IMG/VR virus record: IMGVR_UViG_3300046512_000224
Location: 1 to 28,356 of that record
DNA: 28,356 nt
Direction: 5' to 3' (one strand)
Source: a virus
How positions within the stretch are numbered: position 1 is the stretch's first letter; each line of letters opens with the position of its first letter. Positions 1-28,356 of the stretch are shown piece by piece. The notes below the pieces were generated by a model. That model was not told the origin of the DNA and made no database searches. It saw only the letters and a program-made list of their open reading frames with translations. The position numbers and the translations under genes were made by a program.

Positions 1-524
1 GCCGGGCTGCGCGCCACCCACTGCCCTGCATTCACTGCCAGGCATGAACCACCAGCCTTCGATGCTGCCAGAGCTGCGGCGAAGTGCAGCGGCCCAGTCA
101 GCGCGATGTCGCGCTGGTGCACTTGGCTTCCGTTGAGAAACAGCCGCAGCCGGCTCGGCGTGCCGAACTGGATCAGCAGACCCGCAATGTCGCCCTGATT
201 GACCACAGGCAGACCTGTCGCCACCGCGCCGCCGTTCTGGAGCACTCGGCCGGTGGCAAGTTCCCAGCCCACGCTGCCTCCGTTGGCGCCGGGGTATGTC
301 GTCAGGGGCGCCGCAGCCATGGCCAGACCAATGACGGCCGCCATGTCGTCGTCACCCCACACGGCGAACTCGACGCCTGCCGTCCCATCGGCCAGAGAAA
401 TATCCGAGCGCGCCATTCGGTCGAGGTTGGCTGCTCCGGTGGTCGTTAACGTCAAGCCGCCATCACGGGCAGCCAGTAGGGGCCCAATGGGGAGCGCTGC
501 GAAGCGCCCGAAGGTATCGGCCAT
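1..524 (-). CDS. SPRY/concanavalin-like phage tail-region protein (partial)
   Basis: The frame opens at ATG 524 (MADTFGRFAALPIG) and stays open for 174 codons to the window edge, so the C-terminus is missing. It starts 7 bases after the stop of the tail-chaperone fusion, in the same transcription direction. Residues about 85-165 alternate short beta-like stretches (VGWELATGRVL, IAGLLIQF, RLRLFLNGSQV), which resembles the SPRY/B30.2 concanavalin-like fold found in some phage tail-associated proteins. A tape-measure gene is normally expected at this position, but no coiled coil or repeated helix is seen. Role unknown; tail-associated adhesion or structural function is an inference from fold and place. 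Confidence 0.6.
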   Translation of the reverse strand, partial: MADTFGRFAALPIGPLLAARDGGLTLTTTGAANLDRMARSDISLADGTAGVEFAVWGDDDMAAVIGLAMAAAPLTTYPGANGGSVGWELATGRVLQNGGAVATGLPVVNQGDIAGLLIQFGTPSRLRLFLNGSQVHQRDIALTGPLHFAAALAASKAGGSCLAVNAGQWVARSP

Positions 525-530
525 GGAACC

Positions 531-1195
531 TCACAGTGAATCGAACCAATCCTGCGCCTCGTCGTCGTCTGACCGTGGCACCAGGGAATCGAGGAAGTGC
601 TGCATGCCGCGCTTGGTGCCACCGTGGCTGTGCGCAGCGGTGATGTACGCGATGAACGCCGCCGGCTTTTGGTGCTGGCTCACGGGGTCGATCGGGTTTC
701 GCTTGTGAAACTCCCACCAACGCAGGAACTCCCGTCGTGACATGCTCGCGCGCAGTTCTGCCACCGTCCGGTGCAGATGTCCGGCGAGGACGTGCCAGAA
801 CCAGTCCTCGCCCCGCTGCCTTAGTCGTTTCCCGCTTCTTCCTGTTCAGCTTCGCCATCGCTACCGAAGCCTGCATGCTTCAGCGCGATCGCCTGCAGGC
901 TCAGCGCTACCTTCGGCTTCAGCTCGCCCGCCTGCTTTACCGACATCACGGCCTTGCCGTCCTCGTCGCAGATCGTCGCCGCGATCAGTTTGGCGCGGTC
1001 CTGGCTGGTCCACAGCGAGCGGAACTCGGTGTCCGACAGCGCGCGAACGTAAAACTGGGCCTTGCTTCCGTCGGGGAGCTCGATGGTGTCGGGCTGCACA
1101 TCCTTCGGGGCGAACATGCCCAAGTTGTGGAAAGACTGCAGCACGGTTTGGGTCGTGCCTGGATCGGTGGCTGGGGTTTCGATGGTCTTGCTCAT
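531..1195 (-). CDS. Tail assembly chaperone, -1 frameshift product (gpGT-like)
   Basis: Ribosomes slipping -1 on GGGAAAC (833-827, minus strand) leave the 821-1195 frame after codon 123 and continue to the stop at 531, giving about 221 residues. The extension reads R-L-R-Q-R-G-E-D-W-F-W-H and then runs through the stretch beginning VAELRASMSRREF. It has no start codon of its own before GTG 764, and its protein-like sequence begins well upstream of that GTG, which argues for a fusion rather than a separate gene. In lambda the T domain of gpGT contacts the tail tube protein. The extension ends 7 bases before the next gene. Confidence 0.75.
783..833 (-). promoter_or_regulatory. Programmed -1 frameshift site: slippery heptamer plus stem-loop
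   Basis: Minus strand 833-827 reads G GGA AAC in the chaperone frame, an X XXY YYZ heptamer (lambda uses GGGAAAG). The zero-frame stop TAA follows at 823-821. Fourteen bases after the heptamer, a perfect 9-bp stem (GGCGAGGAC, 812-804, with GTCCTCGCC, 791-783; 12-base loop) could pause the ribosome. The spacer is longer than the usual 5-9 bases, so the role of the stem is less certain than that of the heptamer. Confidence 0.75.
821..1195 (-). CDS. Tail assembly chaperone, short form (lambda gpG-like)
   Basis: A 124-residue acidic protein (start MSKTIETPAT) with the size and position of phage tail assembly chaperones: directly after the major tail protein and before the distal tail genes. Such proteins bind the tape-measure protein and recruit tail-tube subunits during assembly, without entering the virion. 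AGGAAACGGCC precedes ATG 1195 as ribosome binding site. The last codons carry a perfect slippery heptamer, so this is the zero-frame product of a pair; the longer product is listed separately. Family identification rests on length, synteny and the frameshift signal rather than on a diagnostic motif. Confidence 0.8.
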   Translation of the reverse strand: MSKTIETPATDPGTTQTVLQSFHNLGMFAPKDVQPDTIELPDGSKAQFYVRALSDTEFRSLWTSQDRAKLIAATICDEDGKAVMSVKQAGELKPKVALSLQAIALKHAGFGSDGEAEQEEAGND

Positions 1196-1270
1196 TGGCC
1201 GTTTCCTAAAGTGGCGGCAGGGCGCGCGGGCCGCGCACGGCTAACACACGGAGAATCCGCGCGCCCTGCC

Positions 1271-1296
1271 AAAGAGAGGGCCCGCCGAAGCGGGCC
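1271..1296 (-). terminator. Terminator-like hairpin after the major tail protein gene
   Basis: On the minus strand GGCCCGC-TTCG-GCGGGCC (1296-1279) forms a perfect 7-bp stem with a stable TTCG tetraloop, followed by CTCTCTTT. It sits between the major tail protein stop (1318) and the tail chaperone start (1195). It is probably a partial terminator that lowers transcription beyond the abundant tail protein. Confidence 0.55.
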
Positions 1297-1317
1297 GGAA
1301 TTGCGCCGTTGCGCTGA

Positions 1318-1791
1318 TCAGGGCGCCGGGCGGTGAGTGGTGACCGCGCCGGAGCCGCGAATGGTCAGGGTTGCCTTCCACACGTCGTTGTCGGCGACCT
1401 GGACGGCGAAGTTCTGCACAAAGCCATTGAACTGCTTGCACAGCACGGTGGCCGGAGGCGTAATCACGCCACCCACAGCCACAGGCTTGGCGACGCCGGC
1501 CGTTTCGGATGCCGGTGCCGTGACCAGGAAGTTGACCACCTCGCCGGTTTCATGCAGTCGCTCCAGGGCCTCGGCATCTTCCGAATCGTAGATCACCTCG
1601 ATGGTGGTGCTGCCGGTCGCCTTGCGGCCCGCAACGAACTGGTCCCAGTCGTCATCAAAGTCGGAGACGTCGATCTCCGACGCCTGGCCGTCGGGAAAAC
1701 CAACGGAGCGTACGCGGGTCACCTTGATGACCTCGGCCGCGGCGATGGCGATGAAGAGCTGAGTATGTTTGGACTTGAGCACCTTGCCCAT
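1318..1791 (-). CDS. Major tail protein (tail tube)
   Basis: A 157-residue protein starting MGKVLKSKHTQLF. It has the alternating beta pattern of siphovirus tail tube proteins (FDDDWDQFVAGRKATGSTTI, then a C-terminal strand WKATLTIRGSG) and the correct position between tail terminator and tail chaperones. It would polymerise as hexamer rings around the tape measure. ATG 1791 is preferred over an upstream in-frame start at 1830 because AGAGGAAAACCGC lies just before it. The gene is bracketed by two hairpin terminators (1831-1851 and 1271-1296), so it may be expressed at its own level. Assignment is by synteny and composition. Confidence 0.75.
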   Translation of the reverse strand: MGKVLKSKHTQLFIAIAAAEVIKVTRVRSVGFPDGQASEIDVSDFDDDWDQFVAGRKATGSTTIEVIYDSEDAEALERLHETGEVVNFLVTAPASETAGVAKPVAVGGVITPPATVLCKQFNGFVQNFAVQVADNDVWKATLTIRGSGAVTTHRPAP

Positions 1792-1830
1792 TGCGGTTTT
1801 CCTCTTGGATGAAGCCCGATTGCCGGGCAC

Positions 1831-1851
1831 AAAAAAACCGGCTTGCGCCGG
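1831..1851 (-). terminator. Rho-independent terminator before the major tail protein gene
   Basis: Minus strand: CCGGC-GCAA-GCCGG (1851-1838) followed by seven T (1837-1831), a short but canonical intrinsic terminator. A second hairpin (GCCCG/CGGGC, 1814-1828) follows at once. Both lie in the 84-base gap between the tail terminator gene and the major tail protein gene. Read-through, or a promoter not recognised here, is needed for the distal tail genes. Confidence 0.65.
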
Positions 1852-1875
1852 CGGAATGGTTTCGGTGGACGGCGG

Positions 1876-2238
1876 CTAGCGGATGGCCATCAGCCGCACG
1901 TCGAAGGAAATCCCGAAGGCGCCGGTGTCTTCGTCATCGGGGCTCGGGTTGTGGGACTCAATGCTGCCCCGGCGCTCTACCTCGTCACGGATGGCCACCG
2001 CCGCGGCATTGGCCTGGGTAGCGTTCTTGCCCCACACCGTCAGCCGGACCCGCCAACCATCGGCCGGCGGAGCCTCAGACAACTGAGCGACCGGTGCACC
2101 GCCCACCACATCCCACGTCGCGTATGGCAGCGCGGCCCCATCCGGTGCCGCCTTCGGCCATACACGGATAGGATCCCCCAGCTGATCGCGGACAGCGCTG
2201 CTGTCCTGCAGGATTGACTGAATCACCGGAACCATCAT
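1876..2238 (-). CDS. Tail completion/terminator protein (DUF3168-like)
   Basis: A 120-residue protein (start MMVPVIQSILQDSSAVRDQL) matching the DUF3168/gp17-like tail terminator family: a short helical N-terminus, then P-Y-A-T-W-D-V-V and a central helix rich in Asn/Ala followed by I-R-D-E-V. These proteins cap the tail tube and join it to the head. The start overlaps the stop of the HK97-gp10-like gene (ATGA), indicating translational coupling. Size and position between gp10-like protein and major tail protein are standard. Confidence 0.8.
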   Translation of the reverse strand: MMVPVIQSILQDSSAVRDQLGDPIRVWPKAAPDGAALPYATWDVVGGAPVAQLSEAPPADGWRVRLTVWGKNATQANAAAVAIRDEVERRGSIESHNPSPDDEDTGAFGISFDVRLMAIR

Positions 2239-2735
2239 TTCCAGCCCCTCGCCTTCATCAGTTTGTCGATCGCCGCACTCGTCTGGTCGACGATGGCTTG
2301 AGCTGCCTGCGGGCCTCGGGCCTCAGCCGCGGGGGTCAGGAACGGACGGGCCGCCATCTTCTTCGTACCGAATTCGAGGAACCGCCAGTAGTAGGCCCAA
2401 CCGCTCTGCTCGTACAGTTTGCCTGCCCTGCCCTTGCGGCGATTCCGCGTCGTGTTGGCGTACTTCGCCTTCTTGCCCGTGCGCACGCCGACTGTGTAGT
2501 ACTCGCCGGCACCTACCCCTGCCTTCTGTCGATTCTTGGCGTTCGCACGGCGGACGACGATCTGCTCCGCGAGAAATCCGGTTCCGCGGCGCACCCTTCG
2601 CCGCGCCTCGTCGCGAATGATGTTCCCGCCCTTCCTCATACCGGCCTGCATCGCCTTACCCTGCAGCTCTTTCGGAAGGGCTCTCAGCGACTCAACCAAA
2701 CCCTCAAGCCCGTGTATCTGCAGATGCTCAGCCAT
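2235..2735 (-). CDS. HK97 gp10-like head-tail/tail completion protein
   Basis: A 166-residue basic protein. The N-terminus (HGLEGLVESLRALPKELQGK) and the C-terminal block W-R-F-L-E-F-G-T-K-K-M-A-A-R-P-F-L are signatures of the HK97 gp10 family, which acts at the connector during tail joining. I prefer ATG 2735 to the in-frame ATG 2750 because family members begin close to the amphipathic helix. It overlaps the head closure gene by 8 bases. Nothing appears truncated. Confidence 0.85.
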   Translation of the reverse strand: MAEHLQIHGLEGLVESLRALPKELQGKAMQAGMRKGGNIIRDEARRRVRRGTGFLAEQIVVRRANAKNRQKAGVGAGEYYTVGVRTGKKAKYANTTRNRRKGRAGKLYEQSGWAYYWRFLEFGTKKMAARPFLTPAAEARGPQAAQAIVDQTSAAIDKLMKARGWK

Positions 2736-3060
2736 CACTGCGGCCCGCATCGACCATCAAGGTGATGTGCCGCCGCGCGGTAGGATCAGGAAGCACGGCA
2801 CGAACCGCGTACACCTCTCCGTCGAACAGCACCCGCATAGTATTCGCGACGCCAGGGAGGTAAGGGATCTCGATCCGTGCCGTGACCTCGCCATGGTCAG
2901 CATTCGCCGCGGTGAACTCCCTGCCAGACAGTGGCACCACCTCGGCGGGTACGTCCTTCTGCCAATCCCGCCATTCCCGCTGGTCACCGCCCAGCGGGTC
3001 TCGAACGACCGAGTACTCCTGCAGTGTCAGTCGGTGGCGGTACTTACCTCGTCCGGCCAT
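2728..3060 (-). CDS. Head closure / head-tail adaptor protein
   Basis: About 110 residues (MAGRGKYRHRLTLQEYSVVR) with the pattern of SPP1 gp16-like head closure proteins: R-L-T-L-Q near the N-terminus, W-K/R-D-V-P-A-E-V-V-P-L-S-G-R-E-F, and a strand-rich C-terminus with Y-A-V-R-A-V-L-P-D. These form the ring below the connector that stops DNA leakage and takes the tail. ATG 3060 sits better behind GGGGGGC than the adjacent ATG 3063, though either is possible. It overlaps the flanking genes at both ends. Confidence 0.8.
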   Translation of the reverse strand: MAGRGKYRHRLTLQEYSVVRDPLGGDQREWRDWQKDVPAEVVPLSGREFTAANADHGEVTARIEIPYLPGVANTMRVLFDGEVYAVRAVLPDPTARRHITLMVDAGRSDG

Positions 3061-3368
3061 CATGCCCCCCAGTTCACGCGGTAAGGGCCGAGCAGCCTCC
3101 GCACAGCTGGATTCTCAGCGATGGTGCCGGTCACAGATCCTTCCCGAACCGCGTAGCTGTCGCCAACGAGCAGGCGAGCCGCCTGTCTGATGGACTCGGG
3201 GACGGGAACCACCGACGGAGGATCGCCGCCGTCGGTCCACGGCACGGAACGTCCGATGTACTGCTCGATGTAGTCGTGGGCTGCGGCGACATAGCCGCTG
3301 ATCAGCTCATCGTCCTGGTCGTGGATCACGACCAGATGTCGTTTTGCGTCCGCGAGGTCAAGCAACAT
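3060..3368 (-). CDS. Head-tail connector protein (gp6-like)
   Basis: A 102-residue helical protein beginning MLLDLADAKRHLVVIHDQDD. It shows the family pattern of gp6-like connectors: L-x-x-A-K-x-H-L-x-V, D-D-E-L-I, then A-A-x-D-Y-I-E-Q-Y-I-G-R near residues 30-40 and helix I-R-Q-A-A-R-L-L-V-G in the second half. It docks under the portal. Its stop overlaps the start of the head closure gene, and it begins 2 bases after the upstream stop. Confidence 0.85.
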   Translation of the reverse strand: MLLDLADAKRHLVVIHDQDDELISGYVAAAHDYIEQYIGRSVPWTDGGDPPSVVPVPESIRQAARLLVGDSYAVREGSVTGTIAENPAVRRLLGPYRVNWGA

Positions 3369-3370
3369 GG

Positions 3371-3859
3371 TCAGGCCTGCGGTGGCGCCAGGGCTGCGGC
3401 CAACGCCTCCAGCACAGTTTTCCGGGACTTGTCGCCCTTCGCCTGCTCCGCAGCGAGCGCAGTCTCCAGAACGGCGGCATCGCGGAAGTCCCCAAGGGCT
3501 TCCAGAACATCGGCTGCGTTCCGGTCGACGAAGGCTGCACCCGCTGCCGCGACCCGAGCAGAAGCTTCATCTGCGGTCGCGGCACCTTCACCAGCATCCA
3601 CCGCAGGCCCCAGCGGCAGGGCAGGAGGACTGACAGCGCCCCCTGGATCTGCGGCGTTGTCCACCTTGTTGCTGGGTTCGGGGGCCATCTTGTTCTGATG
3701 AGCCGGGGCCAACTTCTGACCACCCACATCTTCTGCGATCAGGCCAAGCAACAGCAGGTCCTTCGCCCGGCGCTCCCCGCCCGACCATGGCAGGCCGCGC
3801 TTCTGGTAGCCCTTCGGTGCATCTGGGTCCATGAAACCCTTCTTCGAAACATAGTTCAT
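3371..3859 (-). CDS. Unknown protein between major capsid and connector genes
   Basis: A 162-residue protein starting MNYVSKKGFMDPDAPKGYQK. A short conserved-looking head (P-K-G-Y-Q-K-R-G-L-P-W-S-G-G) is followed by a low-complexity Ala/Pro-rich middle (residues 60-110) and an Ala-rich helical tail. The start has a perfect AGGAG seven bases upstream. Its place between capsid and connector is shared by head-decoration and head-completion proteins, but no motif supports either; function unassigned. Confidence 0.7.
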   Translation of the reverse strand: MNYVSKKGFMDPDAPKGYQKRGLPWSGGERRAKDLLLLGLIAEDVGGQKLAPAHQNKMAPEPSNKVDNAADPGGAVSPPALPLGPAVDAGEGAATADEASARVAAAGAAFVDRNAADVLEALGDFRDAAVLETALAAEQAKGDKSRKTVLEALAAALAPPQA

Positions 3860-3870
3860 GACGATCTCCT

Positions 3871-3894
3871 GCGGCGGGCACTTACGCCCGCCGC
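3871..3894 (-). other. Strong stem-loop after the capsid gene
   Basis: A perfect 9-bp GC stem (GCGGCGGGC / GCCCGCCGC, 6-base loop) lies between the capsid stop (3917) and the ribosome binding site of the next gene. There is no T-tract on the minus strand, so it is more likely an mRNA-stabilising or processing element than a terminator. Confidence 0.5.
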
Positions 3895-3916
3895 GTTCGT
3901 TGCGTACGGGAGGGCC

Positions 3917-5164
3917 TTACGGCGAGGCGAACTCGCCGTGAACGAACGACTCCGGCCGGTACACGGCCAAGGCCAGGCGCTCTTCCGCACGGATCGTCAC
4001 CATGTTCTTGCGGAAGTTGTCGCTGTCTTCGGTCGAGACCTCGACCGCAGCATCCTCGCGGTCGAACACCTGGGCGGCGATGTCGAATGCGCCGACCAGG
4101 AACTCACCCTCCGGCACGGCCGTGGTGTCCACCACCGGCAGCTTCCACATCCGCGGCTGCCCCCCCTCGACGACGTTCACCCAAATGTAGCGGCCCTGCT
4201 CGTCCTTCTGCAGCTCAATGTCGGCCCAGTCCACCGGATTGAGCGCGATCGCGCTCGCCCGATACTCCGCCACCCGCACCTGCAGGATGGCGCGACGCAG
4301 AGTGTCGATGTTGGTGTCGCCCGCCTTCCGCAGCGAATCGTTGAACGGCGTCGCCTGGGGGATCAGCCCGAGGATGTTCTGCCCCGTTCCGTCGCCGGCC
4401 AGCAACTGAGCCTCTTCCACATACTTCAGGCCGTAAATCGCACGGCCGTTGATATAGCTCTGCAGGAGCGGAACGTCGGCCAGGACCTGCTTGGAAGCCA
4501 AGAACCAGTGGGCCAGCGTGCGGACCGGCGTCTGCTTCAGCTCGAAGGACAGGTCAGATTGGGGCTTCAGCACAGTCTCTGCGACCGGAGCGGCCATGTT
4601 CTGGAAGCCCGACTCCTGGACGAACTCGACCGAGTTGGAGGCGGTGCGGCCGGGCATGATCAGGTCGCGCACGGTGAAGGGCCGCTCCGGGCCGTTGAGG
4701 ATGCCCGGCAGTCGCGTCGGCTGGATGGCTGCGCCCACACCGCCAGTGCCGGTAGTGGCACTGGTGATCGACGTGACGGCCTTCAGGTTCATCCGGGCAA
4801 TGCCGCGCCCCTTCGCCGCGAGGCCGGTGTAGTCCTCGGAGTCGGTGAACTGCTCGCCGATCGACTTGGCGCCATCCGCTTCGTTCGCGGCCTGGCGACG
4901 CGCCAGCTTCTGCTCGACTTCCAAGAGGCGAGCATTGATCTCCAGGCCGCTCTTGGAAAGCAGCTCCAGCGCACCCTTGGTGTCGTCCAGAATCTTGCCG
5001 TGCTCCTTGATCTCATTGCTCGCCTTCTCGGCAAACAGCTTGATCTCGTTGTCACGCTCGTTGAGCTGGCCGATCAGGCCTTTCAGCTCCAGCTGGTCAT
5101 CCAGGTGCTGCGCGTTCTTCAGCCCACGGCCGATGGAGTGCGCGAGGTTGGTGTATCGGGACAT
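3917..5164 (-). CDS. Major capsid protein, HK97 gp5 family
   Basis: A 415-residue protein. The N-terminal 100 residues are charged and predicted coiled coil (from LDDQLELKGLIGQLNE through LLEVEQKLARRQA), as in the HK97 delta/scaffold domain that the prohead protease removes. The rest follows HK97-fold capsids: A-V-T-S-I-T-S-A-T-T-G, P-F-T-V-R-D-L-I, the E-loop with F-V-Q-E-S-G-F, a spine helix around ASKQVLADVPLLQSYI, and R-A-E-E-R-L-A-L-A-V-Y-R-P-E-S-F near the end. ATG 5164 is preceded by AAAGGAATCAAT; an in-frame upstream ATG (5251) lies inside the protease gene and is rejected. Confidence 0.92.
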   Translation of the reverse strand: MSRYTNLAHSIGRGLKNAQHLDDQLELKGLIGQLNERDNEIKLFAEKASNEIKEHGKILDDTKGALELLSKSGLEINARLLEVEQKLARRQAANEADGAKSIGEQFTDSEDYTGLAAKGRGIARMNLKAVTSITSATTGTGGVGAAIQPTRLPGILNGPERPFTVRDLIMPGRTASNSVEFVQESGFQNMAAPVAETVLKPQSDLSFELKQTPVRTLAHWFLASKQVLADVPLLQSYINGRAIYGLKYVEEAQLLAGDGTGQNILGLIPQATPFNDSLRKAGDTNIDTLRRAILQVRVAEYRASAIALNPVDWADIELQKDEQGRYIWVNVVEGGQPRMWKLPVVDTTAVPEGEFLVGAFDIAAQVFDREDAAVEVSTEDSDNFRKNMVTIRAEERLALAVYRPESFVHGEFASP

Positions 5165-5174
5165 ATTGATTCCT

Positions 5175-5861
5175 TTAAAAGGTCGGGAGGGTGAGTCGGC
5201 CAAGTTGCTTGACCACACTGGTGATTTCGTCCGCCGTGCTCCCGGACTCACTCCGGTCCAGCAGATGCTTCAATCCACGGTTGGCGATCACCGCAGACTG
5301 GCTCTTCGAGAAGCCTGCCTCGCGCAGGAGCTGCTCAAATTCGGGGAGGGTCGGGAGCGAACCGTGAGCGAGTTTCGACTTGATCGCATCAACGCGCGCA
5401 TCGTCGTTGGCCGGGAACGTGACCAAGCTGATTTCCACCAGCTCGACCTTCTTGAGCGTGCGCACGCGCTCCTTCTCGTCCCAGCTGTCCTCACGGACGT
5501 AGTACCCAATGGAAAGGCCAGAGACAGCACCGGCCTTCATCAGCGCATGCGCTTCCTTGGCGCGGGCGACGCCGTCGATGATTAGCTGACCTTCCACCTT
5601 CAAACCGTGAGCGTCCTCGACCAGCGAGCTGTAGACGCCAATGGGTTCGCCGCTACGGTGCTGCCACAGCACCGGCACGGGCCGACCCTTCGCCTTGATC
5701 TCCGCCAGGCTTTCGGCGAAAGCCCCAGGCGCGACCACCTCGCGGTATGAGTCAACGGTGCCGAAGACGGAACCGTAACCAGAAAAAAGGCCGTCATCGC
5801 TGACGGCCTTCACGGAGAGATCGAAATCCCTGATCTTCAGGGTTGCGTTCTTTCGGTTCAT
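5175..5861 (-). CDS. HK97 family prohead protease
   Basis: A 228-residue serine protease (start MNRKNATLKIRDFDLS) of the HK97 gp4/U35 family. The G-Y-G-S-V-F-G-x-V-D block, the histidine in P-V-L-W-Q-H (about residue 67) and the serine in G-L-S-I-G-Y-Y (about residue 116) are visible and fit the herpes-type His/Ser arrangement. It cleaves the capsid delta domain and itself during maturation. It ends 10 bases before the capsid start and overlaps the portal stop by 4 bases. Confidence 0.92.
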   Translation of the reverse strand: MNRKNATLKIRDFDLSVKAVSDDGLFSGYGSVFGTVDSYREVVAPGAFAESLAEIKAKGRPVPVLWQHRSGEPIGVYSSLVEDAHGLKVEGQLIIDGVARAKEAHALMKAGAVSGLSIGYYVREDSWDEKERVRTLKKVELVEISLVTFPANDDARVDAIKSKLAHGSLPTLPEFEQLLREAGFSKSQSAVIANRGLKHLLDRSESGSTADEITSVVKQLGRLTLPTF

Positions 5862-7165
5862 TGAGAGTTTCCGTTTTCGCTATCGAATTGAAGCCATGAG
5901 AGAAGCGCCGCGCGCGCCTTCTGGTCGCCGGTCGTTGCACCAAGCTGGTCCAGCGGCACCAGGTTGGACTGCACAGTCAATACGTCGCCCCCTTCCAGTG
6001 GTGGCAAGTTCTCCTTGGCTCGACCCTCGTTACGAGTCATGAATCCGTTCTGCGCCATGGTGGAATAGAACTGGGCACGCGCTGCGCTGTCTGCCCGGAG
6101 AAGTCCCTCGACGGCAAACTCTGCGAAGTGCATCGCGCGCTCGGCAGGCGCCAACAGATCCTTCCTGATCGACTGTTCGATGCGGCGCAGCCATGGCGCC
6201 AGCGAGAAGGTCAGGAACCCGATCATCTGCTGCTCAATACCGGTGCCCCAGCTCGTCGACTTCTCCGAGTGCCCGACCATGAAGGGAGGAACACCGAACC
6301 AGCGGCAGATCTCTTCAACGTTGAAGCCGCGTGTCGCAAGCAGCTGAGCGTCTTCAGGGTTCATCGGCACTTGCTGGTACTTCATCCCAGCTTCCAACAG
6401 CATTGTCTTTCCGGCGTTCATTGCGCCTGCAAACTCCGACTGCATGTTTGTCCGGAAGGTGGCCCGGTTCTCCTTCGTCAGGATCTGGTCGGTGCTCAGC
6501 ACGCCGCCCACATTCATTCCGTTTGCGAACACCTTGGCGGAAGCCTCGTCTGCAGCCATGGCTGCACCGAAAACATTTGCACCCGCCCGGATCGCCGAAA
6601 CGCCCATGGTGCCGTCGACGCTGAAGCCACGGACATGCCACATGTTTGGCTCTTCGATCACGCGCTGCCGTCCGTCAGTCCCGCTGTATCGGTACTCAAG
6701 CTCTCCAGTGCTCAGGCGACGGACGGATACACGCTGTGGCTGCAGGAACTCCAAACTGACCAAGCGGCCGCCGCTGTATGTTTTCTCAGCATATCCGTTA
6801 CCCCACAGCAGCAGGCTGACGAGCATGACTTCCCAGAACTGCACAGCGGTCATGTCCGCATTGGGCTGGTTGTGCAGAAGCTCGTACAGCGGGTGGCGGG
6901 TGGCAGGCGAGCGAGTCCCATCCGTCTTGCGCTCGAAAAACCCTACCGGCAGTGTCGCCACGGTCTGCGAGATAAGACGCACGCAGGCCATTGCAGCGGA
7001 TAGCTGCAGCACGGTTCGGTGCGTCACCGACTTTCCCGCAACAGAGCCACCACCAGCCCAAGCCGCCCAGAAAGCCTCATCGGTGAGCCCAATCGGTACG
7101 CCGAGCCATTTCAGCAAGGAGGACTTGATGCGGCCTGGAGCCCGAGTTTTGTTCTCCTGGACCAT
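5858..7165 (-). CDS. Portal protein, HK97 gp3 family
   Basis: A 435-residue protein. Family marks include L-Q-L-S-A-A-M-A-C-V-R-L-I-S-Q near residue 55, H-P-L-Y-E-L-L-H-N-Q-P-N, W-G-N-G-Y-A-E, and the conserved E-E-I-C-R-W-F-G-V-P-P-F-M-V-G-H with the following S-T-S-W-G-T-G-I-E-Q-Q. It forms the dodecameric vertex ring through which DNA is packaged. It overlaps TerL by one base and the protease by four, so translation is probably coupled. Confidence 0.95.
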   Translation of the reverse strand: MVQENKTRAPGRIKSSLLKWLGVPIGLTDEAFWAAWAGGGSVAGKSVTHRTVLQLSAAMACVRLISQTVATLPVGFFERKTDGTRSPATRHPLYELLHNQPNADMTAVQFWEVMLVSLLLWGNGYAEKTYSGGRLVSLEFLQPQRVSVRRLSTGELEYRYSGTDGRQRVIEEPNMWHVRGFSVDGTMGVSAIRAGANVFGAAMAADEASAKVFANGMNVGGVLSTDQILTKENRATFRTNMQSEFAGAMNAGKTMLLEAGMKYQQVPMNPEDAQLLATRGFNVEEICRWFGVPPFMVGHSEKSTSWGTGIEQQMIGFLTFSLAPWLRRIEQSIRKDLLAPAERAMHFAEFAVEGLLRADSAARAQFYSTMAQNGFMTRNEGRAKENLPPLEGGDVLTVQSNLVPLDQLGATTGDQKARAALLSWLQFDSENGNSQ

Positions 7166-8862
7166 CAGCCCACCACGATCGGGTTGGCGAAGAAGTCCCC
7201 GAGGTCGCCCTCGGTCTCTTCGGGGGTGACCGACAGGCCGACGGCCATCAGCAGCGTCGCCATGTCGTCGATCTTGTCAGGCGAGCGCTTCTTGTCCGGC
7301 TTCATGTTCAGATTCCCGTCCTTCACCGCGATGAGGTTGGAGGCGCACCAGTTCAGCACCGGGTCGTTTCCGTGTTGAATGTTCTTGCTGATGTACGCCC
7401 GCTCCAGCTCCTGCATCGCCGGGTGGTAATTCTTCGTGGTCTGGTTGAATTCGATCAGCGGGTGGCCGTCCGCCAGCAACCGCTGACTGATCTCCTGGGC
7501 GTTCCAACGGTCATAGCCCACCGCCAGAGGGTTGAACCTGGCGATGTCCTCTCTGATACGGCTCTCCACCACCGCGTAGTCGGTGACCTCTCCCTCGGTC
7601 ACCTCGATCAAGCCCGCAGCTACCCAGCCGGCGTAAGGCACTACGCCGCGCTCTGTGCGCGCCCTCACCGCCTCCGAAGGGACGAAGCGCCGGCCCCAGG
7701 TGTAGTAGACGCCACCTACCTTCCACACGAGGCGCCACGACGTGAGGTCGAGCGTGCTGGCCAAATCGAGCGCGCCCCAGCACGGGTGGCCGGCCAGCCA
7801 GTCGAGATCGACGTTGCCACCACACCGTTGCCACTTCGCCAGGTCGATCCAGCCGGTGGCCGACGAGGCTGGCCGGTTGAGGCGCTTGATCTTGAACTCG
7901 GCCAGCTTTGAAGGCATCTGGCGTGCCTCGACCGCCTCCTTCCGGATCGCCTTCAGCAGATGTGGGTTCGCGTCCATCAGCGGGTTGGCCTTAGGCCACG
8001 CTGCTTCATCGAACTCGTCGTCGTCGTCGTCCACCGCGTAGAACACGACCAAGAAGTGGTCGGCCGAGTCGCCGAGGATTCCCTGCAGCACCTGCTTGGC
8101 GAACTGCCGCAGCTCGCCCCAAGGCCCTGCGTTGGTGTATCCCTCAGTGGTCGTATACAGCCACAACGGGTTACTACGTGCGCCCGCAGCGGACGTCAGC
8201 ACGTTGAGCAAGTCCGCCGTCTTGTGGGCGTGGATCTCGTCCAGCCCGACGTGCGACGGGTTCAGGCCATCCTGCGTGCTGGCCTTCGCGTTGATCGGTT
8301 TGAACGTCGCTCCGGTCTCTACTCGGCTAATCGCGTTGGCCCAGCACTCCAAGCCGAAGGCTTCTTTCAGGTCCGGGGTCTTCTCCGCCATCCGCTTGGC
8401 GACATTGAAAATGATCCGCGCCTGGCTACCGGTGGTGGCCGCCGAAATTATCTGGGCGCCCTCTTCCTCTTCGCAGCACTGGCAGTACAGCAAGATCGCC
8501 GCTGCCAGCGTGGACTTTGCGTTCTTCCGGGCCACTGCGAACAGCGCAGAGGTGAAGCGCCGGCTGCCGTCCAGGTTGCGGAACCCAAACAGCTGCACGA
8601 CGAAGAAGATATGCGAACGATGCAGCTCGATCTCTGGCCGCGCCCACTTGCCCTCGACGTGAGGCAGCTTCTCGATGAAGTCGCACGGATCGCAGGCATG
8701 CCATTCGTCGAAAACAAATGGCGGCCGCTTGCGCTTGGCGCGCTTCAGGTCAGCCAGAAACCTCTTGCTGGCAAGCCGGATCCATTTCCCAAACTTCTTG
8801 CCCTTCTTGTCGGCTACCGCCTCTTCGGCGTAAGCAACAGCGATCCCGACGTAGTCACGCAC
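7165..8862 (-). CDS. Terminase large subunit (HK97/lambdoid type)
   Basis: A 565-residue packaging motor. Residues about 111-118 (A-R-K-N-A-K-S-T) are the variant Walker A, S-H-V-G-L-D-E-I-H at 203-211 is Walker B with the catalytic acidic pair, and Y-T-T-T-E-G near 236-241 is the coupling motif. The C-terminal half carries nuclease-domain acidic residues (for example V-G-Y-D-R-W-N-A, L-N-M-K-P-D-K-K-R-S-P-D-K-I-D-D). It hydrolyses ATP to translocate DNA and cuts concatemers. It overlaps TerS by 8 bases. Confidence 0.95.
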   Translation of the reverse strand: MRDYVGIAVAYAEEAVADKKGKKFGKWIRLASKRFLADLKRAKRKRPPFVFDEWHACDPCDFIEKLPHVEGKWARPEIELHRSHIFFVVQLFGFRNLDGSRRFTSALFAVARKNAKSTLAAAILLYCQCCEEEEGAQIISAATTGSQARIIFNVAKRMAEKTPDLKEAFGLECWANAISRVETGATFKPINAKASTQDGLNPSHVGLDEIHAHKTADLLNVLTSAAGARSNPLWLYTTTEGYTNAGPWGELRQFAKQVLQGILGDSADHFLVVFYAVDDDDDEFDEAAWPKANPLMDANPHLLKAIRKEAVEARQMPSKLAEFKIKRLNRPASSATGWIDLAKWQRCGGNVDLDWLAGHPCWGALDLASTLDLTSWRLVWKVGGVYYTWGRRFVPSEAVRARTERGVVPYAGWVAAGLIEVTEGEVTDYAVVESRIREDIARFNPLAVGYDRWNAQEISQRLLADGHPLIEFNQTTKNYHPAMQELERAYISKNIQHGNDPVLNWCASNLIAVKDGNLNMKPDKKRSPDKIDDMATLLMAVGLSVTPEETEGDLGDFFANPIVVG

Positions 8863-9280
8863 CGGTCTTCCGCTTCGCCCCGTTGTTGGCGAATGCGTTG
8901 CCCGACTTCTCCACGTCGCCGGCCGGCCGGACCTTCCCCTGCGCGACGGGCGTCAGCCCAAAGTCATTCATCAGGCCGCGCAGCTGCGCTACCATCGACG
9001 CCACCGGGGCTTCCCCGGCTGCGTAGAGCTGCACGGTCTTCCCATGCAGAGCGCACAACTGGCCCAAGGCAGACAGTCCGGCCTCGGTCAGCAACTTGTT
9101 GGCGTGCAGAATCGGGGCCAGCCGGTCCCATTCTTTGATCGCGTGCGCATTCGGCAGCCAGTCCGGCGCCAACGGCACATCGGGAACCAGCGGCAGCTCA
9201 GTCGCCGGTGGGGGGTTCCGGTCAAGGCGATCCGTTCCGGCCACCACCTTCAGCGATGTCGGTTTGCGAGGGTTCGCCAT
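8855..9280 (-). CDS. Terminase small subunit, P27 family
   Basis: A 141-residue protein beginning MANPRKPTSLKVVAGT, the typical opening of P27-type small terminases, with a helical middle (L-L-T-E-A-G-L-S-A-L-G-Q-L-C-A-L-H) and L-R-G-L-M-N-D-F-G-L-T-P near the C-terminus. It recognises the packaging site and hands DNA to TerL. ATG 9280 has GGA six bases upstream; an adjacent ATG (9286) is also possible, and a much longer in-frame start (9601) runs over the HNH gene and is rejected. Confidence 0.9.
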   Translation of the reverse strand: MANPRKPTSLKVVAGTDRLDRNPPPATELPLVPDVPLAPDWLPNAHAIKEWDRLAPILHANKLLTEAGLSALGQLCALHGKTVQLYAAGEAPVASMVAQLRGLMNDFGLTPVAQGKVRPAGDVEKSGNAFANNGAKRKTGA

Positions 9281-9380
9281 GATCATTCCAGGGGCGGGAT
9301 AGCCCGATGCGGAAAAACGGTTTTTCTCAACTGACGGCGCAAATAAGCAGGGGGGCGCACGTATCGGAAGCGGGACGGGT
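9281..9380. other. Non-coding gap between HNH and TerS; candidate cos region
   Basis: About 95 bases without an ORF separate the HNH nuclease from TerS. In HK97-type phages cos lies beside the HNH-TerS pair. The gap holds a short palindrome (GAAAAAC-GGTTTTTC, about 9312-9326) and a G-rich run near 9350. No cohesive-end sequence can be named from sequence alone. Confidence 0.25.
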
Positions 9381-9755
9381 TCAACTTTCGACCCACCCCT
9401 CCCCCTTTGTCCCACCGGAGGTCCGATTCCGTGTGCGTGCGCGCCGGTTCCCGAAGCCGCCATCCTCTCGCGCCGTCTTCGCGCTGTGGCAGGGCCTGCA
9501 GAGGCCCTGCAGATTCGCCAGGTCGTTGTTGCTGGTATCGGCGTCGATATGATCGACGTGGCTTGCCGCTCGGGTCCTGCCTTCAGCGAGGCAGGCAACA
9601 CAGAGCGGGGACTGGTTCAACACATGGGCGCGAAGCCGCAGCCAGTAGGTCGAATTGGTCGCCAGAGCACGCTCGGCCTGCCGATCTCGCGCAGGAGGGG
9701 CATGCTGCCTTACCTGGCCACTATGGGGCCGGTGCTTCGGCGCCCGCGCCGGCAT
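9381..9755 (-). CDS. HNH endonuclease of the packaging module
   Basis: A 124-residue HNH nuclease. C52-V-A-C55, H66-V-D-H69-I-D, N77/N81 and C86-R-P-C-H90 form the zinc-ribbon plus beta-beta-alpha metal site, with H69 in the position of the catalytic general base. Small HNH proteins directly upstream of terminase are established packaging partners in HK97-type phages, where they help TerL cut cos. Its start overlaps the preceding stop (TGATG). Confidence 0.9.
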   Translation of the reverse strand: MPARAPKHRPHSGQVRQHAPPARDRQAERALATNSTYWLRLRAHVLNQSPLCVACLAEGRTRAASHVDHIDADTSNNDLANLQGLCRPCHSAKTAREDGGFGNRRARTRNRTSGGTKGEGWVES

Positions 9756-9964
9756 CAGTACGGGTTCCCGTCCATGTCCAGGCGCTTGGGCTCTTCATCA
9801 TCCGAAACAGGAGTGCCGAGCTCTTCACCTAGCAGCATCGCTACCGATTGAACTAGCAACCCGATCTGCTCTGCCTGCCGGGTGATCTGCCGTCCCTGTT
9901 CCACGATAGTTGCCTGCTGAGCCTCTACGGCTGCCACCAGTCGCTCGCAAATAGGCTCAGTCAT
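9755..9964 (-). CDS. Small coiled-coil protein of unknown function
   Basis: 69 residues (start MTEPICERLVAAVEAQQATI), largely one amphipathic helix rich in Gln/Val/Ile with an acidic tail ending D-M-D-G-N-P-Y. No membrane segment. Its start overlaps the Rz stop (ATGA) and its stop overlaps the HNH start (TGATG), so it is translated as part of the lysis-packaging chain. No family recognised. Confidence 0.65.
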   Translation of the reverse strand: MTEPICERLVAAVEAQQATIVEQGRQITRQAEQIGLLVQSVAMLLGEELGTPVSDDEEPKRLDMDGNPY

Positions 9965-10220
9965 TGATTGCGGTCTGCGGCGATGACGGCTTGGCAGGCG
10001 CGGAGCTGGTCGTCGGCGTCGCGGCCGATTCGAACAACTCGGCTCGCAAACTCTTCTCGGCGCTCGGTTGCCGCATCACGTTCGAGGGCGCCGGCTGCGG
10101 TCTGGGACAGGAGGTCGGTGTGGCACGCGGCGAGGTCGTGGCGCAGGCGGAGAGCACCAGAGCGGAGGTCAGCAACAACAGCATCAGCGACGGCCGGGGC
10201 CGCAGCGCGGTCGTCTTCAT
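9957..10220 (-). CDS. Rz1-like outer-membrane spanin lipoprotein, nested in Rz
   Basis: An 87-residue frame starting MKTTALRPRP. Residues 11-25 are a hydrophobic signal sequence ending in lipobox L-V-L-S-A-C, with C26 the predicted lipidated residue, followed by a Pro/Ser/Thr-rich secreted tail. It starts inside the Rz gene in another frame and ends 4 bases beyond the Rz stop, the classic embedded Rz/Rz1 layout. It would pair with Rz across the periplasm to fuse inner and outer membranes at lysis. An upstream in-frame start at 10349 would bury the signal peptide, so ATG 10220 is chosen. Confidence 0.8.
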   Translation of the reverse strand: MKTTALRPRPSLMLLLLTSALVLSACATTSPRATPTSCPRPQPAPSNVMRQPSAEKSLRAELFESAATPTTSSAPAKPSSPQTAIND

Positions 10221-10425
10221 GCTTCGCTCCAATGGCGGCCATAGTGTCGGCCTGGTGGTGTTCAGTGGCGCGGGTCTCGTTGACTTGGTCTGCCTGGGCG
10301 ACACTGACGCTCGCCAGCTGCTGGGCTTGGGCGCCCTCGGCGCGATCACCGCGCCACGACCAACCCGCCCAGAAGGACAAGGCCAATGCCGCGGCCGCGA
10401 GCAAAGCGTAAAGACGGATCATCAC
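9961..10425 (-). CDS. Rz-like inner-membrane spanin
   Basis: 154 residues. One N-terminal membrane segment (about residues 5-23, YALLAAAALALSFWAGWSW) is followed by a long charged, Ala/Gln-rich periplasmic helix, the shape of Rz i-spanins (DUF2514-like). It follows the endolysin and the small membrane protein with 4-base overlaps, and it contains the Rz1 frame. Together they complete the third step of Gram-negative lysis. Confidence 0.82.
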   Translation of the reverse strand: MMIRLYALLAAAALALSFWAGWSWRGDRAEGAQAQQLASVSVAQADQVNETRATEHHQADTMAAIGAKHEDDRAAAPAVADAVVADLRSGALRLRHDLAACHTDLLSQTAAGALERDAATERREEFASRVVRIGRDADDQLRACQAVIAADRNQ

Positions 10426-10739
10426 AGCATCTCCGGCGGGATCACCGCGCCAACCTGGCGCATGGCCGACTCCAACGACATCACCCGCAGTCTCAGTCGG
10501 TGGGCTTCCTCCTGCGCAGTCATGCGCAACTTGATTTCTTCAGCCAACTGCAACGTGGTCGCGGCTTGGGATTCCTCCAGCGACTTCACCCGCTGCACCA
10601 ACCCGTTCAGCAGGTCGACGTTGGCGTCCGTCTCGGTTCGCTCCTTGCGGCGGGACAGCAGCGCCCCCCAGGTTTCCCGTGCCACCCAGAACGCGGCGAC
10701 ACCGCCGGCCATCCACCACGGGACGGTTTCCTCGGTCAT
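10422..10739 (-). CDS. Single-span membrane protein of the lysis cassette (possible holin)
   Basis: 105 residues: an N-terminal hydrophobic segment (about residues 7-29, starting VPWWMAGGVAAFWVARETW), then a basic stop-transfer (RRKER) and a long heptad-like helix. It overlaps the endolysin stop and the Rz start by 4 bases each. The position fits a holin or pinholin, but a long cytoplasmic coiled coil is unusual for a holin, and no other holin candidate is visible nearby. The holin role is inferred; membrane location is well supported. Confidence 0.6.
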   Translation of the reverse strand: MTEETVPWWMAGGVAAFWVARETWGALLSRRKERTETDANVDLLNGLVQRVKSLEESQAATTLQLAEEIKLRMTAQEEAHRLRLRVMSLESAMRQVGAVIPPEML

Positions 10740-11224
10740 GACACGACCACGCCACCGGCCTTGCGGTAGGCCTCCAGCAAGTCATCCAGCTTCCGCTCGT
10801 GCTGCCCATAGCCGGCGCCAGGCAGGCTCGCCCAGATGTTGCGAACGAAGCTTATCGCCTTGACCACGTGGCCAGCCTTAATCAGCTCAAGCGCACGCCT
10901 CTCCCTGATCTGCTGAATGGCGATCAGGTCCTGGCTGAGGGGCGAGAAGTCCTTCAGCCCGAGAAGGCGACGGTAGGCGTCGTAGTAGCGCGACAGCACT
11001 TGGTAGCGGCCAGCCGCAGTCGACTTAATGCCGAGCTTGGACAGCGGCACGAGCTCACGCGGGTGGTCGGAGTAGCCAATGAACAGATTGCCTCCCACGA
11101 TCACGTCATAGCCGTTGTCCTTGGTTGGCTGCTTGCCGTTGTCGGTCCCTTCGGCCCAGGCCAGCATGTCCAGAAACGCCACGACGTTCACGCCGCCAGC
11201 TTGTTGGGGGGTGATTCTTGCCAT
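10736..11224 (-). CDS. Endolysin, lambda R-like lytic transglycosylase (GH104)
   Basis: 162 residues, closely patterned on lambda R: L-D-M-L-A-W-A-E-G-T-D-N, then G-Y-D-V-I-V-G-G-N-L-F, Y-S-D-H-P-R-E-L-V, S-T-A-A-G-R-Y-Q, and I-W-A-S-L-P-G-A-G-Y-G-Q. Glu25 in A-E-G-T-D-N matches the catalytic Glu19 of lambda R. It cuts peptidoglycan, forming 1,6-anhydro ends. No signal peptide, so it needs a holin. Start ATG 11224 has GAG upstream; ATG 11230 is the alternative. A longer in-frame start at 11359 crosses a terminator and is rejected. Confidence 0.93.
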   Translation of the reverse strand: MARITPQQAGGVNVVAFLDMLAWAEGTDNGKQPTKDNGYDVIVGGNLFIGYSDHPRELVPLSKLGIKSTAAGRYQVLSRYYDAYRRLLGLKDFSPLSQDLIAIQQIRERRALELIKAGHVVKAISFVRNIWASLPGAGYGQHERKLDDLLEAYRKAGGVVVS

Positions 11225-11292
11225 GGTCATCTCGGTTGGGTGCCCGCCCCGCTGCCGGCTGGGCGCAAGGGTTGATCCGGACTGGGAGGCGG

Positions 11293-11323
11293 ACAAAGAA
11301 GAACCCCGGCTGGAAGGCCGGGG
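11293..11323 (-). terminator. Rho-independent terminator upstream of the lysis genes
   Basis: Minus strand CCCCGGC-CTTCCA-GCCGGGG (11323-11304), a 7-bp GC stem followed by TTCTTCTTTG. It lies between the YfbU-family gene and the endolysin gene, after another terminator. Q-type antitermination through it would be needed for late expression from upstream. Confidence 0.7.
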
Positions 11324-11356
11324 CTGGGGCGTGCGCGATGGTAGTGAATCTACCCC

Positions 11357-11385
11357 CAAAAGTGCGGGAGCGTCACTCCCGCACT
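11357..11385 (-). terminator. Rho-independent terminator at the end of the YfbU-family gene
   Basis: Minus strand: a perfect 10-bp stem AGTGCGGGAG / CTCCCGCACT (11385-11361, loop TGACG) followed by TTTTGGGGG. The stem touches the stop codon of the YfbU-family gene. Confidence 0.75.
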
Positions 11386-11923
11386 ATCGAGCCCTCAGGA
11401 TTGACGCGAGGTCATCGACGGTCAGATCCCGGTCGCCAAGTTCAGGGCGAATCTTCAAGAACACATCGAGCATTGCCCGATAGCGGTCTTCTCGCTGGGA
11501 GTGAGAGTTGTAATCGTCATGCGGCGTCCGCTTGAGGTGACTGAACATGCCCAGATCGTCAATTGCCACCGAAACGTAGGACCGGAGCTCGGGTTCGTTG
11601 TTTCCATCAAACCCCTCGAACCAGCGCTCCCTGGTGGCATAACCTACCTGCGCATCAAGGTCGGCGCGCTCGCTCGGCTGGAGCCTCTGATTAGCCCGCT
11701 CCAGGAAGTCAAACATGTCGAGCACATCAACTACGAATCGGAAGTCTTCCGGGGTCTCCTCGGGGGCGAAAACGGAACCGTATTTCCAGCCAATAGCGAA
11801 CTCATGCTTCCAAGCAGCCGCCTTGCCGATGAAATCCGGATCAAACTCCCTGTTTATCTTCAGCTCCTTCTGGACGTCCGCCAGCATCATCACAATCAGG
11901 CGCTGTTCGTCAGTGAACTTCAT
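11384..11923 (-). CDS. YfbU family protein (moron)
   Basis: 179 residues starting MKFTDEQRLIVMMLADVQKE. It follows the E. coli YfbU pattern: an N-terminal x-x-T-x-x-Q-R-L-I, central V-V-D-V-L-D-M-F, F-x-G-F-D-G-N-N-E-P-E-L-R-S-Y-V near residue 110, and near the C-terminus H-S-Q-R-E-D-R-Y-R-A-M-L-D-V-F. YfbU's biochemical role is not settled. GGAGGAAGT gives a strong ribosome site. Base composition looks less GC-rich than its neighbours, and two terminators follow it, so it is probably a separately transcribed cargo gene rather than part of the phage core. Confidence 0.8.
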   Translation of the reverse strand: MKFTDEQRLIVMMLADVQKELKINREFDPDFIGKAAAWKHEFAIGWKYGSVFAPEETPEDFRFVVDVLDMFDFLERANQRLQPSERADLDAQVGYATRERWFEGFDGNNEPELRSYVSVAIDDLGMFSHLKRTPHDDYNSHSQREDRYRAMLDVFLKIRPELGDRDLTVDDLASILRAR

Positions 11924-11938
11924 ACTTCCTCCGTGAAT

Positions 11939-11959
11939 AGCGGGCCAAGTCGGCCCGCT
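11939..11959. other. Perfect inverted repeat upstream of the YfbU-family gene
   Basis: AGCGGGCC-AAGTC-GGCCCGCT, 8-bp arms, in the 61-base gap after the Q-like gene. There is no T-run on the minus strand. It could be a weak terminator or a protein-binding site in the leader of the YfbU-family gene. Confidence 0.4.
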
Positions 11960-11984
11960 TTCCACGAGTCTACCGCGCGCGCGA

Positions 11985-12680
11985 TCAGGCAGCCCTACTC
12001 AAGGCATTGGAAAGCGCCCAGCACGCCTCCTGCTCGGACTCGACCATCTGCTGAAGAAGCCACTCGTACACCCCGCGCCATTTAGCCCGATAGGTGGACT
12101 CGTCGCGACCAATGGCGGCAGCTCGCCGGCGATCGCTCACCGCGACCAGGCCTGACCCGCTGCAAACCTTGCAAATCGCTCGAAGGTCTCCGGCCATCGT
12201 CTCGCCGCGCCCCTCGCATCCATGGCAATGCGGCCTGGTCGCAATCTCGTTGATCACCGCGCCAGCCAGGCTCGGCAACGATTCCAGGGTGCTGATCGGC
12301 CAACACTGCGCCTTGACCTGGCCCAGCCGATGGGTGGCGCGGTCGCGCTCGGCCCGCTGCTCGGCCGTTACCGCGCCTGCCCAGCCCATGCAAACCTCGG
12401 CCAGGCCGAGCTCCGTGCGCGCGTCAGCCAACCGACGCTGCTGCCGGCGCAGCTCTGGGGTGACCAGGGCAATCACCGCATCCCGCAGCTTGTGCCGGCG
12501 CAGCGCGGCACCGTCCGGCCACCAGCACGCCTCCAGTAGCTCCCGGCCTAGCCCGGACGGCACCATCCCCAACGCCGCCGCGATGTCCTGATTGGTGAGG
12601 TCGGGCGTCCCGCCGCGGCCGGTGTCGAACTTGACGGTGCTCGGGCCCAGGCGGGCCATCAGCTCACGAACGTTACCCAT
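11985..12680 (-). CDS. Q-like late antiterminator candidate with zinc finger
   Basis: 231 residues (start MGNVRELMARLGPSTVKF). A DnaJ-type zinc site C152-H-G-C155-x-G-x-G and C170-K-V-C173-x-G-x-G is followed by a helix-turn-helix-like segment at about 183-213 (R-R-A-A-A-I-G-R-D-E-S-T-Y). This combination and its place as the last early gene before lysis genes fit lambdoid Q antiterminators, which load on RNA polymerase near the late promoter. I do not see the whole Q family pattern with certainty; a general DNA-binding regulator is the alternative. It overlaps RusA by 8 bases. Confidence 0.55.
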   Translation of the reverse strand: MGNVRELMARLGPSTVKFDTGRGGTPDLTNQDIAAALGMVPSGLGRELLEACWWPDGAALRRHKLRDAVIALVTPELRRQQRRLADARTELGLAEVCMGWAGAVTAEQRAERDRATHRLGQVKAQCWPISTLESLPSLAGAVINEIATRPHCHGCEGRGETMAGDLRAICKVCSGSGLVAVSDRRRAAAIGRDESTYRAKWRGVYEWLLQQMVESEQEACWALSNALSRAA

Positions 12681-13077
12681 GTCGGCTCCCCTTGTTATGT
12701 TCCTGCTGCTCGCCTGTGATGCGGATCACGACTTGACCACCCGGGCGACGCTCATCGTGCACGCGCGGGCGGGTGGTGAACCGTCCGTCGTCGATACCCA
12801 GCAGCTGCGCGATCCCGTCCCGATATGCCTTGCAGCGGCCTACCATGTTGTCGTCGTCCGGAAGCTTCTTGTGCGGCGCCTGGTAGCAGTCGATCCAGAG
12901 GATCAGGCGGCCTTCCGGCAGCGGCATACCCTTCCATCCCGCCTCGAACGCCAGGACCACCGCCGTCTGCCGGGCATGCTTCACGGCCTTCGCCTTGTCG
13001 CGCCACTTAGGGCGACCGTTAGGGGAGAGGTCCTTGTGCGGCCAAGGCAGCACCAGCTCCAGCGCGCGCTCCGTCAT
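12673..13077 (-). CDS. RusA-like Holliday junction resolvase
   Basis: 134 residues starting MTERALELVLPWPHKDLSPN. The L-P-W-P-x-K-D-L-S-P-N-G-R N-terminus and the acidic catalytic cluster (D74-D75-D76-N77 and D87-G, then G-I-D-D near 95) match RusA nucleases, which dimerise and cut four-way junctions during phage recombination or replication. ATG 13077 overlaps the previous stop (ATGA); a start at 13095 would extend into that gene. Confidence 0.88.
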   Translation of the reverse strand: MTERALELVLPWPHKDLSPNGRPKWRDKAKAVKHARQTAVVLAFEAGWKGMPLPEGRLILWIDCYQAPHKKLPDDDNMVGRCKAYRDGIAQLLGIDDGRFTTRPRVHDERRPGGQVVIRITGEQQEHNKGSRHG

Positions 13078-13568
13078 GCTGCCACCCTGTCCCACGCCGT
13101 CGGGAGGATTTGCACCTCGCCACCCCTTGCCTGGAACTGCTCCACCGTCTCACCCGGCCTCGCCTTTGGTACTACTGTCGGAGCCGGCGTGTTTGCCGCC
13201 TGGACAGCCACCCTTGCAGCGCGCGCAAGCCTAGGCCGAGCTGCAATAGGCGCCGCAGCCGGGCGCGTCGTCCGGACCCGACGCGCGTCGCGCTCGCGCT
13301 TACGCTGCTTGCGCTCCGCATCAGTCAGGACGGGACGCGGCATGCCTTGGCCAGTCATTTGATAAATGGGGCCGATCCGCGTCTCGGTGCGGATAAGAAA
13401 GCCGACTTCTACGCAGTAGCGAATAGCGTCGTACACCTGCGCTCTTTCGCTACCCGGTGCAGCGCCGATTCCCTCGCAGATTCCGAGCATGGTCCACGGT
13501 AGGTCCTCTGCGTTCTTGTTGAGCCATTCCCGAACGCCGGCCGGGGACAGATTGGAGTGGGTGGTCAT
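13074..13568 (-). CDS. Winged-helix-like protein of the replication operon
   Basis: 164 residues. The first 75 look like a winged-helix domain (G-V-R-E-W-L-N-K-N, Y-D-A-I-R-Y-C-V-E-V-G-F-L-I-R, then a two-strand wing I-G-P-I-Y-Q-M). A strongly basic stretch follows (RKQRKRERDARR, about 86-97), then an Ala/Pro linker and a short C-terminal motif. It is probably DNA-binding; no family recognised. Coupled by 4-base overlaps to RusA and the Ref-like gene. Confidence 0.65.
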   Translation of the reverse strand: MTTHSNLSPAGVREWLNKNAEDLPWTMLGICEGIGAAPGSERAQVYDAIRYCVEVGFLIRTETRIGPIYQMTGQGMPRPVLTDAERKQRKRERDARRVRTTRPAAAPIAARPRLARAARVAVQAANTPAPTVVPKARPGETVEQFQARGGEVQILPTAWDRVAA

Positions 13569-13933
13569 GCGGCCTGCCTCAGTTCGTTTATGTAGGTCTG
13601 TTGGGCTATCAACTCGTCATCGGAGCAGTACAGCTGGTGAAAGGTTCTGGAGCCCTCCTTCAGGCTCCAGCCGTACGTCTGGCTCATCCATTCGAAGGAC
13701 CGGCCCTCCTGCGGGACGCGTTCGTGGTGCCACTGGCACATGGCGAACCCGAAGAAGTGGCCGCGGCGGATGTTTCCGGACTTGCAGTGGTGGTAGTCGC
13801 AGCCGTAAACCACTAGGTGCTGCGGCAGTAGGTTCCGCATGAACATCAGCAGGCAGACCATGCACGGCCCTTCCTTGGCGACATCGATCCGCGCTTTCTC
13901 TGAGCGGGTCGGTGGTGGTGCTTTCGACCACAT
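13565..13933 (-). CDS. Ref-like HNH nuclease (recombination enhancement type)
   Basis: 122 residues. E-K-A-R-I-D-V-A-K-E-G-P-C24-x-V-C27 opens a zinc site, and D46-Y-H-H49-C with C66-Q-W-H-H70 supply the rest of the metal centre. The layout resembles the C-terminal nuclease domain of P1 Ref, a RecA-filament-dependent HNH enzyme. In this family the closing segment has F-E/H-x-x-Y-G-T-E-x-E-L-L; here it reads F-H-Q-L-Y-C-S-D-D-E-L-I. NinG-like nuclease is the alternative. It lies next to RusA, in keeping with a recombination set. Confidence 0.6.
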   Translation of the reverse strand: MWSKAPPPTRSEKARIDVAKEGPCMVCLLMFMRNLLPQHLVVYGCDYHHCKSGNIRRGHFFGFAMCQWHHERVPQEGRSFEWMSQTYGWSLKEGSRTFHQLYCSDDELIAQQTYINELRQAA

Positions 13934-14175
13934 CAGCCCACTCCCTTGGGGCGACGGCGACGGCGGCCTCCAGCTCGCTTGTTCTGCCTAACCTCGGCTT
14001 CGATGCGTTTCGCCTCGGCGAGGTAGTAGTCGTGGCGCTCCTGCCTCACCGAAGCGCTGAACTGGAACTGTTTCAATGCCTCATCAGCCGCATCGCGGTA
14101 GGCCTTGGCCAGGCGGGGCGCCCTCATGCGTGGGTCGCTGTCGAAGATGTCCAGCTGTCTGCCATGCGATCGCAT
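13933..14175 (-). CDS. Small basic unknown protein
   Basis: 80 residues (MRSHGRQLDIFDSDPRMRAP). An N-terminal x-Q-L-D-I-F-D motif, a helical centre with many Arg/Glu, and a very basic C-terminus (G-G-R-R-R-R-R-P-K). Overlaps both neighbours by 1 base (TGATG). Possibly nucleic-acid binding; no family recognised. A start at 14307 is rejected because it would run over the preceding gene. Confidence 0.6.
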   Translation of the reverse strand: MRSHGRQLDIFDSDPRMRAPRLAKAYRDAADEALKQFQFSASVRQERHDYYLAEAKRIEAEVRQNKRAGGRRRRRPKGVG

Positions 14176-14369
14176 CAGCGGACCTCCGGAATCGGGCCGG
14201 CGTAGCTCTTCACCGGGACTGCCCGCATCCCGTCGCGCCAGATGGTCAGGCCGCGCGTCGCGTAGAGCACCAGCGGCCGCATGCCGTAGCCAAATGCCAG
14301 ATACCAACCGGCCTCCGGCACAGGCTCATTTACTGACCTCACCGGGAAGACCATCTGATCCGTCTTCAT
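14175..14369 (-). CDS. Small unknown protein
   Basis: 64 residues starting MKTDQMVFPVRSVNEPVPEA, with a compact beta-like pattern (G-W-Y-L-A-F-G-Y-G, L-V-L-Y-A, I-W-R-D-G) and a proline-terminated tail. It overlaps its upstream neighbour by ATGA and its downstream neighbour by TGATG. No function assigned. Confidence 0.6.
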   Translation of the reverse strand: MKTDQMVFPVRSVNEPVPEAGWYLAFGYGMRPLVLYATRGLTIWRDGMRAVPVKSYAGPIPEVR

Positions 14370-15037
14370 GCAGCCCTGCCCGCTGGCGCCGCCAGCAGTT
14401 CGGCCACCTCGGCAAGCCGGGCGCGCGTACGTTCGTCGGCGCCAAGTGCCGCCTCAACCCGCCCTGCCAGCAGCGCGACCGCGTTGAAGGTCGGGATTGG
14501 AGCAGGTAGTGCCAGATGTTCAGCTACCTGCTCGTGTGCCAGTTGGCCAGTGGCCACGGCCTGGCGGAGGACGCCGTCCCGTCCAGACACGTCGGCACCG
14601 AGCGACAGCTGGTGCGAGGCGAGCTGGCCGGCAGCGCGCGCCTCCTTCAACAGTCGCGCATACACCTCAAGGAACGCTGGCCGGGCGGCGATCTTGTCGC
14701 CCGCCTGGACCAGTGGCAGCGCCTTGGCCCATGCGTCGCGCGTCTGCTCGGTCCACACCACCGTCGCGCCTTCGTCAGCAGCGCGGATCGCGATCGCCCA
14801 CGCCTCGTTGGGCGCCGGATGGCCGTCATCGACGCGCTCCAGAATCGCAGCCAGCGACAGCCGGCCCTTCAGCTCCCGGCGGCACGCGGCCAGCGCGCGC
14901 TCCAGCACAGGCAGGCTGTAGCTGGCCAGGTCGGACACCATGAACACGGCCGTGGTCGGACGCAGCTGGTCGCCGATCACCTCGGCCGTCGCCACCAGGA
15001 GCTTTACCAGGTTCTCTTGCTCCAAGTCAGACAGCAT
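14366..15037 (-). CDS. Replication-module protein, possibly helicase-loader-like
   Basis: 223 residues starting MLSDLEQENLVKLLVATAEV, with GGGAGG seven bases upstream. Residues 35-80 resemble the domain in phage P-like proteins and Mg-insertion-type replication adaptors: S-L-P-V-L-E-R-A-L-A-A-C-R-R-E-L, then R-L-S-L-A-A-I-L-E-R, then G-H-P-A-P-N-E-A-W-A. The rest is Ala-rich helix. It directly follows the O-like initiator with an 11-base overlap, the order seen for lambda O-P. No Walker motif is present, so a P-like rather than DnaC-like role is inferred. Confidence 0.5.
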   Translation of the reverse strand: MLSDLEQENLVKLLVATAEVIGDQLRPTTAVFMVSDLASYSLPVLERALAACRRELKGRLSLAAILERVDDGHPAPNEAWAIAIRAADEGATVVWTEQTRDAWAKALPLVQAGDKIAARPAFLEVYARLLKEARAAGQLASHQLSLGADVSGRDGVLRQAVATGQLAHEQVAEHLALPAPIPTFNAVALLAGRVEAALGADERTRARLAEVAELLAAPAGRAA

Positions 15038-15917
15038 TGGCAGCCCTCCCCGCGCGCAGCAGCCCAATCGCTTCGTCAGCCGCGCTCAGGTTCGATTGGG
15101 TCTGATCCGTCTGCCGGGCGCTCGTTTCGGTGACCTGCCGGCCGGTCACCCACTGCGTGCGGTAAGCCTCGCAGCGCTGTAGTAGCTGGCCGAGGTCATG
15201 CATGCCCTGGACGACGAAGCGTTCGTTCACCGACAGGAACCACGCAGCCACCAGCGGCGCCTCGCTGTGCCCCAGGCGCTGCACCAACTGCTTCACGTTG
15301 GCGTTGACCTTCGCGTTGCGGACCGGCGTGGCGCCGTGGCGGACGGCATAGGCCTTCGCGTAGGCCGCCCAGGTTGCACGGCATGCGGCCTGCAATTCGG
15401 TTTCCGCATCGACCTTCGCCGGCGGCGCCGACAGGCCCGCCGGAAATGGCGGTTCACCTGACGGTTCAATGAGGGTTATATGACGGTTAGGCGGCACGGG
15501 GCGCACCTCCAGACCTGCGCCCGCTGCCTCACCCCCTGCGTCGGGCGCACCCCCAACTGCACCGGGCGCACCCCCTGCATGGGGCGCAGCACCTGCGCCC
15601 GGTGCATCCCCGGATTTCGCGGCCTTCCGCTTGCCCTTGGTGCCGGCCACGGCAGCGTTGAAGTTGCTCGGGGTAACGACGTAGACGTTGCTGCTGTTGA
15701 ACCGGCGCTCGCGGGACAGCAGCCCGACGGTCTCCAGATGGTCCATCGCCGTACGCACAGCGCGCGGCGACATGCAGCAACGCTTACCAATGGTGGCGAT
15801 GGCCGGCCAGCAGACGCCGTCGTCGTTGGCTTGGTCGGCCAGGGAGATCAGCACCGCCTTCTGGGTGACGCTCAGGCTCTGCAGGGGCCAGCACTGGCTC
15901 ATGATGATGGTCGACAT
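15027..15917 (-). CDS. O-like replication initiator with N-terminal helix-turn-helix
   Basis: 296 residues. Residues 12-85 form a winged-helix domain (L-S-V-T-Q-K-A-V-L-I-S-L-A-D-Q-A-N-D-D-G, W-P-A-I-A-T-I, S-P-R-A-V-R-T-A-M-D-H-L) typical of phage replication initiators. Residues about 97-140 are a Gly/Ala/Pro linker whose DNA is a run of repeats that may be the origin, as in lambda O. The C-terminal 120 residues are helical and probably contact the loader. It begins one base after the upstream stop. Confidence 0.75.
   Translation of the reverse strand: MSTIIMSQCWPLQSLSVTQKAVLISLADQANDDGVCWPAIATIGKRCCMSPRAVRTAMDHLETVGLLSRERRFNSSNVYVVTPSNFNAAVAGTKGKRKAAKSGDAPGAGAAPHAGGAPGAVGGAPDAGGEAAGAGLEVRPVPPNRHITLIEPSGEPPFPAGLSAPPAKVDAETELQAACRATWAAYAKAYAVRHGATPVRNAKVNANVKQLVQRLGHSEAPLVAAWFLSVNERFVVQGMHDLGQLLQRCEAYRTQWVTGRQVTETSARQTDQTQSNLSAADEAIGLLRAGRAANAV
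15459..15606. repeat. Candidate phage replication origin: repeats inside the O-like gene
   Basis: GGGCGCACC occurs at 15499, 15543 and 15564 (last two 21 bp apart, both extended to GGGCGCACCCCC), with a related GGGCGCAGC at 15582. A perfect 13-bp inverted repeat, TGCACCGGGCGCA (15558-15570) and TGCGCCCGGTGCA (15594-15606), overlaps them. Beside this, TGACGGTT repeats at 15459 and 15481 (22 bp apart) in a slightly AT-richer stretch. Lambda's origin has iterons in the same part of gene O. The alternative is simple low-complexity coding of the linker. Confidence 0.4.
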
Positions 15918-15918
15918 G

Positions 15919-16230
15919 TCAGAGCCCCAGCGGCAGGTTGTCGCCCGGGGCCACCGGCCACCAGGTGCAGCCGCTGCGGCTGCTAACCGAGCAGGGCTTC
16001 TTCGGTCCGCGCCACACGCGACCAGTCTCCAGCAGCTCAGGCAGACGCCGGGCGAGCATGTAGCGGTCGTGGCCGGTCGCCTTGGCCAGCTCCATGCTGG
16101 TGAGGCCCGGATAAGCCTTCACTGCGGCAGCCGCCCGGTCCTGCTGCCACGCCTGCAGGCCGCTGGACACGACGTGCGCGGCAGCCTCGTGGCTGGTGCT
16201 GATATCGGTTGCTCGTGCGAGATGGTTCAT
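15919..16230 (-). CDS. Small winged-helix-like protein
   Basis: 103 residues starting MNHLARATDISTSHEAAAHV. Residues 35-75 read as a helix-turn-helix (A-Y-P-G-L-T-S-M-E-L-A-K-A-T-G-H-D-R-Y-M-L) followed by a wing (G-R-V-W-R-G-P), and the tail has a C-x(7)-C-T-W-W-P motif. Its start overlaps the 32-residue gene upstream (ATGA). Probably DNA-binding and replication-associated by position. Confidence 0.6.
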   Translation of the reverse strand: MNHLARATDISTSHEAAAHVVSSGLQAWQQDRAAAAVKAYPGLTSMELAKATGHDRYMLARRLPELLETGRVWRGPKKPCSVSSRSGCTWWPVAPGDNLPLGL

Positions 16231-16325
16231 TGCATCGCCTCGGTAGTCGGGCTCTCAATGTTGGTCGCAGAAATGCCGCGCTCGTTCTCGTAACCGAGGG
16301 CAATAAATGGGCAGTTAGCCGACAT
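16227..16325 (-). CDS. 32-residue small ORF between CII-like and winged-helix genes
   Basis: Start MSANCPFIALGYENERGISA; ATG 16325 has GGGGAG eight bases upstream, overlaps the end of the CII-like gene by 11 bases, and its stop overlaps the next start (ATGA). These couplings on both sides support translation, though it is too short for composition to help. No function assigned. Confidence 0.45.
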   Translation of the reverse strand: MSANCPFIALGYENERGISATNIESPTTEAMQ

Positions 16326-16848
16326 CCCGGCTCCCCTTTGCCGCAGCGCGCGCGACATTGCGCTCCAGACGGTGCGCCATGGTCCGCAGCGCCCTCGCCT
16401 CACTGACCATCAAGGTCGCTTCATCGCTGTCGATCCTGCGGTCCTTCATCGCGTCCACCGCGGTGCCCGTCAGGCGCCCAACCCGCGTGGTGATCTCCAG
16501 CAGCTTGAGCTGCACCGCCGCGACTTCATCGGCCCACCCGCCTTCAGGCGCCGGGGGCACGACGTCAACGGCCATGCCGAAACGCCCGGCCAGCGCCTGC
16601 ATCCACTCCAATGCGTACTCGCTGCCACCGGCTTTCTCCTGCATCCACTCGGTCAGCAGTTCGGCGATCTCGATTGACACCGACTCACCTTCCAGCCCGC
16701 GCAGCTTCGCGCGCAGGGTTTCCGGGTGCATGGTCTTGCCGCGGCGGTCGGCCAAGTAGGCAGCGGCGTCGGCCACGCCGCCGGGCGTCTTGCGCACGGA
16801 GTTGTAGAGGACATCGAGCCAGCTGAGGTTGGAGGTGCGGCAGGTCAT
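16315..16848 (-). CDS. CII-family phage regulatory protein (CP76 type)
   Basis: 177 residues. The N-terminal third has the family pattern L-Y-N-S-V-R-K-T-P-G-G-V-A-D-A-A-A-Y-L, then T-M-H-P-E-T-L-R-A-K-L-R-G-L-E-G, a helix-turn-helix region, followed by long helices (E-V-A-A-V-Q-L-K-L-L-E-I-T-T). Proteins of this type are called phage regulatory CII/CP76. It is the second or third gene of the early minus operon after cro, the place of lambda cII, and so may bias the decision toward lysogeny. Its DNA target is unknown. Confidence 0.75.
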   Translation of the reverse strand: MTCRTSNLSWLDVLYNSVRKTPGGVADAAAYLADRRGKTMHPETLRAKLRGLEGESVSIEIAELLTEWMQEKAGGSEYALEWMQALAGRFGMAVDVVPPAPEGGWADEVAAVQLKLLEITTRVGRLTGTAVDAMKDRRIDSDEATLMVSEARALRTMAHRLERNVARAAAKGSRDVG

Positions 16849-17003
16849 GGTTCACCTTGGGAAGACGGTTGTTTCAAGGTTTCGGGCTGGGCCCAGGCGG
16901 CGCACGATGGGCGCCATGGACGAGTTCAAATCAGGGATCGAGGGCGTCACCCTTCTTGCGCTACGCTGGGAGTGCGAACAACACAGCCCGCAAGGAGGGC
17001 GAC

Positions 17004-17201
17004 ATGGTGGATATGAAGGAACTGCACACGGACGTTCTGGCGCTGAAGGTAGTGGTGACCGCCCTGGCCACTCGGTTGAATCACGACGGCGAGTTCATCG
17101 CTGCTGCAAAGGCAGAGCTGAGCAGGCTGAGCGCGGCGACGTTGGACGCGCAGCAACGAGACGCGCTCACCGAAACGGTGAAAGAACTCATTTACGGCTG
17201 A
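17004..17201 (+). CDS. Plus-strand 65-residue protein inside the early minus operon
   Basis: MVDMKELHTDVLALKVVVTA begins at ATG 17004 with AGGAGGGCGAC immediately upstream, a very strong ribosome site. The protein is one long amphipathic helix pair with Ala/Leu heptads; no membrane segment or known family. It runs opposite to cro and cII and toward cI, ending 14 bases inside the 55-residue minus gene. A transcript from the 16849-17003 gap would read through it, then antisense to cro, and on into cI. Confidence 0.65.
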   Translation: MVDMKELHTDVLALKVVVTALATRLNHDGEFIAAAKAELSRLSAATLDAQQRDALTETVKELIYG

Positions 17202-17355
17202 CCGGTGCTGCCTGGGAGCTCTTCGAAAGCGCTTCGAAGAACTCCCGGGACGCGCGTTCGCCGGCCACGCGAGCCTGCAGTTCCGCGTTCGAAGGCCTGT
17301 TTAGCCAATCCCGCAGCCACAGCCGTAGGTTCCACTTGTCGGACAGCGCGCGCAT
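17188..17355 (-). CDS. 55-residue unknown protein after the cro-like gene
   Basis: Starts MRALSDKWNLRLWLRDWLNR; the ATG is 2 bases after the cro-like stop (TGATATG) with AGGTGG upstream, so translation is probably coupled. A Trp/Arg-rich amphipathic N-terminus and a helical centre with E-L-Q-A-R-V-A-G-E-R. It could associate with a membrane or a partner; no family recognised. Confidence 0.55.
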   Translation of the reverse strand: MRALSDKWNLRLWLRDWLNRPSNAELQARVAGERASREFFEALSKSSQAAPVSRK

Positions 17356-17356
17356 A

Positions 17357-17797
17357 TCAGGCCACCTGCACTTGAATGACGCGCTCGGCGTCGGGATCGT
17401 TCGGGGCCGCGTCGGCGACCGGCTGTTCCTGGACGCCCAGCAGCTGCAGCACCTGCGGCAGCGGCGGGACGCCCTGCTCTTCATGCCAGGCCGCTACCTG
17501 CTCAACAGGCAGCTTCAGCACCTTGGCCAAGTGGACGTCGCTGCTCAGACCCAGGCGGGCGCGCAGCGCGCGCTTGCTCATGCGGCTGTCGACAAGACGA
17601 CCAATTACGGAGCGGTCACTGGAACCTTCCGGCCCAAACACATCGGGCCGCAGAAGCTCCAAGTACTGTCGCCGCGCCGAGGGAATGCCAGTCGCCCTCC
17701 ACTCGCTGACCGACGGCGGTTTGATTTGGCAGATGCGGGCCACTTCACTGGTCCCGCCCAATCGGTCAATGATCTCTGAGTCAGTTGGCTTATCCAT
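17357..17797 (-). CDS. Cro/YdaS-like early repressor
   Basis: 146 residues. Residues 5-50 (I-I-D-R-L-G-G-T-S-E-V-A-R-I-C-Q-I-K-P-P-S-V-S-E-W) are the helix-turn-helix of YdaS/Cro-type proteins, followed by P-S-A-R-R-Q-Y-L-E-L-L-R-P-D. A second half with R-A-R-L-G-L-S-S-D-V-H-L-A-K-V-L may be another helix-turn-helix. It diverges from the cI gene across 72 bases that hold three operators. No ribosome site precedes ATG 17797, and the predicted -10 ends 7 bases upstream, so its mRNA may be leaderless. Confidence 0.78.
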   Translation of the reverse strand: MDKPTDSEIIDRLGGTSEVARICQIKPPSVSEWRATGIPSARRQYLELLRPDVFGPEGSSDRSVIGRLVDSRMSKRALRARLGLSSDVHLAKVLKLPVEQVAAWHEEQGVPPLPQVLQLLGVQEQPVADAAPNDPDAERVIQVQVA

Positions 17798-17803
17798 GGG
17801 TCT

Positions 17804-17832
17804 AGGTTAGGACTAGCTAATGCGCCAGTCAA
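17804..17832 (-). promoter_or_regulatory. Early promoter of the cro operon (PR-like)
   Basis: Minus strand: TTGACT (17832-17827), 17-base spacer, TAACCT (17809-17804). The central operator fills most of the spacer and overlaps the -10; the middle operator ends on the first base of the -35. The plus-operon promoter at 19535-19563 has the same geometry to the base, which supports both. Confidence 0.65.
17807..17820. promoter_or_regulatory. Repressor operator 1 of the cro-cI region
   Basis: TTAGGACTAGCTAA, with dyad half-sites TTAG/CTAA separated by 6 bases. First of three sites spaced by 25 bp; lies within the cro promoter. Confidence 0.7.
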
Positions 17833-17845
17833 TAGCCAGTCCTAA
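17832..17845. promoter_or_regulatory. Repressor operator 2 of the cro-cI region
   Basis: ATAGCCAGTCCTAA, one mismatch from the TTAG-N6-CTAA dyad, 25 bp from its neighbours on each side. Overlaps the first base of the cro promoter -35. Confidence 0.65.
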
Positions 17846-17856
17846 CTCAAAGATAG

Positions 17857-17870
17857 TTAGCCTTACCTAA
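17857..17870. promoter_or_regulatory. Repressor operator 3, overlapping the cI start codon
   Basis: TTAGCCTTACCTAA; its last A is the first base of the cI ATG. Occupancy here should block cI transcription or initiation, the role of lambda OR3. Confidence 0.68.
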
Positions 17871-18580
17871 TGACCACACTTGCTGAAAGACTGACCGTCG
17901 CGATATCCCGCGCCAACCTCACTAAGGCAGAACTCGCTCGGCGAGTCGGCATAAGCGCCCCCAGCGTCAACGGTTGGTTCACGGGCAAGGCGAAATTCTT
18001 GCGCGGCGAGAACCTCCTGGCCGCCGCTAAGGCATTGGCTGTAGACGAAGGATGGCTCGCGACCGGCAAGGGTCAGATGGAGTCGAGACATGGACACCGC
18101 GTTGAAGAACCGCCCGCCGACTATCAGATCTCAACAGTCTTAGAGACTGAGACCCCTGCAGGATATGTTCGCTTCGACTTGTTCGAAGGAGGTGCGGGAA
18201 TGGGGGCTGGGTTGGTGAATCAAGACTACCCGGAAGTCGTGCGCACCATAGAGGTCGCAGAGTGGGAAGTGCGGAAGAAGCTCGGCTACCTGCCCCAGCC
18301 TGGTCGTATCCAAATCATCACCGGACGCGGTCCCTCCATGAGGCCCAAGCTGGAAGACGGCGACATCATCTGGATCGATACGACCTGCGACTACTTCGAC
18401 GGCGACGACTACTATCTCATCAACATCGGCGGCGAGACGCAGATCAAGATGCTTCAGCGGCGTGGCGATGGGCTCTACGTGGTGAGTATCAACCCGGATT
18501 TCCCGACCTACCGCTCCGATGAAGGTGAGGTGGCCATCCTGGGCAAGGCTCTGATCCACGCCGGCCTGCGCCGCTTCTGA
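17870..18580 (+). CDS. CI-type repressor with S24/LexA autoprotease domain
   Basis: 236 residues. Helix-turn-helix at about 16-38 (T-K-A-E-L-A-R-R-V-G-I-S-A-P-S-V-N-G-W), then a linker with Ala-Gly candidates for self-cleavage (109-110, 113-114), and an S24 peptidase domain with Ser156 in G-P-S-M-R-P and Lys193 in Q-I-K-M-L-Q. RecA-stimulated cleavage would induce the prophage. There is no ribosome site before ATG 17870 and an operator covers the start codon, so the maintenance transcript may be leaderless, as in lambda. A bidirectional terminator follows the stop. Confidence 0.92.
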   Translation: MTTLAERLTVAISRANLTKAELARRVGISAPSVNGWFTGKAKFLRGENLLAAAKALAVDEGWLATGKGQMESRHGHRVEEPPADYQISTVLETETPAGYVRFDLFEGGAGMGAGLVNQDYPEVVRTIEVAEWEVRKKLGYLPQPGRIQIITGRGPSMRPKLEDGDIIWIDTTCDYFDGDDYYLINIGGETQIKMLQRRGDGLYVVSINPDFPTYRSDEGEVAILGKALIHAGLRRF

Positions 18581-18609
18581 TATGTGTCCCAAATTGGGAC
18601 AGGAAGCAA

Positions 18610-18639
18610 AAAAAAGCCCCGGTTGATCGGGGCTTTTTT
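18610..18639. terminator. Bidirectional rho-independent terminator between cI and DUF4760-like gene
   Basis: AAAAAAGCCCCG-GTTGAT-CGGGGCTTTTTT: a 12-bp arm pair with T-runs on both strands, placed between the convergent cI (ends 18580) and minus-strand gene (ends 18640). Confidence 0.92.
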
Positions 18640-19161
18640 CTACTTCCAGAATTCCCACCACTGCTTCCACTTCGTTCGCGTCTTCAGCGGCGAAGCCTTC
18701 CAGCGCGCTACCAGCAACTCATACTCCTGAAACGCGGTGTTTTTGCCGTCGCGGGTGCGCATAGACTTCACGACCGGCGCTGCGAAATCATAAGTGCTGA
18801 CCATGATGGTGCACCACGCATCCTTCATCATGTTCTCGCAGTAGATGCCATTTCGCAGGCCTACGGAGACCGTTTCGAAGTGATTGAGCACGTACAGGAT
18901 GTCATTGAACTCGGTTTTATGCTCGTCGTCGTCCAACATGGTGAAAAGATTCTTGCCCTTTTCAACATGGAGCTTCCGAACCGTCTGGCATCCGCGCTGC
19001 ATTTGCTCATCACCCCGACTGGCAAAAAGAAGATCTGCCGCCTGCTTCTTTCTTGCGAGCGCCCTGGCCGTCATCACAGAAACAATCGCAACTACGACGC
19101 CCAGCAGGATCACCAGCCCGCGAAACGCCTCATGGGACAAAACACAAATCAGCCAATCCAT
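18640..19161 (-). CDS. DUF4760-like membrane-anchored protein
   Basis: 173 residues. An N-terminal membrane segment (about 12-34, including FRGLVILLGVVVAIVSV) is followed by a cytoplasmic helical domain with D-I-L-Y-V-L-N-H-F-E-T-V-S-V-G-L-R-N-G-I-Y, which matches the DUF4760 pattern as I know it. Function unknown. GGGGGAAGCT precedes ATG 19161. It is less GC-rich than the phage core and sits next to cI on its own transcript, the position of lambda rexAB, so lysogen-expressed exclusion of other phages is a reasonable hypothesis but not shown. Confidence 0.72.
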   Translation of the reverse strand: MDWLICVLSHEAFRGLVILLGVVVAIVSVMTARALARKKQAADLLFASRGDEQMQRGCQTVRKLHVEKGKNLFTMLDDDEHKTEFNDILYVLNHFETVSVGLRNGIYCENMMKDAWCTIMVSTYDFAAPVVKSMRTRDGKNTAFQEYELLVARWKASPLKTRTKWKQWWEFWK

Positions 19162-19174
19162 AGCTTCCCCCTGT

Positions 19175-19206
19175 GAAAACGAAACCACCCGCCTGGCGGC
19201 GGGTGG
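19175..19206 (-). terminator. Terminator-like hairpin in the leader of the DUF4760-like gene
   Basis: Minus strand CCACCCGCC-GCCA-GGCGGGTGG (19206-19185), a 9-bp stem, then TTTCGTTTTC. It lies upstream of the gene's ribosome site, so it would act as an attenuator. On the plus strand no T-run follows. Confidence 0.5.
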
Positions 19207-19231
19207 CATGGTTAAAGTTCTGAGCTATCTC

Positions 19232-19258
19232 TTAAAGGCCGCCGATCACTTCGCGCAT
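19232..19258 (-). CDS. Possible 8-codon leader peptide
   Basis: ATG 19258 encodes M-R-E-V-I-G-G-L then TAA. AAGGAG lies 7 bases upstream, stronger than many gene starts here. It precedes the terminator-like hairpin by about 25 bases. Could be a translated leader or chance. Confidence 0.25.
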   Translation of the reverse strand: MREVIGGL

Positions 19259-19297
19259 GCCACTTCTCCTTTTCTCTATGGGACCAGCCAAGTTGAC

Positions 19298-19311
19298 TTA
19301 GGACTGGCAAC
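19298..19311. promoter_or_regulatory. Lone operator-like site
   Basis: TTAGGACTGGCAAC; its complement shares GCCAGTCCTAA with operator 2 at 17832-17845. One half-site is degenerate. It overlaps the end of a TTGACT (19293-19298) whose matching -10 (TGCTAT, 19316) is weak. It may let CI control the DUF4760-like gene. Confidence 0.45.
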
Positions 19312-19521
19312 AAAATGCTATCACCAGTTGACACCAATTTGTGACCGTAGGGGTCCGGAGAAGTTCACCTAAGTTCACTGACGTCCACAACCGGTCACAA
19401 AGGATCATCGGCCTGGGTGTCGAATTCTAGAGCGGAACGCGTCATCGCACCGCTGGATCGAGCTTTGCAATCAATTGCAAGCTGAACGTGCAGCTGAAAA
19501 TTCAGACTAAGTAACAGAAAG

Positions 19522-19535
19522 TTAGCCTCTCCTAT
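19522..19535. promoter_or_regulatory. Repressor operator 1 of the plus operon (OL-like)
   Basis: TTAGCCTCTCCTAT, one mismatch from the dyad consensus. It ends on the first base of the -35 and is 25 bp from the second site. A half-site CTAA at 19507-19510 lies in register for a degenerate third site. Confidence 0.65.
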
Positions 19536-19563
19536 TGACACCATGATTAGCCACTCCTAATCT
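19535..19563 (+). promoter_or_regulatory. Early promoter of the plus operon (PL-like)
   Basis: TTGACA (19535-19540), 17-base spacer, TAATCT (19558-19563). The second operator lies in the spacer and over the -10, exactly as at the cro promoter. Transcription would start near 19570 and reach the first gene at 19615. Confidence 0.68.
19547..19560. promoter_or_regulatory. Repressor operator 2 of the plus operon
   Basis: TTAGCCACTCCTAA, perfect TTAG/CTAA dyad ends, 25 bp after the first site and overlapping three bases of the -10. Confidence 0.7.
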
Positions 19564-19614
19564 TGGCGTTGTCGCCCCAGTAACCGCCCATCCGGGCCGG
19601 GGCACGGAGACGCC

Positions 19615-20007
19615 ATGAGCACCCTCTGCCTCACAGCGCGCGGTTCCGCCACCGTGGAAGCGCGCCCCAACAGCCAGACCATCGTCGTCAAGATCGGCGG
19701 CGCACTGATCTCCATGGACGCCACCGACGCCCACCAACTCGGAGAAGGACTGCTGGCGGCAGCTGCGCCGGCGAGCGTGGAGGGGATTTCCGGCCAGGTC
19801 ACCGCTACCGCCGATCACGTTCTGGATGCGGTGGTGATCGCGGTGGGTGGGCGCCGCCTGCTTGAGCTGTCCGTCGACGCCTGGTCGTCGCTCTCCATGC
19901 AGGGCTCCAGTGCCGCGCTGGAACTGAAAGGCCCGGCCCTCCGTGTGGGCATGCGCTCCGCACAGCTGCTGCGCGGCAACGCCGACCTGGTCGAGGAAGC
20001 GGCATGA
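19615..20007 (+). CDS. First gene of the plus early operon, unknown
   Basis: 130 residues starting MSTLCLTARGSATVEARPNS, with GGAG six bases before ATG. Short beta-like runs (T-I-V-V-K-I-G-G-A-L-I, A-V-V-I-A-V-G-G-R-R) and an Ala-rich centre. As first gene after the CI-controlled promoter it would be made immediately on induction or infection, when phages often express takeover or anti-host proteins. No family recognised. Confidence 0.65.
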   Translation: MSTLCLTARGSATVEARPNSQTIVVKIGGALISMDATDAHQLGEGLLAAAAPASVEGISGQVTATADHVLDAVVIAVGGRRLLELSVDAWSSLSMQGSSAALELKGPALRVGMRSAQLLRGNADLVEEAA

Positions 20008-20240
20008 GCGCCGTCATCCTCCAGTTCCCCACCAACACCGCGCAGCGCGCCAACGGCGCCGGCCTGGCCGTGGCCATCGCGGCGAAGCGCATGGGCTACC
20101 GCCCCCACCACGTCGCCCGCGCCGCAGCTCTGGCCCGCCGCGAGGTGCTGGACGGCCGCAAGAGCGCTGCACGGGCTGTGGCGGACATGACCCGTGACCT
20201 CGCCTACGGCGCCCGCCACACCGGAGGCGATGCCGCATGA
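20004..20240 (+). CDS. Small basic helical protein, unknown
   Basis: 78 residues (MSAVILQFPTNTAQRANGAG). Ala/Arg-rich helices with A-A-L-A-R-R-E-V-L-D-G-R-K-S-A-A-R-A-V; net positive. ATGA overlaps at both ends show coupling. Might bind nucleic acid; no family recognised. Confidence 0.6.
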   Translation: MSAVILQFPTNTAQRANGAGLAVAIAAKRMGYRPHHVARAAALARREVLDGRKSAARAVADMTRDLAYGARHTGGDAA

Positions 20241-20380
20241 ACGTCGTCGCCTTCCTCCTGGGCGTCCTTGTTGGCGCAGCCGCCGCGGTCGCCGTGGCCG
20301 CCGCGTGGATTGAGCGCAACCAAGCCGCCCACTTCGATCGAATGCTCGACCAGATCAGGTCGCTGGGGCCGCACGCATGA
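20237..20380 (+). CDS. 47-residue single-span membrane protein
   Basis: M-N-V-V-A-F-L-L-G-V-L-V-G-A-A-A-A-V opens a 20-residue hydrophobic Ala/Val segment ending in A-W-I-E-R-N-Q, then a short charged tail (about 23 residues). It couples by 4-base overlaps to the genes before and after. The architecture is that of a small inner-membrane peptide; function unknown. Confidence 0.6.
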   Translation: MNVVAFLLGVLVGAAAAVAVAAAWIERNQAAHFDRMLDQIRSLGPHA

Positions 20381-20928
20381 CGGCAGCGCCTGCCCAGCCC
20401 ATGACCGTGGCAGCCGCCGTGCGCGCCATGCGCCGCGCTGGCGCCGCCGGTGAGCCGGTGCCCGCCGCCGTGGTCGCTGCGTGGGCGCAGACCTTCATGG
20501 CCAAGCTGTACGGCCTGCAGAAGCCGGTGCGCTATGAATGCCGCGCCAGGGTGGGCGCCGGCCAGTGGACAGAAGCGAACGTTTCGGACGTGCTCAACGC
20601 ACGGCGGCTTCGCCTAGAGGTGCGCGCGCTCTATCTCCATCCGAAGGTCGAGAAGCCCACCAAGGCGCATTCATTCCGCAACGGAGCGTGCCTGGACTGC
20701 GGAGACGGCGAGTTCTACGCCGGCCCCAACTGCGAGCCGCCGACGCCGACGCCAGACAGCCGCGCTGCCCTGCCCTTCGACCCGAGCTGGTTCCGCCAGC
20801 CGCTCCAGGCGCTGCAGCAGATCGCCACCACCAAGGTCATCAACCACTACGACGCAACGAAGTGGAAGAGCGAGACCACCTACCTGCTCGAACGACTCGA
20901 CCAGTACGACAAGGAAACCCTGGCATGA
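20377..20928 (+). CDS. Unknown protein with short Cys motif
   Basis: 183 residues (MTAAPAQPMTVAAAVRAMRR). A helical Ala-rich N-terminus, then Y-L-H-P-K-V-E at about 85, a C-L-D-C-G-D-G motif near residue 105 with one later Cys (N-C-E-P-P), and a C-terminal helix. A single CxxC plus Cys could be part of a metal site. Unknown; coupled with neighbours. Confidence 0.6.
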   Translation: MTAAPAQPMTVAAAVRAMRRAGAAGEPVPAAVVAAWAQTFMAKLYGLQKPVRYECRARVGAGQWTEANVSDVLNARRLRLEVRALYLHPKVEKPTKAHSFRNGACLDCGDGEFYAGPNCEPPTPTPDSRAALPFDPSWFRQPLQALQQIATTKVINHYDATKWKSETTYLLERLDQYDKETLA

Positions 20929-21524
20929 ACAACGAACAGCACAACGCGCCAACCTTGGCGCATTCGGACATTGAATCCAGCAGCAACGAGCCAGTTCTGG
21001 CGCCTTCTGATTCGAAGATCCTGCAGTACAGCTGGAGCACGGACGAAGAGACGTACCACGATCAGTGCAACAGCATCGAAGAAGCCATAGCGGAGGCGCT
21101 GGGCAGCGGCGGCGACTTTGAACTGGGAACTGCGATCTCCATCGGCGAGATCATTCCGGTTGAGGCCATCCAGCTGATCGACGCCGACAGCGTGATCGAC
21201 AACATGTCTTGCCAGGCATTCGATCTGGCCGGCGAACCGTCCGAAGACTACCTCGGCCACGTGACCAAGGAGCAGAAGGCCGAGCTAGAGGCCCTGATCG
21301 CTGCTTGGGCTGACCGAGTTGAGAAGCCCGCCTTCTGGCAGATCGGTAAAACCCACGTGCACATCGTCACGGCCGCAGACCTGGCCCAGACGTGCGAGGC
21401 CGGCCAGCCGGAGTGTGGCCCGGTGGAGCACTACGACAGCGAAGGCGTGCCGCTCTGCGCGGGCTGCTGGGAGGCACTGCTGGCTGACAGCCAAGCGGCG
21501 GATGCCACCGAGGTGAAGTCGTGA
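20925..21524 (+). CDS. Acidic unknown protein with C-terminal Cys pair motifs
   Basis: 199 residues starting MNNEQHNAPTLAHSDIESSS. Strongly acidic N-terminal two thirds (D-E-E-T-Y-H-D-Q-C, I-E-E-A-I-A-E-A-L-G) and near the end C-E-A-G-Q-P-E-C-G and L-C-A-G-C-W-E, which could bind one zinc. The acidic surface could mimic DNA, as many early phage inhibitors do, but this is only a suggestion. A longer in-frame start at 20538 is a shadow of the previous gene. Confidence 0.62.
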   Translation: MNNEQHNAPTLAHSDIESSSNEPVLAPSDSKILQYSWSTDEETYHDQCNSIEEAIAEALGSGGDFELGTAISIGEIIPVEAIQLIDADSVIDNMSCQAFDLAGEPSEDYLGHVTKEQKAELEALIAAWADRVEKPAFWQIGKTHVHIVTAADLAQTCEAGQPECGPVEHYDSEGVPLCAGCWEALLADSQAADATEVKS

Positions 21525-22348
21525 ACCTCCCTGCCAGCAGTGGCCATCCGCCTGCCGTCGCGTTGTGGTGGGACGGAGGCGAGCGGGCTATCACAGCGCG
21601 CGAGAAAGCCCGCATCGAAGAGCACAGCTCCAGCAGCTTCAGCATCCCGCTGGTCGCAGTTCGAGAGGGGTGGGCGCTGGTGGATCTGGATGACAACGCG
21701 GTTGTGCCGCAGTACCCCTCGTCGAAAATGCTGGATGCCGGTTGGCCGCGTGGCGAGTTCATCGCAGACACCTTCGACGTGGTCGGAGCGTATGCGGACC
21801 TGATCGCCCTGGCGAGTCCCGTCAGCGTGTTCCATGGCAGGGGCGACGCCCAGGTTCACGCGGATGACATGGCCGTCGACGCATTTGCAGCCGCCATGAA
21901 GGACAAGCTGGCCGCAGCACGCGCCAAGGGCCGAGGTGGATGGGAGGACAAGGACCAGTGTGGTCAGCAATACCTCAGTGATCTGCTGCGCGAGCACGTG
22001 CTGAAGGATGATCCGGTTGATGTGGCCAACTTCTGCATGATGCTCTCGATGCGCGGCGAGCGAATACTTCCCGCGAAGGGCATCGTCCTCACCCACGTGC
22101 GCGTCATCGAGTCGCTTCTGAGCGTGGCTTACGCGGCGTGGAACCTCGCCGATGACACCGAGGACGACGGCGACTCACTGACGGTCGCCCGTGCTGACTT
22201 CGACGCACTCTCGACCGCACTGGACCAACTGGATGACCTCCCGGACGACCAGCCCGGCTACGTGATGGAGTGCGCAGCGAAGGCGCGGTGGGCACTTCGC
22301 GGTCTGATCGACCAGCGCGATGCAGCGCCGGGGGTTTCCCATGGTTGA
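21521..22348 (+). CDS. Phage protein with conserved GRGGW(E)DK motif
   Basis: 275 residues, GTG start overlapping the previous stop (GTGA). The middle (about 122-175) has A-R-A-K-G-R-G-G-W-E-D-K-D-Q-C and L-L-R-E-H-V-L-K-D-D-P-V-D-V-A-N-F-C-M-M-L, a segment I recall from many phage early proteins of undefined function. N-terminal 100 residues are strand-rich; the C-terminus is acidic and helical. No catalytic site identified. Confidence 0.7.
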   Translation: MNLPASSGHPPAVALWWDGGERAITAREKARIEEHSSSSFSIPLVAVREGWALVDLDDNAVVPQYPSSKMLDAGWPRGEFIADTFDVVGAYADLIALASPVSVFHGRGDAQVHADDMAVDAFAAAMKDKLAAARAKGRGGWEDKDQCGQQYLSDLLREHVLKDDPVDVANFCMMLSMRGERILPAKGIVLTHVRVIESLLSVAYAAWNLADDTEDDGDSLTVARADFDALSTALDQLDDLPDDQPGYVMECAAKARWALRGLIDQRDAAPGVSHG

Positions 22349-22685
22349 TAGCGAACAACAGGTCGCGCCGAACCCGTATTCCGATGGGCCGATCTGGAAT
22401 GCGTTCGGGCTTGGTCGCGCTGCCTACCTGGTGGTGCCGCGTCGCACCCTGCAGTCCATGCCGCTCGACTGGCAGGAAAGGTTCGTCGCGCTGATGGATG
22501 AAGCGCATGAGCTGCTGCCCGCCGACGCGTTCCCCGAGTACAGCGTGCAGCGTAAGGAGGCCGGCCGGTTCGTACCCGACCCGCTGCGCGAATACCGCCA
22601 CACAGGCCCGATCGCAACCCGCGCCAGTGGCAAGCCGCAGCCTTACCTGCGCACCCAGCTGCCCACGGAGGCTGACCATGCGTGA
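22341..22685 (+). CDS. Unknown protein of the plus early operon
   Basis: 114 residues starting MVDSEQQVAPNPYSDGPIWN. Contains Y-L-V-V-P-R-R-T-L-Q-S-M-P-L-D-W-Q-E-R-F, a helix with M-D-E-A-H-E-L-L-P, and a basic tail. A start at 22320 is possible but lacks a ribosome site. Overlaps both neighbours by 8 bases. No family recognised, although the motif W-Q-x-R-F-V-x-L-M-D-E is common to small phage early proteins. Confidence 0.6.
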   Translation: MVDSEQQVAPNPYSDGPIWNAFGLGRAAYLVVPRRTLQSMPLDWQERFVALMDEAHELLPADAFPEYSVQRKEAGRFVPDPLREYRHTGPIATRASGKPQPYLRTQLPTEADHA

Positions 22686-23298
22686 GCGCCCCATCCTGTT
22701 CAACGGCGCCATGGTACGCGCCATCCTGGGCGGCCAGAAGACCCAGACCCGCCGTGCGCTGAAGATGCCGCACGGGTACTGGGAGACATCACCAACCGGA
22801 CTCGTTCCGATCCCTGCTGGCTGCCCCTTCGGCCAGCCAGGCGACCGGCTGTGGGTGCGGGAGCGCTTCAAGCCCGTGGCCAGTGGCCAAGTCAAAAACG
22901 GCTATGGCGAAGTGCGCTATGGCTACGCCTACGAGGCTGACTCCACCACCCGCTGGAACAAGCGCACGACCATCATCCACGACCTGACCGGACAGCCCGG
23001 GAAAGGGCCGATGCAGTTCCAGCAAACCCCGTGGAGGTCTTCCATCTGCATGCCACACCGAGCCTGCCGCCTGGTGCTGGAGATCACCGCCGTACGCGTG
23101 GAGCGGTTGCACGCGATCACAGCAGACGACGCTGAGGCCGAGGGAATCGACTTCCTGCGGCACGCGCCGGAAGCGGACGAAACCCTGACGCCCCAGCAAC
23201 TGTTCCATTGCCTGTGGGACGGCACCGGCGGCGATTGGGACAGCAACCCCTGGGTGTGGGTCATCGAGTTCAAGCGTGTCGAGGTGACCAATGGGTAA
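22678..23298 (+). CDS. ASCH-like phage early protein
   Basis: 206 residues. R-E-R-P-I-L-F-N-G-A-M-V-R-A-I-L-G-G with K-T-Q-T-R-R at about 21-26 and G-D-R-L-W-V-R-E at about 55 is a widespread phage pattern related to ASCH/PUA-type RNA-binding folds. W-x-x-S-I-C-M-P and R-L-V-L-E-I-T-A-V-R-V-E-R-L continue it. Role in phage biology unknown; RNA or modified-base binding is an inference. Confidence 0.68.
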   Translation: MRERPILFNGAMVRAILGGQKTQTRRALKMPHGYWETSPTGLVPIPAGCPFGQPGDRLWVRERFKPVASGQVKNGYGEVRYGYAYEADSTTRWNKRTTIIHDLTGQPGKGPMQFQQTPWRSSICMPHRACRLVLEITAVRVERLHAITADDAEAEGIDFLRHAPEADETLTPQQLFHCLWDGTGGDWDSNPWVWVIEFKRVEVTNG

Positions 23299-23494
23299 GG
23301 ACATGCCGATCGGCCTGTGCTGCGTCTGCGATGACCCCCTCGACCTCAGCGATGCCGGTATCTGCAAGACCTGCGGCAACGGCTTCTGCTGGAACGAGTG
23401 CGGCGAATGGCACCGCGGCGAAAAAACCTGCTCCACCTGCATGGACGCCGACGAAGGCGACCAGGACGACGATGAGGACGATTCAAATGGCTGA
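23291..23494 (+). CDS. Small Cys-rich zinc-binding protein
   Basis: 67 residues. C-C-V-C, C-K-T-C, C-W-N-E-C and C-S-T-C pairs are spaced as a two-zinc cross-brace or ribbon, followed by an acidic tail (D-E-G-D-Q-D-D-D-E-D-D). Small zinc proteins ahead of methyltransferase genes are common in phages; no specific partner is known. It overlaps the methyltransferase by 8 bases. Confidence 0.65.
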   Translation: MGKDMPIGLCCVCDDPLDLSDAGICKTCGNGFCWNECGEWHRGEKTCSTCMDADEGDQDDDEDDSNG

Positions 23495-25466
23495 CGGCTC
23501 CCGCTCCTTCAACTTCCCCCTGCCGCAGCGCTCCCGCCTGCGCCTCGGTGAAATCGTGGTCGACCTGTTCGCCGGCGGCGGCGGCGCCAGCGAGGCGCTG
23601 AAACAGGCGCTCGGCCAGGATCCGGCTTTGGCCTACAACCACGACGAGCTCGCCATTGGCATGCATGCAGCGAACCACCCGCTGACCAGCCACCACCGCG
23701 AGGACATCTGGCATGCGGACCCGCGCGTCGACGTGGCCGGCCGCCCCATCGGCTGGTTCCATGCCTCGCCGGACTGCACCCACTTCAGCCAGGCCAAGGG
23801 CGGCCAGCCGCGCAGCCGGAAAACCCGCGCCCTGTCGTGGGTCGTGCTGAAGTGGATCGGCATGCTGCTGCGCGCTGATCTGGTCAATGGCACCAACACC
23901 GCGCCCCGGATCTTCTCGATGGAAAACGTGTGGCAAATCCTGACGTGGGGCCCGCTGGTGGCCAAGCGCTGTGCAAAGACGGGACGCGTCCTGAAGATGG
24001 ACGGGACCGTGGCCGAGCGCGGCGAGCGCGTGGCGATCGAGCACCAGCAACTGATTCCCGACAAGCGGCGTAAGGGCCGCACCTGGCGCCAGTTCGTCGC
24101 CGCGCTCCGGGCGCTGGGCTACGCCGTTGAATGGCGCAAGCTGGTGGCCAGCGACTACGGCGCCGGCACCAGCCGCGAGCGCCTGTTCTTGCTCGGCCGC
24201 CGCGACGGCGAGCCGATCGTTTGGCCAGCGGCCAGCCACGGCACAGCACCGGGCCAGAAGCCGCGCGTATCCGCCGCCGACTGCCTGGACTTCAGCCTGC
24301 CCTGCCCGTCCATCTTCGGGCGCAAGCGGCCGCTGGCCGACGCCACCATGCGGCGCATCGCTAAGGGCACCAGGCGCCACGTCATCGATGCCGCTGACCC
24401 GTTCATCGTGCCTGTGACGCACCAGGGCGCCGACCGCGTGCATGGGGTGCACGATCCGCTGCGTACCATCACCGCCGCAAACCGGGGCGAGCTGATGCTG
24501 GCCATGCCGGAACTGGCGCCCTTCATCACCGAGCATGCCAACGCCAGTACACAGCGAACCATGGACGCGGTCGAGCCGCTGCGCACGATGTGCGCCGGGG
24601 TGAAGGGCGGCCATTTCTCGGTTGTCTCCCCCATCCTCGCCGGTGTCGGGGGCCGGGCGGGCCAGTCAGAGCCGCGCTCAGGCGCCGACCCGCTCTACAC
24701 GATGACGGCGAAGGCGGACACCGCGCTGGTCTCGCCCCACCTGGTGAAGTTCCGAGGCGACAGCATCGGCACGCCGGCCACCGCTCCGGTGCCGACGATC
24801 ACCTCTGGCGCCGGCGCCGCCCGCCCGGCCGGCGCTGCGCACGCGCTCGGCGTGTCCGCCGCGACGCTGGTCACCCTGCGCAACAACATGTCCGGCGCCG
24901 ATCCGCAAGAGCCCCTGTCTACCATCGCCGCGCAGGGTGAGCACCACGCGCTTGCCACCGCCTTCCTTGAGCAAGCCAACGGTGGGTTCTACGAGGGCGG
25001 CGGGCGCGATGCACGCGACCCGGTCAGCACGATCACCTCCAGCGGCAGCCAGCAGCAGCTGGTCACCGCAGACCTGGCCCAGCTTGCGCCCGAGCATCAA
25101 GAAGGCGCACTGCGCGTCGCGGCGTTCCTGGTGAAGTACTACGGCACCGGCGCGAATGTGCCAAGCCTGACCGAACCCGCTGACACCATCACCACGAAGG
25201 ACCGGCTGGCGCTGGTCACGGTTGTGATCAAGGGCACGCCCTACGTCATCGTGGATATCGGCCTGCGCATGCTCAAGCCGCACGAGCTCTACCGGGCGCA
25301 GGGCTTCCCGCTGGGCTACATCATCGATCGCACCGCCAACGGCACGCCACTCACCACCAGCGCCGCGGTGCGCATGGTCGGCAACAGCGTAAGCCCGCCA
25401 CCGCTGCGCGCCTTGGCCGAGGCCAATCTGGACCCGGTGGCACTGCCGCTGGCGGAGGCAGCGTGA
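23487..25466 (+). CDS. DNA cytosine-5 methyltransferase with repeat-built recognition region
   Basis: 659 residues. Motif I D-L-F-A-G-G-G-G (26-33), motif IV S-P-D-C97-T-H-F-S with catalytic Cys97, motif VI S-M-E146-N-V, motif VIII G-T-S-R-E-R-L-F-L-L-G (227-237), and motif X R-M-V-G-N-S-V-S-P-P (629-638) are all present, so it should be active. Between VIII and X, seven P-x-x-T-I-T-like units occur (residues 323, 363, 401, 433, 475, 511, 563), where a normal target-recognition domain would be. It may protect phage DNA from host restriction. A start at 23208 overlaps two upstream genes and is rejected. Confidence 0.9.
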   Translation: MADGSRSFNFPLPQRSRLRLGEIVVDLFAGGGGASEALKQALGQDPALAYNHDELAIGMHAANHPLTSHHREDIWHADPRVDVAGRPIGWFHASPDCTHFSQAKGGQPRSRKTRALSWVVLKWIGMLLRADLVNGTNTAPRIFSMENVWQILTWGPLVAKRCAKTGRVLKMDGTVAERGERVAIEHQQLIPDKRRKGRTWRQFVAALRALGYAVEWRKLVASDYGAGTSRERLFLLGRRDGEPIVWPAASHGTAPGQKPRVSAADCLDFSLPCPSIFGRKRPLADATMRRIAKGTRRHVIDAADPFIVPVTHQGADRVHGVHDPLRTITAANRGELMLAMPELAPFITEHANASTQRTMDAVEPLRTMCAGVKGGHFSVVSPILAGVGGRAGQSEPRSGADPLYTMTAKADTALVSPHLVKFRGDSIGTPATAPVPTITSGAGAARPAGAAHALGVSAATLVTLRNNMSGADPQEPLSTIAAQGEHHALATAFLEQANGGFYEGGGRDARDPVSTITSSGSQQQLVTADLAQLAPEHQEGALRVAAFLVKYYGTGANVPSLTEPADTITTKDRLALVTVVIKGTPYVIVDIGLRMLKPHELYRAQGFPLGYIIDRTANGTPLTTSAAVRMVGNSVSPPPLRALAEANLDPVALPLAEAA

Positions 25467-25654
25467 TGGAGCCGATCGCGCAGGCTCAGCACACAGCGCG
25501 CGCCCTCATCAACGACGCGCGCGTGCGCCGAATCGGAAACGGTCACGGGTACTGGTGCTTCCTTAACAGTGCGCAGTCCGCCCGTCGGCGCGCGGCGGCA
25601 CCGGGTCAACCACCGCTAACGGCCGTGTCAAAGCAAAGGGAGCTGTTCGCATGA
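25466..25654 (+). CDS. Small unknown protein after the methyltransferase
   Basis: 62 residues (MEPIAQAQHTARALINDARV). GGAGG lies seven bases before ATG 25466, which shares a base with the methyltransferase stop. R-V-R-R-I-G-N-G-H-G-Y-W-C-F and a Arg/Ala-rich end suggest a small nucleic-acid-binding protein. Unassigned. Confidence 0.55.
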   Translation: MEPIAQAQHTARALINDARVRRIGNGHGYWCFLNSAQSARRRAAAPGQPPLTAVSKQRELFA

Positions 25655-25659
25655 CTGCT

Positions 25660-25914
25660 TTAAAGGCGTCCGTCCCTGTCCCTTTTTGCCCACGAATCGT
25701 CAGGGTCAAGTCTGCGCGCGATCTGCCGGGCTCCCTCAATCCCACCGTGAACCGCGGCTTGTCTCGTCTCGAAATCTGTACCGGCTCGCACCGACTCCAG
25801 GTATCGAACTTCGCCTTCCGCGTGCACGTATCCCGCCGCATGCCACAGGTTGGGCTTCTCGATGTTCTGGCCAACCACCGCCACGAGGGTGAACGTGCCT
25901 TCTCGATCCTTCAT
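25660..25914 (-). CDS. Orphan minus-strand protein in the plus operon
   Basis: 84 residues starting MKDREGTFTLVAVVGQNIEK from ATG 25914, with GGAG seven bases upstream; GTG 25953 is an alternative. A beta-hairpin start, then G-Y-V-H-A-E-G-E-V-R-Y-L-E and a final helix (G-G-I-E-G-A-R-Q-I-A-R-R-L-D) look like a real domain, and third codon positions are GC-rich. The 122-residue plus-strand frame opposite is a poorer protein. It is the only minus gene between 19162 and 27720; function unknown. Confidence 0.6.
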   Translation of the reverse strand: MKDREGTFTLVAVVGQNIEKPNLWHAAGYVHAEGEVRYLESVRAGTDFETRQAAVHGGIEGARQIARRLDPDDSWAKRDRDGRL

Positions 25915-26034
25915 CGCAATCTCCAACGGATGGGCTGGCTTGAGGGTAACCACATACGCCGCCCCCAGCTAGCCCGCCCAGACAGCTTTGGTCGCGCTAC
26001 GCGTCGACCCCCTCTCTAACGACGCAGGTGAAAA

Positions 26035-26361
26035 ATGACCCAGCGACACATCAGCCACCCCGAGGGCCTGCCCACGTGCGCCGACGGGCACAGCGCGCGC
26101 CACATCCACGATCAGCGCGGCCTCGCCGCCGGCGGCGGACACTTCGTCGAATGCCGCTGCCGCGCCAGCAGCAAGCACGCGGAGCCCGCCCTGGCACTGG
26201 CCGAGTGGCGCCGCATCAACCGCCCGGCCCGGGCACCGCGCAAGGCCCTCCCTGAGATTGCACCGCCCGCGTCCGACAACGTGGTGCAGCTCGACTTCGG
26301 TCTGGCCGCGCCCGCCCCGCCCCGGCAGCGCGCGGCTGGAGGTGCCCATGGGCGCCGCTGA
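26035..26361 (+). CDS. Small zinc-binding phage protein
   Basis: 108 residues (MTQRHISHPEGLPTCADGHS). C-A-D-G-H-S-A-R-H-I-H-D-Q-R, then G-H-F-V-E-C-R-C, spaced as a possible zinc site, followed by A-L-A-E-W-R-R-I-N and a Pro/Ala tail. The pattern recurs in phage early proteins beside integrases. It overlaps the excisionase start by 14 bases. Role unknown. Confidence 0.65.
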   Translation: MTQRHISHPEGLPTCADGHSARHIHDQRGLAAGGGHFVECRCRASSKHAEPALALAEWRRINRPARAPRKALPEIAPPASDNVVQLDFGLAAPAPPRQRAAGGAHGRR

Positions 26362-26668
26362 ACGCCTGCCTGAGCTCTTCACCGAGGCAGCGGCAGCCGA
26401 GTACCTTGGCGTCGCCGAGGTGACCCTGCGCCGCCGCCGCGCCGCCGGCCAGATCGGGTTCACCCGTATCGGCCGGGGCGCGAAGTACACCGAACAACAT
26501 CTACTGAACTACCTGGAGCAGCAAACGTGTCAACCCGCTTCCGCCTCGGCGACTACTGGATCGAGCAGCGCAAAGGCTCAACCGTCTGGCAGAGGGCGTG
26601 GCGCGACGCCACTGGATGCAAGCAGCGCGCTTCGCTTGGCACAAGAGATTTTGATGAAGCCAAGGTAG
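26348..26668 (+). CDS. Excisionase-like MerR-type DNA-binding protein
   Basis: 106 residues. E-L-F-T-E-A-A-A-A-E-Y-L-G-V-A-E-V-T-L-R-R at about 9-29 is the winged helix-turn-helix of phage excisionases, followed by the wing and R-G-A-K-Y-T-E-Q-H-L-L-N-Y. Its last 46 residues coincide with the integrase start in another frame and are low complexity; the functional part ends near residue 60. It would direct integrase toward excision. Confidence 0.75.
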   Translation: MGAAERLPELFTEAAAAEYLGVAEVTLRRRRAAGQIGFTRIGRGAKYTEQHLLNYLEQQTCQPASASATTGSSSAKAQPSGRGRGATPLDASSALRLAQEILMKPR

Positions 26669-27720
26669 CCCTGGCGCAGTGGTTCGTTGAGAACGCGGCC
26701 ATGAAGGACCAGGCACCGTCTGACGTGCTGCTGAGCACCGTCCTGACCCGGTACATGCACCAGCACGGCGACAGCCTGGCCAGTAAGGACAGCGCCAGCC
26801 GGGGCGTCGACCTCTGGAACGAGTTCTTCGGGCCAAGGGCAACCGTGGCTGAGGTCACCATCCCGCGCCAGGAAGAGTTCATGAAGTGGCTGGCGGAACG
26901 TGAGTACACCGACGGCTACGTGCGACGAATGCTGGGGGTCGGCAAGTCCGCCATGAACCGGGCATGGAAGCGCGGCGAAATCACGCAAGTCCCGTTCGTG
27001 GAGCTGCCGCCCATCGGCGAGGCCTACCCGCACTATGCGACCCGAGACCAGATCGTGCGCCTGCTCAACGCGGAAATGCCGGAGCACATCTGGGCGTACT
27101 TCCTGGTGCGGCTGTGCACGGCGTGCCGCGGTGATGCAGCGCGCGACCTGCAGCGCTTCCAGATCGACGCGGACGTCGGGCTGGTGCACCTGAACCCGGC
27201 GGGCCGCCGCCAGACCAAGAAGTACCGCCCGACGGTGCCGCTGCTCCCGGCGCTGGCGGCGTACCTGAAGACGGCCAAGCCTGAGGCGCACCTGGTGCAC
27301 TGGCACGGCGCCCACATCAAGTCGATCAAGACCACGTGGCGGAAGCTCCGCAAACGCGCCCTGTTGCCCGCCTGGTTCGTGCCGAAGACGGTTCGCCACA
27401 CCCTGGCCACGTGGCTGCGTCAGCGCGGCGTGCCGGCCTGGGACGTGTCGGGGCTGCTTGGCCACCATGCCGGCGGCACGACGGACACCTACGCGAAGTT
27501 CGACCCGGCATACATGGGTCCGGTTCGGCAGGCGCTGAACGAAATTATTGAAGATCTGGGGAAGGATGTTCCAAGACTGCGTGCCCTGCTTGGGGTCACT
27601 GTGGGGTCACCTTGCGTGACCCTTGAATCTACTCTTTCCACTCCAAGCCTTGAGGTATCTGGCTTGAGAGTGGTGGGCGGTACAGGGTTCGAACCTGTGA
27701 CCCCTACCATGTCAAGGTAG
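26527..27720 (+). CDS. int: Tyrosine integrase
   Basis: 397 residues, GTG start. An N-terminal arm-binding domain is followed by a core-binding domain and the catalytic domain with R201, K287-x-x-R290 (R-H-T-L), H313 in L-G-H-H-A-G-G and nucleophile Y322 in T-D-T-Y. The last residues (G-G-T-G-F-E-P-V-T-P-T) are encoded by the tRNA gene itself, read on the other strand. It recombines attP with the tRNA 3' end and overlaps the excisionase frame by 142 bases. Confidence 0.93.
   Translation: MSTRFRLGDYWIEQRKGSTVWQRAWRDATGCKQRASLGTRDFDEAKVALAQWFVENAAMKDQAPSDVLLSTVLTRYMHQHGDSLASKDSASRGVDLWNEFFGPRATVAEVTIPRQEEFMKWLAEREYTDGYVRRMLGVGKSAMNRAWKRGEITQVPFVELPPIGEAYPHYATRDQIVRLLNAEMPEHIWAYFLVRLCTACRGDAARDLQRFQIDADVGLVHLNPAGRRQTKKYRPTVPLLPALAAYLKTAKPEAHLVHWHGAHIKSIKTTWRKLRKRALLPAWFVPKTVRHTLATWLRQRGVPAWDVSGLLGHHAGGTTDTYAKFDPAYMGPVRQALNEIIEDLGKDVPRLRALLGVTVGSPCVTLESTLSTPSLEVSGLRVVGGTGFEPVTPTMSR
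27592..27622. repeat. Candidate integrase arm-type sites
   Basis: GGGGTCAC at 27592-27599 and 27603-27610 (11 bp apart) and inverted GTGACCC at 27616-27622, with another GTGACCCC inside the tRNA at 27697-27704. They lie in the integrase 3' end, at the place where attP arm sites are expected. Confidence 0.45.
27638..27673. repeat. Inverted repeat ending at the tRNA 3' end
   Basis: CCACTCCAAGCC (27638-27649) and GGCTTGAGAGTGG (27661-27673) pair with one bulged base. The right arm includes the encoded CCA of the tRNA. It could be part of the att structure or, on the minus strand, a structure that terminates or processes the tRNA transcript; no T-run follows. Confidence 0.4.
27671..27720. other. 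Prophage-chromosome att junction in the tRNA 3' half
   Basis: The integrase frame ends inside the tRNA gene, which remains complete and is followed by chromosomal uvrB. The common core must lie in this 3' part of the tRNA (T-arm to anticodon arm). Its exact limits need the other prophage end, which is outside the window. Confidence 0.65.
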
Positions 27721-27745
27721 TGCTCTACCGCTGAGCTAACCGCCC
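27671..27745 (-). tRNA. tRNA-Val(GAC)
   Basis: 75 bases including encoded CCA. Acceptor stem GGGCGGT/ACCGCCC, D-arm GCTC-AGCGGTA-GAGC, anticodon stem CTACC/GGTAG with loop TTGACAT (anticodon GAC), T-arm ACAGG-TTCGAAC-CCTGT. All arms pair perfectly, so the tRNA is intact after integration and reads GUC/GUU codons. Confidence 0.97.
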
Positions 27746-27789
27746 GTTTTCTCGCTGCCCCGTTGCAATTGCGTCGGTGCAGGCCGCGT

Positions 27790-27818
27790 ATATTACGGAC
27801 ACCCCGCGTGAAGAGCAA
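27790..27818 (-). promoter_or_regulatory. Promoter of tRNA-Val
   Basis: Minus strand TTGCTC (27818-27813), 17-base spacer, TAATAT (27795-27790), followed by a GC-rich discriminator typical of stringently controlled tRNA promoters. Start would be near 27783, about 38 bases before the mature 5' end. Confidence 0.7.
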
Positions 27819-27849
27819 CACTTTTGTGAAGGTATTTCACAACGTGTTG
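27816..27849 (-). terminator. Hairpin just after uvrB (probable terminator)
   Basis: CAACAC-TT-TTGTGAA-GGTAT-TTCACAA-C-GTGTTG: a 13-bp interrupted stem directly after the uvrB stop. On the minus strand it is followed by CTCTTC, a weak T-rich tail. It overlaps the -35 of the tRNA promoter. Confidence 0.5.
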
Positions 27850-27850
27850 T

Positions 27851-28356
27851 TCAGCCCAGGCTGGCCTCCTTCAGCTGGCGGATCTGGTCACGCACGCGCG
27901 CGGCATCCTCGAACTCCAGGTCGCGGGCGTGCTGGTACATCTTCTGCTCCAGCGCCTGCAGGCGCTTGGCGATCTGGGCCGGTTCGAGGGTGCGGTAATC
28001 CACCGCCTCCTCCGCGACACGACCGCCCTTGCCCTTCCCTTTGCCACGCGCTTCCTTCTCGGCCGCGTCCGAGCGCGCACCTTCCAGCACATCGGTGATC
28101 GGGCGCAGCACCGACTTGGGCACGATGCCGTGCGCGGTGTTGTACTCGACCTGCTTGGCGCGACGGCGGTCGGTTTCGTCGATCGCCGCCTGCATCGAGC
28201 GGGTCATCTTGTCCGCATACAGGATCGCCTTGCCACGCAGGTTGCGCGCGGCGCGACCGATGGTCTGGATCAGGGAACCGGTTGAACGCAGGAAGCCTTC
28301 CTTGTCGGCATCGAGGATCGCCACCAGCGACACCTCGGGCATGTCCAGGCCTTCGC
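27851..28356 (-). CDS. uvrB: Excinuclease ABC subunit B, C-terminal part
   Basis: 168 C-terminal residues; the start lies beyond the window. [22 protein letters not shown] and Q-T-I-G-R-A-A-R-N are helicase motifs V and VI, followed by Y-N-T-A-H-G-I-V-P and the UVR domain ([22 protein letters not shown]) that binds UvrC. A Lys/Gly-rich insert (K-G-K-G-K-G-G) is typical of Xanthomonadaceae-like UvrB. It is the only clear chromosomal protein gene here. Confidence 0.97.

Follow-up and report, generated by a model that had tools for sequence, protein, structure and literature searches.

A lambda-like immunity region in a probable Stenotrophomonas-type prophage, with one CI-type repressor predicted to control two diverging early operons

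Several described switches offer close parallels to the region considered here. In phage lambda, the divergent cI and cro genes are accompanied by three OR operators, the same motif recurs at OL, which belongs to the early operon of the other direction, and the PR operators lie at about -17 and -41 from the PR start. The immB regions of N15 and phiKO2 have five operators, three at OR and two at OL, and the CB repressor of these phages has been reported to lack cleavage motifs (PMC4997575). In PY54, a relative of N15 and phiKO2, leaderless cI and cro mRNAs have been mapped (PMC4488713). Phage 933W possesses a lambdoid CI-type switch without OL3, with 15-bp operators and a repressor reported to be non-cooperative (PMC3317979). 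No published lambda-like operator from Stenotrophomonas or Xanthomonas was found, many subscription journals lying outside the search, and the literature on Pseudomonas phage D3, a possible precedent, yielded no useful match.

The stretch of DNA analyzed here (the window) comprises all 28,356 nucleotides of a virus record whose end is host DNA, namely, a tRNA-Val and the end of a uvrB-like gene. About 690 bases of this end match Stenotrophomonas genomes at 82-87%, and the record probably represents a prophage from a Stenotrophomonas-like bacterium. The tRNA-Val (27671-27745, minus strand) adjoins the uvrB-like host gene and is overlapped by the end of the integrase frame (26527-27720); it is probably the attachment site. 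Comparison with PHROGs assigned CII-like, O-like, and Q-like genes to the minus strand; the plus-strand genes end with an excisionase and the integrase, and the order as a whole is that found in lambda. The cI-type product displays the features of a self-cleaving repressor in its sequence (Ser156 and Lys193, along with Ala-Gly pairs within an AGMG stretch that is conserved); a search for a PDB relative by sequence gave none at an E value of 1e-3. We consider it very probable that this is a lambda-like immunity region in which a single CI repressor acts over both PR and PL (Table 1).

Table 1. Coordinates of the features of the immunity region in the window
Feature	Position	Strand	Remarks
CII-like activator gene, PR operon	16315..16848	-	phrog_101, E 2.3e-20
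cro-type gene, 146 aa	17357..17797	-	N-terminal P22_Cro/YdaS-like HTH, scoring under the Pfam gathering cutoff
PR promoter, TTGACT-N17-TAACCT	17804..17832	-	-35 at 17832-17827, -10 at 17809-17804
OR1 operator, TTAGGACTAGCTAA	17807..17820		overlaps PR -10; TTAGGACTNGCTAA present in 24/24 class A loci
OR2 operator, ATAGCCAGTCCTAA	17832..17845		abuts PR -35, over PRM -35 position; identical in 23/24 class A loci
OR3 operator, TTAGCCTTACCTAA	17857..17870		over candidate PRM -10; TTAGCCTTDCCTAA in 24/24 class A loci
Candidate PRM -10, TAGCCT	17858..17863	+	invariant in 24/24 class A loci; predicted start is the cI ATG
cI-type repressor gene, 236 aa	17870..18580	+	HTH and Peptidase_S24 (Ser156/Lys193), Peptidase_S24 E 1.7e-15
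Weak sixth match, GTTGCCAGTCCTAA	19298..19311	-	2 mismatches to TTAGCC-NN-TCCTAA
OL2 operator, TTAGCCTCTCCTAT	19522..19535		final base is the first T of PL -35; recovered by OR-trained profile
PL promoter, TTGACA-N17-TAATCT	19535..19563	+	-35 at 19535-19540, -10 at 19558-19563; tabulated in 23 relatives
OL1 operator, TTAGCCACTCCTAA	19547..19560		overlaps PL -10; recovered by OR-trained profile
PL leader RNA hairpin	19574..19603	+	outer stem 19574-19578/19599-19603, inner stem 19586-19589/19594-19597
First PL-operon gene	19615..20007	+	no family match

The operators were named after those of lambda (17807, OR1; 17832, OR2; 17857, OR3; 19547, OL1; and 19522, OL2), and the positions that a preceding sequence-only reading had given for these five 14-mers are exact to the base. 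Across the whole window, TTAG-N6-CTAA with at most one mismatch has exactly five matches, which are OR1-3 and OL1-2. The looser pattern TTAGCC-NN-TCCTAA, with up to two mismatches, recovers the same five and, beyond them, only the weaker match at 19298-19311; many equally good scattered sites, which would have spoken against the proposal, are absent from the window, and outside their operators the loci of relatives contain weaker scattered matches only. The match at 19298-19311 was set aside as a sixth operator, as it is weak and not conserved in relatives, and it is probably not a working one. At 25 bp from the OL pair, where a third OL site was sought, there is only a CTAA half-site (19507-19510), and none is conserved in the aligned OL regions. 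Both promoters have the anticipated form, TTGACW-N17-TAANCT, and the anticipated overlap with the operators also holds at each of them, one operator sharing the first base of the -35 hexamer and the next covering bases 1-3 of the -10 hexamer. Where OR2 (ATAG...) and OL2 (...CTAT) deviate from the dyad, each by one base, that base is the T shared with TTGAC.

A search with the CI protein retrieved 77 viral loci and 10 genome loci, all 10 of the latter from Stenotrophomonas. We refer to the set of 24 viral loci L004-L026 and L029, whose CI is of one class with that of the window, as class A, the letters A-E having been coined in this analysis. The OR triple, at 25 plus 25 bp, is present in 24/24 of these loci, amid variable inter-site DNA. 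A weight matrix trained on the OR sites alone, and then used to scan the DNA downstream of cI, found exactly two strong sites in every one of the 24 loci, and these lie 0.76-2.5 kb away from the start of cI and have PL between them; the number of OL sites is thus two throughout class A. As a side observation, the CI of a further locus, L079, is only 36% identical to that of the window, yet the locus has class A-like OR and OL sites at 25 bp. The cro-type frames of L024 and L028 span only 74-76 aa, against about 145-155 aa in relatives; the long C-terminal portion could thus be either unnecessary or disrupted in these two loci.

The OL double-site pattern alone was also searched for in 2.9 million viral contigs. 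It was found in 34 stretches, 31 of which have CI or an HTH-related repressor upstream; the exceptions are L105 and L129, in which the fetched DNA starts less than 0.4 kb before OL, and L103, with no repressor match in 4.4 kb. Neither class A operator pattern was found in any of 299 sampled host-family genomes. The non-CI repressors near OL double sites possess a CI-like HTH at 58-64% identity. Short versions of 174-179 aa with such an HTH but no S24 domain are encoded at L097, L099-L101, L119, L122, and L124; these use TTAG-N6-CTAA operators (OR3 is degenerate in L122) and, lacking the S24 domain, are presumably not subject to SOS cleavage. With several of the S24-less repressors, such as the 174-aa version of L097, the class A OR triple ends at the same ATG position, which indicates that the operators belong to the HTH and not to the C-terminal domain.

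At least five further repressor classes occur in this phage family, with nearly the same C-terminal S24 peptidase domain and different HTH domains. Across the six classes OR, OL, and the CI HTH change together, and within related loci the OR motif always matches the OL motif; when the exact A, B, C, and D patterns were cross-searched in each other's loci, three isolated matches were obtained in total. The simple method used gave no motif in some of the more divergent loci, among them L049 and L060-L069. Judged from these comparisons, operator sequence tracks the CI DNA-binding domain, and this co-variation, along with the matching of OR to OL, gives strong support to the earlier proposal of one CI-type repressor over two diverging early operons.

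The Cro N-termini likewise vary between the classes in step with the operators, so that these sites may also serve Cro. One could hence argue that the five sites are bound by Cro or some other regulator while CI uses other sequences, but we regard this as quite improbable: in classes A-E the CI HTH changes while the S24 domain stays, and the repressors recovered by the OL-only search share the CI HTH even where their C-terminal part is unrelated. The odds that the sites are merely chance repeats in AT-rich intergenic DNA are negligible. A single perfect 14-mer dyad can arise by chance, dinucleotide shuffles of the window giving a mean of 1.2 matches within one mismatch, but five matches were reached in 1 of 100 shuffles, the three site pairs at 25 bp in the window compare with none in any of 300 Markov resamples, and the conservation of the sites amid variable spacers in 24 loci already refutes chance. 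For CI as the repressor at these sites, the 25-bp period had been read as compatible with cooperative binding. Compatible it is, and the OR1-OR2 and OL1-OL2 distances of 23-26 bp in every class, together with a class A OR2-OR3 distance that is likewise 25 bp with no PR or PL promoter across it, would fit a period set by cooperative contacts between adjacent CI dimers. We nevertheless hold this to be a minority prospect. Among the class A loci tabulated, an OL spacing of 26 bp is found only in L019 and L025, both of which have an 18-bp promoter spacer, while all others have 25 and 17 bp; the OR2-OR3 distance, 25 bp in class A and 24 bp in class E, falls to 13-15 bp in B, C, D, and D2 despite the same CI C-terminal domain; and repressors with unrelated C-terminal domains, without S24, retain 25 bp. 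Because the spacing follows the promoter-spacer length exactly and is kept with unrelated C-terminal domains, the period is not evidence of cooperativity.

A comparable division applies to the suggestion that the repressor acts as CI does at the lambda OR and OL: the two-operator control is supported by the sequence comparisons, but the PRM side is unlike that of lambda. The OR2 center lies at -31.5 from the cI ATG in classes A, B, and C, at -36.5 in D, and at -43 to -43.5 in E and D2 (-44 in the class E locus L044), and the best match to TTGACA at the PRM -35 is 1/6 in classes A-C versus about 4/6 in D, D2, and E. OR3 of the window is centered at -6.5 from the cI start, its last base being the A of the cI ATG (17870). 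A T at -7 and the lack of a Shine-Dalgarno-like sequence (D2 excepted) agree, in most classes, with cI being leaderless, and the predicted PR start coincides with the cro ATG, with OR2 at 41.5 bp from it in class A and at 40.5-43 bp in the other classes; the cro and cI ATGs are 73-74 bp apart in classes A-C. Both genes are thus probably leaderless, a feature that, given the mapped PY54 transcripts, is not new. A cI transcript has to contain its ATG, which places OR2 no more than 31.5 bp from the transcript start in classes A-C; this argument rests on there being no alternative cI start codon further downstream, and none is seen in the first codons. The -35 element is absent in these classes because OR2 occupies its position, so that cI should not be activated from OR2 in the manner of lambda; CI at OR2 would most likely limit its own promoter or, otherwise, activate it through a contact unlike that of lambda. 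Such activation, by a new contact at -31.5 that replaces the -35 element, would explain how cI is transcribed at all, as with a 1/6 match it would hardly be so unaided. We think it unlikely, as the missing -35 follows trivially from the position of OR2 and a site centered at -31.5 normally blocks RNA polymerase. To our knowledge, lambda, 434, and P22 do not use repressor-activator action from this position, and, if true, it would be a mode different from theirs.

Two other parts of the region deserve mention. Just before the Shine-Dalgarno sequence of the first PL-operon gene, the leader RNA is predicted to form a hairpin with an outer stem, a one-sided bulge of 4-10 nt, and an inner stem. It is present in 23/24 leaders across the immunity classes, with stems that differ but are mostly re-paired, one of them probably being a chance stem; the stems were read sequence by sequence, MAFFT/RNAalifold having misaligned them and given three pairs only. 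The hairpin has no match in Rfam, and in the window, where the first PL gene is without a family match, no N gene or nut sites were identified. A structural scan for a copy in the PR transcript gave unspecific matches only, with no clear copy. The interval between cI and OL, the place of rexAB in lambda, contains a DUF4760 gene (18640-19161, minus strand; Pfam E 1.8e-31) for which PADLOC gave no match; the length of this interval differs between relatives, and it may be a cargo slot. A terminator-like hairpin (19184-19207, minus strand) lies just upstream of the DUF4760 gene and is preceded by an 8-codon frame, MREVIGGL (about 19233-19259, minus strand), with a Shine-Dalgarno-like sequence. 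This frame and hairpin could be a leader peptide and an attenuator.

Taking these findings together, the mechanism that we infer, which includes CI binding, CI self-cleavage, leaderless transcripts, and looping, would operate as follows. A CI dimer would bind the 14-bp dyad TTAG-N6-CTAA; at OR1 and OR2 it would cover PR and silence the minus-strand operon of cro, CII, replication, Q, and late genes, and at OL1 and OL2 it would cover PL and silence the plus-strand operon running toward xis and int. Both promoters would be freed by the self-cleavage of CI upon SOS induction, and Cro would probably compete for the sites of CI. The classes form a natural series of lambda-like switches in which a near-constant CI C-terminal domain is combined with swapped DNA-binding domains and matching operators. 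They amount to six predicted homoimmunity groups among Stenotrophomonas-type prophages, from which one could predict which phages superinfect which lysogens. Further, class E, with OR2 at -43 and a -35 present, and classes A-C furnish natural pairs, in place of engineered mutants, for testing the need of lambda's positive autoregulation for stable lysogeny.

On sequence grounds, the switch would work like that of lambda with N15-like site numbers, as a variant with two OL sites, probably leaderless genes, and a non-lambda PRM layout in three of the six classes. The window shares with lambda the divergent cI and cro genes with three OR sites, the recurrence of their motif at OL on the other early operon, a CI with HTH and S24 domains, and the CII-, O-, and Q-like genes, and its PR operators, at -16.5 and -41.5, compare with about -17 and -41 in lambda. 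Lambda has three OL sites versus two in the window, whose 14-bp operator and predicted leaderless cro are also unlike lambda's. Measured on their own records, OR2 lies at -42 from the cI start in lambda, where OR3 is at -19, and at -45.5 from the cB start in N15; the window, with OR2 at -31.5 and OR3 at -6.5, lacks a PRM -35. The five operators, three at OR and two at OL, are shared with N15 and phiKO2, but those of the latter are 16-bp TA-N10-TA sites, their CB differs from the S24-bearing CI of the window, and their OL governs plasmid replication, unlike that of the window. Finally, 933W resembles the window in having two OL sites, with operators of 15 bp versus 14 bp.
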